Of a DNA stretch of 54,084 bases, positions 1 to 54,084 are shown piece after piece (position 1 is the stretch's first letter; the number at the start of each line of letters is the position of its first letter). The stretch comes from a virus, in IMG/VR virus record IMGVR_UViG_3300048686_000814, positions 1-54,084 of that record. The stretch is one strand, 5' to 3'. The notes below the pieces were generated by a model. That model was not told the origin of the DNA and searched no databases. It saw nothing but the letters and a program-made list of their open reading frames with translations. A program made the translations under genes and the position numbers.

Positions 1-2683
1 CAAGGTACCCAGGGGTTACAAGGTACTCAGGGGGTTACAGGGACTTAGTATACAAGGTACTCAGGGGTTACAAGGTATACAAGGACAACAAGGTATACAA
101 GGTTTTGGTTATGAACAAAACCAAGGTATACAAGGTACCCAGGGGTTACAAGGTACCCAGGGGTTACAAGGTATACAAGGACAACAAGGTATACAAGGTT
201 TTGGTTATGAACAAAACCAAGGTATACAAGGTACACAAGGGTTACAAGGTACACAAGGTGTACAAGGTATACAAGGACAACAAGGTATACAAGGTTTTGG
301 TTATGAACAAAATCAAGGTATTCAGGGTACTCAAGGTATACAAGGACAACAAGGTATACAAGGTTTTGGTTATGAACAAAACCAAGGTATTCAGGGCACT
401 CAAGGGCTAAGGGGTATCCAAGGCACTACTGGTAGTCAAGGTAATCAAGGTGTACAAGGTGTACAAGGCCGAGAAGGTATTCAAGGCATAGGAGGTATAC
501 AAGGAACATCTAGCGGATATAGTCAAGATTGGTTGTTTGATACTAATACAAATTTAGGTACTACAGCTAATAAGGTTAGATTAAGTACTAGTTGGGCTAG
601 CGGTGCTGTATTTAAGTTATATATAAATAATTATAATGCTGATGGTAATTTAACTACAAATTGGTTAAATTCACTTTCAACATTTGGTACAGATAATAGT
701 TATTATGGTACTATTTCTATATTTACAATTGGTGACTCTACTAGGCGACTAATAGGAAAAGTTACTAGTATTATTAATAATACTACATATTACACACTTA
801 ATTGTGAGCCTGTTGAGACAGATGGCATATCACCGGTATTAAATCAACGAGTAACACTTTCATTTGCGCCTGCAGGTCAACGTGGTATACAGGGTGTACA
901 AGGCGTACAAGGTCATCAAGGTGTACAAGGTCGTCAAGGCATACAAGGTCCACAGAGTACACAAGGCATACAAGGTGAGCGCGGAGAAATAGGGCCAGGC
1001 TTTAGAATTACTATAGTTTACACAACTGTAGCCGACCTATTAGCAGATTTATATCCAGCAAATACTGAACCAGGAAATTTTGCATTAATTAATACAAATC
1101 CACCAACTGATCCTGATAATAATAAGGTTTATTTATGGACAGGGCATCCAGGTAGTGGAGGTAGTGGCTGGGTTTATCAAATAGATTTAGACGGTAGTCA
1201 TGCTGTACAAGGTATACGCGGTCCACAAGGTACTACCGGACAAGGTATACAAGGTATACAAGGTCAACAAGGCACACAAGGTGATATAGGATTACAAGGC
1301 ATAGATGGACAGTATGCTGGACAGGGTATACAAGGTCAGCAAGGCACACAAGGTAACATAGGATTACAAGGTATACAAGGTCCACAGAGTACACAAGGTA
1401 TACAGGGACAGCAAGGCACACAAGGTAACATAGGATTACAAGGCATACAAGGTCCACAGAGTATACAAGGCATACAGGGCTTACAAGGTTTTGGTTATCA
1501 ACAAAATCAAGGTATACAAGGTCCAGCTGGTTCTTATGGAAGTGGTGGATACCAGTACTATAATTTTACAGGTAATGGGACTCAAACACAATTTGTAATT
1601 ACTGGCGCTAATAATTTAACTAGTTTAAATATATTAGTATTAGAAAACGGTATTTTGCAACGTCCAGATATAGACTATACAGTTATTGCACCAAATGTAC
1701 TAAATTTTGTTATTGCTCCTCCTGTAAACATGAACATTCAAGTACGTGTGTTAGCAGGCGGGCTGCAGGGTATTCAAGGTTTTGGTTATCAACAAAATCA
1801 AGGTATACAAGGCGCTCAGGGTTTAGCTGGGCAATACGCTGGACAAGGTGACATAGGATTACAGGGTATACAAGGTTTTGGGTACGAACAAAATCAAGGT
1901 GTGCAAGGTATACAAGGTCATCAAGGTGTGCAAGGTGTGCAAGGTCATCAAGGTGTGCAAGGTGTGCAAGGTGTGCAAGGTCTACAAGGACTTTCAGTAG
2001 CTTGGCAGAATAATTGGAGTAACTATACTATATCATTTTTGCCGAATGATTATTTATTAAATGATATAGTATTTTATAGAGGTGCTAGCTATATATGTAT
2101 AACTCCACATACTAGTACAAATGATTTAACAGCCACTGGTTATCCCGATCAATCTGCTAATTGGAATTTAGTAGTTAGTCAAGGTGTACAAGGTATACAG
2201 GGTCAGCAAGGTACACAAGGATTTGATGGTATACAAGGTGCTCAAGGTTTAGTAGGAATACAAGGATACGGTTGGGCACAACAACGTGGTATTCAAGGTA
2301 CGCAAGGTGTTCAGGGTCGAGATGGTCAGTTTGTTGCTCAAGGCATACAAGGTCCAACAGGTAGAGCTGGTGGAGATGTTATAAAAACCTATAACATATT
2401 AAATGATTTTACAGCACCAATTACAGGATCACAAATTTTTGTACCAGCATCTAATACTAGCATAACAAAATTACAGATTACTAATGGGGAGCCAGCAAAA
2501 GTAGATATTACATTAGGTTTATATAAAAACAACAATTTATTAACATATATTACCCTATCTTCAGGTTTAATATCATATATGTTAACTGGTTTAAATTTTA
2601 GTATAAGTATTAACGATTATATAACGGTAAACGTAATAGCTGGTTATGGAAAAAATATGTCTCTTACATTGTTAAATACTTAA
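1..2683 (+). CDS. Collagen-like tail fibre protein (5' end outside window)
   Basis: Long open frame (codons in phase with nt 2) running in from the left edge with no stop until 2683; a TTG at 533 is only an internal codon. It is built of Gly-X-Gln triplets (GIQG, GVQG, GTQG) typical of phage collagen-like fibres that trimerise, interrupted by FGYEQNQ/FGYQQNQ spacers and by non-repetitive domains at about nt 527-880, 990-1200, 1530-1770, 1995-2180 and 2370-2683. The 1995-2180 domain is Trp/Tyr-rich with an [11 protein letters not shown] stretch, resembling chitin/cellulose-binding CBM5/12 modules, so receptor or glycan binding is likely. In the first ~30 nt the G-X-Q register is in frame 1; a five-G run at 30-34 (four G in sister repeats) shifts it. 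It precedes another large virion-like gene with a 29-nt gap. Confidence 0.85.
50..410 (+). repeat. Near-identical tandem repeats inside the collagen-like fibre gene
   Basis: Roughly 70-96 nt units, each coding a few G-X-Q triplets followed by GFGYEQNQ, are repeated with very few base changes; FGYEQNQ codons begin near 107, 203, 299 and 368. The DNA-level identity, including codon choice, implies recent duplication, and unit number could change by slippage or recombination. Shorter diverged copies recur near 1490, 1790 and 1880. Confidence 0.85.
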
Positions 2684-2712
2684 TTAATAAATACTTTTTT
2701 TGGAGAATTTTA

Positions 2713-5700
2713 ATGGCAGTAACTATAACTGAAACTGGTAGAAATAGTGCCACCGTAACATACGGTGGCATTGCAACAGGTGCAGACATATGGGATACAT
2801 TTAGAGCTGTTGATAAATGGATTAGAAACGATACTTTAAGCGGTACAGTAACAGCATCAGCATCAACAGTTACAGGTACTAATACTGTATTTCTTAAGCA
2901 GTTAACTGCTGGCGATCAAATAATGATTGGAAGTCAGGTTAGAACTGTTGCTACTGTACCGAATGATACCACATTTACAGTAACTTCAGCATTTAGTCCA
3001 GCAATAACACTACCTTCATCAGTTCACTATATACGAGGTAGTTTAACAGGTACTTCTGCTGCTACTACAGTTAGAGGCACTACTAATGGGACTGTAGCAA
3101 CTACTGCAGGAAGTACTACAGTAACCGGTACAGGTACGTGGTTTATGAGTTGCGCAACTAATTCTATAGTACCAATTCTTTTATCAGGTACAGTAGAAGT
3201 ATCGTCAACAACGGATACTCCTGCTAATACAATTACAGGTATAGGTACAAGTTTTGCTACAGGAGATCACACAAGTTCAACTAGACTACAACCTGGAGAT
3301 TGTATTACAGTAGTATCTAATGGTCGTAGCTTTTATTTTGAAGTAGACCAAGTCAGTAGTGATTTGAGTGTTACGGTAGTGTCTGGCCCAACAACTGCAA
3401 TAGCAGCAGGTGCTCAAATATATAAAGCTACTAATGGTGCTACAGGAAGAACTATCAGTATTAATGGGCAAATACGACAGATAACAGCTTTAACTAGCAA
3501 CACTTCTCTAACTGTTAATGCGCCATTTGATTTTACCGACTCCGGCATGCGTATGAAAACATATCCACGAGGAACAGTTGCTAATGCTGTAGCCGGAACA
3601 AGAATTCAATCTACTGGTTGTAGTAGCAGCGGCACGGTATTAACAGTTGCAGCAACACTTACTGGTTTAGTAACTGTAGGATCTGCTCTACAAGTTACAG
3701 CAGGTACAGGTGCACTAGCTACCGGCGTGGCAACTACTATACTTAATCAAATAACGGGTGGTAGCGGAGCATCTGTTACTAGTGCTAGTTGTAGCGGTAG
3801 CTCCGGTACTAATACTATTACTCTTGGCGCCACTAATAGTTCTATTAGAGTTGGGCAATTATTATCTGGTAATGGTGCAACTATAGCTGGTATAGAGCCA
3901 GACACATATGTAACAACTATTAGTGGAACAACTGTTACGTTAAGTAAAAATTTAAGTGGCACTTTAAGTGGCACAACAGTTCACTTTTATAATCCAGGTG
4001 GATTAGGTACATATACATTAAGTGCAACACCAGGAACACCATTAAGTGCAGCTACAGTAACATTTAGCACTATTCAAGGTACTAATGCTAATTTTGCTTG
4101 GGATCTTGCTGATGGTGATCAAGTATGGATTGGTGATGAGCTGAGAACTTTTAAGTTTTCCACTAGTGGTACAGGAATAACATCTACAACAACAGGTGGT
4201 GCAGTAGATATAGGATATACTTTAGATTATGCTACTTATACCGGTACTACACCTATACACACTATGCGACAGCTATATCAAGGAGTACTATTACGCCCTG
4301 AAGAAAGTTATATTAATGGTACAGGAACAGCATTTTTAACAGAACTACGTGTTGGTGACGAATTAAATATAGAAGGTACAGATGTTATAGTAAGCCAAAT
4401 TTTAAGTAATACTAGATGTAGAATAACTACAGATTTTAGTCATACTCTTGGTACTAGTAGCACTATATATAAAAAATTAAAAATACACGGCAATGTACTT
4501 GAAGGTAATAGAGATGGTGGAACTACACCAGGCAATAAATTTAGCCAAGCAACTACAATATTAGCAACCACAAATAGCGTTTATTTAGCAGGTACAAATC
4601 AAATTACTGTAGCAAGTGCTACAAACTTTAATCAATATAATTTAATTAAAATACATGGTGCAGGCGGAGCACCAGTAGTATTAAGCGGAACTATCAATAA
4701 TGTAACCGCAAGCACAACTGTTACAGGTACAGGAACCTTATTTACTACTCAATTATTTATAGGTGCTGAAGTTTCTATAGCTGGGCAATATTTTGTAGTT
4801 ACAGCTATTGCTAGTGATACTTCAATGACAGTTAATTCGGCTATGACTGTAGTTGGACCAACTCCAATATATCGAACAATACCTCACTATTCGGCTATTG
4901 CATCAGCATCAGGAGTAGCCGCTGTTACACTAGCACAGCCTATTCAACATACAGTGTATGCTACTGCTGCTAATCCTTGTATTGTTTATACGCCTAATAC
5001 AGGAGCTGATTTTATTGAATATGTATATTCTTCACCTAATAAAAGTGCTGAAGCAAGTACAGCATTACTTAATACTAGTTTAGACAGAAAGTATTTTGGA
5101 TTTAGATTTTATCCGCTAATGCAAAATGCAACGACTTATAGCACAGGAAATGTTATAAGTGGATATACTCCAACTGCAACTGCAACTATTTCAACAGCTT
5201 TAAGTGGTTGGAACACTCCTGTATATGAGCGTTGGGCAGCTGGTTATGCTGGCACTGGTGGTGTAGGTATTAATTTAGCAGATTGTTCTGGTGGTACTGT
5301 TATGATTGGTTCACAGCCAACTACAACAACCTTTACACTAAGTAATTTAATTTGCGGCAGTGTTGCTGTACCAGCTACAACTACACAGTATTCTCCATTT
5401 GCAGCAGGTGTTGCAGATAACGTAGTTACAGCTATATCAGGCGGAACAGTAAATGCATCTGCTTCTACATATACAATGACTTTAAGCCCTACTATTGCTG
5501 CAAATTCAGTTGTAATAGGCGGCATAAGCACAGTTTTTGATACACAAATAGGTACACAAACTAGTGGTGGATCACTATATTTATTTGGCAATTCTAGATA
5601 TTTTTGCTTGCAAGGCAAAAGCCTAGCTAATGTGCCTACAAATTGGATAGGTTGTTTTGAATTTGAGCGCGCTCAACCAGAAGATTTAGGAACAGGAATA

Positions 5701-6549
5701 GTAGGTACTACTGGAGTTACTATAAGTTCATTTAATTTAGCTGGTGGTGTAGCAGCAGGTAGCACATTTTTAACAGAACCGGCAAAAAATCAAGGTATGG
5801 GTGCTTCAGCAGTTCTTTATGCTTCAGGTGCAACACCATATCCGTGCTATGGCTATATAAACGGTCAACGAATGCCTGTAGGAGCTTCACAATATCCTAG
5901 CTTACCTGGACCTGGAAATGCTCCGGTACATGGAAATGTAATATCTGTGCCTCGTGTACGATCATCACCTACAGATCTAGTTGGTGTTAATGCGCATATA
6001 TATAGTGCACTTACTATTACTTTAGGTAGATGGGGTCACATGTATGATTTATCAGCTACTGGAGCATATATTAGTCCTGGAACTATTGCTTCAAATGGTT
6101 TACCTGTTCAAACCACTACAGCACCTGCTACAGCAACTGTTGATAGTATACCACAACCACATTTAGGTCAAATAGTACCAGTAAATACTAATCTATATGG
6201 TGGAAAACGTTTTATGTTTAGTCCTATAGTAGTTCTTGGTAATGCAGTTGATCCTGATATACGTGGTAGAATATACGGATTAAAAATAGTATCTAGTAAT
6301 TTAGGAACACTAATGGATACTGTTTCAATTAATATTGATAGTAATCAATTTTATGATGCTGGTGGTACTACTACAGATCATTGGTTATTAACAGCAGCTG
6401 CGCGTACGTTTAGATATACTCTTCGTAGTAGAACAGATACTACTGATCCTAGACAAAGTTATAGAAGCTTGGAAGATACTGCCGCACAAACTGCAAATAC
6501 AATTGCAACTGCTTTTGCTAATAATTTTAGAGTAGCATTGGCAGTATAA
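2713..6549 (+). CDS. Large repeat-built virion protein, probable tail fibre or tail-associated protein
   Basis: 1278 aa, Thr/Ser/Gly/Ala-rich and almost free of charged residues. It starts at an ATG with GGAG ten bases upstream. A beta-type module recurs: V-x-GTGT-x-F, then L-x-x-GD-x-I-x-I-x-G, then V-x-x-I-x-SDT-x-x-TV; copies begin near residues 50, 138, 170, 535 and 695. Such GTGTxF modules are familiar from phage tail and fibre proteins. The C-terminal ~300 residues are not repetitive and include IRGRIYGLKIV. It lies directly after the collagen-like fibre and is followed at once by the 6551 gene, so a shared distal tail structure is likely. The exact role and any host-receptor specificity are not visible. 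Confidence 0.7.
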   Translation: MAVTITETGRNSATVTYGGIATGADIWDTFRAVDKWIRNDTLSGTVTASASTVTGTNTVFLKQLTAGDQIMIGSQVRTVATVPNDTTFTVTSAFSPAITLPSSVHYIRGSLTGTSAATTVRGTTNGTVATTAGSTTVTGTGTWFMSCATNSIVPILLSGTVEVSSTTDTPANTITGIGTSFATGDHTSSTRLQPGDCITVVSNGRSFYFEVDQVSSDLSVTVVSGPTTAIAAGAQIYKATNGATGRTISINGQIRQITALTSNTSLTVNAPFDFTDSGMRMKTYPRGTVANAVAGTRIQSTGCSSSGTVLTVAATLTGLVTVGSALQVTAGTGALATGVATTILNQITGGSGASVTSASCSGSSGTNTITLGATNSSIRVGQLLSGNGATIAGIEPDTYVTTISGTTVTLSKNLSGTLSGTTVHFYNPGGLGTYTLSATPGTPLSAATVTFSTIQGTNANFAWDLADGDQVWIGDELRTFKFSTSGTGITSTTTGGAVDIGYTLDYATYTGTTPIHTMRQLYQGVLLRPEESYINGTGTAFLTELRVGDELNIEGTDVIVSQILSNTRCRITTDFSHTLGTSSTIYKKLKIHGNVLEGNRDGGTTPGNKFSQATTILATTNSVYLAGTNQITVASATNFNQYNLIKIHGAGGAPVVLSGTINNVTASTTVTGTGTLFTTQLFIGAEVSIAGQYFVVTAIASDTSMTVNSAMTVVGPTPIYRTIPHYSAIASASGVAAVTLAQPIQHTVYATAANPCIVYTPNTGADFIEYVYSSPNKSAEASTALLNTSLDRKYFGFRFYPLMQNATTYSTGNVISGYTPTATATISTALSGWNTPVYERWAAGYAGTGGVGINLADCSGGTVMIGSQPTTTTFTLSNLICGSVAVPATTTQYSPFAAGVADNVVTAISGGTVNASASTYTMTLSPTIAANSVVIGGISTVFDTQIGTQTSGGSLYLFGNSRYFCLQGKSLANVPTNWIGCFEFERAQPEDLGTGIVGTTGVTISSFNLAGGVAAGSTFLTEPAKNQGMGASAVLYASGATPYPCYGYINGQRMPVGASQYPSLPGPGNAPVHGNVISVPRVRSSPTDLVGVNAHIYSALTITLGRWGHMYDLSATGAYISPGTIASNGLPVQTTTAPATATVDSIPQPHLGQIVPVNTNLYGGKRFMFSPIVVLGNAVDPDIRGRIYGLKIVSSNLGTLMDTVSINIDSNQFYDAGGTTTDHWLLTAAARTFRYTLRSRTDTTDPRQSYRSLEDTAAQTANTIATAFANNFRVALAV

Positions 6550-6550
6550 A

Positions 6551-6943
6551 ATGGCAGCTATACTAGGTGATTTTTCAGGATTTTCAATCAATAACAGCCA
6601 GGGAAAAATACAACGTATTTTTCCCTTAGCAAGTGCTAGAGCTAACACAACTAGTGGAAATATAGCTAAATTTAATGTAAGTGCTAGAGAAATTAGTAAT
6701 AATTATTTTACAATAACTAGTAAATTACAGCAACCAATACCAGTATTAAAATCGGCTTTAAACCTAGATACTATATCTAATACTGCAGGAAAAACAGTTG
6801 ATAAAACTATTGTTTTAGCCTTGCCAGCAACAATAGATCACTTAAAAGCATTAAATTTTATAAATAAATTTAAAATAAGTGCGTCTGATAGTATAGCAAT
6901 CTATTCTTCGTCTACAAAAGTTCCTATTCAATTTTGGAGTTAA
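6551..6943 (+). CDS. Hypothetical virion-associated protein, 130 aa
   Basis: 130 aa. The ATG follows the stop of the large tail protein by one base, so the two are probably translationally coupled. The sequence is rich in Ser, Asn, Ala and Ile, with no signal peptide or membrane segment, and has no motif I recognise. Its place directly behind the fibre genes suggests a small tail or fibre-assembly component (inference). Confidence 0.6.
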   Translation: MAAILGDFSGFSINNSQGKIQRIFPLASARANTTSGNIAKFNVSAREISNNYFTITSKLQQPIPVLKSALNLDTISNTAGKTVDKTIVLALPATIDHLKALNFINKFKISASDSIAIYSSSTKVPIQFWS

Positions 6944-6950
6944 TTTTTAA

Positions 6951-7175
6951 ATGGAAACCTTATATAATGAACTAAACAATGTATTTCCAAATCAGTGGTG
7001 GTTTTATGAAGTGCAAGGTTTAAATTACTATGAAGCTTCTGATCGATGTGTTAGATTAACAGCTAATCCCTCACACGTAGTAAACTATTATGGAAAATTA
7101 ATTTTTGCCTCTGTAGATAAAATACCTAGTGATGATATACCTTGGTTAGTATTAATTGGCGGTCCCGCTAATTAA
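6951..7175 (+). CDS. Hypothetical protein, 74 aa
   Basis: 74 aa, aromatic-rich (NQWWFYEVQGLNYYEA), starting 8 nt after the previous stop. No recognised domain. It sits between the tail genes and the lysis cassette; its own stop is 5 nt before the spanin-type gene's ATG at 7180. Confidence 0.55.
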   Translation: METLYNELNNVFPNQWWFYEVQGLNYYEASDRCVRLTANPSHVVNYYGKLIFASVDKIPSDDIPWLVLIGGPAN

Positions 7176-7179
7176 TACT

Positions 7180-7731
7180 ATGTTTATATTAAATTTTATA
7201 CCGGATTGGTTCTTTCCACTATTAGCTGTAGCTTGTATAATTTTGTTTTTTGCTACTAGATTTTTTGCACAATTAATTCCGCAAGCAAAATTAATACACT
7301 ATAGTATGATTCCACTATTTGCACTCTCACTATTTTTAATGGGTGCAAATTGGAATAATAATTATTGGCAAGAAAAGTTAACTGAAGAGACTGCCAAAGC
7401 AGAAGCTGCAGCCAAGCAGCAAGAAGTAGTAAATCAGCAGTTAAAACAAGAACGAGAAGCTAAACTGCAACAACTTAAAGACAGTGCAGAGCGTGAACGT
7501 CAGCAAAATAAACGGTTTATTGAGGTACTTAAATCAAAGGACGCTACAGTGCAAAATGTGTTAGCCACGCTTAGTAAAGCTGAACAGGATAAATATGCTG
7601 CACTAGGCGAAAAAGATAAACTGGCAGCTAATAAAAAACTGGAGGATGTGTTAGCTAACGCCAAAAACTGCCCAACTGTGCCTGAATTGTACCTAGAAAA
7701 ACTTAATAATACTGCTAAGGGTGCAAAATAA
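7180..7731 (+). CDS. Inner-membrane coiled-coil protein, i-spanin-like
   Basis: 183 aa from the ATG at 7180; an upstream in-frame TTG at 7156 would overlap the previous gene and is less likely. Two hydrophobic segments (about residues 8-28 and 37-55) are followed by a long Glu/Gln/Lys/Ala-rich coiled coil (about 62-150), the layout expected of a membrane-anchored periplasmic protein such as an Rz-type i-spanin. Its stop overlaps the start of a lipoprotein gene (TAATG), and the endolysin follows, which supports a role in disrupting the Gram-negative envelope at lysis. Two membrane segments instead of one is unusual for a spanin, so a holin/spanin-like variant is possible. Confidence 0.65.
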   Translation: MFILNFIPDWFFPLLAVACIILFFATRFFAQLIPQAKLIHYSMIPLFALSLFLMGANWNNNYWQEKLTEETAKAEAAAKQQEVVNQQLKQEREAKLQQLKDSAERERQQNKRFIEVLKSKDATVQNVLATLSKAEQDKYAALGEKDKLAANKKLEDVLANAKNCPTVPELYLEKLNNTAKGAK

Positions 7732-7994
7732 TGAAATTAGTAATATTAGCACTAGCTAGCACACTATTAGCTGGCTGCTTCCAAACATTTAAGGTTAATC
7801 CACCCTGGCCACAAATAGCAGATTCAGCAATGCTTAAACAATGCGATCAACTAAAGTTGGCTAATACGCAGGATGTAAGCATGGCAGAGCTTGTAGATTT
7901 AATACAGCAAAACTACAATTTATACCATATGTGTAAGTTAAATAATGATAGTTGGGTACGGTGGTATAATACCCACTGGAAAAAGGAGAAGTAA
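7731..7994 (+). CDS. Outer-membrane lipoprotein, o-spanin (Rz1)-like
   Basis: 87 aa with a lipoprotein signal: short basic start, hydrophobic stretch, and lipobox LLAGC (Cys16). The mature part is about 70 aa. It overlaps the upstream i-spanin-like gene by one base and the endolysin gene by one base. A lipoprotein between an i-spanin-like protein and an endolysin fits an Rz1-type o-spanin that joins the inner and outer membranes during lysis. The overlap is end-to-start rather than nested as in lambda. Confidence 0.65.
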   Translation: MKLVILALASTLLAGCFQTFKVNPPWPQIADSAMLKQCDQLKLANTQDVSMAELVDLIQQNYNLYHMCKLNNDSWVRWYNTHWKKEK

Positions 7995-8608
7995 TGGAAC
8001 TAACACAAGATCAATTAAAACAAATAATTCCAAAGAACCAATATGTTAGTTACTGGTATACTGCTCTACAGCAATTATTACCACAATATGAAATAAATAC
8101 TGCAGACCGCATAGCTGCCTTTTTAGCACAGTGTGCACACGAGTCGGGCGGTTTTGTGTTTATTAAAGAAAACTTAAACTATCGCTGGCAAAGTCTGCGT
8201 AAAACATTTCCCAAGTATTTTCCTACAGATGCATTGGCGCAGCAATATGAGAAAAAGCCTGAAAAGATTGCTAACCGTGTATATGCTAATCGCATGGGTA
8301 ATGGTCCTGAAGAGTCAGGAGACGGATATAAATTTTGTGGACGTGGATTGATACAAGTAACTGGCAGAGAAAACTATAGTTGGTTTGCTGCAAGCTTACA
8401 GATTAGTCCTGAAGAAGCTAGTGAATATATGGAAACCTTTGAAGGTGCTGCACAAAGTGCATGTTGGTTTTGGGAATCAAATAATCTCAATCAGTGGGCG
8501 GATAAACAAGATATACTTACCCTTACAAAACGCATAAATGGCGGAACAATTGGCTTAGAAGATAGGAAAAAACACTACGAGCATTGCCTACATATACTAA
8601 GTCACTAA
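7994..8608 (+). CDS. Endolysin, GH19 chitinase-like lysozyme domain
   Basis: 204 aa. The motifs are those of glycoside hydrolase family 19 phage lysins: AAFLAQCAHESGGF with Glu50 as likely general acid, then NLNYRW, and CGRGLIQVTGRENY. It would cut the glycan strands of peptidoglycan. There is no signal peptide or SAR segment, so release through a holin is expected; several small membrane proteins downstream are candidates. It has an AAGGAG ribosome site and is coupled to the o-spanin-like gene. Confidence 0.85.
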   Translation: MELTQDQLKQIIPKNQYVSYWYTALQQLLPQYEINTADRIAAFLAQCAHESGGFVFIKENLNYRWQSLRKTFPKYFPTDALAQQYEKKPEKIANRVYANRMGNGPEESGDGYKFCGRGLIQVTGRENYSWFAASLQISPEEASEYMETFEGAAQSACWFWESNNLNQWADKQDILTLTKRINGGTIGLEDRKKHYEHCLHILSH

Positions 8609-8628
8609 AATAGTCTAAGGAGACTAAT

Positions 8629-10092
8629 ATGAGAAAAGTATTAGCCTTTATTACAGCTTTATTATTTGGCTTAGTAGGTCCAAGCCTTGCTCAACAAACT
8701 CTTATCAACCAAGCTCCTTATACAAGTACGAGTTTAGTTGATACTAATAGTACTAGTAATAGTACAAGTAATGTTACTACCAACAATACCACTACTTCAA
8801 CCACTAATAATACTAATACAAACATTCAGAGTGGTACAGTAACTAATAACAATGTTATGAGCGGTAGTGTAACTTATACTAATAATAATGTGCAAAGCGG
8901 TACATTAACTAATATTAATCAAAATACCAATACTAATACAAACACTAGCACTAATACCAACAACAATATACAAAGTGGTACTGTAACTAATAATAATGTT
9001 ATGAGCGGTAGTGTAACTTATACTAATAATAATGTGCAAAGCGGTACACTAACTAACATCAATCAAAACACTAACGCTACTACAAGTGATAACACGAATA
9101 GAACTATAATGAGTGGTAGTTTAACTAATACCAACATCAATACCAACAACAACATCAACTCTGGTGATCAAACAATTCGCAATGTACAGAGTGGTACAGT
9201 AACCTATAATAATAACAATGTAAATAGTTCTACATCAACTAGTGATAATACCAATCGCAATATCATGTCAGGCACTGTGACTTATAATAACAACAATGTT
9301 ACAACTAGCAACAATGTCAACCAAAACATTAATTCTGGTACAATGACGTATAACAATAATAATATTAACACTAGTAACAGTACTAACACTAATACAAATA
9401 ATAATATTAATACTGGTGACATGACCAACCGCAACATCAATACATCTACCAGCACTGCGGTCAATACCAATCAAAACAATAATGTCAATACCAGCACCAG
9501 TACCAGTAGAAATGTCAACACTAATAACAATATTAATACTGGTGATCAAACTGTGCGTACTGTACAAAGCGGAGGCACAGACAATAAAAATACCAATGTC
9601 AATACTAACGAAAACAAGAGTACTAGTACTAATACCAATAATAATGTACAAACAGGAGACATGACCAACCGTAATATCAACGACACTAGAATAACACAGA
9701 CCATACGTCAACCGCCCCCAACAGCAGTAGCACCAGCCATGATGAGCATGGGTCAAGATCTTTGTGTGACCGGTGTGAGTGGTGCAGCACAAACACAGGT
9801 GCTTGGTATTAGTTTTGGTGCAACACAGCGTGATTTCAACTGCGAAAGATTGCGTCTAAGCAAAACACTATATGACATGGGTATGAAAGTCGCTGCTGTA
9901 GCCACTATGTGTCAGGATCGTAGAATATGGGACGCCATGATGGCTGCAGGTACACCATGCCCAATAGAAGGCAAAATTGGTGATCAGGCACGTGAAGCGT
10001 GGAAAAAAAATCCACACTTAATTCCTGATCCTGTAGAAAAACTAGCTGTAGTTGATGACAATTACGAAGATCGCGTAAGGTATCGCAGGTAA
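8629..10092 (+). CDS. Secreted Asn/Thr-rich repeat protein with conserved C-terminal domain
   Basis: 487 aa. A cleavable Sec signal (about residues 1-21, ending SLAQ) leads into about 330 residues made almost only of Asn, Thr and Ser, with repeated units such as NNNIQSGTVTNNNV, MSGSVTYTNNNVQSG and NTGDMTNRNIN. Periodic N/S/T/Q/G strands of this kind are reminiscent of curli-like or beta-solenoid proteins. The last ~130 residues are a different, Cys-containing globular domain (Cys at LCVTG, FNCERL, TMCQD and TPCPIE; DRRIWDAM). It starts 21 nt after the endolysin and overlaps the next secreted protein by one base. A virion surface fibre or an envelope or extracellular amyloid-like protein are both possible; I do not know this family. 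Confidence 0.7.
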   Translation: MRKVLAFITALLFGLVGPSLAQQTLINQAPYTSTSLVDTNSTSNSTSNVTTNNTTTSTTNNTNTNIQSGTVTNNNVMSGSVTYTNNNVQSGTLTNINQNTNTNTNTSTNTNNNIQSGTVTNNNVMSGSVTYTNNNVQSGTLTNINQNTNATTSDNTNRTIMSGSLTNTNINTNNNINSGDQTIRNVQSGTVTYNNNNVNSSTSTSDNTNRNIMSGTVTYNNNNVTTSNNVNQNINSGTMTYNNNNINTSNSTNTNTNNNINTGDMTNRNINTSTSTAVNTNQNNNVNTSTSTSRNVNTNNNINTGDQTVRTVQSGGTDNKNTNVNTNENKSTSTNTNNNVQTGDMTNRNINDTRITQTIRQPPPTAVAPAMMSMGQDLCVTGVSGAAQTQVLGISFGATQRDFNCERLRLSKTLYDMGMKVAAVATMCQDRRIWDAMMAAGTPCPIEGKIGDQAREAWKKNPHLIPDPVEKLAVVDDNYEDRVRYRR

Positions 10093-11849
10093 TGTATACT
10101 ATTGCTAAATCTATAATCTTTAGTTTATTATATTTATATACATCATTAGTTTATAGCCAAACCAGTTATACTGGTAATTTAGTTGATAATAATTGGAGTA
10201 ATGGATATCCTGTGTCTACACTAACATGCTGGCAAGCAGGTGATCCTAATTGTAGTCCGGGAACACCATATATAAGACCTGATGGTAACATAAATTTTAG
10301 TTATAATGCGACAGAATTGTATCAAGCACGAGCAATAGCAGATGTGCTACCAAATTCAGGTACAGGCTTAATTGCTACAGGATTCCAATTTAATTGGCGT
10401 AGTAAAAACGGAAATGGTTGGGACAATGGTGCTTTAGATACTCTGCAGGCCTATGTTCAAATGTACAGCAAGGGTGGCCAATGGATAGAAGCACAAACTT
10501 ATAACCTAAATTTTATACACGATTGGACTGACTTTTCATGGTCAGGAAACTTTACCAAGGAGCGCAGAGGCAGTGATCTAGGCACTATACTCTACGGTTT
10601 CTATGGTAGAGACAACAATTATTGGGTAGGACCATATGGGCCAGAGATTACTAATGTAAGTTTTAGCTTACGCTATCAACCTGATCCTTGTGTAGTAAAT
10701 CCACTACATAGTACAGAATGTCCTGGATTTTTAACAGCAATTAATAAACCCATACCTGGCCTAGCAGAAGCCAGTGCTAGTTATAGCCTAACAACTACCC
10801 AATCAAGTTCAATAATACCATCACCTAGCGTCAGTACTGCTATGAGTGTGATTAAATTAAACGCTCAACGCGACTTGGCCGCGGCAGAAACTGCTATTGA
10901 ACAAAATACTAACACAGAAAAAACAAGCAACCAAACCGCTTTGGCTATTGCTATGCCTACACAAAACTTGGCAACATCTGCTACTAAGTCTACGAATCGC
11001 GGCCAAGACACACAAACAATAGGACAAGAACAAGAACAATCATCGGGTTTACCAACAACCGCAGCAGTCTCAGTCAGCGTACCAATCCAATTACCACAAA
11101 TGTCAAGACCGGTGCAAAGAGCAGACTCTCAAACAAGGTCAGACTCTGCGGTAGAGATTGTATCATTAGATCAATTGCTGGCACCACCACAGATAAATCA
11201 ACAGTTGGTTACAACCACAGCAGTATCATTGCCTCCCACACCCGCTCGCACCAGTTCTACTAGCCAAACACAAGATATTGATACCAGTGCCGCAGTACAA
11301 GTAGCCATAATTAGAATGCCAGAACCAACGCAGGTTCAAATAGATCAAAGTCAGTCAACATTGCCAGAGCGTCCCATACAAGAGAATAGTACTATTGCTA
11401 TGCCCGCAGTAATACAACCTGCAATGGCCGCAGCAGTTGTGCCAGAACCACCGCAGGCTGAATCCCCTAGACCACCGCAAGTGGAAACTGCCACAGTAGA
11501 TGCACCCACTAATATCATCGCTACAGCCCTAATAGATCGTACCAATCCACTTAATGACATGTTAAACGGGCAACAGCAGATGACACAATCTGGTCCGGTA
11601 TTTGCGGGTCCAGCAGTCAAATCAAACACAGCAGACAATGACTTGGCAGGCGGAGTCAGTATCAGTCAAATTGCTCGTGTGCCAGCAGGATTTGATGTCT
11701 ACACAAATTTAGCTATAAGAGAAATAGCCTTTTATCAACCAAAGGAAATCTATCGTGGTCAACGCACTGTAGACAATGTTCGAGCCTTGCGTAGCCTAGG
11801 ACAAGACGCAAAACACCAAGAAATAATAGACCAACAATATAGGAGGTAA
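10092..11849 (+). CDS. Secreted protein with globular N-terminal domain and low-complexity tail
   Basis: 585 aa. The signal peptide is about residues 1-23 (ending VYSQ). Residues ~24-215 form a Trp/Tyr-rich, probably beta-sandwich domain (TGFQFNWRSKNGNGWDNG, FIHDWTDFSWSG, TNVSFSLRY) that could bind glycans. Residues ~215-520 are Pro/Gln/Ser/Ala/Thr-rich with little predicted fold, and the last ~60 are again ordered (DVYTNLAIREIAFYQPKE). It overlaps the preceding secreted repeat gene by 1 nt, so the two are likely made together and may act as partners. No family is recognised. Confidence 0.65.
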   Translation: MYTIAKSIIFSLLYLYTSLVYSQTSYTGNLVDNNWSNGYPVSTLTCWQAGDPNCSPGTPYIRPDGNINFSYNATELYQARAIADVLPNSGTGLIATGFQFNWRSKNGNGWDNGALDTLQAYVQMYSKGGQWIEAQTYNLNFIHDWTDFSWSGNFTKERRGSDLGTILYGFYGRDNNYWVGPYGPEITNVSFSLRYQPDPCVVNPLHSTECPGFLTAINKPIPGLAEASASYSLTTTQSSSIIPSPSVSTAMSVIKLNAQRDLAAAETAIEQNTNTEKTSNQTALAIAMPTQNLATSATKSTNRGQDTQTIGQEQEQSSGLPTTAAVSVSVPIQLPQMSRPVQRADSQTRSDSAVEIVSLDQLLAPPQINQQLVTTTAVSLPPTPARTSSTSQTQDIDTSAAVQVAIIRMPEPTQVQIDQSQSTLPERPIQENSTIAMPAVIQPAMAAAVVPEPPQAESPRPPQVETATVDAPTNIIATALIDRTNPLNDMLNGQQQMTQSGPVFAGPAVKSNTADNDLAGGVSISQIARVPAGFDVYTNLAIREIAFYQPKEIYRGQRTVDNVRALRSLGQDAKHQEIIDQQYRR

Positions 11850-11850
11850 T

Positions 11851-11955
11851 ATGGAAATAGGTAATACAAATTATACAGCATTACTACATGTCATATTATT
11901 TATATTTAGTTTATGGATTCTAGCAACTTCAATTAGAGGAAGCAAAGATGAGTGA
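11851..11955 (+). CDS. Small single-pass membrane protein, 34 aa
   Basis: The ATG at 11851 is preceded by a strong AGGAGGT ribosome site that overlaps the upstream stop. The 34-aa product has one hydrophobic segment (LLHVILFIFSLWILA) followed by a short basic/acidic tail. Its stop overlaps the ATG of the next gene by 8 nt. A holin-like or regulatory micro-membrane protein is possible but not shown. Confidence 0.65.
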   Translation: MEIGNTNYTALLHVILFIFSLWILATSIRGSKDE

Positions 11956-12601
11956 GGAAAAAGTAAACTTAGATAAAAAAGTTGATGAACTTGAAGCCGC
12001 AGCTAAAAAGTATGCTAGTAAAGATACTGTTATTAGCATAGGTGGATACGATTTTACTCCTGCTAAATTAATGGTTGCTGCTACTATATTAAGTAGTGTA
12101 CTTGGTGCATTATACGGTGCTTTTGAAGTCTATAAAGATTATATAGGTATGAAGAAAAAGATTGCAGAATATGTTAGTCCTGATTTTAGCGAGTTTGATA
12201 AAAGATTGGCAGTTATCGAAGAAAACTCTACTAAAACTGCTCAGGCTGTGCAGGAAGGTAGTGATAAAACTGCTGAGTATACTCGTGATATTAAAAACGA
12301 CTTAAAGAGTGATATACGACGGCTAGAAAAAGTAGTAGAAGAAGTAGAGCGTAATAATAAACAAATTAGTCGTGATGTAGATAAAGCAATTGCAGAAGCT
12401 AAAACTGAAATACGAGCAGCCCAAAAACAAGTTGATACTGCTAGTACGCAGTTAAATAAAGATGTTAGTTTGGCAGTTAGAAATACTGAGCAACAACTTC
12501 GTGCTCAAGATAGAGAAGTAGATCAAAAATTAAAAGCCTTAGAGAGAAAAATAGCAGATGATCTTAAAAAGGCACTTGATAATCCACTAGCTAATAAGTA
12601 G
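11948..12601 (+). CDS. Membrane-anchored coiled-coil protein
   Basis: 217 aa. One hydrophobic segment at about residues 43-60 (AATILSSVLGALYGAF) is followed by a highly charged helical region (about 75-215) with heptad character. Some regions resemble methyl-accepting or spanin-like helical rods. It lies in a run of six membrane or exported proteins between the secreted pair and PhoH. The function is unknown. Confidence 0.65.
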   Translation: MSEEKVNLDKKVDELEAAAKKYASKDTVISIGGYDFTPAKLMVAATILSSVLGALYGAFEVYKDYIGMKKKIAEYVSPDFSEFDKRLAVIEENSTKTAQAVQEGSDKTAEYTRDIKNDLKSDIRRLEKVVEEVERNNKQISRDVDKAIAEAKTEIRAAQKQVDTASTQLNKDVSLAVRNTEQQLRAQDREVDQKLKALERKIADDLKKALDNPLANK

Positions 12602-12610
12602 AGGCAGTTT

Positions 12611-13138
12611 ATGACAGAAAAAACAGAAATCAAACCATTAACACGTAGCGAAAAAGAAGCTAAAATTAAGGATAAGGCAGGGTTTGTTATTGTGTTTCTT
12701 GCCGCATTATTAGCCATTAATACAATGATCGGTGGAAGTAATAGTAGCAAAATACAAAATAATACTATACAGGCTAACAACATGTGGGCTTGGTATCAAG
12801 CAAAAAATGTACGTGGTGTACTATATGAGATTAATGCCCTAGAAACTAATAAGCCGGAAAATAAGGATAAATTTCTTGCCGAAGCTAAACGTATGAGCGA
12901 TGATAAGAAAGATATTATGGAAAAGGCTAAGCTATTAGAAGCTGAACGCGATGAAGCTAAAAAACGCAGTCCCTGGTTTACTTGGGGCGGTAGCATATTA
13001 CAAATTAGTATTGTACTGTTAACGGCAAGTATTTTAGCAGCTAGTATGCCAATGTTTTACGTAAGCACTGTTGTTGGACTTGCCGGAGCATTTATAGTAA
13101 GTCAAGCACTATGGATGTGGTTGCCGTGGTTAGGGTAG
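12611..13138 (+). CDS. DUF4337-like membrane protein
   Basis: 175 aa. An N-terminal membrane segment (VIVFLAALLAINTMIG) is followed by NNMWAWYQAKNVRGVLYE, an acidic/basic helix, and two or three C-terminal hydrophobic segments. The helix, NMWAWYQAK motif and C-terminal pair match my memory of the DUF4337 family of uncharacterised bacterial inner-membrane proteins, seen also in phages. It is preceded by an AGAGGCAG ribosome site. The last 28 nt overlap the following lipoprotein gene. Confidence 0.65.
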   Translation: MTEKTEIKPLTRSEKEAKIKDKAGFVIVFLAALLAINTMIGGSNSSKIQNNTIQANNMWAWYQAKNVRGVLYEINALETNKPENKDKFLAEAKRMSDDKKDIMEKAKLLEAERDEAKKRSPWFTWGGSILQISIVLLTASILAASMPMFYVSTVVGLAGAFIVSQALWMWLPWLG

Positions 13139-13347
13139 TATTATTATCGCTGCTATTAGCTAGTTGTAGTGATATGTATAGGTACCCCTGTCAAAATCCA
13201 GATAATTGGGAGCATAAGGTATGTAAAAAACCTTATTGCAGTGCTAACGGCACTTGCCCAGAAGATTTAACTCCATATGAAAAAGATCGTGTAACTAGTA
13301 AAACAACTACTACACCAGCACAAGCAGCAGTAAAGGATTGTAAATGA
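13111..13347 (+). CDS. Small cysteine-rich lipoprotein
   Basis: 78 aa. A hydrophobic N-terminus ends in the lipobox LLASC (Cys19), followed by a mature part with paired cysteines (YPCQNPDNWEHKVCKKPYC, NGTCPEDL) and a Thr-rich tail. The start overlaps the upstream gene; in-frame GTG codons just downstream are alternative starts. The PxNWExxxCKKPxC pattern recurs in phage lipoproteins of unknown role. It could be a second envelope-linking or superinfection-exclusion lipoprotein. Confidence 0.6.
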   Translation: MDVVAVVRVVLLSLLLASCSDMYRYPCQNPDNWEHKVCKKPYCSANGTCPEDLTPYEKDRVTSKTTTTPAQAAVKDCK

Positions 13348-13796
13348 TTAAAGATTTTTTCGTAGGGCCACGCTATACTGAAGAAGAGTTAATGGCTAGG
13401 CTCAAATTTTTTATAGGTATGGTACTAGCACTAACATTATTTGGTATCGTATTTGTAGTTCTTTACAGTTTAATATTCGTAACACAACCAATGAACGGTA
13501 TTAGTCCTGTAGATAATAAGTTTTTTGAATTAATTATTCCTATTGCTACATTTTTAACAGGTACACTTAGTGGTATTATGTTAGCCAGTGGTGACAAGGA
13601 AGCCCAAAAAGCAGCCCTACAAGCTGCAAACAAAGGTTGGGATAAGCCACCAGGCCCACCACCTATGTCTCCTGCTACAGTTACCCTAGGTAATAATGGC
13701 AGTATAAACATAGCACCATCATCTGGTGGTAATCAAGTAACTGTTGGGTTTGGCGGTAAAGCCGCCCCACCTCAACCAGTATTTCCAGAACTATAA
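13344..13796 (+). CDS. Two-pass membrane protein with disordered C-terminus
   Basis: 150 aa. Hydrophobic segments lie at about 22-47 and 63-85, separated by a short loop (VTQPMNGISPVDNKFFE). The tail is Gly/Pro/Asn-rich. The start overlaps the preceding lipoprotein stop (ATGA). The two-segment topology and the place downstream of the lysis genes make it one candidate for a holin, though the long polar tail is atypical. Confidence 0.6.
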   Translation: MIKDFFVGPRYTEEELMARLKFFIGMVLALTLFGIVFVVLYSLIFVTQPMNGISPVDNKFFELIIPIATFLTGTLSGIMLASGDKEAQKAALQAANKGWDKPPGPPPMSPATVTLGNNGSINIAPSSGGNQVTVGFGGKAAPPQPVFPEL

Positions 13797-13808
13797 TAGG
13801 AAATTTAT

Positions 13809-14096
13809 ATGACTAAAATTTTATTAGCATTTATGGCTTCTGCATTATTATTGCAACCAGCAATTGCTGCTGATCCACCAAAAAAAGAGGAAAAAGCACC
13901 TGCTAAAGTAGAAGCTAAAAAAGATGAGCCAGCAAAGAAAGAAGAAAAGGCTCCTGCTAAGAAAGAAAAAGCTTGTATTGATAAAGTAAAAGATGGCAAA
14001 CCTGTAATTGGTAAAGATGGAAAACCAGAGCAAGTTTGTAAAGAAGTTAAGGTTCATGAAAAGTTAGATGGGCACAAAGTACCAGATAAAAAATAA
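13809..14096 (+). CDS. Exported Lys/Glu/Pro-rich small protein
   Basis: 95 aa. The signal peptide is residues 1-21 (ending AIAA). The mature protein is low complexity (repeats of KKEEKAPAK) with two cysteines near the C-terminus (ACIDKVKDGKP and EQVCKEVKV) that could form a disulphide in the periplasm. It is preceded by AGGAAATTT. No family assigned. Confidence 0.6.
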   Translation: MTKILLAFMASALLLQPAIAADPPKKEEKAPAKVEAKKDEPAKKEEKAPAKKEKACIDKVKDGKPVIGKDGKPEQVCKEVKVHEKLDGHKVPDKK

Positions 14097-14120
14097 TAAA
14101 CCTTAACAAGGAAACTTTTC

Positions 14121-14804
14121 ATGGCCAAAAGCAGTGCTAAAAAATTACGCAGTGTACAACGAGATAATGTTGTTCCCCTGGAAATAGGTTTTGAAAATGT
14201 AAAACCACTTAATTATATTCAAGAAGAATATTTAAAGGCTATACATGAAAATAGTATAATTTTTGGTATAGGTAGTGCAGGCACTGGTAAAACCTATATT
14301 GCAGCAACATATGCGGCTGGTGAGTTATTTCACCGCCGTATAAAAAAGATTATACTAACTAGACCAAATATAGAAACAGGCCGAGGATTAGGATTTTTGC
14401 CTGGTACTCTAGAAGAAAAGTATGCTCCCTATCTTGAACCTTTTGACCAAATTTTTTCAAATAGTTTAGGACGCGGATTTTACGAATATGCACTAAATAA
14501 AAAACAAATAGAACCTAAACCGCTGGGATTTATGCGTGGACTAACATTTGATGATTGTATAGTTTTACTTGACGAAGCACAAAATGCAACTAGAGATGAA
14601 ATGAAAATGATCTTGTCACGCATAGGTAAAAACTGTAAAATAATAATTAGCGGAGATCACGATCAAAGTGATATTAGTAACAGTGGGCTATTAGATGCTA
14701 CAAATAGATTAGAGCATATAGAAGGTATCGAAGTTGTTAGATTTCGTGACGAAGATATTGTACGTAGCAAATTATGTAAACAAATAATTTTAGCATATAA
14801 ATAG
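14121..14804 (+). CDS. phoH: PhoH-like ATPase
   Basis: 227 aa, the length of the minimal PhoH domain. The Walker A loop is GSAGTGKTY (about residues 51-59). ILTRPNIETGRGLGFLPGT is a PhoH hallmark, Walker B is VLLDEAQN, and sensor-like IISGDHDQSDI follows. PhoH proteins are P-loop NTPases of the helicase fold, common in phages of aquatic bacteria and linked to phosphate stress or RNA metabolism; the role in infection is unsettled. It has its own ribosome site (AAGGAAAC) and is followed 11 nt later by a small membrane protein and the cyclase. Confidence 0.9.
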   Translation: MAKSSAKKLRSVQRDNVVPLEIGFENVKPLNYIQEEYLKAIHENSIIFGIGSAGTGKTYIAATYAAGELFHRRIKKIILTRPNIETGRGLGFLPGTLEEKYAPYLEPFDQIFSNSLGRGFYEYALNKKQIEPKPLGFMRGLTFDDCIVLLDEAQNATRDEMKMILSRIGKNCKIIISGDHDQSDISNSGLLDATNRLEHIEGIEVVRFRDEDIVRSKLCKQIILAYK

Positions 14805-14815
14805 GAGCACTAGCT

Positions 14816-15004
14816 ATGGAAACTGTTACAGACGCTGTAGGTAAACTTTGGTTTTTAGGTGCTGGAATAGTTGCCATAGCTGCCTACGCTGTTACTATTA
14901 AAGTAAGATTAGACTACTTAGAAAAAAACTATGATCGTCAAATTACTGCACTTTGGGATCAGGTTAATAAATTAGTAAAAGACGTAAGAAACAATGGAAA
15001 CTAA
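14816..15004 (+). CDS. Small membrane protein upstream of the cyclase
   Basis: 62 aa. One membrane segment (about residues 12-28, LWFLGAGIVAIAAYAV) is followed by a charged amphipathic helix (RLDYLEKNYDRQITALWDQV). The ribosome site is GGAGCAC. The last 11 nt overlap the cyclase start, so the two are co-translated; it might anchor or regulate the soluble cyclase (inference). Confidence 0.6.
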   Translation: METVTDAVGKLWFLGAGIVAIAAYAVTIKVRLDYLEKNYDRQITALWDQVNKLVKDVRNNGN

Positions 15005-16217
15005 ATTAGCTACTATTATATGCAGCGATGTTATAGGCTATAGTTCGTTAATGCAAAAAGACGAACAAGGTACACTAGCTAAGTTAGATGTTTGCAGAGC
15101 CATAATTGATAAGCTAATTTTAGAATACAGAGGAAGATTGTTTAATACAGGCGGAGATAGTGTACTTATTGAATTTGCTAGTGCAGTAGATGCCGTTCGG
15201 TTTGGCGTTGCAATGCAGACACAAATGCATAAGTTGAATAATGGACTACGTTGGCGTGTAGGCATGCATGTAGGTGAAGTATGGATATATGGCACTAACC
15301 TAATGGGCGATGCCGTTAACTTAGCGGCTCGTACAGAAAGTCTAGCTGATCTTGGTGGTGTTACTATGACTGATAGCGTGTATAGACTAGTTAATGCAAA
15401 AATAAAAGACCTTAAATTTACTAGTCGTGGCCAGCAAGCGTTTAAAAATGTAGAGCCTATGGAGATCTGGAGTGTAGGTATACCAGGTAGTGAACCTAAT
15501 CCGCACTTAAATAAGCAAACAGTTAAGCCAACTAAAACTAAAAGTCATACCGAATTAGTAAATGCTATATTAAACGATCAAGCTGCTCGCAATCGTACAT
15601 TAAACGATGCAATTGCGTTTAAACACGATCAAAAGTATAACGCAGCAACAAGAATATTAATGTGGAGAAGTATTAAAAATGATCCGCAGGCAGTAGATGA
15701 ACTAATAAATATGCTGCAAAAGAAAATTGTTCCCGATGACCTACAACCTTATGTTTATGCCGTATTTAGAGAAATATATACAAAATTAACTAGTGAAACA
15801 GCATTAAAAATTGTTGAATTAGTAAAAGACACAAGTCATAGCTTAGCTATGCAAGTATTACGACATGCTGCTAGGGTTAATGAACAAGCAAATCAACAAT
15901 TAGCGAATATGGTATTTAATGATCCACACAGTAGTCAGTCAGATATTGAAAACTTACTTGGCGATTTAAAAGAGTCGGCGTCAAAACGTAATATTAGTAG
16001 TATGCTTAATTTGGGTAAATACTATTTACAAATACAAGATAAAAAAAGTGCTTTTCGCTGGCTGTACGCTGCTAGAGCAGAGCGAAATACAGAAGCCCAA
16101 AATTTATTAGAGCAATTAATAAAAACGATAAGTAAAAGTGATTTCAATAATTTCAAAACTGATGCAGATGCACTGGTAGACGAAATTAAATTTATAGATG
16201 ATAATCGCATGAGATAA
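14994..16217 (+). CDS. Class III nucleotidyl cyclase with helical-repeat C-terminus
   Basis: 407 aa. Residues 1-160 are a complete class III cyclase domain: metal-binding Asp12 in IICSDVIGYS and Asp55 in FNTGGDSVLIEF, and transition-state Asn109 and Arg113 in MGDAVNLAARTES. The two usual purine-selecting positions, Lys and Asp in adenylyl cyclases, appear to be Asn51 and Asn102, so the base used (A, G, C or U) cannot be read from sequence. Residues ~180-400 are helical, ending in a Sel1/TPR-like repeat (KYYLQIQDKKSAFRWLYAARAE). No membrane segment or receiver domain is present. It overlaps the upstream small membrane protein. The product would be a cyclic nucleotide made in the infected cell. 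Confidence 0.88.
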   Translation: METKLATIICSDVIGYSSLMQKDEQGTLAKLDVCRAIIDKLILEYRGRLFNTGGDSVLIEFASAVDAVRFGVAMQTQMHKLNNGLRWRVGMHVGEVWIYGTNLMGDAVNLAARTESLADLGGVTMTDSVYRLVNAKIKDLKFTSRGQQAFKNVEPMEIWSVGIPGSEPNPHLNKQTVKPTKTKSHTELVNAILNDQAARNRTLNDAIAFKHDQKYNAATRILMWRSIKNDPQAVDELINMLQKKIVPDDLQPYVYAVFREIYTKLTSETALKIVELVKDTSHSLAMQVLRHAARVNEQANQQLANMVFNDPHSSQSDIENLLGDLKESASKRNISSMLNLGKYYLQIQDKKSAFRWLYAARAERNTEAQNLLEQLIKTISKSDFNNFKTDADALVDEIKFIDDNRMR

Positions 16218-16228
16218 TAGGAGTTATC

Positions 16229-16873
16229 ATGGCTAAAACGTATAAACCAACAAGCGGCATGGCCAGTGCCGCCAAAAGAGCACTAAAGTGGAAACAAGAA
16301 GGTAAAGCCGGTGGCACACTTGTTGGCTTAGCTAGAGCTAATCAATTAAAGGATCGAGATCCACTATCGGCAAGTGTAGTGTTACGCATGTACAGCTTTT
16401 TTAGCCGTCATGAAGTAGATAAGAAAGCTACAGGTTTTTACAGTGGACAAGAAGGCTTTCCTAGTAAAGGTAGAGTAGCTTGGGATTTGTGGGGCGGTGA
16501 TGGTGGATATAGTTGGAGTAGTGCTAAGCGTAATCAAATTATGCGTGAGCGTGAAGGAAAAGCACTTCAACTGGTACGCATAGCACAAAAAGGCATGATT
16601 AGTAAACCACTGCGTATGATGGCAGCACAGGTAATTGAAAATTATGCTAATAGTAATATCAGTGAAGACTTAGAGGCTTTTGGTCAATTTATGTACCATG
16701 CAGAATTATTACGTAATGATCACTTAGATATTTATCTCCTAGATCTACACCGTGTAGATCAACCTTATCGTGATATACTCGTAGAAGTATTTAGTCAACT
16801 AGATGACATGCACGATGGTGATAATAGTATAGATGACGAAGATAGTGATGATGACACACCTCTAAGTTTATAA
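16229..16873 (+). CDS. Conserved phage protein with SFFSRHEVDK / WDLWGGD motifs
   Basis: 214 aa. N-terminal MASAAKRALKWKQEG, then MYSFFSRHEVDK, GFPSKGRVAWDLWGGDGGYSW. I remember this combination from hypothetical proteins in many phages, sometimes next to or fused with head protease or scaffold modules. The C-terminal 25 residues are very acidic (DDEDSDDD). Ribosome site AGGAG. The function is unknown; DNA or head-assembly association is a guess. Confidence 0.65.
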   Translation: MAKTYKPTSGMASAAKRALKWKQEGKAGGTLVGLARANQLKDRDPLSASVVLRMYSFFSRHEVDKKATGFYSGQEGFPSKGRVAWDLWGGDGGYSWSSAKRNQIMREREGKALQLVRIAQKGMISKPLRMMAAQVIENYANSNISEDLEAFGQFMYHAELLRNDHLDIYLLDLHRVDQPYRDILVEVFSQLDDMHDGDNSIDDEDSDDDTPLSL

Positions 16874-17172
16874 TGCGAGTTAGACTGCCGCCCAAAAATA
16901 TGAATCAAGGCATATATTGGGTATCTACTTATCTTAAATATAATCTTGATAAGCCGCCTAAAGTGGCGAAACCAACAAAGCAAGAAGAATATAGACAAGT
17001 ATTACACAGTATCCTAAAAGAATATACACTAGACTTAGAAGATTATCCAGAAGATTTTCAAGAACATATAGTTGAAATACACAGAGTTTTAGGTCTAAAA
17101 TCAATAACTAAAAAACATATGCAAAAAATAGTTGATACTATTGATGTTTTAGTTGAAAAATATAAACAATAA
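16873..17172 (+). CDS. Hypothetical protein, 99 aa, last + strand gene
   Basis: 99 aa. The ATG overlaps the preceding stop (TAATG). A basic N-terminus (MRVRLPPKN) is followed by a helical, Lys/Glu-rich body. It ends a few bases before the point where the coding strand flips. No domain recognised. Confidence 0.6.
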   Translation: MRVRLPPKNMNQGIYWVSTYLKYNLDKPPKVAKPTKQEEYRQVLHSILKEYTLDLEDYPEDFQEHIVEIHRVLGLKSITKKHMQKIVDTIDVLVEKYKQ

Positions 17173-17192
17173 ATAAGCGGGCTTTTTTATTA
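17171..17192. terminator. Weak hairpin at the convergent junction
   Basis: AAATAAG, loop CGGG, CTTTTTTATT: a short AT-rich stem with one mismatch, with T tracts on the + strand and A tracts on the other. It lies exactly between the convergent + and - gene blocks and could terminate from both sides. The stem is weak, so confidence is low. Confidence 0.35.
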
Positions 17193-17375
17193 TTTTACTA
17201 CTTCTAATCTCTTTTCATCTTCTAAGTTTAGTTGTGGTCTAGCTTGCTCTTGTAACTTTTGAGTAAGTGGATTTGATATTTTTGCTGGCAATTCTTGTAA
17301 TCCGGCAATAATAATATTAGCTTCTTCGTATGTTACTGTAAATGTTAATTCTACGTTGTTCATTTTATTGGACAT
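17190..17375 (-). CDS. Hypothetical protein, 61 aa, last gene of the - strand block
   Basis: 61 aa, acidic/basic mixed. The ELTFTVTYEEANIIIAGLQELPAK stretch is widely seen in small phage proteins of unknown role. It overlaps the end of the ribonucleotide reductase gene by 16 nt, so it is probably co-expressed with it. Confidence 0.6.
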   Translation of the reverse strand: MSNKMNNVELTFTVTYEEANIIIAGLQELPAKISNPLTQKLQEQARPQLNLEDEKRLEVVK

Positions 17376-19324
17376 GCTCCTGTACTACAGTCATCACCAA
17401 CAATTTCATCAAAACTGTTAGCACCTTCTAAATTTACTGGTTTTAAATTATAAACATAGTCTTTGTAAGTTTGCTCATCTACGACTTCTTGAGGAAGATA
17501 TAGATAACCTAAATCTTGAGCGGTTTTAGTAGGATCAGTTCTATAGATAAAACTTACGCCCACATAACAATCCCAGTTATTGAGTAACCAATCAATAATT
17601 TCATTAACCTCACCAGCATCATAACTAATTGTTACTGATGTATTTTGCTGTGTCCAACTAGTTTGTAGCAATTTATATCGCTCAAGTTGATGTACAGCGC
17701 TTTCAAGATTAACTTCTTTTCCTGACTCTTTATGAAAAGGCACGTCTTTCCACTCTACGGGAAATGTTACTAGTACTCCTGTAGGATCCGTAGGATGATT
17801 CATTACTTTATAGCCTGCTTCACGCATTAGAGGAATAACAGGATCATAAGTACTAAACTGCACGTTGTTGAAAATGTACTTGCCTAGTGGCTTGTGTACA
17901 CCTTCAGTACAATCCATGATCTTTGACAGCGTGCCCGATGGCTTAACACAAGTAACATTTTTAGGACGTGGTAAGCCTAATTCATCTGCCATGCTAATAG
18001 CTGCACTAGTTGCTGTCCGCTTAAGATATTCATAGTCATAACTATTCATATCAGGACGCATTGCAATACCTGTTAAACCGACCCCACAGAGACGTAGGAA
18101 ATAGTTGTTAAGGTGCCATGCTTCTTGTAAGATCCCGTCTTTAAGATTAACACAGGTCTGACGATAATTTGCCCTGGCAGCCAATCTGATCGCATCGTGT
18201 AATCCAGCGGTGTCACCTTTAAACTTGGAGATGTCCGTTTCTGTAAGGTTACAGAAGGATTTGTTTCCCAATAAGATTTCGACGCATGGATTTGCTCCTT
18301 TATACCACGGAGCACGTCTAAGAGCTTCTTGTTCATTTATAAATCCTGGCTCGCTGCCACCAGCTTCCTGCATAAGATTAAATATATGCTTTAGTTCCTG
18401 GCGACTGGGTTTTTCCTTAAATACTAAACTATTATTTGACTGCTGACGATGCTCACGACCGTACAACCAAAAATCTTTTTTAGCTATTGCAAATTCTTCC
18501 CACTCCGGTTGACCATAGTCGAAAAGAGCAATTTCAGCCGATCTACGACTGGACAAGATCGTTCCAAGATGATTGACAATATCAAGAATATCCATCCTAG
18601 TGAGAAGAGTATCAGCCCTACCATTAAGTATGTTGGCAATTGCAACATAAGCTTTTGAGATAGCACTGTCACCACTGCTAATCCATCCATATCCTTTTAA
18701 CCTTTCCCCAGCAGGTCTGAGCTGACTAAAATCAAGCACAAGAGTATTAGCAGGATATTTGCCAGCAAGGAGCTTGCCGATAGATTTAGCCCAAGCCTCG
18801 GCACTGTCTCCAACTTGTATTGTCCAAGTTTTTGTGTTTGCATCCCAGGTTTCAACATTGTGTTCAAGTCCGCCTTTAGCTGTTCGTTGGCTTTTAACGA
18901 CTTGAATATTTTTGATAGGTTTTGAGAATCCATTTAGTGTACCTACAATTGGCTTAAATCCTACACCACAACCTTGTAGCAACAACCATAATACATCTAC
19001 TACATCATATACTGTTTCTACCTGTGTAAAACTACAGTTAAATTGGCTGGCCTCACGGGTTTGTGCTACATTTGTACCACCTAACCACAATGTACGGCCA
19101 CTCATTAACACTTTGCGAGCAAGCATAAGTTGCTCTAGTTGATCTAATTCTTCTACTTCATTAAAGTATAGCTGACGCCCTACACTGCGTTCCCATAACC
19201 AGTGTTGATGTTCGCGTACTCGTCTAATTGTTTGTGCCCATGTTTCAAATTGTTTACCATCATCAGTGGTAGGTCTGTTGTATGTTCGTCTGGTAATAAC
19301 TTGTGCTCTTGTACTTACTTGCAT
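17360..19324 (-). CDS. Class II (adenosylcobalamin-dependent) ribonucleoside-triphosphate reductase
   Basis: 654 aa, single-chain, close to the 739-aa Lactobacillus-type RTPR. Active-site residues are visible: substrate-reducing Cys97 in QFNCSF, the NPCVE loop with Asn345/Cys347/Glu349, GCGVGF, and the C-terminal shuttle pair Cys646/Cys651 (CSTGACPIK). It reduces NTPs to dNTPs using coenzyme B12 without oxygen, so it works in any oxygen regime if the host supplies cobalamin. It starts with ATG after GGAGAAATT, 8 nt behind dUTPase, and forms the end of the replication/nucleotide operon. Confidence 0.92.
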   Translation of the reverse strand: MQVSTRAQVITRRTYNRPTTDDGKQFETWAQTIRRVREHQHWLWERSVGRQLYFNEVEELDQLEQLMLARKVLMSGRTLWLGGTNVAQTREASQFNCSFTQVETVYDVVDVLWLLLQGCGVGFKPIVGTLNGFSKPIKNIQVVKSQRTAKGGLEHNVETWDANTKTWTIQVGDSAEAWAKSIGKLLAGKYPANTLVLDFSQLRPAGERLKGYGWISSGDSAISKAYVAIANILNGRADTLLTRMDILDIVNHLGTILSSRRSAEIALFDYGQPEWEEFAIAKKDFWLYGREHRQQSNNSLVFKEKPSRQELKHIFNLMQEAGGSEPGFINEQEALRRAPWYKGANPCVEILLGNKSFCNLTETDISKFKGDTAGLHDAIRLAARANYRQTCVNLKDGILQEAWHLNNYFLRLCGVGLTGIAMRPDMNSYDYEYLKRTATSAAISMADELGLPRPKNVTCVKPSGTLSKIMDCTEGVHKPLGKYIFNNVQFSTYDPVIPLMREAGYKVMNHPTDPTGVLVTFPVEWKDVPFHKESGKEVNLESAVHQLERYKLLQTSWTQQNTSVTISYDAGEVNEIIDWLLNNWDCYVGVSFIYRTDPTKTAQDLGYLYLPQEVVDEQTYKDYVYNLKPVNLEGANSFDEIVGDDCSTGACPIK

Positions 19325-19332
19325 AATTTCTC

Positions 19333-19818
19333 CTATTTTCCTGTGCTACCAAACCCTCCAGTACCACGTTCTGTGTCATTCCAGCTGTCAACAAAATCGC
19401 AAAGTATAACTGGCATGATAACCAATTGAGCAATTCTATCTCCAACCTCTATTGTATATCTATTTTCACTAATATTTTTTAATGCGATTTTTATATTTCC
19501 ACGATAATCACTGTCAATAACGCCTACGCCATTAAGCACAATAATTCCGTTTTTGCCTTGTCCCGATCTGTTAAATACGAACCCGCCGTAGCCCTGTGGA
19601 ATTTTGACCGCTACACCAGTATCTAACAATTTTGTTTCGCCAGGATAGATTTCACATTTTTCAGTGCTGCGTAGGTCTGCTCCTGCATCTGTAGCATTAG
19701 CACGTTTTGGTAGGTATGCTGCGTTATCTACACGACACTCTACTACTTGTTTGACCACTGCATCACGAGCGTGATCATAGCTTTTGTTAATATTAAAAAA
19801 TTGTATACTTTCTTTCAT
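19333..19818 (-). CDS. dut: dUTP diphosphatase
   Basis: 161 aa, the size of a trimeric dUTPase plus a short N-terminal extension. All five motifs are present in order: DAGADLRS, RSGQGKNGI, GVIDSDYRG, GDRIAQLVI and C-terminal RGTGGFGSTG. It hydrolyses dUTP to dUMP, keeping uracil out of phage DNA and feeding dTMP synthesis. It overlaps the flap endonuclease stop by 4 nt (ATGA). Confidence 0.95.
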   Translation of the reverse strand: MKESIQFFNINKSYDHARDAVVKQVVECRVDNAAYLPKRANATDAGADLRSTEKCEIYPGETKLLDTGVAVKIPQGYGGFVFNRSGQGKNGIIVLNGVGVIDSDYRGNIKIALKNISENRYTIEVGDRIAQLVIMPVILCDFVDSWNDTERGTGGFGSTGK

Positions 19819-20651
19819 TTGATGGTTAACTCTAATATTTGGTCAATCTCTTGACAGTGCTCAATGCCAATGGCATCTTTACAGTATGTTTGTAGATCCA
19901 TTAGCTGATAATTAACCTCTAATTGTTGTTTATGCTCGTTGAGCGCCTGGATATACTTATACCTACCTTGTAGGGGAATACTGTTAATAATATCCCAGGC
20001 AGTACCATACTCTTCAACAAGCTGCTGAGCGCGTTTAGGTCCAATACCAGGCACACCAGGGACATTATCGCCACTATCGCCCATAAGACACTTAACGGAA
20101 ATATACTGTTCGGGTTCAAATGGATATTGATCATTCCAATTTTCCCAAGTAGTTTCTTTTCTAGTAACATAACTAAATCTGTTAACTCCTGGTTTTATTA
20201 ATAAATCCCAATCTTTATCACTACTCATCAGCCAAATCTCATTGACAGCTAGTTTGCGTTTTTTGGCTACAATATAAGCAGCAATATCATCTGCTTCAAC
20301 TCCTTGAAATCGTAGCACTGGATAATGTTCGCCAAGTAGTTCTAGTGTTGTGGTAAAATCTTCAAAGAATAGTTCAAACTCTAGGCGTTCTTGTTCAGTT
20401 TGCTGATCGTATTTGTCTTTGCGATTTTGTTTGTACAGTGGGTAAATATTCTTTCTATAGCTACTAGATCCTTGATCTGCGGTAATAATAACCCACTTGG
20501 CTTTATAACTCTTTTTTAGGCTTTCAACAGTGCGTAGGTAGTCTTCTGCAAAATTTCTAGCTCCACTATGTTTATAGCGAAAGGCGAGATTAAGTGCATC
20601 AACTATCATCAGTGTCTTTTCAGTTGTTTCAAATTGTGTAAAAGGTTTCAT
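19815..20651 (-). CDS. 5'-3' exonuclease / flap endonuclease (T5 D15-like)
   Basis: 278 aa from the ATG at 20651. Motifs: MIVDALNLAFR (first metal Asp), RKNIYPLYKQNRK (basic arch), GVEADDIAAYI, SSDKDWDLL, and LMGDSGDNVPGVPGIGPKRAQQL (metal Asps plus helix-hairpin-helix). It would remove RNA primers and 5' flaps. A longer reading that starts at 20705 is rejected because a consensus promoter lies inside it. Confidence 0.92.
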   Translation of the reverse strand: MKPFTQFETTEKTLMIVDALNLAFRYKHSGARNFAEDYLRTVESLKKSYKAKWVIITADQGSSSYRKNIYPLYKQNRKDKYDQQTEQERLEFELFFEDFTTTLELLGEHYPVLRFQGVEADDIAAYIVAKKRKLAVNEIWLMSSDKDWDLLIKPGVNRFSYVTRKETTWENWNDQYPFEPEQYISVKCLMGDSGDNVPGVPGIGPKRAQQLVEEYGTAWDIINSIPLQGRYKYIQALNEHKQQLEVNYQLMDLQTYCKDAIGIEHCQEIDQILELTIK

Positions 20652-20676
20652 ATTATTTTTTAAGGTGTAATCTATT

Positions 20677-20705
20677 ATTATATCACTGTTGATACATAAA
20701 GTCAA
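20677..20705 (-). promoter_or_regulatory. Sigma70-type promoter for the flap endonuclease-dUTPase-RNR operon
   Basis: Reading the - strand: -35 TTGACT (20705-20700), 17-bp spacer, -10 TATAAT (20682-20677). It overlaps the end of the upstream nuclease gene and lies 25 nt before the chosen start at 20651. Confidence 0.8.
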
Positions 20706-21181
20706 GATATAAATTTAACCGTGGGTCCACTAAGCCAATCTTCTAATAGCATAATATAAAACTCGTAATCACCACCATTGCTGTACAGCAACCAGCGATT
20801 ATCTAACATGTCAAGTTCATATACTACAGTAGCTACAAACAATTTACTTCGATCATATTTAAATATAAGTAATGGTAATTTATCTACTTGACGTGCTTGT
20901 CGATCAGTTTGTTGCCACCATTCTATAAGTTGTGGCGTTTTATGCGTTAGCAACCCACTATTTATGTGGTCTTCTGCATAACCTTTTACTTCTACACAAA
21001 ACCTATTATTAACACCAGGTATGTATAAGTCTCCCTTAAGCTGATGTTTAGGGTCAAGAGCACCTGATCCAGGTACTCGCTCCCAATTTAGGCTAGTGTG
21101 CTTACGTAACATATCACGTGCTAATATTTCTGTACGCGCACCTTTTTGACGACTATCTACCACTGGTAGCCTCACTAACAT
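20702..21181 (-). CDS. PD-(D/E)XK nuclease, Holliday-junction-resolvase-like
   Basis: 159 aa. RQKGARTEILARDML and WERVPGSGA lead to KGDLYIPG and FCVEVKGY, the D...E-x-K core of restriction-like nucleases; an upstream Glu lies in TEILARD. Similar phage proteins are described as Holliday-junction resolvase-like or recombination endonucleases. It sits between SbcC-like and flap endonuclease genes, which fits recombination or branch processing. Start overlaps the preceding small gene. Confidence 0.7.
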   Translation of the reverse strand: MLVRLPVVDSRQKGARTEILARDMLRKHTSLNWERVPGSGALDPKHQLKGDLYIPGVNNRFCVEVKGYAEDHINSGLLTHKTPQLIEWWQQTDRQARQVDKLPLLIFKYDRSKLFVATVVYELDMLDNRWLLYSNGGDYEFYIMLLEDWLSGPTVKFIS

Positions 21182-21335
21182 GTTTAGCTAACTTATTCCA
21201 ATCAATATCGCCATTAGCGTTCATATATAATGGCAGTTTCTGATCTAGTACAGCTAATTCTTCAATAGATTTTGTAGCTTTTTCTACCAACTTACGTTTG
21301 CGTTCTAGTAATTTTTCAAATCTTTTAGCTCGCAT
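21153..21335 (-). CDS. Small charged helical protein, 60 aa
   Basis: 60 aa from the ATG at 21335, which lies 4 nt after the SbcC-like stop and has GAGG upstream; a longer reading from 21392 would overlap that gene by 53 nt. Basic helix (KRFEKLLERKRKLVEK) then NGDIDWNKLAKHVSEAT. No family recognised. Confidence 0.6.
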   Translation of the reverse strand: MRAKRFEKLLERKRKLVEKATKSIEELAVLDQKLPLYMNANGDIDWNKLAKHVSEATSGR

Positions 21336-21339
21336 ATAT

Positions 21340-23142
21340 TCATGCCTCAATACGAGATATATTACTGTGTTTAACAATTCCAATTCTCTCAATTAAGGGG
21401 TGACTAAAAGAGTGACTTATTAAAACAGTATTAAGATGCTCTTCCCCAAGTAATACGTCTACTAGTTTTTCTTTACCTTCTACGTCTAGTGCTTCTACTG
21501 TTTCATCTAATATTAATAAATTAATTCTACTACTGCTAAGTGTTTGCATTAATTTACGAATAGCTAATAGTGTAGCAACATTAACTCTAGCTCGTTCCCC
21601 ACCACTAAGTGCATTAATATCAATATCTCGTCCATTATCTGTGATAATTACATTTAGTTTATCACTACTATTTACTTTGAAACTAATTTGAAATCTGCCA
21701 TCACTTAGATCAACTAAATAACTGTTAGTAATAGCTTCTAAGTCTTTTACTAAACATTCTATTTTGTATGCCACAAGACCAGTAGTACTAAATGTTTTCG
21801 TAAGTACTTGTAGAATACTCATACGCTCATTCATAAGATTTAGCTGAAAACTATGTTCTTCTAATTCTTCGTTCATCTCTTGCAACTGTTGCTTAATAGT
21901 TTCTACGCGACTATTATGCTGCTGAATTTTTAAATTATTTTCTTCGGCTAATTTAATTCTTTGTTGAGTATCTTTTAACGTTTTAGCTAAATTATTGTAC
22001 TTAGCTTGTAATTCGTCTTTTACTAGAGTTTTGTTTGGCAGAGAATTATCTATTAATAAGTGTAATTTTTCCCACTCTGTTTGTTGTTTTATATGTTGAT
22101 TATATAACTTGTCTTTTTGCTCAAGATCACTAGCAGATATAAGTGCAACAGCAGCACTAGCTCTAGCATTTTCTACTTCATCAGTTTTTTCTTTTATTAA
22201 TTCTGATACTTTTTCTTCGTTTATTTCACTAAAACAGGTTGGACATATACCATGTAAATTATTTAATTTTTTGATAAATGCTTCGCCGTCTTTGACAGTT
22301 TTCATATGTTCAGCTTGTTGTTGCTGTAGTCTTTTAATATCCTCTTTTTCTACTTTATCAGGGTTAGATACTGACAAGTCTATATTACTTAATTGTTGTT
22401 TATAAGTATTATTTTGTATAATTTTACGATTAGTTTTATCTAAATTACTAATATCTATTTCTAATTCTGCTACCTGTCTGGGTAATTCATTATTTAGTGT
22501 TTCTACTATATGGAAACTTTTTACAGTTAAATCAGTTTTTTCATATTTGTTCAACCAATTATTTATAGTATTAACTTTTGTCTGACATTCACTAATTTCT
22601 TTGCCAAGTTCTAGTGTTATTTCTTTAAATCTCTCGCTAGCTTTAGTATATTTAGTTAAATTCAATATCTCTATTAAGAATTTTTTACGAGCAGTATCTG
22701 CACTGGTTAAAAATTCTAGACTAACAGCACTACTTTGATATACTATTTGTGTAAAACTCTTGTGATCAATACCTATAATATCTTCAATTATTTTATAAGT
22801 TTGGGTTGCAGTATGACTGCTAATGTCTTGACCATTTTTTGATAATTTTACAGTTTGCTGCCCTCCTCGTATACACTTAATAGTATACTGATTACCGTCT
22901 CGCTCTAAATCTAACTCAATAGTATAATTTTTATCATTAATATACCTATTATGAATATCAGCTTTTTTTATACCTTTACTATTTTTATTAAATAGTACTT
23001 CTTCTAATATTAGAGCTACACTGCTTTTACCGTGTCCATTTTTACCTACTAATTGAATAAGCGGACTTTTAATAAAATTAATAGTATTACTACTACCGTA
23101 GCTAAAGCAGTTACTCCAACGTAGTTCTTTAATTGTTATCAT
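21340..23142 (-). CDS. SbcC/Rad50-like ATPase, T4 gp46 / T5 D13-type recombination nuclease subunit
   Basis: 600 aa. Walker A LVGKNGHGKSS near residue 32, long coiled coils on each side of a CPTCF zinc-hook-like motif (about 300), ABC signature LSGGERARV, Walker B LLILDETVEALD, and a His-switch region VLISHS. With the SbcD-like partner encoded upstream it would form the Mre11/Rad50-type complex that resects DNA ends for recombination-dependent replication. The hook has a single CxxC as expected for a dimer interface. Confidence 0.93.
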   Translation of the reverse strand: MITIKELRWSNCFSYGSSNTINFIKSPLIQLVGKNGHGKSSVALILEEVLFNKNSKGIKKADIHNRYINDKNYTIELDLERDGNQYTIKCIRGGQQTVKLSKNGQDISSHTATQTYKIIEDIIGIDHKSFTQIVYQSSAVSLEFLTSADTARKKFLIEILNLTKYTKASERFKEITLELGKEISECQTKVNTINNWLNKYEKTDLTVKSFHIVETLNNELPRQVAELEIDISNLDKTNRKIIQNNTYKQQLSNIDLSVSNPDKVEKEDIKRLQQQQAEHMKTVKDGEAFIKKLNNLHGICPTCFSEINEEKVSELIKEKTDEVENARASAAVALISASDLEQKDKLYNQHIKQQTEWEKLHLLIDNSLPNKTLVKDELQAKYNNLAKTLKDTQQRIKLAEENNLKIQQHNSRVETIKQQLQEMNEELEEHSFQLNLMNERMSILQVLTKTFSTTGLVAYKIECLVKDLEAITNSYLVDLSDGRFQISFKVNSSDKLNVIITDNGRDIDINALSGGERARVNVATLLAIRKLMQTLSSSRINLLILDETVEALDVEGKEKLVDVLLGEEHLNTVLISHSFSHPLIERIGIVKHSNISRIEA

Positions 23143-23314
23143 TTTTCCAAAACTTCTTTTTATTTAAGAATCCTAGCTGTTCTACTAGTAGTATTGTGTT
23201 TTTTGCTTCATCGTAGTAATCAAACCAACGCTCTTGATCTCCGCAGCTACGTTCAGCAATAATTCTAGCAACATACACCATGTTTGGATGATATTCTGTA
23301 ATAATATCACTCAT
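23129..23314 (-). CDS. Hypothetical protein between SbcD- and SbcC-like genes, 61 aa
   Basis: 61 aa, overlapping both neighbours (8 and 14 nt). Contains MVYVARIIAERSCGDQERWFDYYDEAKNTI. The position between nuclease subunits is like the small interposed genes in T4 (46.1/46.2), but no similarity is claimed. Confidence 0.6.
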   Translation of the reverse strand: MSDIITEYHPNMVYVARIIAERSCGDQERWFDYYDEAKNTILLVEQLGFLNKKKFWKNDNN

Positions 23315-24266
23315 GTTCTATCTTATCTAAATTATTTTGTACTTCTTGTATACATTTATCAATAGTTTCTTGGTTTAAATTTAGAATATATTGTAAATAT
23401 TCTCGAACTTCTTCAACAAGAGTCATTTCATTATCTAGCATTAATTCTACGTCGCTAGTTCGCTTTATTACTTTGCGATCAATTAATTCATTATCTTCAA
23501 GTTGCCCTAGTTCTTGCATGTCACCCTCAACTTGATATATTGTATGGTCATAATCAGTTGGCGGTTTAGGGTCACTTGCAGATACAGTTTTACGAATAAG
23601 CTGTGGTAAGTTTAATTTTATCCATTGATGTTTTAATGTTTCTGTATCTAAAAGTATCACACCAGTATCAACATTTTGTCTATGAAAACTTGTTGTTACT
23701 GGACTACCTGGATATAAAATATTTAATTGACAATTTTCGTAACTATGTAAATCACCAGCTAAAACTATTTGCCAATCTTTAAATATATTAAGGTTAACTT
23801 CTGGACTAACATGTGGCGGAATTGCTCCTCGCACATGTGTACATAAAATATTGCCTCCCTCAGGCCAGGGATTGTTTTGCTCAAAGTCTTTTAACTTATT
23901 ATAAGGTACAAATTCTATACCATAATCACTATAATAATCATCTAATATAATTACTTTGCGATTCATAAGATTAGTGGCACGAGCTAAATTTGTTAAAAAA
24001 GTTGTTGATTTTTTAACTGCTTCATGATTTCCACTATAAATAAGAGTTGGTATATTACAGTTACTAATCATGTCAAAATAAATCTCTAATTCATCCATAC
24101 TAGGCAACTTGTCAAAAATATCTCCGCCTATAATAAATAAATCTGCTTTATTTTGTACTAAAGCTAGTTGCTGCCACAATAATTTATACCTATTTTTAGC
24201 CCATTCTACAGGAACATTTTTTTGACCTAATTTTATATGAATATCGGCTGTAAATAGTACTTGCAT
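23307..24266 (-). CDS. SbcD/Mre11-like nuclease, T4 gp47 / T5 D12-type
   Basis: 319 aa. Metallophosphoesterase motifs in order: FTADIHIKLG, IIGGDIFDKLP, YSGNHEA, CTHVRGA and LAGDLHSYE. These coordinate the two Mn ions. It is the nuclease subunit partnering the SbcC-like protein. A perfect hairpin separates it from the upstream SSB-like gene. Confidence 0.93.
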   Translation of the reverse strand: MQVLFTADIHIKLGQKNVPVEWAKNRYKLLWQQLALVQNKADLFIIGGDIFDKLPSMDELEIYFDMISNCNIPTLIYSGNHEAVKKSTTFLTNLARATNLMNRKVIILDDYYSDYGIEFVPYNKLKDFEQNNPWPEGGNILCTHVRGAIPPHVSPEVNLNIFKDWQIVLAGDLHSYENCQLNILYPGSPVTTSFHRQNVDTGVILLDTETLKHQWIKLNLPQLIRKTVSASDPKPPTDYDHTIYQVEGDMQELGQLEDNELIDRKVIKRTSDVELMLDNEMTLVEEVREYLQYILNLNQETIDKCIQEVQNNLDKIEHE

Positions 24267-24284
24267 TATATTTCCTAAAATGTT

Positions 24285-24310
24285 AAGCCCAGTAGTAAAC
24301 TACTGGGCTT
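24285..24310 (-). terminator. Perfect 11-bp hairpin downstream of the SSB-like gene
   Basis: AAGCCCAGTAG pairs with CTACTGGGCTT around a 4-base loop. No clean U tract follows in the - direction (AACATTTT), so it may be an attenuator or a mRNA processing/stability element rather than a full terminator. Confidence 0.6.
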
Positions 24311-24315
24311 ATATA

Positions 24316-24954
24316 TTATCCTAGTTCTTTAATTGCTTCTGCTTGACTTTGATCAATGTCTTCTTCTTCTTGTTGATTATTTACTTTTTCTAAAAGTGCT
24401 TTTACTTCTTCGGGAGTTGGTCTAGGAAATTTTTCATCTATATTTTGGGCACTATCAGCTAAAGCTTTTTCTTCAGCACTTAATTTTCTTGGTTTGCAAC
24501 GTAGTACCTGTAATGTATATTCTACATTAAAAGCTAACGGGCCGGTTTTAGTACGCTTAAATACTACATCCCAACCACTATCGTAATCAGTAGGATCACC
24601 TAAATCTTCTGCAGCTGTAAGAATCTGCTCAAATAATTTCTTTTTGAGATTAAGAGCTTTAACCTTACCATCTTTAGGATCAATACAATTGATAGAGTAA
24701 CTCCAGCTGCATTTTAAGTCTGGATAATAATCTGGAACATGATCTTTTTCAAGATTATCGAATTTTTCTTTATCACGGCTAAATGCTAAGCACTCGATAG
24801 GAATATCTTTGTTGTTTGTACCTTTGATCCAGTAAATATAACGAGGAAGAATACCGCCAATTAATCTTACTGTATTTTCGCCATCTTTATACTCGTAGGT
24901 TTCTACTTTATTTGTTACTGCTTTACCTTTTGTTTGTTTAAAAGTTAGTGCCAT
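24316..24954 (-). CDS. Probable single-stranded DNA-binding protein
   Basis: 212 aa. Basic, aromatic core (GGILPRYIYWIKGT, DLKCSWSYSINCI, DVVFKRTKTGPLAFNVEY) and an acidic C-terminal tail (NQQEEEDIDQ) as in T4 gp32- and T7 gp2.5-type proteins that bind ssDNA and recruit partners through the tail. It sits in the replication/recombination operon just before SbcD/SbcC. The family call rests on composition and context, so a different replication accessory is possible. Confidence 0.6.
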   Translation of the reverse strand: MALTFKQTKGKAVTNKVETYEYKDGENTVRLIGGILPRYIYWIKGTNNKDIPIECLAFSRDKEKFDNLEKDHVPDYYPDLKCSWSYSINCIDPKDGKVKALNLKKKLFEQILTAAEDLGDPTDYDSGWDVVFKRTKTGPLAFNVEYTLQVLRCKPRKLSAEEKALADSAQNIDEKFPRPTPEEVKALLEKVNNQQEEEDIDQSQAEAIKELG

Positions 24955-25311
24955 TTATTCCTCGTATTTAAAATAAATTTTGTTGTTTTTGATTGTTATT
25001 ATAGGATTGTAGGTTATTGCGTTTATATTTAGATCAGGATAGTAAGTTAAGTCTAGGTGTGTATACTTTAAATCTTTATATTGTTGATAACTCCTGCGCC
25101 CTGCTAAGTCTAGATATTGCGCTCTATATAATATATCTACATTTTTGTCTAAGAAAAAATCTTGTGCATTTTTTAAAAAGCTCAACCCATTCAATTTAGG
25201 GTCATTTCTTTTATAATGTTTATACAATATATTTAACAATTTTACTGGATCATACTTACTTAAAGTTTTAGCTTTTTGTAAATCAAATCTATATATTTTT
25301 CTTTCGACCAT
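24955..25311 (-). CDS. Hypothetical protein, 118 aa
   Basis: 118 aa, Lys/Tyr/Asp-rich, N-terminal YRFDLQKAKTLSKYDPVKLLNILY. It abuts the SSB-like gene directly, has a consensus promoter upstream, and is the first gene of that transcript. No domain recognised. Confidence 0.6.
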   Translation of the reverse strand: MVERKIYRFDLQKAKTLSKYDPVKLLNILYKHYKRNDPKLNGLSFLKNAQDFFLDKNVDILYRAQYLDLAGRRSYQQYKDLKYTHLDLTYYPDLNINAITYNPIITIKNNKIYFKYEE

Positions 25312-25316
25312 TATAT

Positions 25317-25345
25317 ATTATAACACAGCTAGCCAAGTACTGCAA
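25317..25345 (-). promoter_or_regulatory. Sigma70-type promoter for the 25311 gene and SSB-like gene
   Basis: -35 TTGCAG (25345-25340), 17-bp spacer, -10 TATAAT (25322-25317) on the - strand. Confidence 0.75.
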
Positions 25346-25355
25346 GTTAAAAATT

Positions 25356-26648
25356 CTATACCGTTATGACTTCCCAGCCCTTTTTAAGATATAGTCCCAG
25401 TCTATCATTATTTTGTTTCTTGTCTAACCAACCGCTAAACTGTACATCTACTACTACAGGAGTTAGTTTACCTGAATGTTCTCTCATAACTCTACCTATA
25501 ATTTGTTCTAGTAGACTATCATTACTCATTGGTACTGCTAGAATTACACAGCTTAATATATTGATGGAAATTCCTTCACTAAATATTTGTCTGCTACCAG
25601 CAATGCACATTTTTGTTTTATTAAGTATTTGTTCTTTTGCAAGTTGTCTTTCTTCTGTTGAGGTGTCGCCAGTAACCAACAAACACGTTTCACCAACATA
25701 TTCTTTTACCTTTTCTAGAAATTCTACTCTGTCCGCTACTATTAGTACACTGTGCCCATTATTAATATGATATTTAGCTAAAACGCTAATAAATTTTCTG
25801 TAATCATTATCTTGCGTCAATTCGTTTATTTTTTCAACCCAGCTAGCTTTTGGATTTAGTACTATATTACTCTTAATTAAATGTACTTGTGGATTAATAG
25901 TATTACTTTGTGGGGGTTTATATACTACATCACCAAAGTAATCTTGAAATACTACATGCTTTCCATCTTTTCTAGTCATAGTACCACTTAATGCGAGCCT
26001 ATATCTACTATGAAAACTATCTACAGTTTGACTAAAAGTGCTTGCTGGACAATGATGCGCTTCATCTAAAATAATAGTGCCAAATTCTTTATTTATTTTT
26101 TCTAAGTGTTTTACAATACTTTGTACATTTCCAACTACTACGCAGTGGTCATCAATATCAAATACTCCACCACCAATAATTCCTGGGGTTATTCCAAATA
26201 GGGTTTCTACTTCATCTACCCACTGATCTCGCAGTGCTGTAGTATGCGTTATAATTAGTGTCTTTTGTTGCCATTTGCTAGCTATGTGTAAGGCAGTAAA
26301 TGTTTTACCCCAGCCTACTAGTGCATTAATAAAGCAGGTATCATTAGCCTGTCTATAAATCTCTTCTTGTTCCGGTCTTAGTTCAAATTTTGCTTTAGGA
26401 AAAGGAACATTATTATATACACGCTTGTCTATAATTTCATATTCTTCCGGTATTAGGTCTGTGCGACCTTGAGGAACACTTATCATACCACCATTAAATA
26501 ATTTATAGTTTTTTATAGTTTCTACTGTATTAAATTTTTTAGATCCAGTATTTTTTACAAGTTTATAGGTTAGTGTATTTGCTATAAATTTAGTAGCAGC
26601 ATTACCTGGATTATCCATATAAATTCTATTACTTATAATAGCTTTCAT
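25356..26648 (-). CDS. SF2 DNA helicase, UvsW / T5 D10-like
   Basis: 430 aa from the ATG at 26648 (GGAG upstream). Motif I is ALVGWGKTFTA (Gly-Lys-Thr), then KTLIITHTTALRDQW, VVVGNVQS, motif II LDEAHHC, motif III LSGTMTRKDG, motif V/VI SEGISINIL and EQIIGRVMRE. This is an XPB/UvsW-type helicase that unwinds branched DNA and R-loops. It lies directly after the polymerase and a small unknown gene. Confidence 0.9.
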   Translation of the reverse strand: MKAIISNRIYMDNPGNAATKFIANTLTYKLVKNTGSKKFNTVETIKNYKLFNGGMISVPQGRTDLIPEEYEIIDKRVYNNVPFPKAKFELRPEQEEIYRQANDTCFINALVGWGKTFTALHIASKWQQKTLIITHTTALRDQWVDEVETLFGITPGIIGGGVFDIDDHCVVVGNVQSIVKHLEKINKEFGTIILDEAHHCPASTFSQTVDSFHSRYRLALSGTMTRKDGKHVVFQDYFGDVVYKPPQSNTINPQVHLIKSNIVLNPKASWVEKINELTQDNDYRKFISVLAKYHINNGHSVLIVADRVEFLEKVKEYVGETCLLVTGDTSTEERQLAKEQILNKTKMCIAGSRQIFSEGISINILSCVILAVPMSNDSLLEQIIGRVMREHSGKLTPVVVDVQFSGWLDKKQNNDRLGLYLKKGWEVITV

Positions 26649-27169
26649 ACTAATCTCCAAGTTGACTTAATTTTTTCATCGCATAAACCGTAGAATAATA
26701 TTTTGCCGTTGTAGTGTAAAATTGCTGCATATTTTTCATTATTTGGTACTGTCAGTGATTTAAATCTTTCTACTAGACCCTCAACCTCTAATACACACCC
26801 TATGCCACTAACAGGTAAAACTTGTTTAATCTTGTAAATTTGCAGCTTGGCGCGTGTAGATTTTTTGTACTGAAAAATAGCTCCGCTACTGTCTATAAAC
26901 CAAACTTTTGGTGTAGCTATTTTTACTAAATCTTGCAGGGTATATATTGCAGTAGATATTTTATATAAATTATCTTTATTAATACTTAATCTTCGTAAAC
27001 CTAGTGTTTTTTGTGGTAGTGTTTGATCATCTACAACTTTTATTGTATTTACTAAATTGTTTTCTTCGTTGTCTAATAATTCTGTGTGATAATAAACAAC
27101 CCCACTTTCTACTTGAGGCTGTTTATTACCTAACTTAAATACGGGCCAAGCTATTTTCTCTAACTGCAT
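26645..27169 (-). CDS. Hypothetical protein between polymerase and helicase, 174 aa
   Basis: 174 aa from the ATG at 27169, overlapping the polymerase end by 35 nt and the helicase start by 4 nt. Contains RLSINKDNLYKISTAIYTLQDLV and VWFIDSSGAIFQYKK. Coupled tightly to replication genes, so likely a replication accessory; no family recognised. Confidence 0.6.
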   Translation of the reverse strand: MQLEKIAWPVFKLGNKQPQVESGVVYYHTELLDNEENNLVNTIKVVDDQTLPQKTLGLRRLSINKDNLYKISTAIYTLQDLVKIATPKVWFIDSSGAIFQYKKSTRAKLQIYKIKQVLPVSGIGCVLEVEGLVERFKSLTVPNNEKYAAILHYNGKILFYGLCDEKIKSTWRLV

Positions 27170-29414
27170 AGGTTTCTTCAAAATGACCAAAGCTATAATC
27201 ATCACCAATATCTTGATCTACACCAATAGGAAATCCGCGAATGTTACAGCCCCAGTCATATTGAGTATTACTACGCAATATACTACAATACTGCTCTACG
27301 TGCTCGGTCTTAACAAGTGCCACGATTGAGTCATGGACAAGCATGAAGATTCTTGCGTCAAGTCCGCACTCGACAATTTCTCTAGCAGTTCCAATAGCTC
27401 CGAGTAGGTTAACGTCACTTGCCAGCGATTGGATTTCTGAATTAATTCCACTTCGTACTTCGTGGGCTGCGATTCCTTTGTCACTGCTGAATACGTTAGG
27501 AAGCCGTCTTTTTCGGCCAAAAAACGAGTAAGTATATCCATTCTGTTGAATAAAGTCCTTGCGAGTGTCTAACCACTGCTTTAATTTCTTAAAAGTTGTA
27601 AAATACTGCTTAATATCATCACGAGCACGATCTACAGGATAATGTTGACCAGTAGCTTTAGTAACAGTAACACTGACTTTATCTGCCCCACTGCCATATA
27701 AAATACCAAATGAGATTGCTTTAGCACTTTGACGCATATCTGGATAAATTTTCTTTACCTGCTCTACATCACAGGGTAAATCAAACACCATTTTAGCAAT
27801 ACTACTGTGAAAGTCTCCGCCATCTGTAAATACTTTTTGTAGATTTTTATCGCCTGACAGCACGGCTGCATAATACATTTCAGCAGTTCGTAAGTCTTGA
27901 CTGACTATTTTATATCCTTGTGGTGCTTTGATGCAGCCTTTGATGATTGGGTCGTCTCTGGGGATTTGTTGTGCATTAAACTTCCCACTACTAGAAAGAC
28001 GACCACTAGTGGTAAAGATAAGATTAAAATTAGTACGAATCCTATCATCTTTATCAAGCTCAGGAAGTATCTTGTGTATATATGTGTTTTGGATTTTGGA
28101 TAGTTTACGTACTTGTAATATCGCTTTAGGAAGCTCATGTTCTTCACCTAATTGTTCTAGGACTTCTGCATCAGTACTAATCGCACCTGTACCAGTCTTT
28201 TTGCCAGTGGGTGTTAACCCTAGATAGTCAAATAGGATACTGCGCAGCTGTATAACACTATTAGGGTTAAATACCTTACACTGACTAAATTCAAACTGTT
28301 TTACTTCGTCAAAAGTATAAATGTGCTGTTTAGCTTCTTCAATCTTTGTAGTTAGGTACTCGTCCGCTAGTTGCATACGTTCACGACTAATAGGAATACC
28401 TACTTCCTCCATATCCATTAGGAATAGTGTACCTGGAATTAAGATTTCTGTGTAAACTTTACGCAAATTGTCATTCTTTTGTACAATAGGCCAGAACTTG
28501 TTGAATAGTTCTAGTGTAACTGCTGTGTCTATACTAGCATATTCGCTAATAATGTCAAATGGTATTAAGTCATAGGTAAAATTCTCGTTGAGTACCCCAT
28601 GTTGGCGACAATACTCCTTTTTAAATTCATCCAGTTTAGCGTCATAGTCTCCGTAATCTGTGTATTTTAGTGCTAAATCTTTTAAGCCGTGACCGTCTGT
28701 TTCGTCTAGTACATAGTGCATGACCATAGTATCGTGTACTCTAGTACGATCGAAGTCTAAGTCAAGATGATATTTGAGCATTTTATAGTCAAATTTCATA
28801 TTATGGAAAACTATTGTAAATCTACTACAAATTTCCTGCAATAACTCAAACGTACTTTCTCCAATACAATCGCAGCTAATATATCTGCCATGATTTGGCT
28901 TATAACTCATGCTAATACCAAGTACATACCCATCGCGTGGATATAATCCCGTAGTTTCTGTGTCTATAGCGACAATACCTTGTGCGTTGTCTAGTACTTC
29001 TTGAAAGAAAGCCAGTGCTTCTGCTTCATTATTAATACCAGCAAAATCACCAGTTTTAACGCCACGAGTTTCACCATTAATATACTTGTGTATTTTATCT
29101 ACTGCACGCTCAAAATCAGGCTTGCCCTCTGGTTTAAATGCTAGCATTGCAGGGTTACTGATAGGAATAAACTTTTCATTTACTAATTGACCAGCATAAT
29201 TAGTCACACTGGTAATTTTAGCATATTCTTTGGCCGCTTCAGCTCCTACCAAGATTACTAAATCGTAGAGATCGGTATCTATATCAAGATCAACATCTTT
29301 TTTCAACAATTTAGTTATTGGCTTTGAACTCATGTGAAAATGCTCAAAGTCAAACTTAAAATAATCATTATATTTTGTGCGATTTGGTGCTTTGTCAATT
29401 ACGGCAATTTTCAT
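27135..29414 (-). CDS. Family A DNA polymerase with 3'-5' exonuclease
   Basis: 759 aa. The proofreading domain shows VAIDTETTGLYP, FHNMKFDYKML and EYASIDTAVT. Polymerase motifs: A KIVSQDLRTAEMYYAA, B RQSAKAISFGILYGSG, C FMLVHDSIVAL. There is no 5'-nuclease domain; the separate flap endonuclease supplies it, as in T5. It overlaps the primase stop by 4 nt. Confidence 0.95.
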   Translation of the reverse strand: MKIAVIDKAPNRTKYNDYFKFDFEHFHMSSKPITKLLKKDVDLDIDTDLYDLVILVGAEAAKEYAKITSVTNYAGQLVNEKFIPISNPAMLAFKPEGKPDFERAVDKIHKYINGETRGVKTGDFAGINNEAEALAFFQEVLDNAQGIVAIDTETTGLYPRDGYVLGISMSYKPNHGRYISCDCIGESTFELLQEICSRFTIVFHNMKFDYKMLKYHLDLDFDRTRVHDTMVMHYVLDETDGHGLKDLALKYTDYGDYDAKLDEFKKEYCRQHGVLNENFTYDLIPFDIISEYASIDTAVTLELFNKFWPIVQKNDNLRKVYTEILIPGTLFLMDMEEVGIPISRERMQLADEYLTTKIEEAKQHIYTFDEVKQFEFSQCKVFNPNSVIQLRSILFDYLGLTPTGKKTGTGAISTDAEVLEQLGEEHELPKAILQVRKLSKIQNTYIHKILPELDKDDRIRTNFNLIFTTSGRLSSSGKFNAQQIPRDDPIIKGCIKAPQGYKIVSQDLRTAEMYYAAVLSGDKNLQKVFTDGGDFHSSIAKMVFDLPCDVEQVKKIYPDMRQSAKAISFGILYGSGADKVSVTVTKATGQHYPVDRARDDIKQYFTTFKKLKQWLDTRKDFIQQNGYTYSFFGRKRRLPNVFSSDKGIAAHEVRSGINSEIQSLASDVNLLGAIGTAREIVECGLDARIFMLVHDSIVALVKTEHVEQYCSILRSNTQYDWGCNIRGFPIGVDQDIGDDYSFGHFEETYAVRENSLARI

Positions 29415-30259
29415 TGAATATACTCTTTTATACTTTGTACATCTATTGTGTCTAATTCGCCAGGATCAACACCATCTGGCAGTTTAATTATTTCCACCAT
29501 AAAGTCATCTTCTTCTAGTGTTGGTTTGAGCTGACGTGCTGCTTTTTCACCCGCTTCATCACCGTCAAATAATATATAAATGTTTGTAACACCCTGTGCT
29601 TTAAATGGTAATAGTTTTTGCTTTGTAGTATTTTGTAGTGTATTTGTGCCAAAACAGCAGACTGCATTTTTAATTCCTTTATCGTAAAGATTAAGCATGT
29701 CAAACACGCCTTCTACTAGAACAATACTACGACTAGGTTGTTCTAAATAGCTAGGAAATAGTGGTAATTGTACACCACTAGGATAGTTGATATATCTAGG
29801 GTTTACATTGCTTAGTGTATGACGACCTACAAATACTTTTATTTGATTAGTTACATCTCGTATAGGAAATACTATACGATCTTGTAATTTTTCTACTTGA
29901 TTGGTATAAAATGCATCAAAATGTTTTAGTGTTTGGCTACTAATACCACGAAAAGGCTTTGTCCAGGGCGTATGCCCTAGTGGTATATCTACCTCTCGTT
30001 TTGTAGCAAGTTCTTGTAGTTTCTTTTTAAGATTAGCAATCCTAAGTGGCACAGGATTAGTAAATACACCAAAATATTTAAAGATATTAGTTTTAAACCC
30101 ACAGCTAAAACAATGTGCAGCACCACTCATTCTATCAATTCTAAAACTAGGGTTATTATCTTCGTGTTCTGGATTCAAACATTTTACTAGATAATCGCGC
30201 CCGCTAACAGTATAGCCTAGGCTGTTCTTTTGTAATAGTTCTAGTACAGGATCACTCAT
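29411..30259 (-). CDS. DnaG-type DNA primase
   Basis: 282 aa. CHC2-type zinc finger (CLNPEHEDNNPSF ... HCFSCGF), linker (PLGHTPWTKPFRG), and a TOPRIM domain with VLVEGVFDML (catalytic Glu) and ILFDGDEAGEKAA (DxD). It makes RNA primers with the DnaB-type helicase encoded just upstream. It is shorter than bacterial DnaG (about 580 aa), having no C-terminal helicase-interaction domain. Confidence 0.92.
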   Translation of the reverse strand: MSDPVLELLQKNSLGYTVSGRDYLVKCLNPEHEDNNPSFRIDRMSGAAHCFSCGFKTNIFKYFGVFTNPVPLRIANLKKKLQELATKREVDIPLGHTPWTKPFRGISSQTLKHFDAFYTNQVEKLQDRIVFPIRDVTNQIKVFVGRHTLSNVNPRYINYPSGVQLPLFPSYLEQPSRSIVLVEGVFDMLNLYDKGIKNAVCCFGTNTLQNTTKQKLLPFKAQGVTNIYILFDGDEAGEKAARQLKPTLEEDDFMVEIIKLPDGVDPGELDTIDVQSIKEYIQ

Positions 30260-31639
30260 TTATGCATCCCATGGTAAATCAGCACTAGTATCATCCTGTT
30301 TTAAGTTTTTCTTTCCTGCTTTTTTAATTGTTTCTTTTTCATGTGGTTTTTCTATACTTTGTGGACTTATTTTTAATGTATCCCAATCAATAGGACTAGT
30401 AAATTTCATTTCTTTACCGCCACGAATTTTAGTAGTTTCAAAACTAATTGCATTACTACTTTTATCATGAGCTTCCATTACTAGTGCAATATCTGCTGCA
30501 TCTAAAATGCCTTTTGCAAAACGAGCTTCACCAGTTGCATCAATTTGATACGGGCTTACTAATACAACCTCATACTTTCTAGCTAAATTTTTTAATTTTT
30601 TTGATACTTCAATTTGTGGCTTCCAATCATACATATCAGCGCCTTCAATAACAATTTGATTTAAGTAATCAACTACTACAACTTGTAATTTATCACCAAA
30701 TTTTGCCTTAGCTTTACCAATATGTAAATCTATGCTACTAATAGTAAGATCACGATCATCAACAATAATCATTTGATTATCAGGTTTTAATTGATGATTG
30801 CGTACTAATTGTTCTTCAAATTTAAATCTATCTCTATGACGAAGAAACTCTAGTACAGTTTGATCTGATTCCTCAAACATAGCGGCTCTAGATTTTACTA
30901 CTTTTAGTACTTCTTCATCGGTTAATTTATTTTGTTTTAATCTCTGTAAATTAACTCCAGCAAGTATTGATAAGTTACGCTCCATAACCTCATAGGCTGT
31001 CATTTCTATGGAGAAATAAATTGAGCTATTCCCATTCTCATACTGATTAATAAAAATATTACTGCTAGTAATACTTTTACCGCTACCTCGCTTTCCGCCG
31101 ATGAGTATGAGTTCTTGTCTAGCCACACCACCAAGAACAGCATCAAAAGTATTATTAAGTCCCAAATAAACACGTTCTTTCTCCAAGTCGTCTGGGTGGC
31201 GAAATAACATCATATCAGCCATAGTAAATACTTTTTCACTGGTATGCGTTTTTTCTTCTATAGTCATAGCTATAGTAGATAAATTTTCTTTTATTTCATT
31301 GCTATCATAAAGTGGCAGTTTATCTACAAATTTATCTAGTAATTTTACAGTTTCGTTTTGTGTATATTGATCTATTAATGCATCTAGTGCAATTTCTGCA
31401 CTAACGTCTGGCACTTCCGTTAAACGGAGAGTAGCTAACGTTTTAGACGCCGGCCCCTCCCTTATGGTTAATGCTAGATCATCAAAACTAGGTACCTGAT
31501 GGTACTTTTCATAATGTTTATTGATTGCACTGTAGAGAGAGCTATAGGCAGGGTCTAAAAATACTAGTTTGAGTCTGGCCCATAATTCTAGGTTTTGCTC
31601 TGCTAGTAGTTTATTTAAGACTACTGCACTTGTATCCAA
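30260..31639 (-). CDS. Replicative DnaB-type helicase
   Basis: 459 aa. Walker A IGGKRGSGKSIT, FSIEMTAYEVMER (H1a-like), Walker B VVVVDYLNQI, and VSPYQIDATGEAR near the arginine finger. The N-terminal ~120 residues are helical and would mediate hexamer and primase contacts. Adjacent to primase by one base, forming the replisome core set. Confidence 0.92.
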   Translation of the reverse strand: MDTSAVVLNKLLAEQNLELWARLKLVFLDPAYSSLYSAINKHYEKYHQVPSFDDLALTIREGPASKTLATLRLTEVPDVSAEIALDALIDQYTQNETVKLLDKFVDKLPLYDSNEIKENLSTIAMTIEEKTHTSEKVFTMADMMLFRHPDDLEKERVYLGLNNTFDAVLGGVARQELILIGGKRGSGKSITSSNIFINQYENGNSSIYFSIEMTAYEVMERNLSILAGVNLQRLKQNKLTDEEVLKVVKSRAAMFEESDQTVLEFLRHRDRFKFEEQLVRNHQLKPDNQMIIVDDRDLTISSIDLHIGKAKAKFGDKLQVVVVDYLNQIVIEGADMYDWKPQIEVSKKLKNLARKYEVVLVSPYQIDATGEARFAKGILDAADIALVMEAHDKSSNAISFETTKIRGGKEMKFTSPIDWDTLKISPQSIEKPHEKETIKKAGKKNLKQDDTSADLPWDA

Positions 31640-31641
31640 AG

Positions 31642-31941
31642 TTAACCTACTTTCGATTCGTTGTCTATAATTACTTGATCTATAATTTCCGTTACTTTAT
31701 AAAGTACTTCTTCTCTTATTTTTTTAATATCTTGTTGATAGCTTGCATCTCGCTCAAATAACAAACTAAGTTGTTCATGAGTAATTAATTGCTGTAAGCC
31801 AAAATAAATATGATCATAAGCTAATGTTGATTCAGGCATTATTTCGACTTGGGCTGTGCGACCATAATTATGTGTAGCTTGCTTTACTATTTCTTCAACA
31901 GTAAAACTTTCATTATCATGGTATGTTATTGTAACCTTCAT
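31642..31941 (-). CDS. Hypothetical protein, 99 aa, upstream of helicase
   Basis: 99 aa, acidic, with FTVEEIVKQATHNYGRTAQVEI and a helical C-terminus. It starts just after a strong terminator hairpin. A helicase loader or accessory role is a guess from position. Confidence 0.55.
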   Translation of the reverse strand: MKVTITYHDNESFTVEEIVKQATHNYGRTAQVEIMPESTLAYDHIYFGLQQLITHEQLSLLFERDASYQQDIKKIREEVLYKVTEIIDQVIIDNESKVG

Positions 31942-31960
31942 CTATATGCTCTAAAAGTAG

Positions 31961-31991
31961 AAAAGGCCGGGAGGTTTTAATTCTCCCAGCC
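31961..31991 (-). terminator. Rho-independent terminator after the HTH-repeat protein gene
   Basis: - strand: GGCTGGGAG, 9-base loop, CTCCCGGCC, then TTTT. Nine-bp stem with one G-U pair. It lies 23 nt downstream of the 32014 stop. Confidence 0.85.
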
Positions 31992-32013
31992 TGCGGGCTT
32001 TGTTATTTTTTAA

Positions 32014-32766
32014 TTAAGCTGCTTGACGTGCTTCTGCTTTTGCACGTTTTGCTGCTCCATCATAATCAGCAACTTTGATTCCACGACGTGTAAGTAAGGT
32101 TTTAAGGCCTCGCTCAGTTTTATCAACTGCAGCTGCAATTTGTGCAACTGTCATTTTGTGAATATCTGCACCTAATGCTGTAACTGGATCAACATTTTCT
32201 TTGGCATAGCTATTCTTTTGTGCAGGAATCTTAGCAATCTGTCCCTTACGAGTAAGACTAAGTGCTTTACCACGAACACTTGCTACAGTTTTATTTAAAG
32301 CTGCAGCAATATCTTCAATAAATGCGCCTTTTTCGGCCATTGTAATAAATTTAGCTTCTTCAGCATCAGTATAAGTACGTGCTACTTCTACTTTGTCTGC
32401 TGGCTTAACACTAGCAGTAAGCTCAAGGGCTAATAGTTTGCCTTGAATTTGTTTAGCAGTAAACTTGCCATCCATAAATTCTTCAGCAATTTGTTTGTAA
32501 GTATATTCGCCAGGATTATTTACAACGAATTCTGCAAGTTCAGCGCCTTCATCTTCTGTAAAAGCACTGGTTTTTTCTTTTGCCATGCTAGCTACTTCTA
32601 CTTCTAGTTGACGTAGTTTGCTAGCTACACTCCTAGGGGTAAAATCGTCGCCTAAAGATTCAGCAGCATGTACAACTGTTTCAGCACTAACTGGACGCTG
32701 CTTACCGATAAGTTTCATTAGATGGTCTACTGTTTCTTCTGACCATTTTTTAGTTTTTTCAGTCAT
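32014..32766 (-). CDS. DNA-binding protein with repeated HTH/Myb-like units
   Basis: 250 aa. It has about four helical repeats: WSEETVDHLMKLIGKQRPVS, the FTEDEGAELAEFV unit, YTDAEEAKFITMAEKG with IAAALNKTVASVRGKALSL, and IAAAVDKTERGLKTLLTRRG. Each ends in a helix-turn-helix-like recognition pattern. The repeated W/F-(S/T)-x-(D/E)-E resembles Myb/SANT units. It would bind DNA at several contacts; transcription regulator or nucleoid-type protein. It overlaps the ligase C-terminal gene by 8 nt and is related in style to the 39238 protein. Confidence 0.6.
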   Translation of the reverse strand: MTEKTKKWSEETVDHLMKLIGKQRPVSAETVVHAAESLGDDFTPRSVASKLRQLEVEVASMAKEKTSAFTEDEGAELAEFVVNNPGEYTYKQIAEEFMDGKFTAKQIQGKLLALELTASVKPADKVEVARTYTDAEEAKFITMAEKGAFIEDIAAALNKTVASVRGKALSLTRKGQIAKIPAQKNSYAKENVDPVTALGADIHKMTVAQIAAAVDKTERGLKTLLTRRGIKVADYDGAAKRAKAEARQAA

Positions 32767-33520
32767 TAATATGTTCTCTTAAAAAAGTTTCTAAATTTGT
32801 AATAATTTTAATGCCTAGTTGATCGGCTTTTTTACGCTTACTACTATTGTTATCTTCTTCATCTACTAAATAGCTAACAGACTTACTTACTGTCTCACTG
32901 ATATTAAATCCGTGTTCTGTTAATATTTTATAGGCTTCAGCTTTTGTTTTAAAAGAAGATAGTTTACCAGTAATACAAATAATTTCTTTATTAGTATTAT
33001 CAGCTACTGGAGTTTCATTACGAAATGAAAACGGCAAGAATCTTTTCATTTCTGTAAATTCTGTTTCTAACCAATTTATTAGATTATATGTTACTTTGTC
33101 CCCTAAACCGGCTTTCTTGCAAGAATCTAAATTAATATCATCTATTGTAGAAATAACTCTGCATAATTTATTGCTAGCTGTAGAACCCATTAATGGAATA
33201 CTAAAACTTGCTAAAACTATATTAAGAGGTGCTAATTTACTTTTATCTATTTCATCTAGTAGTTTTTCAGCGACTTTTTCACTATTTAATTGAATAGCTA
33301 CTTCCTGTTTGTCAAGATAAAATATTTCTGTTATATCACCTAATTCTAGTTTTTCTATAGTCTTAGCACCCATACCTTTGATTCCAAGAGTTTTGCAAAA
33401 ATGTTCTACTCTTTTAGCAGTTTGTGCTTCACATGCTTTATTACGACAAAACAGTTGGTCTTTTACTAATTCTAGTTTAGAATTACAACACGGACATTCC
33501 GTTGGAATTTTAATTTTCAT
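32759..33520 (-). CDS. NAD+-dependent DNA ligase, C-terminal subunit (zinc finger, HhH, BRCT)
   Basis: 253 aa. Cys4 zinc finger (CPCC ... CRNKAC) at residues ~9-30, helix-hairpin-helix region with LGIKGMGAKTIEKL and AGLGDKVTYNLINW, and a BRCT domain (EIICITGKLSSFKTKAEAYKIL ... SVSYLVDE). These are the C-terminal LigA domains; the adenylation part is encoded by the separate 33605 gene. The product would bind nicked DNA and stimulate the catalytic subunit. Confidence 0.88.
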   Translation of the reverse strand: MKIKIPTECPCCNSKLELVKDQLFCRNKACEAQTAKRVEHFCKTLGIKGMGAKTIEKLELGDITEIFYLDKQEVAIQLNSEKVAEKLLDEIDKSKLAPLNIVLASFSIPLMGSTASNKLCRVISTIDDINLDSCKKAGLGDKVTYNLINWLETEFTEMKRFLPFSFRNETPVADNTNKEIICITGKLSSFKTKAEAYKILTEHGFNISETVSKSVSYLVDEEDNNSSKRKKADQLGIKIITNLETFLREHIND

Positions 33521-33544
33521 ATAGATTAATTAACTTAAGATATT

Positions 33545-33573
33545 ATTATACACTAATAACTAGTAATTGACAA
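33545..33573 (-). promoter_or_regulatory. Sigma70-type promoter for the ligase C-terminal gene
   Basis: -35 TTGTCA (33573-33568), 17-bp spacer, -10 TATAAT (33550-33545), in the 84-nt gap between the two ligase genes. Confidence 0.75.
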
Positions 33574-33604
33574 GCTAAAATTTTTACTGCCTTTGATAAA
33601 AATT

Positions 33605-34561
33605 TTAAATATTTATTTTGTGAAGTATGCAGGGTATAATTGAACCAGCTCTGGCTACGGCTACAGTATCTCCAATTTGGAGATCAAGGGCTTCTATAAA
33701 TCCAGGATTGTTTAGTGTAGCTCTACTTACCAAAGCATCACCAATTTTTACTGGTTCTAGTATAGCAGTAGGTGTTACTTTACCTGTTTTTCCAACATTC
33801 CACTCTACGTCTAATAGTATGGTTTCTACAAAATCCGCGCGTTCTTTTTTAGCATATGCTCCGCGAGGATGTTTACTGGTATAACCCAGCTGTTCAAATT
33901 GATAGTTGTTTTCTAGCCTTACTACTATTCCATCACTTGGATAAATATTACCAAGTTCAGGTTCTAATACAGTGTTAAACCCTAATTGTTTTAGCATACG
34001 CATATCACCAGACCAAGTCTGATTTAAATTAGGTGTTACTTGATATGCAAAGAACTCTATTGCCCTAGTTTTAAACTCGTTTAAATCTTTAAGATTTAGT
34101 GATCCAGCTGCATAATTACGACTATTTTCCACATGCAGTGGAGCTACAATTTCGCCAGTAATTTGCACAGTTACATTGCCAATATTAATGGCAAGTGGTA
34201 CTAGACCACCATGTTCGTACATCTTATCTGTAATAACCTGACCCTCAACACCATCACCACGAGTAAGTGCTTGCACTAGTATGCCGTCTACATATAATAA
34301 ACTAATAGCTGCGCCGTCTAATTTAATACTTGTAATAACGTCTAGGCCTGCTAGTGGATCACTTTTACCCTCATCCTCATAGTATTTTTGCAAACTATAC
34401 ATGGGATATAAGTGCTTGCCTTTTTTGCCGTGCACGGGTGCACCAAGTTTATTGTAGCCACAGCTATCTGCTAGTTGATCAAAAACGTAATCAGGAATAG
34501 TGGGCTTACCGGCATAGTAGGCTTCACTGGCTTTATCTAATAGTTTATGTAATTTATTCAT
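33605..34561 (-). CDS. NAD+-dependent DNA ligase, catalytic subunit (Ia, adenylation, OB)
   Basis: 318 aa. Domain Ia features (AYYAGKPTIPDYVFDQL) explain NAD+ use. Adenylated Lys80 is in SIKLDGAA, followed by TRGDGVEGQ, ITGEIV, DGIVVRL, and OB-fold residues WNVGKTGKVTPTA and GDTVAVARAGSIIP. The protein stops where the zinc finger would begin, and the zinc/HhH/BRCT part is a separate gene. A split LigA is also known in phage T5 (ligA/ligB). Confidence 0.9.
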   Translation of the reverse strand: MNKLHKLLDKASEAYYAGKPTIPDYVFDQLADSCGYNKLGAPVHGKKGKHLYPMYSLQKYYEDEGKSDPLAGLDVITSIKLDGAAISLLYVDGILVQALTRGDGVEGQVITDKMYEHGGLVPLAINIGNVTVQITGEIVAPLHVENSRNYAAGSLNLKDLNEFKTRAIEFFAYQVTPNLNQTWSGDMRMLKQLGFNTVLEPELGNIYPSDGIVVRLENNYQFEQLGYTSKHPRGAYAKKERADFVETILLDVEWNVGKTGKVTPTAILEPVKIGDALVSRATLNNPGFIEALDLQIGDTVAVARAGSIIPCILHKINI

Positions 34562-34568
34562 AAATAAT

Positions 34569-34597
34569 ATTATAGCAGTTTAGGGTCTGTTTGTCAA
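34569..34597 (-). promoter_or_regulatory. Consensus sigma70 promoter for the ligase catalytic gene
   Basis: -35 TTGACA (34597-34592), 17-bp spacer, -10 TATAAT (34574-34569). Both hexamers match the consensus exactly. Confidence 0.85.
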
Positions 34598-34598
34598 G

Positions 34599-34880
34599 TT
34601 ACTTTTTAACTATCTCATCGTAGAAATGTTTAATTACTTCTTCGCCTTCAGCTTTAGCACAAATATCTAAGAGTCCGTATAGCAGACTATGTATGTTTTC
34701 TATACTAGCAGGAATACTAATACCCTCTCTAGACGCTTGCCAATCACCTTCATAGGTAAGAAAATATTTGCGAAGTTGTATATAAGTAATTTCTCTGAAG
34801 TCATTCACCACTAGTTTAACCTGAAAACCTTTTTCTAGATTTTCTTCTATTAAGCGTTCGTATAATATATTACTGTCCAC
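34599..34880 (-). CDS. PC4-like ssDNA-binding / transcription coactivator protein
   Basis: 93 aa. FREITYIQLRKYFLTYEGDW followed by SREGISIPASIENI matches the beta-sheet of PC4 domains (DIREYW...G....RKGISL). PC4-like proteins bind ssDNA and occur in T5-type phages near replication genes. It sits right upstream of the ligase catalytic gene and its promoter. Confidence 0.6.
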   Translation of the reverse strand: MDSNILYERLIEENLEKGFQVKLVVNDFREITYIQLRKYFLTYEGDWQASREGISIPASIENIHSLLYGLLDICAKAEGEEVIKHFYDEIVKK

Positions 34881-34886
34881 GGTTTT

Positions 34887-36179
34887 TCAATCAAAAAAGA
34901 ACATTTGCCATAGTCGTCCATTCTCTTTAATTGTTCCAAAATATTGACTAGCAGAATGTATTGAACTCGCGTCAAATATTACTAATCTATTAAAAACATT
35001 GCCTAAAACGTCTACTGGTTCAAAATATGTTCCATCTAAATGACAATCTCCTGGTATTCCAGTCCATGCAGAATCCCATCCTTTATCGTGATATGATCTA
35101 GCTCTAGTAACTTTATGGGCTAATAGTGATGTTCCACAAGAATATGGTGCATTTGGAGTTAAGTAGATCATTCCAGCCCATTTTTGACTGTCACAGTGAT
35201 ACACTAAAGGTTCTCCTGACCAGGCTACTTGAAATTTTCCGTTTTCACTGTGACTTTCCCATTCTAATATAGATCTTCCCATTATTTGCTCAAAACGAGA
35301 TTTAAGTTCAGAGAATAAAAATTGTTTTTCAGTACGTCTGCCTATAAACCCTCTTCCTATGCCCCCTTCTATGTATGTTTGAGATAAGGCAAATTGTCTA
35401 ATTTTATATGGGTCTTCGTAGAAGTTATCAACAATCCATGCTTTTGGCTTCACTAAAAGGTTAAGACTATCTGTAAATTCGAAGCTAATATTACAGTAAT
35501 TTAGATTTTCGTGAACAAAATTATTATTCCATATTCTATCATTTATAGAATCTATAATCGCATATTTATTAGATATATATGCGTGTACATTTTTTGCATT
35601 AATTAAGTATAGGTCTCTAAATTTAATAAAGTTATTTTTAGATTTTTGATCTGGCAAATGAAATTCACCAACAATCTTCTTAACATTTTTATGAATCCAA
35701 GGATAGTTTTCCTCAGTAAATATATCCCACTCGGCCCCTTCTGAATCTGATTTTAAGAAATCTATGTGAGTTATATTACGGCTATCTATATAATCTTTAA
35801 ATGTTATAGAGCTAACCTCTATTTCTGACAATGTTTCTTGAGTGTCTATAAAAGACCTTATATTTATACTTTCTTCAGTTTGACTATGAATTGCCAAACA
35901 ATTAAAAATAATATTACTATAGTCTTTAAGATTATTTTTTAATGTATCAAATACTTGTCTATGAGGTTCAAAGCAATGAACTTCTTTAGGATTTTTATTT
36001 AAAATACTAGCCGTAAATGGCCCTATACTAGCACCAATATCAAATACAATATCTCCTGGGTTTACATCACAAAACTTAGTATATACTCCGTGTTTAATCT
36101 CTGATTCTATAAACTCTTTTTCAGTAGGTGATTTATTAAATATACCCCAATCAAGTTTATCAAATATATCAATATTCAT
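34887..36179 (-). CDS. Fusion: FkbM-type methyltransferase + 2OG-Fe oxygenase-like (DUF6445) domain
   Basis: 430 aa. Residues 1-205: SAM-dependent FkbM fold with IVFDIGASIGPF (SAM loop), VHCFEPHRQVF and FLKSDSEGAEW. Residues 215-430: YHCDSQKWAGMIYLTP and FDASSIHSASQYFG give an H-x-D...H iron-binding triad with Arg in NGRLWQMFF, typical of 2-oxoglutarate oxygenase folds such as DUF6445. Methylation and hydroxylation of a common substrate, perhaps a glycan or a virion/host surface molecule, is inferred. It heads into a cassette of related genes (36188, 37414) that lies inside the replication/regulation region. Confidence 0.75.
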   Translation of the reverse strand: MNIDIFDKLDWGIFNKSPTEKEFIESEIKHGVYTKFCDVNPGDIVFDIGASIGPFTASILNKNPKEVHCFEPHRQVFDTLKNNLKDYSNIIFNCLAIHSQTEESINIRSFIDTQETLSEIEVSSITFKDYIDSRNITHIDFLKSDSEGAEWDIFTEENYPWIHKNVKKIVGEFHLPDQKSKNNFIKFRDLYLINAKNVHAYISNKYAIIDSINDRIWNNNFVHENLNYCNISFEFTDSLNLLVKPKAWIVDNFYEDPYKIRQFALSQTYIEGGIGRGFIGRRTEKQFLFSELKSRFEQIMGRSILEWESHSENGKFQVAWSGEPLVYHCDSQKWAGMIYLTPNAPYSCGTSLLAHKVTRARSYHDKGWDSAWTGIPGDCHLDGTYFEPVDVLGNVFNRLVIFDASSIHSASQYFGTIKENGRLWQMFFFD

Positions 36180-36187
36180 ACAATTGT

Positions 36188-37426
36188 CTACGCATAAAAA
36201 TATTCTTCAGGATATTTATATAGTTGATTATCAATCATTTTATCAACTAATAAAGAATCTGTTAAGCTTGGATGTACCCACCAATCCTCATATGAGCACC
36301 GTTTTTTCCTATCCGCACATATATCACTTACAACCAGTCTGTACCCTAAATCTTGTAAATATTTTCTAGACAAATTCCTACAGCTTTTAGTAATATCTGA
36401 ATAATAATCATGTTCATATGTTATTACTCTAAACTTATATTCGTTAAAAGGTATTTTTTTAAGAATATCATAAGTAACTATGGCAGGCTCAGCATCTATC
36501 TGTAAATAATCTACTAAACCTTCTATAGCGATTTGGTTTAATAAACTATTATAATTAGCTATTGTAGCGTCTTGCTCTATTGCTTTATTAGATCGTTGCT
36601 GATTATATTTATCAACTAATTCCTTTTTTAATTCTAAACCTATACCTGTCCAACCAAATGTTTTTTCCAATAAATAAGTATTATTTCCTATAATTGGATC
36701 AGCACTACCGATTTCTAAGTAAGTTCCGTTATATTTTCCATTTAAAACAGATAGTACAAATAGTTCTTGCATAGATTGACTATAAGTTTGATCTATGTTT
36801 ATTGCACCTGTAAATTTGTATTTTAATGATCCAAATTTATTTTTAGTATAAATACAGTGAGGTTCTGAACTACCTAATCTTGTAATATTTTGTTGCAAAC
36901 TTATTTTATGGGCCTCATCCATATGTTCAAATAGTTCGTTTTTGAGAAAATGAAGTAAATCTCTACTTTCCTCTCCTCGTCCTATGTGCCAGGAACTGAT
37001 TGCTTTTTGAAAAAGTGGACCGTATAAATACGGATAATTTAATTTATTTTGGTATATATCATTAGTACTCTTTTTTAGAGTAGCTAATTCTGCAAAAAAA
37101 TATGCATCAATCCATTCTGAGAAATTTTCATATAATCTGCTTAAATAGTAGTAAGCTTCTGGCCTATCTGGTAAAAGTTTTATTGCGTGTTTATATAACG
37201 TCATTACACTATGTTTTCTATTTTTAGGTATCTCAAAACATTTTGCACACCTAATTAAACAGTAATATTGTAAGTCTTTATTATCACTAAGCTCTGCTGT
37301 TTTTAAATAAAAAGTCAAAGCTATTGCATATTGTTGTTCTTTATAATATTCTTCGGCTAACGCAAATCTATTATCTACTGTTGGATTATAAACAAAACTA
37401 TATATTAGATCTCTTATTCTAGACAT
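36188..37426 (-). CDS. TPR + FkbM-like methyltransferase
   Basis: 412 aa. N-terminal ~170 residues are TPR repeats (ALAEEYYKEQQYAIALTFYL, AIKLLPDRPEAYYYLSRLYE). C-terminal part has GTYLEIGSADPIIGNNTYLLE (SAM-binding loop), TGIGLELKK, YLQIDAEPA and ITYEHDYY, a methyltransferase of FkbM type. TPRs could hold a protein or glycan partner. It overlaps the propeller gene by 13 nt and stops 8 nt before the FkbM-oxygenase start, so the three form one operon. Confidence 0.72.
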   Translation of the reverse strand: MSRIRDLIYSFVYNPTVDNRFALAEEYYKEQQYAIALTFYLKTAELSDNKDLQYYCLIRCAKCFEIPKNRKHSVMTLYKHAIKLLPDRPEAYYYLSRLYENFSEWIDAYFFAELATLKKSTNDIYQNKLNYPYLYGPLFQKAISSWHIGRGEESRDLLHFLKNELFEHMDEAHKISLQQNITRLGSSEPHCIYTKNKFGSLKYKFTGAINIDQTYSQSMQELFVLSVLNGKYNGTYLEIGSADPIIGNNTYLLEKTFGWTGIGLELKKELVDKYNQQRSNKAIEQDATIANYNSLLNQIAIEGLVDYLQIDAEPAIVTYDILKKIPFNEYKFRVITYEHDYYSDITKSCRNLSRKYLQDLGYRLVVSDICADRKKRCSYEDWWVHPSLTDSLLVDKMIDNQLYKYPEEYFYA

Positions 37427-38394
37427 ATTTTTTCCATAGTATCTACTGGTATTGATAGAATATAGGAAGAATTATCTTGTAGGCCAAAACTTAATAAAAA
37501 TGCGTCTTTATACCTAGTCATTCCGGCACAAAATTCTATTTTGTAATCAAAAAATGCAAATTCAGGGGTATGTTTTATTACATTCCAATTATTATCCCAT
37601 ATAATAAAACAATGTCTATATACCGCATTTTTTCTGCCTTGTTCTGATTTATATAAATTTACCGTATGAACACACGCAAACCTATATTTATCATTAAGTC
37701 GTATTACTTGAGAACCACCACGGAAATCTCTAGGATACCAAAAGCTATCTCCTAAAATAAGTTGAGTAGTTTTATTAGATTCCGTATTAGCTAATACTAT
37801 TTCAGTTGGATTACACCATTTTACATATTGAAACTCTGTGTCAACTATTGGCATCCAATTTTTTTCACAGTAGCTGTTATTATCAATAGGAGGTTCTAAC
37901 CTATGTCTAGCTATTTCTTTTACTATATTAGACTGTATTTTTAATTCTGATAATTCTATTCTTCCTTGCCCATTAGTCGTGGTATCGCGCCTAACTCCGC
38001 TAATGTATATTTTATTATTCCATTTAACAATTCTGCAGTCTTCAAGACCCACAAAATTCCAAATCGGAGTAACGTCTAAAAGAGAAGTATCAACTTTAGT
38101 AATATAATTATAATTAAATGTTTTTGTATTTAGCTCACCAAAATAATTAGTAGTAGTTAAAGTACAATCGTTTTCTGGATGACAATAGTGTAATGGCCCC
38201 CAAAAACTTTCAAAATAATCGTGTTCTGAATGATATAATGTTACCTGGCAATGGCGTATATTTATATATAGTTTATCTACTTCTTGGTCGTAATAAACGC
38301 TGGGATTAAATATCCCCGTACCATTTGTTACTTCAAATGGTAACATAATTGGATATATAGATCCTCCAGCATCTAAAATTTTTTTGATAAACAT
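37414..38394 (-). CDS. Beta-propeller protein, GH130/GH43-like
   Basis: 326 aa. Repeated blades with FNPSVYYDQEVDKLYINIRH, GLEDCRIVKWNNKIYISG, EKNWMPIVD, DFRGGSQVIRLNDKYRF and AGMTRYKDAFLLSFGLQDNSS. The NPS...LEDCR...EKNWMP...RGGSQ order is that of five-bladed propeller glycosidases/phosphorylases and their inactive relatives. It is the first gene of the methyltransferase cassette, supporting a carbohydrate substrate. Catalytic competence cannot be judged by eye. Confidence 0.62.
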   Translation of the reverse strand: MFIKKILDAGGSIYPIMLPFEVTNGTGIFNPSVYYDQEVDKLYINIRHCQVTLYHSEHDYFESFWGPLHYCHPENDCTLTTTNYFGELNTKTFNYNYITKVDTSLLDVTPIWNFVGLEDCRIVKWNNKIYISGVRRDTTTNGQGRIELSELKIQSNIVKEIARHRLEPPIDNNSYCEKNWMPIVDTEFQYVKWCNPTEIVLANTESNKTTQLILGDSFWYPRDFRGGSQVIRLNDKYRFACVHTVNLYKSEQGRKNAVYRHCFIIWDNNWNVIKHTPEFAFFDYKIEFCAGMTRYKDAFLLSFGLQDNSSYILSIPVDTMEKICLE

Positions 38395-38399
38395 TATGA

Positions 38400-38576
38400 T
38401 TAATGCCTACCACAAATACTAACAATGTCACTAGCAGTATAATTCTTTTGCATACCAGTGTTAATACAATCGCGCTTATGATTTGATGCCACAGTTATTG
38501 GCATTACAAATACAAATAATATAAACACAAATCCTAATGTTCCATAAACCATTGCTTCTTTTAATGCTTCACTCAC
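38400..38576 (-). CDS. Small single-pass membrane protein, 58 aa
   Basis: GTG start at 38576 overlapping the upstream stop (GTGA). 58 aa: short N-terminal helix, one membrane segment (FVFILFVFVMPITVA) and a C-terminal tail with two cysteines (KRDCINTGM, IVSICGRH). Fills the gap between the DNA-binding gene and the sugar cassette. No family recognised. Confidence 0.72.
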   Translation of the reverse strand: MSEALKEAMVYGTLGFVFILFVFVMPITVASNHKRDCINTGMQKNYTASDIVSICGRH

Positions 38577-39196
38577 ACCTGAACTCCTAGTTCTCTTAAA
38601 TGCTCTAAACTGGCTAACTCATAGTTAGGCTGCCAGCAATATTGTCGTTGCTTATCATCCATTAGCCATAAGTGATAAATATATCCATGTTTAGGGTCTA
38701 GTTTCTCGCTATATATTTTAGCTAATGATACGTACCTTGTGCTCCAAACTACTTCACCAATTTCAAATTTATCACGAACCGCACCATCTGGTACAAGTTG
38801 CGGATTAAAGTAAGTTTGTCCTGGTATTCGTATTGGAACACTATACTCATCTAATACTTGTTTAACGATTGTGACGCCACGATACGTGCTTTTAGTAATA
38901 CTATCAATAGTACCACCACTAAGATACTCTTGTATAATAAATATTTTTTCGTCTTTAGTAACTGGTTTACCACGTAGCTTAGCCCGCTGCTCTGCTGTTC
39001 TGCGTTGACGTTCTTTAAACTGCTCTAGGATTGTGCCAAGACGGGTAGTATTATAAGCCATACCAAGCATTTGGCACGCTTCTTTTTTAGTTATTGGTTT
39101 TTTACCTTCTTCGGGTTCTAGCAATTTAATAACACGACTAAGATTGCTATCCGTCATACGTTCTTCTTCAAGCTCAGTCTTGCGTTTTCTTGCCAT
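38573..39196 (-). CDS. Putative DNA-binding regulator with HTH motifs
   Basis: 207 aa. Basic N-terminus; ITKKEACQMLGMAYNTTRLGTIL and GTIDSITKSTYRGVTIVKQVL read as two helix-turn-helix units. C-terminal half (GEVVWSTRYVSLAKIYSEKL, YIYHLWLMDD) is a small beta domain. Likely a transcription regulator of phage genes; the target is unknown. Confidence 0.6.
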   Translation of the reverse strand: MARKRKTELEEERMTDSNLSRVIKLLEPEEGKKPITKKEACQMLGMAYNTTRLGTILEQFKERQRRTAEQRAKLRGKPVTKDEKIFIIQEYLSGGTIDSITKSTYRGVTIVKQVLDEYSVPIRIPGQTYFNPQLVPDGAVRDKFEIGEVVWSTRYVSLAKIYSEKLDPKHGYIYHLWLMDDKQRQYCWQPNYELASLEHLRELGVQV

Positions 39197-39212
39197 GCGA
39201 TTCTCCAGAAGT

Positions 39213-39233
39213 AAAAGGCGGCACTAGGCCGCC
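39213..39233 (-). terminator. Rho-independent terminator after the 39238 gene
   Basis: - strand: GGCGGC, loop CTAGT, GCCGCC, TTTTAC. Compact GC-rich 6-bp stem followed by a T run, 4 nt behind the stop. Confidence 0.85.
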
Positions 39234-39237
39234 ACAA

Positions 39238-39612
39238 TTATGCTGCTTTTAAGACACTAGCAAAGTAAACTGCAGCTTTGCCGGTAAGTTTGCCAAGGAT
39301 GTCGTCGTCAATAGGACCTCCCTTAGCTTCAATCGCTTGCCGTAAGGACGCAATTGAATCTTCTTTTGAGACGCGCTTAGTACCTTCGCCTGACGCAGTC
39401 TTAGTTGTCTTAGCTGAACCGGCACTGGGGTCTTTCTTAACATATACTCCAGCTTGAACGAGCACCATGCGTACGCCGTTTGGTGACATTTCAATTTCTT
39501 CGGCAATATCTTTGATGATTTCAGTTGAACTTTCAGGAGTTGGACCTGCCTGTTCATACATTTCAATAACTTTAGTTTTGAGTTCATCTGTCCACTGTGA
39601 TTGCGTTGCCAT
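39238..39612 (-). CDS. Small HTH DNA-binding protein
   Basis: 124 aa. QWTDELKTKVIEMYEQ ... IIKDIAEEIEMSPNGVRMVLVQAGVY is an HTH reading-head like those in the 32014 protein, followed by a Ser/Thr/Lys-rich linker and a short helical C-terminus (LGKLTGKAAVYFASVL). Abundant DNA-binding phage protein type; strong terminator behind it suggests high expression. Confidence 0.6.
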   Translation of the reverse strand: MATQSQWTDELKTKVIEMYEQAGPTPESSTEIIKDIAEEIEMSPNGVRMVLVQAGVYVKKDPSAGSAKTTKTASGEGTKRVSKEDSIASLRQAIEAKGGPIDDDILGKLTGKAAVYFASVLKAA

Positions 39613-39622
39613 TTTTATTTCC

Positions 39623-39874
39623 TTAGTGTATATTTAAATTGTTTTTTGGATTAAGTGTTTTTAATAAATCTTGCTCTAATAATTTATTGTACATAGCTTC
39701 ATTACTAGCTACAAGCATATAAAGTAATGCACTAGGAACTAAACTGTCTGGTAGCTCATGTAAATGTTTTTGATTTTCAATACACAGTTGTTCTAGTTTT
39801 GCACGAAATTGTACGCTATATTTTATTGTTTCATGTAATTGAATACTATCCCATATTCTAAATTTTTCAGACAT
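39623..39874 (-). CDS. Hypothetical protein, 83 aa
   Basis: 83 aa, helical, with LPDSLVPSALLYMLVASNEAMYNKLL. Overlaps the upstream gene by 8 nt. Not recognised. Confidence 0.55.
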   Translation of the reverse strand: MSEKFRIWDSIQLHETIKYSVQFRAKLEQLCIENQKHLHELPDSLVPSALLYMLVASNEAMYNKLLEQDLLKTLNPKNNLNIH

Positions 39875-40139
39875 ACTCTACTTGAACATCACTCATACTT
39901 TCCGGCTTAAATCGCCTATAGTTATGCTTGAGATCAAATTCCTGTAATACTTGCATTGTTTCTTCGTGTTGACGACGACGCAATGCGCCCATAGTCTCTG
40001 TAAATTTAGCAAATTCGTTGTTATCAAGACTGCTAACATCCCATCCTTCTATAAACTTTGTAGGGGTAACAAGCTCAATAATTGCTCGTTTAGTAACCTC
40101 ACCATCCTGTTTAGTATAATTAAATTCAAGTAGTTTCAT
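39867..40139 (-). CDS. Conserved small phage protein, 90 aa
   Basis: 90 aa. LLEFNYTKQDGEVTKRAIIELVTP with DVSSLDNNEFAKF and EFDLKHNYRRFKPESMS resembles a small protein often encoded by phages next to regulators. First gene after a good promoter. Function unknown. Confidence 0.6.
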   Translation of the reverse strand: MKLLEFNYTKQDGEVTKRAIIELVTPTKFIEGWDVSSLDNNEFAKFTETMGALRRRQHEETMQVLQEFDLKHNYRRFKPESMSDVQVEYV

Positions 40140-40169
40140 AGGCAGCCTTTCTATATCAACAGAAATAAT

Positions 40170-40198
40170 ATTATACAGTGTTTAATTAAAAATTTCAA
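40170..40198 (-). promoter_or_regulatory. Sigma70-type promoter for the 40139-39238 genes
   Basis: -35 TTGAAA (40198-40193), 17-bp spacer, -10 TATAAT (40175-40170), 31 nt before the ATG at 40139. Confidence 0.78.
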
Positions 40199-40208
40199 AT
40201 AAAAAATT

Positions 40209-40469
40209 TTACTCTTGTTTTAAGATTTCGCTGCGTAATGCCTTGCGAAAAAGCTCACCTTTTTCCTCACTAAATAGTGGAATAAACAAGCTAGGTGCTA
40301 CTAGTATACTAATACAAATATATGTAATACTACTTAGAGTAGGACTACGAGTAAAAGTATTATCTATTCCTAGTTTTTTAGCTTCTTGGACTATGGGTAC
40401 GTAAAAAAATAACCAACAACATATACCTGTAGTTACTGCAAATACAAGGTATAATGTTAAGGCATCCAT
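40209..40469 (-). CDS. Two-pass membrane protein, 86 aa
   Basis: 86 aa. Hydrophobic segments at about 4-26 and 45-68, charged C-terminus. Overlaps the 40457 gene by 13 nt. Unknown role. Confidence 0.6.
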   Translation of the reverse strand: MDALTLYLVFAVTTGICCWLFFYVPIVQEAKKLGIDNTFTRSPTLSSITYICISILVAPSLFIPLFSEEKGELFRKALRSEILKQE

Positions 40470-40864
40470 ACGTGGCGACCATACCTATCATGCGCACGCG
40501 CACCAATTGAGAAATCTACTCTACTAGTTTGATTAACCTTAGTACCAGCTTTTGGCTTATTATAACTAGCAAGTGCTTCTAGTTGAATCTTATGATTGCT
40601 GTTAAACATATCACGGTTAACAAATCCTGCAAAGCTTTTGAATAGTTTAGCAATCTTAATATTTCCAGGAGTCCACTGTGGATCTTTGGGTGTAGCACGA
40701 CGATATTTAATAGCACTAGTAGCTTTTTCTGCTACTTTATCATTGGGATGTTGTTTTAAATGTTTTGCTAGTTTACGTTTACGATTGGTTTCCCATACTT
40801 TATTACTTTTATATCTTGACCAGTAATTTTGATCACTTTTACTGCTAGTTTTACCTTTGGCCAT
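40457..40864 (-). CDS. Hypothetical basic protein, 135 aa
   Basis: 135 aa, very basic, with RYKSNKVWETNRKRKLAKHLK, IKYRRATPKDPQWTPGN and SIGARAHDRYGRHVW. Nucleic-acid or ribosome binding is plausible from charge only. It starts one base after the upstream acidic gene ends. Confidence 0.55.
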   Translation of the reverse strand: MAKGKTSSKSDQNYWSRYKSNKVWETNRKRKLAKHLKQHPNDKVAEKATSAIKYRRATPKDPQWTPGNIKIAKLFKSFAGFVNRDMFNSNHKIQLEALASYNKPKAGTKVNQTSRVDFSIGARAHDRYGRHVWMP

Positions 40865-41074
40865 TTATACCTCAATATAATTAATCAATGATTCTTCACT
40901 ATCCCACAACCATTGCTGCAACTCATAGGCATTGTCAATACCTTCAGGTACATGATCATAATCTAAAAAATGTAACATTGCATCTAATGGGCTACTAGCC
41001 CATACTACTTCTAGGTCAATGCCATCATCTTGGGGGTGTTGAAAAGCTACCACATATTTCTTATCTTGTTCCAT
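40865..41074 (-). CDS. Hypothetical protein, 69 aa, acidic
   Basis: 69 aa with VVWASSPLDAMLHFLDYDHVPEG and a C-terminal LQQWLWDSEES. First gene behind a consensus promoter (41101-41129). Confidence 0.6.
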   Translation of the reverse strand: MEQDKKYVVAFQHPQDDGIDLEVVWASSPLDAMLHFLDYDHVPEGIDNAYELQQWLWDSEESLINYIEV

Positions 41075-41100
41075 AGTCCTTTCCTTTATTATCGAATAAT

Positions 41101-41129
41101 TATTATAGCAAAATACAACTACTGTGTCA
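41101..41129 (-). promoter_or_regulatory. Consensus sigma70 promoter for the 41074 gene
   Basis: -35 TTGACA (41129-41124), 17-bp spacer, -10 TATAAT (41106-41101). It begins right after the tRNA terminator. Confidence 0.85.
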
Positions 41130-41144
41130 ATATAATTTTTTTAC

Positions 41145-41171
41145 AACAAAAAACCCAGCCTAAGCTGGGTT
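41145..41171 (-). terminator. Rho-independent terminator of the tRNA/ahpCD transcript
   Basis: - strand: AACCCAGC, 4-base loop, GCTGGGTT followed by a T run. It ends the transcript carrying ahpC, ahpD, tRNA-Val and tRNA-Met/Ile. Confidence 0.88.
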
Positions 41172-41178
41172 TGGTGTT

Positions 41179-41257
<79 letters not shown>

Positions 41258-41258
41258 A

Positions 41259-41333
41259 TGGTACTCAATAACAGATTCGAACTGCTGACCCTGGCCGTGT
41301 AAAGGCCACGCTCTACCACTGAGCTAATTGAGT
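41259..41333 (-). tRNA. tRNA-Val(UAC)
   Basis: Acceptor ACTCAAT/ATTGAGT, anticodon stem TGGCC/GGCCA around loop TTTACAC (anticodon TAC), T loop TTCGAAT, encoded CCA. It lies one base from the CAU tRNA. Confidence 0.9.
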
Positions 41334-41339
41334 ATTTAT

Positions 41340-41849
41340 TTAAACCATTATTTTACTTACTGCGGTTATTACACTACTAATACGACCAATATCTCGCAAT
41401 TGTTCTACATTGTAGCCCGCCTTGCGTAGTGTATCGTAGTGTGCTTTTACACAAAATTCGCATTTACCTACTATACTAGCTGCTAAACTATATATCTCAA
41501 ATTTATCTTTAGTAGTACCGGCATGAGTACTAATAGCGTTCATACGTAGTTGAGCAGGTAAATTTTTTAATTGAATATCTTTACTCATTTCTACATATGG
41601 ATACCAAGTATTATTCATAGCCATAATACTAGCGGCTGTAATAGCTGCTTCAGCCTCTTTATTATCAGTCATCTCACTATGAATCCAAGTCCACAGTTTG
41701 TGGTGTCCAGTAGCAAAAGCTGCTGCTAATGCTACATATTCCGCTGTTTCTCCTAGTATACTGCGTTTAATAGTAGTATCTAGGTTTAGCTTAATATCCT
41801 TGGCATAATCTGGAATTTCACCTTTAAGGTTGTCTACCCACTGTGTCAC
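41340..41849 (-). CDS. ahpD: AhpD-like alkylhydroperoxidase
   Basis: 169 aa. CEFCVKAHYDTLRKAG carries the CxxC...H active site of the AhpD/carboxymuconolactone decarboxylase family, at the expected C-terminal position; AEYVALAAAFATGH is the matching N-terminal helix. AhpD reduces AhpC or peroxides via its dithiol. Start overlaps the ahpC stop by 4 nt, so the two form one translational unit. Confidence 0.88.
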   Translation of the reverse strand: MTQWVDNLKGEIPDYAKDIKLNLDTTIKRSILGETAEYVALAAAFATGHHKLWTWIHSEMTDNKEAEAAITAASIMAMNNTWYPYVEMSKDIQLKNLPAQLRMNAISTHAGTTKDKFEIYSLAASIVGKCEFCVKAHYDTLRKAGYNVEQLRDIGRISSVITAVSKIMV

Positions 41850-42424
41850 AGTGTTGTTCCGCCTACAGCACGATTACATTGACAAAGTTCACCAGTTTGT
41901 AGTGCATCTAATACACGCAGTGTTTCTTCTGGACTGCGACCTACGTTAAGGTTATTTACTGTTACATGCTGAATAACATTATCAGGATCAACAATAAATG
42001 TAGCACGTAGTGCTGCACCTGCTGGTACGTAAAATACACCTAGTTGTTCAATTAAGCTAAGATTTTTATATCCGATGCCAAATGCATCTTCTTCAGTCCA
42101 CTCATTACTTCTGCGCTGTGTATCAGCAAATTGAACGTGTTTGATTTTGCCCAAATCTTGGTGACTACGCTGCCAAGCAAGTTTGCAAAACTCATTATCT
42201 GTGCTGCCTGTTAATAGTACAGCATCACGATCTGCAAAATCTTGAAATAGTTTGTCGTATGCTACAATTTCTGTGGGGCATACAAACGTAAAATCTTTGG
42301 GGTAATATACAACGACTTTCCACTTACCAGGAAAGCTAGTTTCAGTAATATCAAAAAATTGATCGCTGCCTGGATTAATACCAGTTACTAAGAATGGTTT
42401 TAGTTTATCGCCTACTGTTTTCAT
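41846..42424 (-). CDS. ahpC: AhpC-type peroxiredoxin
   Basis: 192 aa from the ATG at 42424 (AAGGATATT upstream); longer readings run into the tRNA-Gly gene. YYPKDFTFVCPTEIVAY holds the peroxidatic Cys; Arg in GRSPEETLRVLDALQT; resolving Cys in GELCQCN. Detoxifies H2O2 and organic peroxides, recycled by the co-encoded AhpD instead of AhpF. No upstream promoter of the common type was seen; it may be co-transcribed with the tRNAs. Confidence 0.92.
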   Translation of the reverse strand: MKTVGDKLKPFLVTGINPGSDQFFDITETSFPGKWKVVVYYPKDFTFVCPTEIVAYDKLFQDFADRDAVLLTGSTDNEFCKLAWQRSHQDLGKIKHVQFADTQRRSNEWTEEDAFGIGYKNLSLIEQLGVFYVPAGAALRATFIVDPDNVIQHVTVNNLNVGRSPEETLRVLDALQTGELCQCNRAVGGTTL

Positions 42425-42441
42425 AATATCCTTGTGTTGTG

Positions 42442-42517
42442 TGGAGCGGCAAATCGGTCTCGAACCGACAACATCCTGCTTGGAAGGCAGGTGCTCTACC
42501 AATTGAGCTATTGCCGC
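42442..42517 (-). tRNA. tRNA-Gly(UCC)
   Basis: Acceptor GCGGCAA/TTGCCGC, anticodon stem CCTGC/GCAGG with loop CTTCCAA, T loop TTCGAGA, discriminator T and encoded CCA, as expected for tRNA-Gly. Confidence 0.93.
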
Positions 42518-42518
42518 A

Positions 42519-42584
<66 letters not shown>

Positions 42585-42594
<10 letters not shown>

Positions 42595-42740
42595 ACTTTA
42601 ATTAAATCTACTTTTATAAATTGGTATTCATCTAAATACCAACGAAGATACAGTTTAGGGTCGATTAGCTTAATGTACTCTAAACTATCAGTCTGCCCAC
42701 TTATCTTCGTCTTCGTCTGTGTTGGTTTCAGTGTCTGCAT
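42585..42740 (-). CDS. Possible small protein, 51 aa, ending in tRNA-Gly
   Basis: An ATG at 42740 inside the upstream acidic gene (other frame) opens 51 codons; the C-terminal half, LEYIKLIDPKLYLRWYLDEYQ, has a protein-like composition. It would overlap the upstream gene by 53 nt and the tRNA-Gly(GCC) 5' end by 10 nt. It fills an otherwise empty gap, but the evidence is only an open frame. Confidence 0.35.
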
Positions 42741-42894
42741 AATCGCTCATTACAACAAGACTAACGCCAGTATGACTGGCTAGCTCTTCAACTAGAGCTG
42801 CAATTTTATGTAGGAGATCAACGTGATCATAGTGATCATCTCCATCACACTCAAAACTAACACTCATGCCCGCATGTTTAAACTCTAGTTCCAT
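42688..42894 (-). CDS. Small acidic protein, 68 aa
   Basis: 68 aa with an extremely acidic C-terminus (TETNTDEDEDKWAD) and DGDDHYDHVDLLHKIAALVEEL. The ribosome site AGAGGAA is just behind the tmRNA coding piece. The DNA-mimic-like charge could suit an inhibitor of a host DNA-binding protein, which is speculative. Confidence 0.6.
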   Translation of the reverse strand: MELEFKHAGMSVSFECDGDDHYDHVDLLHKIAALVEELASHTGVSLVVMSDYADTETNTDEDEDKWAD

Positions 42895-42911
42895 AAATTC
42901 CTCTGTTTGTG

Positions 42912-43240
42912 TTGTTGGTGGCGGTTGTTGGCTAATAAGGTCAACCGCCTAAACCCCAGCCTAGCTTATGCAGCTAAGGCAAATACCTCATCGTTGGCAT
43001 TTATCTTATTTGCTTCTTTTACGGAGATCGCCTACCGAGTTGTCCACCGCAATACTCTTTACCCCGTCGAAACCGTGACTGGCCCATCAAAAGCACAATA
43101 CTAGCATATAAGCTAAATGGATCGATCCTTCCAACCACTGTCGATCACCCGTTGGGTAGGGTATTATGCTTTTGGTGGACCAGAGGGGAGTCGAACCCCT
43201 GTCCGCAGTACGTTTCTATTAGCTTCATACAACTATATTA
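42912..43240 (-). ncRNA. ssrA: Circularly permuted (two-piece) tmRNA gene
   Basis: Order on the - strand is acceptor piece (about 43240-43173), spacer (43172-43086), coding piece (43085 to about 42912). The acceptor piece ends with T arm AGGGG-TTCGACT-CCCCT, CTGGTCC, discriminator A and CCA at 43173. The coding piece begins GGGCCAG, which pairs with CTGGTCC over 7 bp with a G3-U70 wobble (alanine identity), followed by TTTCGACGGGG of the tmRNA D-loop. A plausible PK1 (GCGG/CCGT and GAGT/ACTC) precedes the tag frame; the stop codon lies in a bulged stem (GCCT-AGCT/AGCT-AGGC), and an 8-bp stem GGCGGTTG/CAACCGCC closes the 3' side. Exact outer ends need mapping. Confidence 0.93.
42966..43013 (-). 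other. tmRNA tag reading frame
   Basis: From a GCA resume codon the frame reads A-N-K-I-N-A-N-D-E-V-F-A-L-A-A-stop. The last ten residues match the usual ANDExFALAA protease tag; five extra residues (ANKIN) come before them. A later GCC at 42998 could instead be the resume codon, giving the ten-residue ANDEVFALAA tag. Confidence 0.85.
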
Positions 43241-43504
43241 CTACATCTTTCCAATTCTATCCTTAGCACGTTGTCGTTGTTCGCGCTCTTTTATTACTCC
43301 ATATTTATTTTCTAGCTCATCAATAATATTTTTCATATGTAAGTAGTGTTTATATATATTACCTATTTTGTTTTCAATATAAAAAGTTATACCAAAAGCT
43401 AATAATAGTATACATATAAAATTAATTCCCACTAATGCCGCTAAAATAATAAATTGTTCTTGTAAAGCATCGAATTGAATTATTAGTTTATCAATTATTT
43501 GCAT
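43241..43504 (-). CDS. Membrane-anchored helical protein, 87 aa
   Basis: 87 aa. One membrane segment (about 18-42, FIILAALVGINFICILLLAF) then a charged helix. Its stop is at the likely 5' end of the tmRNA acceptor piece, so both may be on one transcript. Unknown function. Confidence 0.6.
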   Translation of the reverse strand: MQIIDKLIIQFDALQEQFIILAALVGINFICILLLAFGITFYIENKIGNIYKHYLHMKNIIDELENKYGVIKEREQRQRAKDRIGKM

Positions 43505-43521
43505 TTTATATAAATTATATT

Positions 43522-43596
43522 TGGTGCTGAATATCGGATTCGAACTGATGACCTACCGCTTACAAGGCGGTTGCTCTACCACTGAGCTAATTCAGC
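43522..43596 (-). tRNA. tRNA-Thr(UGU)
   Basis: Acceptor GCTGAAT/ATTCAGC, anticodon stem ACCGC/GCGGT with loop CTTGTAA, T loop TTCGAAT, discriminator A and encoded CCA. Confidence 0.93.
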
Positions 43597-43716
43597 AAAA
43601 ATAAATCTAGCTAGAAAGCCTAGCAAAAATGCTAATGCTACGGCTTCTAGTAATGTAAAAGGTTGACTATTATAAGCATTAACTACTGATCTTTTGATGT
43701 TGACATAGTTCTTCAA
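43576..43716 (-). CDS. Possible small membrane protein, 46 aa
   Basis: A TTG at 43716 opens 46 codons with a clean hydrophobic stretch (FTLLEAVALAFLLGFLARFIFA). It overlaps the end of the 43679 gene and the 5' part of tRNA-Thr, where it stops. The start codon and ribosome site are weak, so it may be a decayed gene. Otherwise the 80-nt gap holds nothing I can name. Confidence 0.3.
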   Translation of the reverse strand: MKNYVNIKRSVVNAYNSQPFTLLEAVALAFLLGFLARFIFAELAQW

Positions 43717-43897
43717 AACAATCCCACAATTTATTAAATTTTACTTCATAAATGGTTTCTAAGCCAAGTAAATAATTTGCAATCTGATCTTTGGTTGGGT
43801 CACCCTCCAAGACTAATTCTTGCAAGTGTTTAATCTCGGTAGTAATTTCCCAGTTTTTTAGGATTAGCTGCTCTAGGTCAAATCTAGTATATTTCAT
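43679..43897 (-). CDS. Hypothetical protein, 72 aa
   Basis: 72 aa, acidic, helical (IKHLQELVLEGDPTKDQIANYL). Start overlaps the upstream RNase H-like gene by 4 nt. Not recognised. Confidence 0.55.
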   Translation of the reverse strand: MKYTRFDLEQLILKNWEITTEIKHLQELVLEGDPTKDQIANYLLGLETIYEVKFNKLWDCFEELCQHQKISS

Positions 43898-44376
43898 CGG
43901 TTTAATATAAATTTTAGTCTGTCAGCTGCATAGCTTGCAGCAAAAGCATCTGGTTTGATTAAGGCTTCTACACTACAAGTACCACGAATATAGCCTATAG
44001 CTTGTTGCACTACTTGATTACTAGCATAGCACTCCTGTGGGTTAAGGTCTAGGTGTATTTCAACGTGACGATCCTCAATTACATCCTTTAGCTCTAAAAA
44101 GATTTCACTGACCTTATAAACTTCAGTCATCAATCTAATACTGGGTCTATTACGCTTTTGATCATAGTCACGTTCACGAACATGATAGCCAAATATTTTA
44201 CAGCCGTGTTTACCATCTATGTGTATTACTATAGCAACTGTATAATCAGCCCACCAAACCTTGTCTAGTCTAGTACGCTCACTGTCTGCGCCTAAGTAGA
44301 TTTTACTCTCTTGACTACTTTGCCGTATATAGTCTTTTACTTCGTTAATATCGAAAGGTTTCATTTTTATTCTCAT
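43894..44376 (-). CDS. DUF458/YkuK-type RNase H-like protein
   Basis: 160 aa. IYLGADSERTR, AIVIHIDGKHGCKIFGY, VEIHLDLNPQECYASN, QAIGYIRG and ALIKPDAFAASYAADR are the conserved blocks of the DUF458 (YkuK) family, an RNase H-like fold with acidic residues that could bind metal. Function unknown, possibly RNA processing. An internal ATG at 44364 (MKPFDINEV) is an alternative start. Confidence 0.72.
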   Translation of the reverse strand: MRIKMKPFDINEVKDYIRQSSQESKIYLGADSERTRLDKVWWADYTVAIVIHIDGKHGCKIFGYHVRERDYDQKRNRPSIRLMTEVYKVSEIFLELKDVIEDRHVEIHLDLNPQECYASNQVVQQAIGYIRGTCSVEALIKPDAFAASYAADRLKFILNR

Positions 44377-44386
44377 AGCTTTTTAG

Positions 44387-44416
44387 TATAGCCAAGTAAT
44401 TTAATACTTGGCTATA
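44387..44416 (-). terminator. Long perfect hairpin between the 44425 and 44376 genes
   Basis: TATAGCCAAGTA pairs with TACTTGGCTATA (12 bp) around a 6-base loop. No U tract follows, so it may act as an attenuator or mRNA end protector. Confidence 0.55.
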
Positions 44417-44424
44417 GTAAAACT

Positions 44425-44646
44425 CTAGTCGTCGCCTTCAACCCTTACATATCTATAGTTTCTAGCTATTTCTTTAACCATTAGTTTAAAGTTCTCTCTA
44501 GACTCTATAAATTGTGTATATCCCTGAGCACCATTAGTTGCTAATGCCAATGCTGCTGCTCCCACGTCATCAACTCCACTCATTATAATGTCAAAATCTT
44601 GCGTATGTCGTTTACAATTTTGTGGATATACTTTTATACTGCTCAT
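44425..44646 (-). CDS. Hypothetical protein, 73 aa
   Basis: 73 aa from the ATG at 44646, two bases behind the collagen-like stop. SSIKVYPQNCKRHTQDFDIIMSG, then GAAALALATNGAQGY and a helical end. Not recognised. Tight coupling to the collagen-like gene. Confidence 0.6.
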   Translation of the reverse strand: MSSIKVYPQNCKRHTQDFDIIMSGVDDVGAAALALATNGAQGYTQFIESRENFKLMVKEIARNYRYVRVEGDD

Positions 44647-44648
44647 TT

Positions 44649-45242
44649 TTACACCTGTGCCTGCCCTGTTATATGCCAACTGTCATTAAAAATTAGTGTT
44701 ACGGATTCGTATGGAGATTGTAATACTAGCTCATCACCGTCGTCAATCTTATCTCCATTTTGTGTTACAATATAGATCTTCTTGTTTCCAATCTGCTTTT
44801 GCTGTGCTTTGATTATAAGCATTTTGCCCTTAGGCGGATTTTGTGGTAGATATATTTCTATACTTTTTGTGTTGATGACTCCTATGTAACAATCTTCTGG
44901 TTGAATGTAATAACTTTCTGCAATAACTTTTGTTGGTAATATACAACTATTAGTTACTGGTTCACTGTTGCCACTAGGTCCCTGTATACCTTGTATGCCT
45001 TGTATGCCACTACCATCTTGTCCACTAGTACCTTGTACTCCCTCTGGGCCTTGGCTTCCAGTTAAACCTTGCGTACCTTGTGCAACTGCACTGCCACTTA
45101 TACCTTGTACACCTTGCGTGCCCTGCACTCCACCTTGATTTATTATTGTATCGTTATCACTAATTGTTCTAGTTTGTGGTAATATTGGTGGTGGTGTAAA
45201 AAACCAAGGCGGTGGTGGAAAGAAATATTGATTTTGATACAT
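44649..45242 (-). CDS. Second collagen-like protein
   Basis: 197 aa from the ATG at 45242 (GGAGGTTACT upstream). Pro/Phe-rich start (FFPPPPWFFTPPP), about 60 residues of G-X-X triplets ([20 protein letters not shown]), and a ~95-residue C-terminal beta domain (IIKAQQKQIGNKKIYIV, LIFNDSWHITGQ) that could cap a trimer. It shares triplet style with the fibre at 1-2683 but sits on the opposite strand, among accessory genes, more than 40 kb away within this window. A capsid or tail decoration is the likely role. Confidence 0.8.
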   Translation of the reverse strand: MYQNQYFFPPPPWFFTPPPILPQTRTISDNDTIINQGGVQGTQGVQGISGSAVAQGTQGLTGSQGPEGVQGTSGQDGSGIQGIQGIQGPSGNSEPVTNSCILPTKVIAESYYIQPEDCYIGVINTKSIEIYLPQNPPKGKMLIIKAQQKQIGNKKIYIVTQNGDKIDDGDELVLQSPYESVTLIFNDSWHITGQAQV

Positions 45243-45260
45243 AGTAACCTCCAATAAAGC

Positions 45261-45285
45261 GCCCCACAGCTTTTGGCTGTGGGGC
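45261..45285 (-). terminator. Hairpin terminator after the Gln-rich protein gene
   Basis: - strand: GCCCCACAGC, loop CAAAA, GCTGTGGGGC, then GCTTTATT. Ten perfect pairs with a short T-rich tail, 17 nt behind the 45302 stop. Confidence 0.75.
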
Positions 45286-45301
45286 TAACAAGTATTAAAA
45301 G

Positions 45302-46063
45302 TTATCTAATATTTGTGTTTGTGTTGGCTGGATTAGCAGTTTGTGTACCACTGCCAACATTAATTGCACTATTAGTGCTTTGAATATTTTGAGCAATGCC
45401 CCAGAGTAGATTATATAACTGGCCCCACTGCTGTTGCTGTTGCTGTTGCTGTTGCATTTGGTTGATGTTGTTAGTTGTGGTAACCTCAACGCCACGAGCT
45501 ACGCTGCCATTATCTAGCTTAGCTTGTAGTGCTATTACAGCTGCATTAGCATCTGTAAGTTGACGGTTTAGGGTCGCCTCATATTGTTGTACTAGCAGTG
45601 CACGAGTTTTATCGCCATCACTGCTAATATCCTTGCTTAGCTCATAGCGATTTTCCATGATTTGCTGCTGAACGCCGTTAAGTTGCTGTGCAAGTACCAT
45701 AGTACCAGCATTAACTGCTTCTTTAACGCTGTCAGTGCGACTGGCTAAACTGCTTGCTACATTATTAAGCTGAGTTGTTAAGCCCAGTGTTTGTGTAGCT
45801 TGACTAGCTTCCATAGCACTTGTGCCATTAGAAACACTCTTATCTACAGCTCCAATAGCTTGCATTAGGCTCATGTTAGCCTGTACTTGCTCAGGTGGAC
45901 TGCGTAGAGCTGCAGCAGCAGCTGCGTTACCATCGCCGCCAAATAGGTTGCCGTTGTTACGTAGTAGTGAACCTAGGATAAGGCCTCCAATAAGACCATT
46001 ACCACCAAATAGGCCATCACCACCACTCATCATCATACCAGCTGGTGTAATACTTTCTGCCAT
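45302..46063 (-). CDS. Gly/Ala/Gln-rich putative virion protein
   Basis: 253 aa from the ATG at 46063 (AAGGAG upstream). Gly-rich hydrophobic N-terminus (GLFGGNGLIGGLILGSLL), then helical region with many Ala/Gln (LTTQLNNVASSLASRTD, ALLVQQYEATLNRQL), a polyglutamine run (eight or nine Q, CAA/CAG repeats near 45435) and Asn/Thr-rich end. This composition is known from uncharacterised phage structural proteins. It precedes the collagen-like gene on the same transcript, separated by a terminator. Confidence 0.6.
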   Translation of the reverse strand: MAESITPAGMMMSGGDGLFGGNGLIGGLILGSLLRNNGNLFGGDGNAAAAAALRSPPEQVQANMSLMQAIGAVDKSVSNGTSAMEASQATQTLGLTTQLNNVASSLASRTDSVKEAVNAGTMVLAQQLNGVQQQIMENRYELSKDISSDGDKTRALLVQQYEATLNRQLTDANAAVIALQAKLDNGSVARGVEVTTTNNINQMQQQQQQQQQWGQLYNLLWGIAQNIQSTNSAINVGSGTQTANPANTNTNIR

Positions 46064-46110
46064 TTTATTCTCCTTGTTGTTATAATTATAGCGGAGTTTA
46101 GGCAAGTAAT

Positions 46111-46133
46111 ACTGGCAGGTACTACTTGCCAGT
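46111..46133 (-). terminator. Small hairpin between the 46140 and 46063 genes
   Basis: ACTGGCA pairs with TGCCAGT around a 9-base loop; flanking GGCAAGTA/TACTTGCC allows an alternative fold. No T run. Attenuator-like at most. Confidence 0.4.
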
Positions 46134-46139
46134 TATAAG

Positions 46140-46421
46140 CTACTTAGGAGTAGCTTCAAAAGTTTCTGTACTAGTAATAGTTTTACTTACTATAAACGGT
46201 TTAGGGTCTGGTTGTTTAGGCTTAATTTCTGGAATAATACTTTTGTATTGATTCATATTTAATCTTACGCCATCTAGGGTAAGTTCACCTATTCGTTCGG
46301 CCATAAAGTGCAAGTCTTCGTCTGTAAGACTTTTTTCTTCGTGTATAAACTCAAATAGTCTTAATAGTAGTGGAACACTCATAAGACTATATCTATGTTC
46401 TATTTTTAATGACTCGTGCAT
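46140..46421 (-). CDS. Hypothetical protein, 93 aa
   Basis: 93 aa. SVPLLLRLFEFIHEEKSLTDEDLHFMAER is a helical, DUF-like block; the C-terminus is Pro/Lys/Thr-rich. Upstream TATAAT (46450-46445) has a poor -35 at a 17-bp spacing. Not recognised. Confidence 0.55.
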   Translation of the reverse strand: MHESLKIEHRYSLMSVPLLLRLFEFIHEEKSLTDEDLHFMAERIGELTLDGVRLNMNQYKSIIPEIKPKQPDPKPFIVSKTITSTETFEATPK

Positions 46422-46488
46422 TTTAAGTTTCCTTTATTGTTTTTATTATAAACCATAGTAAAATACTCTCAGCAAGAGCACTTTAGTA

Positions 46489-46566
46489 TGGCGATGCGTA
46501 TGGGATTTGAACCCATGATCTCTGCCGTGACAGGGCAGCGCATTTGGCCAGCTATGCTAACGCACC
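46489..46566 (-). tRNA. tRNA-Asp(GUC)
   Basis: Acceptor GGTGCGT/ACGCATC with a G-U pair, anticodon stem CTGCC/GGCAG with loop CTGTCAC, T loop TTCAAAT, discriminator G (usual for Asp) and encoded CCA. Confidence 0.92.
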
Positions 46567-46758
46567 TTAGTGTGGGGCTTCCATTTGGTCTAGTAAGTAA
46601 CTATAAACGCGATTACGACCACTACTAGTATGCCATAAGTCGTCTGGTATTTCTCCATCAAATGCACGATTAGGGCTGTTCCACCAACGATACACTAATT
46701 CATCACTACCTAATAGTGCTTTTAATATACTATTTGCTTTTTCGTCTATAGACCTCAT
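46567..46758 (-). CDS. MbcA/ParS/Xre-type (DUF2384) antitoxin toxin-binding domain protein
   Basis: 63 aa from the ATG at 46758 (AAGGAATAGT upstream); longer readings run into tRNA-Leu. The sequence LGSDELVYRWWNSPNRAF, then G-x-x-P-D-D-L-W-x-T and GRNRVYSYLL fits the toxin-binding domain of MbcA/ParS/Xre antitoxins (L-G...A..W...PN.AL.G..P..LL.T..G...V...L). There is no N-terminal Xre HTH and no RES toxin gene beside it. Between two tRNA genes. It could neutralise a host RES-family NAD+-degrading toxin; identification by eye. Confidence 0.6.
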   Translation of the reverse strand: MRSIDEKANSILKALLGSDELVYRWWNSPNRAFDGEIPDDLWHTSSGRNRVYSYLLDQMEAPH

Positions 46759-46770
46759 ACTATTCCTTTT

Positions 46771-46854
46771 TGGTGCCCTAGGCGAGACTCGAACTCGCAC
46801 GCATCTCTGCACTGGCTTCTAAGACCAGCGTGGCTACCATTACACCACCAGGGC
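46771..46854 (-). tRNA. tRNA-Leu(UAG)
   Basis: Type II tRNA: acceptor GCCCTGG/CTAGGGC, anticodon stem CTGGT/GCCAG with loop CTTAGAA, extended variable arm, T arm GCGAG-TTCGAGT-CTCGC, CCA encoded. Confidence 0.92.
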
Positions 46855-46858
46855 AATT

Positions 46859-46943
46859 TGGTAGGGAAGACCGGAGTCGAACCGGTACGCCGTTAGGCGA
46901 CAGATTTTAAGTCTGTTGTGTCTACCTGTTTCACCACATCCCC
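46859..46943 (-). tRNA. tRNA-Leu(UAA)
   Basis: Type II tRNA: acceptor GGGGATG/CTTCCCT with one mismatch near its base, anticodon stem ACAGA/TCTGT with loop CTTAAAA, long variable arm, T loop TTCGACT, CCA encoded. Reads the abundant TTA codon. Confidence 0.9.
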
Positions 46944-46947
46944 AGTA

Positions 46948-47163
46948 TTAAACTTCTATAGTGCCGCGACTGTGTATAATGTATACGCGATTATAGCTGC
47001 TGCGTAAATACTCAATATCACGAATACTGCAATATGGTCCAGATTCGATACGAAAGTCTTTACCCGAACGCCAATCTTGGATAATTTCTCCACGGGTTTG
47101 CATCCACCGTCTCCAGGGAGCTGGTGTTAAGTATAGGTTATCAAGTAGTTGCTCAACAGCCAT
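46948..47163 (-). CDS. Hypothetical protein with DIEYL motif, 71 aa
   Basis: 71 aa. WRRWMQTRGEIIQDWRSG and YCSIRDIEYLRSSYNRVY. The DIEYLxxxxxRVY end resembles the DVEYLEKVWYYY end of the 47536 protein, hinting at distant paralogy. Good ribosome site (AAAGGAAAG) and promoter upstream; last gene before the tRNA-Leu pair. Confidence 0.6.
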   Translation of the reverse strand: MAVEQLLDNLYLTPAPWRRWMQTRGEIIQDWRSGKDFRIESGPYCSIRDIEYLRSSYNRVYIIHSRGTIEV

Positions 47164-47190
47164 TTACTTTCCTTTACCGAGTAAAATAAT

Positions 47191-47219
47191 ATTATACACT
47201 GTAAAGGAAAATAGTTCAA
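47191..47219 (-). promoter_or_regulatory. Sigma70-type promoter for the 47163 gene and tRNAs
   Basis: -35 TTGAAC (47219-47214), 17-bp spacer, -10 TATAAT (47196-47191). It can drive the 47163 gene and the downstream tRNA-Leu, antitoxin-like gene and tRNA-Asp. Confidence 0.78.
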
Positions 47220-47234
47220 CTGTAAATTTTTTAT

Positions 47235-47256
47235 TGCGAGCTGTTGCCAGCTCGCA
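47235..47256 (-). terminator. Hairpin with GCAA tetraloop after the 47262 gene
   Basis: - strand: TGCGAGCTG-GCAA-CAGCTCGCA, 9-bp perfect stem with a GNRA loop, followed by ATAAAAAA rather than T. More like an RNA stability element than a classic terminator. Confidence 0.55.
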
Positions 47257-47261
47257 TACTG

Positions 47262-47498
47262 CTATTTTCCGTTACTAGTACCCATAACATAAGCTTCCAT
47301 AGTTTTTGCCAAATCAATGGCTTCCTGTGGAGCATATATTTGTGGCATATAGGTTGTATAATTTTCTATTGGAATACCCTGCTTTAGTTTATATTCAAAA
47401 AACATTTTTGCAAATTTCTTTTGTGTGCGAAATTTACAGTCTAGGTATTCCATAGCTTCTTCTAGTAACTCTTCTCTTAATTCGTTTATATCTGCCAT
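47262..47498 (-). CDS. Small helical protein, paralogue of 47681
   Basis: 78 aa from the ATG at 47498 (GGGG upstream; a GTG at 47531 is the alternative). LEEAMEYLDCKFRTQKKFAKMFFEYKLKQG ... YMPQIYAPQEAIDLAKTMEAYV aligns with the 47681 protein over its length: A-x-x-YLD-x-x-F, F-x-E, Y-x-P-x-(M/I)Y, A-K. Function unknown. Confidence 0.62.
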   Translation of the reverse strand: MADINELREELLEEAMEYLDCKFRTQKKFAKMFFEYKLKQGIPIENYTTYMPQIYAPQEAIDLAKTMEAYVMGTSNGK

Positions 47499-47535
47499 GC
47501 TGGCCCCTTTTTTATTTTTATTATCGGCCACAGTA

Positions 47536-47703
47536 CTATGTCCAGCTATTTTTGTCAGTATAATAGTACCAGACTTTTTCTAGGTATTCTACGTCAGCCA
47601 TTGTTTGCGGGTTATGATCCTCTATAAACTTTTGTAGCGAGTAGGGCTGACTAAAATATTCTTGTACTCGCTGCCAAAGATCACTTACTATTGACAAAGC
47701 CAT
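47536..47703 (-). CDS. Hypothetical protein, 55 aa
   Basis: 55 aa from the ATG at 47703, overlapping the end of the 47681 gene. YSLQKFIEDHNPQTMADVEYLEKVWYYY. Distantly similar at its end to the 47163 gene product. Confidence 0.55.
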   Translation of the reverse strand: MALSIVSDLWQRVQEYFSQPYSLQKFIEDHNPQTMADVEYLEKVWYYYTDKNSWT

Positions 47704-47905
47704 AGAGTTTTTTTGCTTGTTCAATAACGTCTTCAAAAGTGTACATCTTAGGAGCATATTCCTGATACTTTTGCATCATGTCCTGACCACTTTTAGCCAT
47801 TTCTTCAAAGGCTCGACGTGTAAACTCTGTGTTGACTTCAAACTGTTTGTCTAGATAATCCTTGCTCATTTTTAGTAGTTGAGCTCTGATTTCGAATGGA
47901 TTCAT
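47681..47905 (-). CDS. Small helical protein, paralogue of 47262
   Basis: 74 aa with ribosome site GGAGAT. LLKMSKDYLDKQFEVNTEFTRRAFEEMAKSG ... YAPKMYTFEDVIEQAKKLYGFV. Mirrors the 47262 protein. Gene duplication within the cluster. Confidence 0.65.
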   Translation of the reverse strand: MNPFEIRAQLLKMSKDYLDKQFEVNTEFTRRAFEEMAKSGQDMMQKYQEYAPKMYTFEDVIEQAKKLYGFVNSK

Positions 47906-48023
47906 TATTATCTCCGTGATGTGTGTTTTGGTTAATTAACTTTCTAGCTTTGCGCCACTTACCACTACGTGTTAGCTGAGCTGCTAGTAGTGCTTCACAT
48001 ACTATGTGATACCAGCCTTTCAC
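47838..48023 (-). CDS. Possible small protein, 61 aa
   Basis: GTG start overlapping the upstream stop (GTGA). N-terminal half (WYHIVCEALLAAQLTRSGKWRKARKLI) is protein-like and resembles the 48124 gene product (ALxxSGxxRAxxxL); the last 22 codons overlap the 47905 gene in another frame. It may end functionally earlier. Confidence 0.45.
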   Translation of the reverse strand: MKGWYHIVCEALLAAQLTRSGKWRKARKLINQNTHHGDNNESIRNQSSTTKNEQGLSRQTV

Positions 48024-48124
48024 TGCCAGCCTCTATAGCTTAAGTAACGTTTTGCCCTTGCCTGACCACTACGCTCTAGTGCTTGAAATATTTTGTTACA
48101 CCAGTAACATACTTTTTTAGTCAT
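48020..48124 (-). CDS. Very small CxxC protein, 34 aa
   Basis: ATG at 48124 behind a strong GGAGGTTTT site. 34 aa beginning MTKKVCYWCNKIFQALERSG with one CxxC, basic. Coupled to the GTG-start gene downstream. Zinc-binding mini-protein likely. Confidence 0.68.
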   Translation of the reverse strand: MTKKVCYWCNKIFQALERSGQARAKRYLSYRGWQ

Positions 48125-48141
48125 AAAACCTCCGTGTGTAT

Positions 48142-48167
48142 TTGCCAGTTTTTAACTAGACTGGCAA
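48142..48167 (-). terminator. Hairpin after the 48168 gene
   Basis: TTGCCAGT pairs with ACTGGCAA around a 10-base loop, directly behind the 48168 stop. No T run on the - strand. Confidence 0.45.
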
Positions 48168-48356
48168 CTAGTTTTTTACATCTTTCCTGGTTTCTTCTTT
48201 CCTGGTTTCTTCATTGGTTTGTAGCTCATTTGTAGGTTTCCTTTTTCTAGCGTGGATTGCTCGTTCTGCTGCTTCACAACTAGCAAGTGTGTCAAATTGA
48301 CAATTGCCCTTTTCTCCATACTTCCACTTACCATTACTACACTTATAACAAGGCAT
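48168..48356 (-). CDS. Small Cys-rich protein, 62 aa
   Basis: 62 aa. PCYKCSNGKWKYGEKGNCQF with four cysteines including a final SCEAAERAIHA is a compact, probably metal-binding or disulphide mini-domain also seen in other phages; the tail is charged (EETRKEETRK). Overlaps the upstream gene by one base. Confidence 0.65.
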   Translation of the reverse strand: MPCYKCSNGKWKYGEKGNCQFDTLASCEAAERAIHARKRKPTNELQTNEETRKEETRKDVKN

Positions 48357-48670
48357 TATAGTGCCTCTATTTTAGTTAATGTACTAACTTTATGCCCTAC
48401 AATAGTATCAGTTGGTTTATACTTGCCACTATCATCAGGTCTATACACACGGATAAGTGCGCCTGGATCTTCTTTAGTACCTGTAATCTTAAAACTGCTG
48501 CCAGGTACGTCAACACTGCCACTGGTAATTACTCTAGTAACCTTACCACGTGCAGTGCCTCCACTACTATTCCAGCTAACACTATCACCTCGTTTTACAC
48601 TTCCAGCTTTGGCTTTTTGAATAGCCGCAAGCATGCTTGTATAAAACTCTAGTTCATAAATTTTATCCAT
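48356..48670 (-). CDS. DUF2945/Hva1-like (tudor-type) small protein
   Basis: 104 aa. GDSVSWNSSGGTARGKVTRVI ... DPGALIRVY ... DTIVGHKVSTLTKI fits DUF2945/HVA1 TUDOR-like domains (V-x-W-x-x-G-x-x-x-G-x-V). An N-terminal helix precedes it (YELEFYTSMLAAIQKAKAG). Binding role unknown. Preceded by GGAGGAC and by a ~200-nt non-coding stretch. Confidence 0.6.
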   Translation of the reverse strand: MDKIYELEFYTSMLAAIQKAKAGSVKRGDSVSWNSSGGTARGKVTRVITSGSVDVPGSSFKITGTKEDPGALIRVYRPDDSGKYKPTDTIVGHKVSTLTKIEAL

Positions 48671-48869
48671 TATAGTCCTCCATATTGGGGTGCCCTCTGT
48701 TTACTGCCTAGGCCGCTAAGCCCGTGCCCTAAACTTACATAGTTTCATGACGACTTGCTATACTTTAGGGTCAGACACGACTACTAGCTACTATTCCGGT
48801 CTTTGCTAGTAATAGACTCTGCAATGTTCCGGATGTTCCGGCTACGAGCAAAGAGCACCACAATATGGC
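48671..48869 (-). ncRNA. Non-coding stretch, candidate structured RNA or leader
   Basis: About 199 nt with no credible gene, unusually GC-rich for this genome. On the - strand CCTAAA-GTATAG...CTATGT-TTTAGG can form an extended stem (roughly 48700-48770), CCGGAACATCCGGAACATTG is a direct repeat, and GGGCTTAGCGGCCTAGGC is self-complementary. Only tiny frames exist (24 aa GTG frame near 48850, 10 aa near 48750). It lies upstream of the 48670 gene on the same strand, so a leader or independent small RNA are both open. Confidence 0.4.
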
Positions 48870-49025
48870 CTATTTTAAGTAGGCCTCTGTGACTTGGTTA
48901 TATGCTTCAACAAAGTCACTATAACTGCAACTAGTATCTATATACACTAAACTAAATAGTTTTTCTTTATTTATGTTCATGTCATTGGCTAAATGCCAGC
49001 AAATACTGTGCAGTATTTCGTACAT
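48870..49025 (-). CDS. Small hypothetical protein, 51 aa
   Basis: ATG overlapping the uvsE stop (TAATG). 51 aa: MYEILHSICWHLANDMNINK ... SYSDFVEAYNQVTEAYLK, helical. Its stop sits in a GGCCTA/TAGGCC hairpin that may end the transcript. Not recognised. Confidence 0.75.
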   Translation of the reverse strand: MYEILHSICWHLANDMNINKEKLFSLVYIDTSCSYSDFVEAYNQVTEAYLK

Positions 49026-50035
49026 TATAGGTAGTCCTTTACAAACTTACTACTAGCTAGATTTTTTTGCTTACTCTCACACATAATATCTGCCCATTCA
49101 TTATGACTTGCAGCCCAGTTATTTACTCGGTCATTCCAGTAGTAATCACTATGTGCTCGCAGTTTAGCTGACGTAAAACCCATGCTTGTAAGTAGTTTGT
49201 AGTCGGGCAGTTCATCTCTTGCATGTTCGACAAGCACATCTTCTCTGGATACTGAATAGTGTATAACTGGTCTAATACCTCTCCACGAATCTTTAACCAC
49301 TCTGATTCGCTTATCGTCTGGTTCAATGTATTCTCCCTTGCTGTAAATCCAGTGGTGATGTATATCTAAAACTAAGGCACAGTGATCTACTAACTCTAAG
49401 CTATGCTCTAGGCCCCAGGTATACTCGGCGTTTTCGATTGTTAATATATTACGTGCTTCTGGGCTTAATTTATTACACGCTTGTATAATTCCTGCTGGCC
49501 CACGCTTGCCGCCAATATGAACATTACACTTAAAGTCTTGAAACTTCCTGCCATAGCCCATATAGCGGGCGATGTCAGTATGATACTCAAACTCAGTAAT
49601 GCTGTTGTCAACAATTCCATCATTTTCACTTGCCAATACACAAAATTGTCCTGGATGAAAGCTAAGACGTACGTCTCGGCCACGTGCAATATCACCTACT
49701 TTAGCAAGGTGTGTTTCTAGGTACTTTACTACATCACTTTCAAAATAAAACCACATCCAGTCTTCGTGTGTATAAGCTGGAAATAAATCACTACTCAATC
49801 TAAACTGACGCTGATCTCTAGGCAGGCTACCAACCCACTCTACCTGTCGCTTCAGAGTTTCGCAGTTGTGATGTATAATTGTCCATATCTTTTCTACTGC
49901 TTTATCCCTAGTCTGACGATTAAGATATGTTAATGTAGTTGTAGTTGTATTTAATTTTTTGTCCGCTTTGTCATGTGCATTTTGAATCTTGCAGGCAAAG
50001 CCAACGCGTTTAATACTATTATCAAATGTGTGCAT
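49025..50035 (-). CDS. uvsE: UV-damage endonuclease (UvdE/UvsE family)
   Basis: 336 aa, TIM-barrel AP-endonuclease-like fold. Motifs in order: VGFACKIQ, RLSSDLFP, VRLSFHPGQF, CNVHIGGKRG, LTIENAEYTW, LVLDIHHHW and PVIHYSVS; the His/Glu/Asp residues bind the metal cluster. It nicks DNA 5' to UV photoproducts in a light-independent repair route. Flanked by small overlapping genes on both sides. Confidence 0.92.
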   Translation of the reverse strand: MHTFDNSIKRVGFACKIQNAHDKADKKLNTTTTTLTYLNRQTRDKAVEKIWTIIHHNCETLKRQVEWVGSLPRDQRQFRLSSDLFPAYTHEDWMWFYFESDVVKYLETHLAKVGDIARGRDVRLSFHPGQFCVLASENDGIVDNSITEFEYHTDIARYMGYGRKFQDFKCNVHIGGKRGPAGIIQACNKLSPEARNILTIENAEYTWGLEHSLELVDHCALVLDIHHHWIYSKGEYIEPDDKRIRVVKDSWRGIRPVIHYSVSREDVLVEHARDELPDYKLLTSMGFTSAKLRAHSDYYWNDRVNNWAASHNEWADIMCESKQKNLASSKFVKDYL

Positions 50036-50036
50036 A

Positions 50037-50198
50037 TTATTGTGGCCAACGATTAATTGGACACCTATTAGTAATTCGTTTATTATAAATTGCTACTATT
50101 TTTTCTGTTTGCTGACATGTATCCATTATACGGTTGTAACTAGTACAATTTCTGCATATTTTAGTACGTACGTCATAGAGTGTTTGTTGTTGTTCCAT
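50037..50198 (-). CDS. Small zinc-ribbon-like protein, 53 aa
   Basis: 53 aa. KICRNCTSYN, DTCQQ and RCPINRWPQ give four or five cysteines and the C-terminal CPxNxW end also found in the adjacent 50225 protein; the two are likely paralogues. It ends one base before the uvsE start codon. Confidence 0.75.
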   Translation of the reverse strand: MEQQQTLYDVRTKICRNCTSYNRIMDTCQQTEKIVAIYNKRITNRCPINRWPQ

Positions 50199-50224
50199 TA
50201 CCCAGGCATCTATTTATAAAATAT

Positions 50225-50413
50225 TCACGGTTCTTGTGCCCATTTATTAAGTGGACATGTAGAATTTTTAAAGCTAACTTTTACAGGCATAAAACAACCA
50301 CATTGTCCACACACAAACATTTTATAGTATTTACATTCTTTGCAAATTTTGATTCTGCGTTGAGCAAATGATTTCTCGGGATCGGCACTAGGATTAAATT
50401 TTTGTGCTGACAT
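50225..50413 (-). CDS. Zinc-ribbon phage protein with CPLNKW end, 62 aa
   Basis: 62 aa from the ATG at 50413 just behind the upstream stop. IKICKECKYYKMFVCGQCGCFM ... STCPLNKW: six cysteines in the C-x2-C...C-x2-C-x-C...CPxxKW pattern common in small phage proteins, probably zinc binding. Function unknown. Confidence 0.72.
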   Translation of the reverse strand: MSAQKFNPSADPEKSFAQRRIKICKECKYYKMFVCGQCGCFMPVKVSFKNSTCPLNKWAQEP

Positions 50414-50414
50414 A

Positions 50415-50600
50415 TTATTTAATTGATACAATAGTTTCTTGTTCTATCATTTTTATTATATCCTTAGTTAGCTTATACTCACGCTCAATCCATACTAACT
50501 TTTCAGTAATGATTTCAAGTTGTTCGCGGTAGTAAGCTAACTCTTTTTCCTTCTGTTCTTTAATAGCATAAACATCTTGTAGCAGTACGATTTTAGTCAT
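50415..50600 (-). CDS. Small coiled-coil protein, 61 aa
   Basis: 61 aa, heptad-rich (QKEKELAYYREQLEIITEKL, WIEREYKLTKDIIKMIEQE). Overlaps the upstream gene by 4 nt. No family. Confidence 0.6.
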   Translation of the reverse strand: MTKIVLLQDVYAIKEQKEKELAYYREQLEIITEKLVWIEREYKLTKDIIKMIEQETIVSIK

Positions 50601-50800
50601 CGTTTAATATCTGCCTTATAGTTACGTAAATATTCAGCATCTAGTGATGCATAATCACGAAACTTATCTTTACCGTATGTATCATAGGTTTTATTGGCAA
50701 TTTGTTCAAGACTTAGTAAGTTTTCAATAGTAATACTAGGTACTTTAGTAAATCGCCACAGATAAGCATCAATTAAAAATTCGCGCGTATATCCAGCCAT
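50597..50800 (-). CDS. Hypothetical protein, 67 aa
   Basis: 67 aa: YTREFLIDAYLWRFTKVPSI ... YDTYGKDKFRDYASLDAEYL. AGGAG ribosome site, good promoter upstream; first gene of the transcript running into uvsE. Confidence 0.62.
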   Translation of the reverse strand: MAGYTREFLIDAYLWRFTKVPSITIENLLSLEQIANKTYDTYGKDKFRDYASLDAEYLRNYKADIKR

Positions 50801-50824
50801 GTTAAACTCCTAGAATAGATAACT

Positions 50825-50853
50825 ATTATAGCAGTTTTAATATCATTTATCAA
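50825..50853 (-). promoter_or_regulatory. Sigma70-type promoter for the 50800-uvsE transcript
   Basis: -35 TTGATA (50853-50848), 17-bp spacer, -10 TATAAT (50830-50825). Confidence 0.78.
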
Positions 50854-50901
50854 GATAATAATTATTGTTGTCCTAAAAGTGTCAACAAAGTTCGGACAAA
50901 T

Positions 50902-51117
50902 TTATAAGCCAATTAATTTAACACAGTAGCTGCAAATAGGATTGTCATCTAAGTCTGGCACTAGTGATTTAGACCATACATTGCAGTGTGTACACTGATC
51001 TATTTGCTTGGTAAGTGTAGCTAAATCTACTTCGCTAATATCTACTCCAAGCTCTTGACAAACTTGAAGTAGATTTTTATGAGTTTTATGTAAATTATTT
51101 ACTAACTGTTGGTACAT
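50902..51117 (-). CDS. Zinc-ribbon protein, 71 aa
   Basis: 71 aa from the ATG at 51117, overlapping the upstream stop by 23 nt. Helical N-terminus then CTHCNVWSKSLVPDLDDNPICSYC in which two CxxC pairs 18 residues apart form a zinc ribbon. Common phage mini-protein type of unknown role. Confidence 0.62.
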   Translation of the reverse strand: MYQQLVNNLHKTHKNLLQVCQELGVDISEVDLATLTKQIDQCTHCNVWSKSLVPDLDDNPICSYCVKLIGL

Positions 51118-51775
51118 TTGGTTTATAACGATCATCCAGTTCGGGATGAGTTTTTTCGAATTCTAATAAAAACATGATGCAACAAGCTGCATGTGCAAGA
51201 TGGCTTAAGCCACTTTCAGGATCTTTGTCTTCACCATCATTGTATGCCATAATATGTCGCATTGCTGCGGCTAGTGGTCGTGACCAGGCAAAGCCATCAC
51301 GCCAATTGTGTGCATGATACTTATCAGCACCAAATTTTAATACTGCTGCTGTTTGTAAGAGTGCTTCTGTGCTTAATAGGTTAACAGGTAGTTTATCGCT
51401 GTCAAACTTCATAGCTGAACCAGTTTTTTCTTGGCTAGTAGATGAAACACTACCACCAGCACTACCGGTAACTACAAGGTTAGTCCAGTCAATGGGCTGG
51501 TATAAATGCTGTGGTTTAGGGTCTGTATTTGTAGTTATACTAATAGTCTGATTATTAGGAAGTATACTACTAATTGTAATTTTATCTTCTGCACCGCTTG
51601 TTGCCATTGTACTAAAATTCATATTATCAAAAACAGCTCCTTCATACCCTGGGTGATATGGAGCTTCTGCTACTAAACGTTTATTTTCTGCACTGTTAGC
51701 AGGCGGGATGTTTGTATTTGTGTTAAAAAATAAATTTAACTCTTGCTGTTGGGTAAATTCTTCGTGTTTGGGCAT
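51095..51775 (-). CDS. dATP/dGTP diphosphohydrolase-like protein with N-terminal extension
   Basis: 226 aa. Residues ~120-220 match the dATP/dGTP diphosphohydrolase N-terminal-domain family (MazZ/DUF5664): KFDSDKLPVNLLS, VLKFGADKYHAHNWRDGF, AAAMRHIMAYNDGEDKDPESGLSHLAHAACC with His and Asp/Glu metal ligands. Residues 1-115 are Thr/Asn/Ser-rich and unrelated. It would remove or recycle purine dNTPs. The Z-genome partners PurZ and DatZ are not in this window. Confidence 0.72.
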   Translation of the reverse strand: MPKHEEFTQQQELNLFFNTNTNIPPANSAENKRLVAEAPYHPGYEGAVFDNMNFSTMATSGAEDKITISSILPNNQTISITTNTDPKPQHLYQPIDWTNLVVTGSAGGSVSSTSQEKTGSAMKFDSDKLPVNLLSTEALLQTAAVLKFGADKYHAHNWRDGFAWSRPLAAAMRHIMAYNDGEDKDPESGLSHLAHAACCIMFLLEFEKTHPELDDRYKPNVPTVSK

Positions 51776-51781
51776 AATGGT

Positions 51782-51801
51782 AAAAGGGGGCTAATGCCCC
51801 C
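51782..51801 (-). terminator. Rho-independent terminator after hsp20
   Basis: - strand: GGGGGC, loop ATTA, GCCCCC, TTTTACC. Compact GC stem and T run, 4 nt behind the hsp20 stop. Confidence 0.88.
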
Positions 51802-51805
51802 TAGA

Positions 51806-52207
51806 TTAGTTGATAGTAATAAGTTTAGGTTTTTTACTCTCAGGTACGCGCTGCTCTAAATAAATATTTAGCATACCATCCTTATATTCTGCATGTTTAA
51901 TTTTAATATGGTCTTGTATATATAAGCTCTTCTCAAAATTACGCATTGCCAATCCTCTATACAAGTATTGTCTACCTGCTTGCTCCGCTTTTTGACCGCG
52001 GATTGTCAATGTGTTCTCGTGAAGTTCCACAGTTAGCTCGTCCCTATTAAAACCAGCAGCTGCTAACTCTACAAGCCAATTGTCCTCATCAATTTTTACT
52101 ACATTGTGTGGCGGATAAGTTTTTGTGCTAGCGCGAACATTATCCAGTTGATTAAAGATTCTATCGAATCCAATAAGTGCGTGATTAACTAAATCTAATT
52201 GCGTCAT
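51806..52207 (-). CDS. hsp20: Small heat-shock protein (Hsp20/IbpA family)
   Basis: 133 aa from the ATG at 52207 (AAAGGAGATAAC upstream). Alpha-crystallin domain: YPPHNVVKIDEDNWLVELAAAGF, ELTVELHENTLTIRG, YLYRGLAMRNFEKSLYI, and C-terminal SKKPKLITI giving the I-x-I anchor. ATP-independent holdase, also known from aquatic phages. Its leader carries a ROSE-like anti-Shine-Dalgarno hairpin, and a strong terminator follows. Confidence 0.9.
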   Translation of the reverse strand: MTQLDLVNHALIGFDRIFNQLDNVRASTKTYPPHNVVKIDEDNWLVELAAAGFNRDELTVELHENTLTIRGQKAEQAGRQYLYRGLAMRNFEKSLYIQDHIKIKHAEYKDGMLNIYLEQRVPESKKPKLITIN

Positions 52208-52212
52208 GTTAT

Positions 52213-52231
52213 CTCCTTTAAATTCAAGCAA
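52213..52231 (-). promoter_or_regulatory. Candidate ROSE-like RNA thermometer hairpin before hsp20
   Basis: On the mRNA, UUGCUU (52231-52226), a 7-base loop, then AAGGAG (the ribosome site, 52218-52213). The pairing U-G, U-A, G-G, C-G, U-A, U-A copies the U(U/C)GCU anti-Shine-Dalgarno element with its G-G pair described for ROSE thermometers in small heat-shock genes. An upstream GGAGG/CCTCC stem (about 52240-52265) may be part of the same leader. Confidence 0.5.
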
Positions 52232-52274
52232 GATTTAGGCAGGAGGAATATTTTACTAGCCGGCCCTCCCACTG

Positions 52275-52421
52275 CTAGCCTCTGATAAGAATTGAGAAAC
52301 CCTCAGTAAAGGGATTTTTAATCTCAGCATCTAGTTGTCCCAACGCTATTACTGTAGCCGTTTTTGATACTAGATTTTGACAAGTTGAGTTGTTTTTAAA
52401 ATATTCGTAGTCAACGGTCAA
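52275..52421 (-). CDS. Possible small protein or leader, 48 aa
   Basis: The 225-nt region between hsp20 and the FkbM gene has one open frame from a TTG at 52421: TVDYEYFKNN ... VSKTATVIALGQLDAEIKNPFTEGF, 48 aa. It is protein-like but has a weak start and no clear ribosome site, and CCCTTTACTGAGGG within it forms a small hairpin. It may be leader RNA of hsp20 instead. Confidence 0.3.
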   Translation of the reverse strand: MTVDYEYFKNNSTCQNLVSKTATVIALGQLDAEIKNPFTEGFSILIRG

Positions 52422-52432
52422 ACACTACGTTT

Positions 52433-53047
52433 TTAAAGTTTTTCAAAAATATAATTGTCAGATAACTTAGTAATAAACTTATATTGGATACTATTCATAT
52501 ACTCAGTATATTCTGATTTATGCAACCAATTTTCAATAATTATTAGATTTGGTGAGTATTTTTTATTATCAAACCCCTGCAATACAGATAATTCCCAACC
52601 TTCAACATCAATAGATAGTACATCTATTTTTGATACGTTTGCAAATTCTAATACTTTATCTAAAGTTACTACCATAGTAGTAAATTTATACTGGATATTA
52701 TGTTTTGGTACACCTGGTAATTTAATATCTATTGCAGAAAAACTTACTCCGTCAACATCTCTTGAATAACTGTTATCGTTATTATAGTTTACTGTAAATT
52801 TTGATAAACCATTACTATCAGAACAAGCTACTCCATAAATTTCATTTCCAGCGTACATATGTTGAAGTACAAATTTAGGATTGGGATCAATGCCTATTAC
52901 TCTCCAACCAGTATCTCTAAAATGTTTAGAATTGCTTTTGAAAACTAGCGGTCCAATGCCTACATCTACAAATATTCCTTTATACTCTATATCTTGATAA
53001 TAGTTATTTCGTATAAACTCGTCTAAGTTATTTTCTGCGTACCACAT
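52433..53047 (-). CDS. FkbM-family methyltransferase
   Basis: 204 aa. GIFVDVGIGPLVF (SAM loop), WRVIGIDPNPKFV, VLSIDVEGWELSVLQGF and LIIIENW are FkbM hallmarks, a SAM-dependent O-methyltransferase fold acting on sugars or other small molecules. A third FkbM-type gene in the window, 16 kb from the other two, with very AT-rich codons. Next to a membrane protein and an outer-membrane barrel, so a cell-surface substrate is possible. Confidence 0.78.
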   Translation of the reverse strand: MWYAENNLDEFIRNNYYQDIEYKGIFVDVGIGPLVFKSNSKHFRDTGWRVIGIDPNPKFVLQHMYAGNEIYGVACSDSNGLSKFTVNYNNDNSYSRDVDGVSFSAIDIKLPGVPKHNIQYKFTTMVVTLDKVLEFANVSKIDVLSIDVEGWELSVLQGFDNKKYSPNLIIIENWLHKSEYTEYMNSIQYKFITKLSDNYIFEKL

Positions 53048-53050
53048 AAG

Positions 53051-53176
53051 TTAATTTGTTATAAAAAGAAACGCCCCTAATAATATAATCATTATAGTAG
53101 GAACTGCCCAACTTACAAGCCATCCTAAATAGATAAATAGCAGTAGCCAAGTTAGGTGATATGTATTGAAAAACAC
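53051..53176 (-). CDS. Small membrane protein, 41 aa or longer
   Basis: An open frame with two hydrophobic stretches (LTWLLLFIYLGWLVSWA, IMIILLGAFLFI). The start is unclear: GTG at 53176 fits after the barrel gene, while further upstream codons overlap it in another frame. Possibly a holin-like or exclusion protein. Confidence 0.4.
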   Translation of the reverse strand: MFFNTYHLTWLLLFIYLGWLVSWAVPTIMIILLGAFLFITN

Positions 53177-53201
53177 TGGGTTCGCTATAAAGTTAAACGC
53201 C

Positions 53202-53741
53202 TTAGAACGTAACTCTGATGCCTGCTCCAAGTGCAGTTTCCTTAATGTCTTGCGTGCTCTTACTTGCACCAACGTTAGCACTTAATTGTTTTGTAATTGG
53301 CATGCTAACACCAATAAAAGTTACTGTTTGTTTTGGATTATGATCATCCCAATTTACGCGAGTTTTAGCTCCGCCATAGGCATATAATTTTCCTAGCGGC
53401 ATACCAGCACTAACTCCTAGTAATCCATATTGGAAACTACCGCTGCCATTAAACCCTAAGTCATGACCTACGCCAACAAAAGGACTTAATGCACCAAATT
53501 GTTTACCAGCAGTAAGCTCTACACTATGTACCATGCCGCCACGATCAAAACTAGCTGTACGAGCTTGCATCATTGTATTAAATCCAGCTACTGTTCCGCC
53601 AGCACGAATATAGTGTGCTTGACTATCGCTGCCGCCTTTGGAATCATTCTTTACATTATCTAGATCATAACTAATCCAGGCAGCATTAGCTGTTGAAGTT
53701 AAACCTAATGCAATTGCGGCTGTTAAAATTGTTTTTTTCAA
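53202..53741 (-). CDS. Outer-membrane beta-barrel protein
   Basis: 179 aa. Signal peptide 1-21 (ending ANAA), then alternating hydrophobic/polar strands with Gly/aromatic girdle (SPFVGVGHDLGF, FQYGLLGVSAGM, LYAYGGAKTRVNW, VTFIGVSM, LSANVGASKST) and a final strand ending GAGIRVTF, the C-terminal Phe needed for BAM-mediated insertion. About eight strands. Phage barrels of this size (Lom- or Cor-like) alter the surface or block superinfection; here the function is inferred. Confidence 0.78.
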   Translation of the reverse strand: MKKTILTAAIALGLTSTANAAWISYDLDNVKNDSKGGSDSQAHYIRAGGTVAGFNTMMQARTASFDRGGMVHSVELTAGKQFGALSPFVGVGHDLGFNGSGSFQYGLLGVSAGMPLGKLYAYGGAKTRVNWDDHNPKQTVTFIGVSMPITKQLSANVGASKSTQDIKETALGAGIRVTF

Positions 53742-53773
53742 TTGAAGTTCCTTGAAATTGTTACGGAATTAAT

Positions 53774-53802
53774 ATTATAGCAAACAAAATAAAAATTTTC
53801 AA
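53774..53802 (-). promoter_or_regulatory. Sigma70-type promoter for the outer-membrane barrel gene
   Basis: -35 TTGAAA (53802-53797), 17-bp spacer, -10 TATAAT (53779-53774), 33 nt before the ATG at 53741. Confidence 0.8.
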
Positions 53803-53996
53803 GATAAATTTTTTCTGGGTTTCAGCAATGCCCCAGGATCGCGTTTTTCTTTAACTTCGCCTAATATACTATAGTCAATGTCTTTCTTAGCTAATGGACT
53901 AAAAGGGAATTTTTTGCAGTAGTCCTCATAAACTGGTAATAAAGTATTAACTATTAAATATTCTAATTCCGCTGTGTAGTTAATAATTTTAGACAT
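53799..53996 (-). CDS. Hypothetical protein, 65 aa
   Basis: 65 aa: IINYTAELEYLIVNTLLPVYEDYCKKF ... GALLKPRKNLS. GGAGGAATAAA ribosome site and promoter upstream. Its stop overlaps the -35 of the barrel promoter. Not recognised. Confidence 0.6.
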   Translation of the reverse strand: MSKIINYTAELEYLIVNTLLPVYEDYCKKFPFSPLAKKDIDYSILGEVKEKRDPGALLKPRKNLS

Positions 53997-54016
53997 TTTA
54001 TTCCTCCATTCACTAT

Positions 54017-54045
54017 ATTATAGCAGCTGGGCAAACTTTTGTCTA
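54017..54045 (-). promoter_or_regulatory. Sigma70-type promoter for the 53996 gene
   Basis: -35 TAGACA (54045-54040), 17-bp spacer, -10 TATAAT (54022-54017), one -35 mismatch. Confidence 0.7.
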
Positions 54046-54084
54046 GTAGAATTTTTTGCATGTCTTTATTACCAGTTTATGAGG

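Follow-up and report, generated by a model that had tools for sequence, protein, structure and literature searches.

A conserved three-gene set in aquatic phages encoding exported and membrane proteins that may act on the host envelope around cell release

Hundreds of aquatic phages carry a tightly conserved and unstudied set of three genes, P1, P2 and P3, whose products probably target the envelope of the host cell as it dies, and probably form neither curli nor an ordinary virion fibre. We analysed a 54,084-nucleotide virus contig (IMGVR_UViG_3300048686_000814, in its entirety; hereafter the window), which also carries tail-fibre, PolA-type polymerase, helicase, ribonucleotide reductase and SbcC-like genes. 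An initial annotation had described two large genes overlapping by 1 nt and sitting right after the endolysin. Both are real: P1 (8629-10092, +) encodes 487 aa and P2 (10092-11849, +) 585 aa, their junction reads TAATG, and the endolysin ends at 8608, 20 nt 5' of P1. The two do form a unit, but a third gene had been missed, P3 (11948-12601, +), which encodes a one-TM coiled-coil protein with a C-terminal NPL motif (...LDNPLANK). We regard it as plausible, though still somewhat short of probable, that the three proteins assemble late in infection into an exported envelope complex that binds glycans and acts around cell release. The published literature that we searched holds nothing on the function of the module.

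With the P1 domain as query, tblastn recovered 11 of 50,697 GenBank phage records (six Pelagibacter phages, two Roseobacter phages, two Caudoviricetes from Manatee Spring and one uncultured Mediterranean phage), and in the 10 records examined the genes that come next nearly always encode a P2-like protein that is secreted and a coiled-coil protein that has one TM segment and ends in NPL. A scan of IMG/VR confirmed at least 598 P1-domain relatives (of at least 600 stretches). Carriers include pelagiphages, roseophages, T4-like phages and jumbo phages, on records of ~30-364 kb, and there are matches in bacterial or archaeal MAGs as well. Among the IMG/VR loci, which for both the P1- and the P3-based search are the best-scoring, partly overlapping ones and not a random sample, P3 is present after P1 in 84 of the 86 with at least 3.5 kb downstream; a profile (HMM) of the P2 C-terminus is found in 69 of these 86, and the loci that lack it are mostly pelagiphage- or roseophage-type. 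Searching reciprocally from P3 (580 confirmed among the matches listed), we find P1 and P2 upstream, in order, in 60 of 60 loci with enough flank, a count that is conservative because the P1 HMM was built from one sequence yet matched in all of them. When P2 was used for tblastn no phage record was matched, probably because its head diverges too fast, and the usable probes are P1 and P3. Uncultivated aquatic phages carry the module very commonly and GenBank phages rarely, and its three proteins are without known function.

Some loci show variations on this layout. Three further secreted proteins of ~166, 124 and 131 aa, with at most weak matches to PHROGs without assigned function, lie between P2 and P3 in ~13-15 loci (L042:7810-9081, L064, L069, L058 and L115 among them), where P1 has a hydrophobic C-terminal tail; a second P3-like gene copy stands in tandem in L040, L043, L046 and L084. 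Common 3' neighbours of the module are a DUF4337 protein, a small Cys-rich anchored protein and a two-TM protein. The window has the DUF4337 membrane protein at 12611-13138 (+; PF14235, E=4e-31), a frequent follower of P3 seen at 26 related loci, and the two-TM membrane protein, seen at 36, at 13344-13796 (+; phrog_25359, no assigned function); the latter is a possible holin. Further downstream come PhoH (14121-14804, +) and an adenylate/guanylate cyclase domain protein (14994-16217, +) that is ~77% conserved in near relatives. Elsewhere in the window, a tmRNA (42875-43286, -; tag ANDEVFALAA) with eight tRNA genes around it scores with betaproteobacterial and permuted tmRNA families, a type that hints at a betaproteobacterial host.

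P1 is predicted to be exported and combines an Asn/Thr repeat with a four-Cys C-terminal domain. Its signal peptide, read from the sequence, spans residues 1-21 (MRKVLAFITALLFGLVGPSLA; 8629-8691, +), with a site between ...GPSLA and QQ. The periodic Asn/Thr/Ser repeats reported in the initial annotation occupy residues 25-352 (8701-9684, +), ~328 residues of which 66% are N, T or S. Only even lags (2, 8, 10, 12, 14, 22, 24, 26, 36 and so on) show significant autocorrelation in this region (z up to 8.2 versus shuffles), and the same even-over-odd excess, with z of 19-44, appears in all 40 long P1 homologues listed (56 tested), so that the periodicity is not a matter of chance and changes in length go in two-residue steps. 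Such two-residue alternation would fit beta strands with alternating faces; slippage of a six-base repeat could also contribute, and 6-, 12- and 36-base tandem units are indeed present in the repeat DNA. AlphaFold2 (AF2) places strands here at low confidence (block pLDDT mostly 35-64), and residues 85-291 of this low-confidence model give a weak match to a beta-helix (9h78_B, Z 7.2, rmsd 4.3). As regards the solenoid that had been proposed, the alternation is strong and the repeats look beta-structured; with low model confidence and a weak match, a regular coiled beta fold may or may not be present.

The Cys-containing terminal domain, likewise noted previously, comprises a Cys-flanked beta-hairpin and helices (residues 366-470; 9724-10038, +; pLDDT 65-96), and its four Cys (379, 405, 428 and 444) are invariant across aligned relatives. 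It matches phrog_20531 (PHROGs v4, E=4.8e-13) and is already known only as that PHROG, which has no assigned function. P1 has no Pfam match at E<=1; sequence and fold searches of P1 against the PDB returned nothing convincing, and the Cys domain had no PDB match.

What, then, might the repeats be for? P1 homologues range from ~150 to 540 aa, with a hydrophobic tail at the C-terminal end in 69 of 185 (simple rule). Many are missing the long repeat, and the repeat-poor ones still keep the Cys domain, P2 and P3; to judge from these comparisons, the repeat region is dispensable. This bears on a reading close to that of the initial annotation, in which a curli-like extracellular fibre or amyloid is released with the progeny and leads to aggregation or coating. 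N/T-rich repeats with strict two-residue alternation in the long homologues, together with the beta-helix match, are what such a fibre might look like, and curli systems are present in some other pelagiphages (PMC9599517). However, across the window and 44 related records neither curlin repeats (PF07012; 0/45, E. coli control positive) nor CsgG (PF03783; 0/45, controls positive, the window being a linear and maybe incomplete record) were detected, and the module comes with no linked outer-membrane exporter. We therefore reject the curli assignment. It is improbable that the core function lies in forming a filament, since the long repeat is so often missing while the rest of the module is retained, and we consider an extracellular fibre of any such kind quite improbable.

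P2 is predicted to be exported too, with a lectin-like head, a disordered linker and a conserved C-terminus. The signal peptide read from its sequence covers residues 1-22 (...YLYTSLVYS; 10092-10157, +), with a site between ...LVYS and Q. The beta-rich domain and the long disordered Pro/Gln tail described earlier are both recovered: the former is a confidently modelled jelly roll (residues 24-198; 10161-10685, +; AF2 block pLDDT 80-97) and the latter a Pro/Gln/Thr/Ser-rich linker (residues 213-505; 10728-11606, +; mostly pLDDT <50, with the low-pLDDT stretch of the model at about 235-512). The tail ends in a short segment conserved among relatives (...FYQPKEIYRGQRTVDNVRALRSLGQDAKHQEIIDQQYRR; 11634-11846, +; consensus DNxRALR...SDxLHxxMVxxQY), which we propose as a docking element. 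Although the head has no detectable sequence family in a Pfam search, it is predicted with high confidence to be a jelly roll closest to sugar-binding domains. The best PDB match of the model is the Fbs1 sugar-binding domain (Z 13.1, rmsd 3.1, 151 residues), with further matches to CBM16 (Z 10.5) and to phage tailspike and tail-fibre domains (Z 10-11). A carbohydrate-binding fold of the tail-fibre/tailspike class is therefore shared by the P2 head, which is not proof of function; indeed, a predicted jelly roll alone would not establish that sugar is bound.

Several P2 proteins differ from this plan. In L122 and L125-L127, P2 appears, by reading, to have two tandem heads, and at L050:8339-10015 it contains a long Cys-repeat array (CPGYxxAYxxQQC...NPLY). 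The Roseobacter phages CRP-810 (L008:5782-7590) and CRP-207 (L011:1834-3873) keep P1 and P3 and have an unrelated-looking protein without a lectin-like head in the P2 slot.

The P2 head is much more variable than P1 or P3. In pairs with P3 identity of 0.8-0.9, median identity is 0.78 for the P1 domain and 0.29 for the head. Between the window and related record L121, identity is 76% for P3, 78% for the P1 domain and 55% for the P2 C-terminus, as against 24% for the head. L121 and L120 are the two closest full relatives, in which most other operon genes are 74-100% identical (exceptions in L120 are Rz, 55%, and Rz1, 37%); P2 identity to the window is 54% in L120 and 24% in L121. This pattern resembles what an interchangeable recognition head on a conserved dock might produce. 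One might suppose that such a head follows the tail fibres of the phage. The window encodes, at 533-6549 (+), a tail fibre with collagen repeats and a presumed fibre protein of 1278 aa that matches no family; the block upstream of the conserved lysis cassette differs in L120 and L121. The large fibre gene of the window has no match in either relative, although the L120 head is 75% identical to that of the window. We therefore reject tracking of the tail fibres by the head in these two relatives, as well as copying of the head from a tail fibre, there being no match to it among the other window ORFs.

When is the module expressed? Of 113 non-redundant P1 genes, 39 have in the 150 bases upstream a core motif (TATAAATA or CTAAATA) that we take, from T4-type knowledge, to be a T4-type late promoter; shuffles give a mean of 6.3 and a maximum of 14, and the reverse strand gives 6. 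The figure is 21 of 33 for loci with T4-like replication genes, 0 of 20 before clusters read as DNA polymerase and 0 of 17 before clusters read as UvsX (labels based on sequence reading and T4-type knowledge), and the motif is rare before P2 (1/72) and P3 (4/78). These counts support a single late operon in T4-like members, and the module is probably switched on late in infection. The window is not T4-like and has no such motif directly upstream of P1.

Late timing matters for the idea that the module serves superinfection exclusion, the exported lectin-like head masking the glycan receptor that the phage itself uses on the infected cell. An exported, variable, glycan-binding-like head with a conserved tail is just what this model would call for, but late promoters would switch the module on late for exclusion, and in the two close relatives compared, head and tail fibre do not vary together; we think this explanation rather unlikely.

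Export itself is a widely shared feature. The Sec-type signal peptides claimed for both window proteins are predicted here as well, and signal-peptide-like N-termini recur in 157 of 167 P1 and 128 of 142 P2 homologues (simple rule). A lipobox is absent from P1 and P2 of the window and from every P1 homologue, and occurs in 4 of 142 P2 homologues. Could these nevertheless be virion-associated fibres or decoration proteins? Late promoters upstream of P1 would suit a structural protein, and the lectin fold is common to the P2 head and tailspike or tail-fibre domains. Against this, signal-like N-termini in nearly all homologues make an ordinary virion fibre unlikely, a membrane-protein partner (P3) nearly always adjoins P1 and P2, and in the window the two sit with lysis and membrane genes and not among the fibre genes. 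Of the alternatives, which rank from lysis accessory through superinfection exclusion and filament to virion fibre, this last is the one to which we give least credence.

The lysis genes deserve closer attention. In the window, an Rz-like i-spanin gene (7156-7731, +; phrog_312, E=6e-4) and an Rz1-like lipoprotein gene (7731-7994, +; phrog_456, E=1.6e-4), both neighbours outside the module, precede a GH19/chitinase-type endolysin (7994-8608, +; phrog_181, E=5e-76), which is followed by P1. The module is directly 3' of the endolysin in the window, in the close relatives L120 and L121 and in L019, and in Mosig and S28C10 holin-like multi-TM genes adjoin it (by reading). Among the 24 records in which an endolysin could be recognised, it lies no more than 5 kb from P1 in 10, versus ~6 expected, a proximity that is not significant (Fisher combined p=0.09). 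The description of the pair as lying behind the lysis genes hence holds for the window and its nearest relatives and does not extend clearly to the family, and we reject a purely lysis-linked module. A subtler possibility is accessory lysis, in which P3 and the exported P1 and P2 would work as a spanin-like system of non-canonical type, breaking up the outer membrane once the endolysin has acted. P3, with its TM segment and coil, has the layout of an inner-membrane spanin subunit, although its topology is ambiguous, positive charges being more often on the C-terminal flank; the late promoters and the gene neighbours just described would agree with such a role. On the other hand, Rz and Rz1 are already present in the window, P1 and P2 generally lack the lipobox of an outer-membrane spanin lipoprotein, endolysin proximity falls short of significance and a hypervariable lectin-like head is unexpected for a spanin. 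Accessory lysis thus strikes us as unlikely, albeit less so than the other alternatives.

Returning to the release-stage envelope complex that we favour, we imagine the following. P1 and P2 would exit the cytoplasm via the Sec route, while P3 would be held in the inner membrane by its one TM segment, with its coiled coil. P1 may supply a stalk of beta structure that varies in length, together with a Cys domain of the disulfide type, and P2 a variable jelly-roll head for glycan binding on a long flexible linker, whose conserved C-terminus would dock to P1 or P3. Around release the head would make contact with glycans of the host envelope (LPS or capsule), and a surface capped or loosened in this manner might let progeny leave and keep them from re-adsorbing to the dying cell or its debris. 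What the computations show is the linkage of the three genes, the predicted signal peptides and head fold, a head more variable than the tail that carries it, and the enrichment of late promoters; the complex, its docking, the binding of glycans and a role at release are inferred. A number of observations sit less easily with this model: the unrelated-looking P2 slot of CRP-207 and CRP-810 implies that the head may be non-essential, the L120 head does not track tail fibres, the window has neither T4-like character nor the late-promoter motif directly upstream of P1, and P3 topology is equivocal.

If the module does act on the envelope during release, it would represent a step, shared and overlooked, by which phages leave abundant aquatic bacteria. 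It is conceivable, though we would not bank on it, that we are dealing with a new class of machine by which phages remodel the cell surface. It would be a Sec-exported complex of three proteins, made late, whose lectin head can be interchanged on a conserved dock; podo-, myo- and jumbo phages that infect aquatic Gram-negative bacteria would have shared it by horizontal exchange, and it would control glycan contacts during release. Since the module is found in cultured pelagiphages (HTVC023P, HTVC033P, HTVC115P, HTVC202P, Mosig and Baldr), tests with real hosts are possible.

How does the module compare to known systems? The pelagiphage curli/type VIII secretion clusters also involve exported proteins of aquatic phages, and a lysis role has been suggested for phage CsgGF (PMC9004378), but the published clusters are a different gene set (PMC9599517, PMC9004378, PMC7029224); here there are three unrelated genes and neither CsgG nor a curlin repeat. 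The phrog_20531 profile matches the Cys domain of P1, whereas the three-gene module is not described by that family. Rz/Rz1 spanins resemble the module in the TM-plus-coiled-coil layout of P3 and, in the window, in its place next to the endolysin; they differ in that a separate Rz/Rz1 pair is present and P1 and P2 are not lipoproteins. The predicted P2 head has its jelly-roll fold in common with the Fbs1 sugar-binding domain, CBM16 and phage tailspike and tail-fibre domains, but is exported, borne on a disordered linker and not known on the virion. Finally, Llp of phage T5 is a small single lipoprotein that blocks the receptor. It shares with our proposal the idea of a phage protein that prevents progeny from re-adsorbing at the surface, and it differs from the present module, which has three proteins and a lectin-like head.

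Follow-up and report, generated by a model that had tools for sequence, protein, structure and literature searches.

Two-piece tmRNAs are already known from phages. In the part of the PMC9004378 survey drawn on here, 402 phages encode tmRNA and 53 of the 133 unique phage tmRNA structures are two-piece, 50 of these 53 coming from marine or aquatic samples, and a second source lists 79 bacteriophage tmRNA sequences (PMC11915505). The two-piece tmRNAs of Melnitz, Pelagibacter phage Mosig and others are, like the locus described here, complete permuted ssrA genes in aquatic phages, and the same part of the survey describes a glutamine riboswitch with ssrA and no nested protein genes (PMC9004378). 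Bacterial permuted tmRNAs (RF04321, RF01849-RF01851; PMC11915505) share the gene order, acceptor stem, T arm, tag and G3-U70 pair, but most of the cellular spacers that we parsed are 22-47 nt long and free of cargo, whereas phage spacers are longer and variable. The present locus is a further member of this group of permuted phage tmRNAs. It differs from the surveyed phages, as far as that part of the survey describes them, in its T5-like polymerase clade, its match to a beta-type model and its long spacer, whose precursor helix covaries.

The window (the whole 54,084-nt stretch of DNA that was analysed) is a linear 54-kb metagenome fragment from a freshwater phage, a T5-like contig held as a virus record. 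It encodes members of the tail fibre, DNA polymerase, ribonucleotide reductase and DnaB-type helicase families. The polymerase is 75-96% identical to those of 80 viral loci and 48-49% identical to matches such as Vibrio phage Thalassa, which we take to be T5-like phages. ARAGORN identifies eight tRNA genes between 41.2 and 46.9 kb. Beside this tRNA/tmRNA region, at 41340-42502 on the minus strand, an AhpC/TSA peroxiredoxin gene (PF00578) adjoins one for an AhpD-like member of the carboxymuconolactone decarboxylase family (PF02627).

Read directly, the stretch 42912-43240 contains a permuted tmRNA gene on its minus strand (Table 1). As originally predicted, the acceptor half lies upstream of the coding half, with CCA at 43173, G1 at 43085 and 87 nt of spacer between them, and the 7-bp acceptor stem pairs across the junction (GGGCCAG/CUGGUCC, 7/7 pairs) with G3-U70 kept. 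ARAGORN independently calls a permuted tmRNA at 42875-43265 on the minus strand, with the tag ANDEVFALAA, which ends in a degron-like LAA and has its stop codon. Rfam covariance models, the kind of check proposed with the original prediction, give the same answer: RF04321 (tmRNA_permuted) matches over its full length (model 1-213; 129.6 bits against a gathering score of 47, E 3.9e-25), as does RF01850 (beta_tmRNA; 116.9 bits against 84, E 5.5e-35), which outscores the other two older class models, and the standard one-piece model, RF00023, has no match over its gathering score in the window. The predicted fold is more stable than 100/100 dinucleotide shuffles (z -3.84) and closes the acceptor stem across the spacer, followed by one mismatch and then a spacer helix; of the coding-piece structures flanking the tag, only the 3' hairpin is seen in it. 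By homology, the mature RNA is probably in two pieces.

Table 1. Features of the permuted tmRNA locus (window coordinates).
Feature	Position	Strand	Basis
Acceptor (3') piece	43173..43234	-	sequence; RF04321 begins 43234; ARAGORN
T arm AGGGG-UUCGACU-CCCCU, 5 bp	43200-43184	-	sequence
Acceptor 3' strand CUGGUCC	43183-43177	-	sequence
A73	43176	-	sequence
CCA, encoded	43175-43173	-	sequence
Intervening spacer, 87 nt, presumably removed in processing	43086..43172	-	sequence; spacer ORF analysis
Precursor helix 5' arm AAAGCAUAAUAC, paired with 43101-43090 and prolonging the acceptor stem	43161..43172	-	fold; compensatory changes in relatives
Precursor helix 3' arm GUAUUGUGCUUU	43090..43101	-	fold; compensatory changes in relatives
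Conserved UGAU directly before G1, opposite A73-CCA	43086..43089	-	sequence; end-motif counts
5' (coding) piece: GGGCCAG, D-loop motif GGUUUCGAC, pseudoknot region, tag, 3' hairpin	42913..43085	-	RF01850 to 42913; RF04321 to 42966
Acceptor 5' strand GGGCCAG, then GGUUUCGACGGGG	43085-43079	-	sequence
Tag frame ANDEVFALAA and stop	42966..42998	-	ARAGORN
Coding-piece 3' terminal hairpin GGCGGUUG/CAACCGCC	42920..42949	-	fold; RF01850 alignment

The call is not a chance one, because 15 of 50 viral contigs related through their DNA polymerase have an RF04321 match over the cut-off. A 16th, G025, scores 72.3 bits once its 577-nt spacer is allowed for, and standard tmRNA (RF00023) is found over the cut-off in none of the 50. 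The acceptor pairs covary (CUGGUCC/GGGCCAG, CAGCUCC/GGGGCUG, CAGGUCC/GGGCCUG, CACCUCC/GGGGGUG and CUACUCC/GGGGUAG) and G3-U70 is constant across the parsed T5-like relatives, whose tags, from ARAGORN or read from the sequence, all end in LAA (ANDEVFALAA, ANDSQFALAA, ANDNTFALAA, ANDESFALAA and ANDSEYRLAA). Such conservation bears on whether the tmRNA might be degenerate, or a decoy, and support no tagging, for example as an inhibitor of the host tmRNA. There is a precedent in the CDS-less form of phage DS6A, which inhibits the endogenous tmRNA (PMC11915505), and we found no SmpB gene in 20 phage contigs, the window's included, all of them fragments. An acceptor stem with G3-U70, CCA, T arm and tag frame that are all intact, together with relatives that keep compensatory changes and intact LAA-type tags, nevertheless makes a decoy very unlikely. 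We consider it highly probable, from the sequence comparisons, that the locus is a functional phage-resident permuted tmRNA gene whose spacer serves as an exchangeable cassette. Since no SmpB gene was found in the 20 contig fragments, function would depend on the host protein; the suggestion that the phage manages stalled ribosomes itself is thus only partly plausible.

The T5-like set is mosaic, with UUCGAYU, UGCRAAU and GGCAGUU T loops and two versions of the pseudoknot region. Position 55 of the T loop and position 18 of the D loop change together, with 95 G-A, 40 T-G, 9 G-G and 2 T-A combinations in viral loci and 38 G-A, 2 T-G and 1 other in cellular ones. To judge from these counts, the alternation of U-G and G-A is a tertiary-contact covariation in viral and cellular permuted tmRNAs alike. 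Some relatives with variant loops could be degenerate copies, though the two positions change together. The altered T loops are not peculiar to phages, as many cellular genomes also have U55G loops and the A18 partner is present in both. ARAGORN missed L091, L095, L096 and L097, which have altered T loops or long spacers and are found by Rfam, a warning for annotation that permuted tmRNAs of this kind escape the program. Two further relatives depart from the usual form: the tag of L095 has 14 residues (ANDEHFYQEFKLAA) rather than 10, and the acceptor half of L094 encodes ACCU, not ACCA, so that CCA repair may be needed.

The original prediction had the gene captured from a host with a permuted tmRNA. 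Recent capture of ssrA from a betaproteobacterium-like host would explain why the beta model scores above the other two older class models, and such hosts do have permuted forms, but RF01850 also fits the tmRNAs of Pseudomonas, Xanthomonas and cyanobacterial phages, so the beta label names no host and shows no descent from Betaproteobacteria. When 399 Pseudomonadota genomes were searched at the DNA level, no close cellular relative came up, the matches being short (best 79% over 47 nt). The tag pattern ANDEV(F/Y)AL has no match in ~85,000 species genomes, and T5-like spacers, at 67-577 nt, are longer than the ~22-47 nt of most cellular loci that we parsed. Permuted tmRNAs are also present in the cultured P. 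aeruginosa phages SM1, UF_RH6 and PA_L9, the Xanthomonas phages XacN1, X1 and Rb1, Stenotrophomonas phage QDWS359 and Synechococcus phage BUCT-ZZ01, with RF04321 confirmed for representatives, whereas Pseudomonas, Xanthomonas and Stenotrophomonas themselves have a one-piece tmRNA. On this evidence recent host capture is improbable; the data agree better with a gene that has long been present in phages and passes from one phage to another, as does the mosaicism of the T5-like set. The permuted tmRNAs of the Pseudomonas, Xanthomonas and Stenotrophomonas phages (L513-L519) are not annotated as tmRNA in their records, and in XacN1 (L515 321-479) two annotated suppressor tRNAs lie upstream of the permuted tmRNA.

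In the phage loci, fold and compensatory changes show that the spacer ends form a helix prolonging the acceptor stem. With partners shuffled for comparison, pairing of the ends reaches 9.62/10 against 6.42 in the T5-like relatives (no shuffle above 8.62), 9.46 against 8.11 in viral spacers with a Shine-Dalgarno sequence (SD) and an ORF, and 8.46 against 6.20 (sd 0.12) in the other viral spacers outside this SD-ORF set. The helix was rejected as a phage-unique feature, since L377 and L387 are among the cellular loci with AAAACCGGC...GCCGGCTTTTGAT spacers; a one-register helix count gives little pairing in the other cellular set, and some cellular spacers form a short hairpin ending UUUUGAU. The content between the arms is free to change. 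T5-like spacers measure 67-143 nt, plus the 577 nt of G025 (the median is 73 nt in the U55G viral sample), and L092 is 91% identical to the window over 75 nt ending at CCA, beyond which its 143-nt spacer is unrelated. The spacer of G025 (IMGVR_UViG_3300007177_000075) contains a gene for a 183-aa HNH endonuclease (L231:1301-1852 (-); phrog_2255, E 8.2e-28). The gene ends in GGG UAG, and these final codons run into the tmRNA 5' acceptor strand, which forms the stop. Searches for homologues of this endonuclease and of an L092 ORF elsewhere returned only the queries themselves, so that the L092 ORF on its own is weak evidence. The window's own 87-nt spacer has no open reading frame of note. The constraint is structural rather than on sequence, so the spacer serves as an exchangeable cassette in these relatives, a structured loop in the window and an HNH endonuclease in G025. 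A structured element, GCCACTTAATA.ATATATG.GGA...TTCC.CGGGT, is the tmRNA spacer in L091 and L095 and lies between tRNA and tmRNA in L090, L093 and L094.

These features suggest how the gene may work. A single transcript would fold so that the 3' acceptor half pairs with the 5' coding half across the spacer, whose ends would lengthen the acceptor stem by ~12 bp and present the processing sites. By analogy with cellular permuted tmRNAs, the spacer would then be excised by tRNA-type enzymes, RNase P at G1 and a 3' processing activity at CCA. The predicted product is a two-piece tmRNA that would use host AlaRS, EF-Tu and SmpB for aminoacylation and trans-translation, rescuing stalled ribosomes and appending ANDEVFALAA. 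In the window phage the cassette holds a structured loop; many other viruses have protein genes at this place.

Such protein genes are evident well beyond the T5-like set. A search pattern combining the T arm, acceptor and CCA with NAAGGA and a nearby AUG matched at least 120 viral contigs, and none of 399 Pseudomonadota genomes matched the SD/AUG spacer pattern. The tmRNA 5' half follows in at least 116 of the viral contigs, and 4 matches end at a contig edge. The nested-ORF loci (L403-L511 and some of L141-L226) comprise ~60 peptide families by simple k-mer grouping among the matches listed, and these matches collapse to 72 spacer clusters, 71 of them testable. Short frames can fill a spacer by accident, as ORFs of 20-26 codons do in ~7-26% of shuffles, and the spacer ORFs might on that account be chance open frames in helix-bounded loops. 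Among the matches listed, however, an ORF runs across the whole spacer in 62 of 71 clusters against 8.7 expected from shuffles that keep SD and AUG, and in 31 clusters against 3.7 the stop lies exactly 1 nt before G1, both counts being conditional on a pattern that fixes U70 and requires SD and AUG. Viral spacers without SD have no excess of spanning ORFs (16 against 16.8 expected). In three ORF families the differences fall mostly at third codon positions (153 vs 89 and 40; 25 vs 7 and 11; 38 vs 16 and 6), and some products are recognisable: a thioredoxin (Pfam Thioredoxin, E 4.1e-21) on a contig that also has ribonucleotide reductase, a Cys-rich protein (PF03692, CxxCxxCC, E 1.3e-6) and an ORF with a weak HNH match (phrog_10820). 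Chance frames are, given these results, very unlikely. Many of the other ORFs encode small hydrophobic or membrane proteins.

The coding sequence and the RNA structure overlap closely in these spacers. The SD lies in the 5' arm of the helix, where its two G positions are mostly in G-U pairs, and the last codons lie in the 3' arm, so that the same C termini recur, KVSL and VFF among them; the UGA of the UGAU before G1 is often the nested stop codon in ORF-bearing relatives. Because the window spacer has no ORF, this result concerns the family rather than the window copy. No nested ORF was present among the cultured phage isolates checked, and in the OQ183418 match only ~100 nt is left between the flanking genes. 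We found no earlier description of protein genes nested in viral permuted-tmRNA spacers in the open-licence literature.

It is quite possible, and we offer it as a tentative reading of the sequences, that the phage permuted tmRNA is a platform for nested genes, with the window phage carrying an empty (structured) cassette. SD and last codons would form the processing helix, so that production of rescue RNA and of protein would compete on one transcript; translation of the nested ORFs, and its coupling to tmRNA processing, are our hypothesis. The arrangement recalls the tmRNA group I intron with a homing endonuclease (PMC11915505), likewise an endonuclease gene in a segment absent from the mature RNA, although that intron is in the T-loop region and the viral gene (G025) in the permutation spacer. 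It may also share a logic with arfA, whose RNase III-cleaved nonstop mRNA is controlled by tmRNA (PMC3985003): speculatively, both would be helix-cut messages that depend on tmRNA status, but unlike arfA the nested ORFs sit within the tmRNA precursor itself. The viral tmRNA permutation spacer is a recurrent landing place for protein genes, in which RNA structure and coding sequence are mutually fitted. A permuted gene could benefit a phage for this concrete reason, and whether ribosome rescue is coupled to protein expression can now be tested directly.
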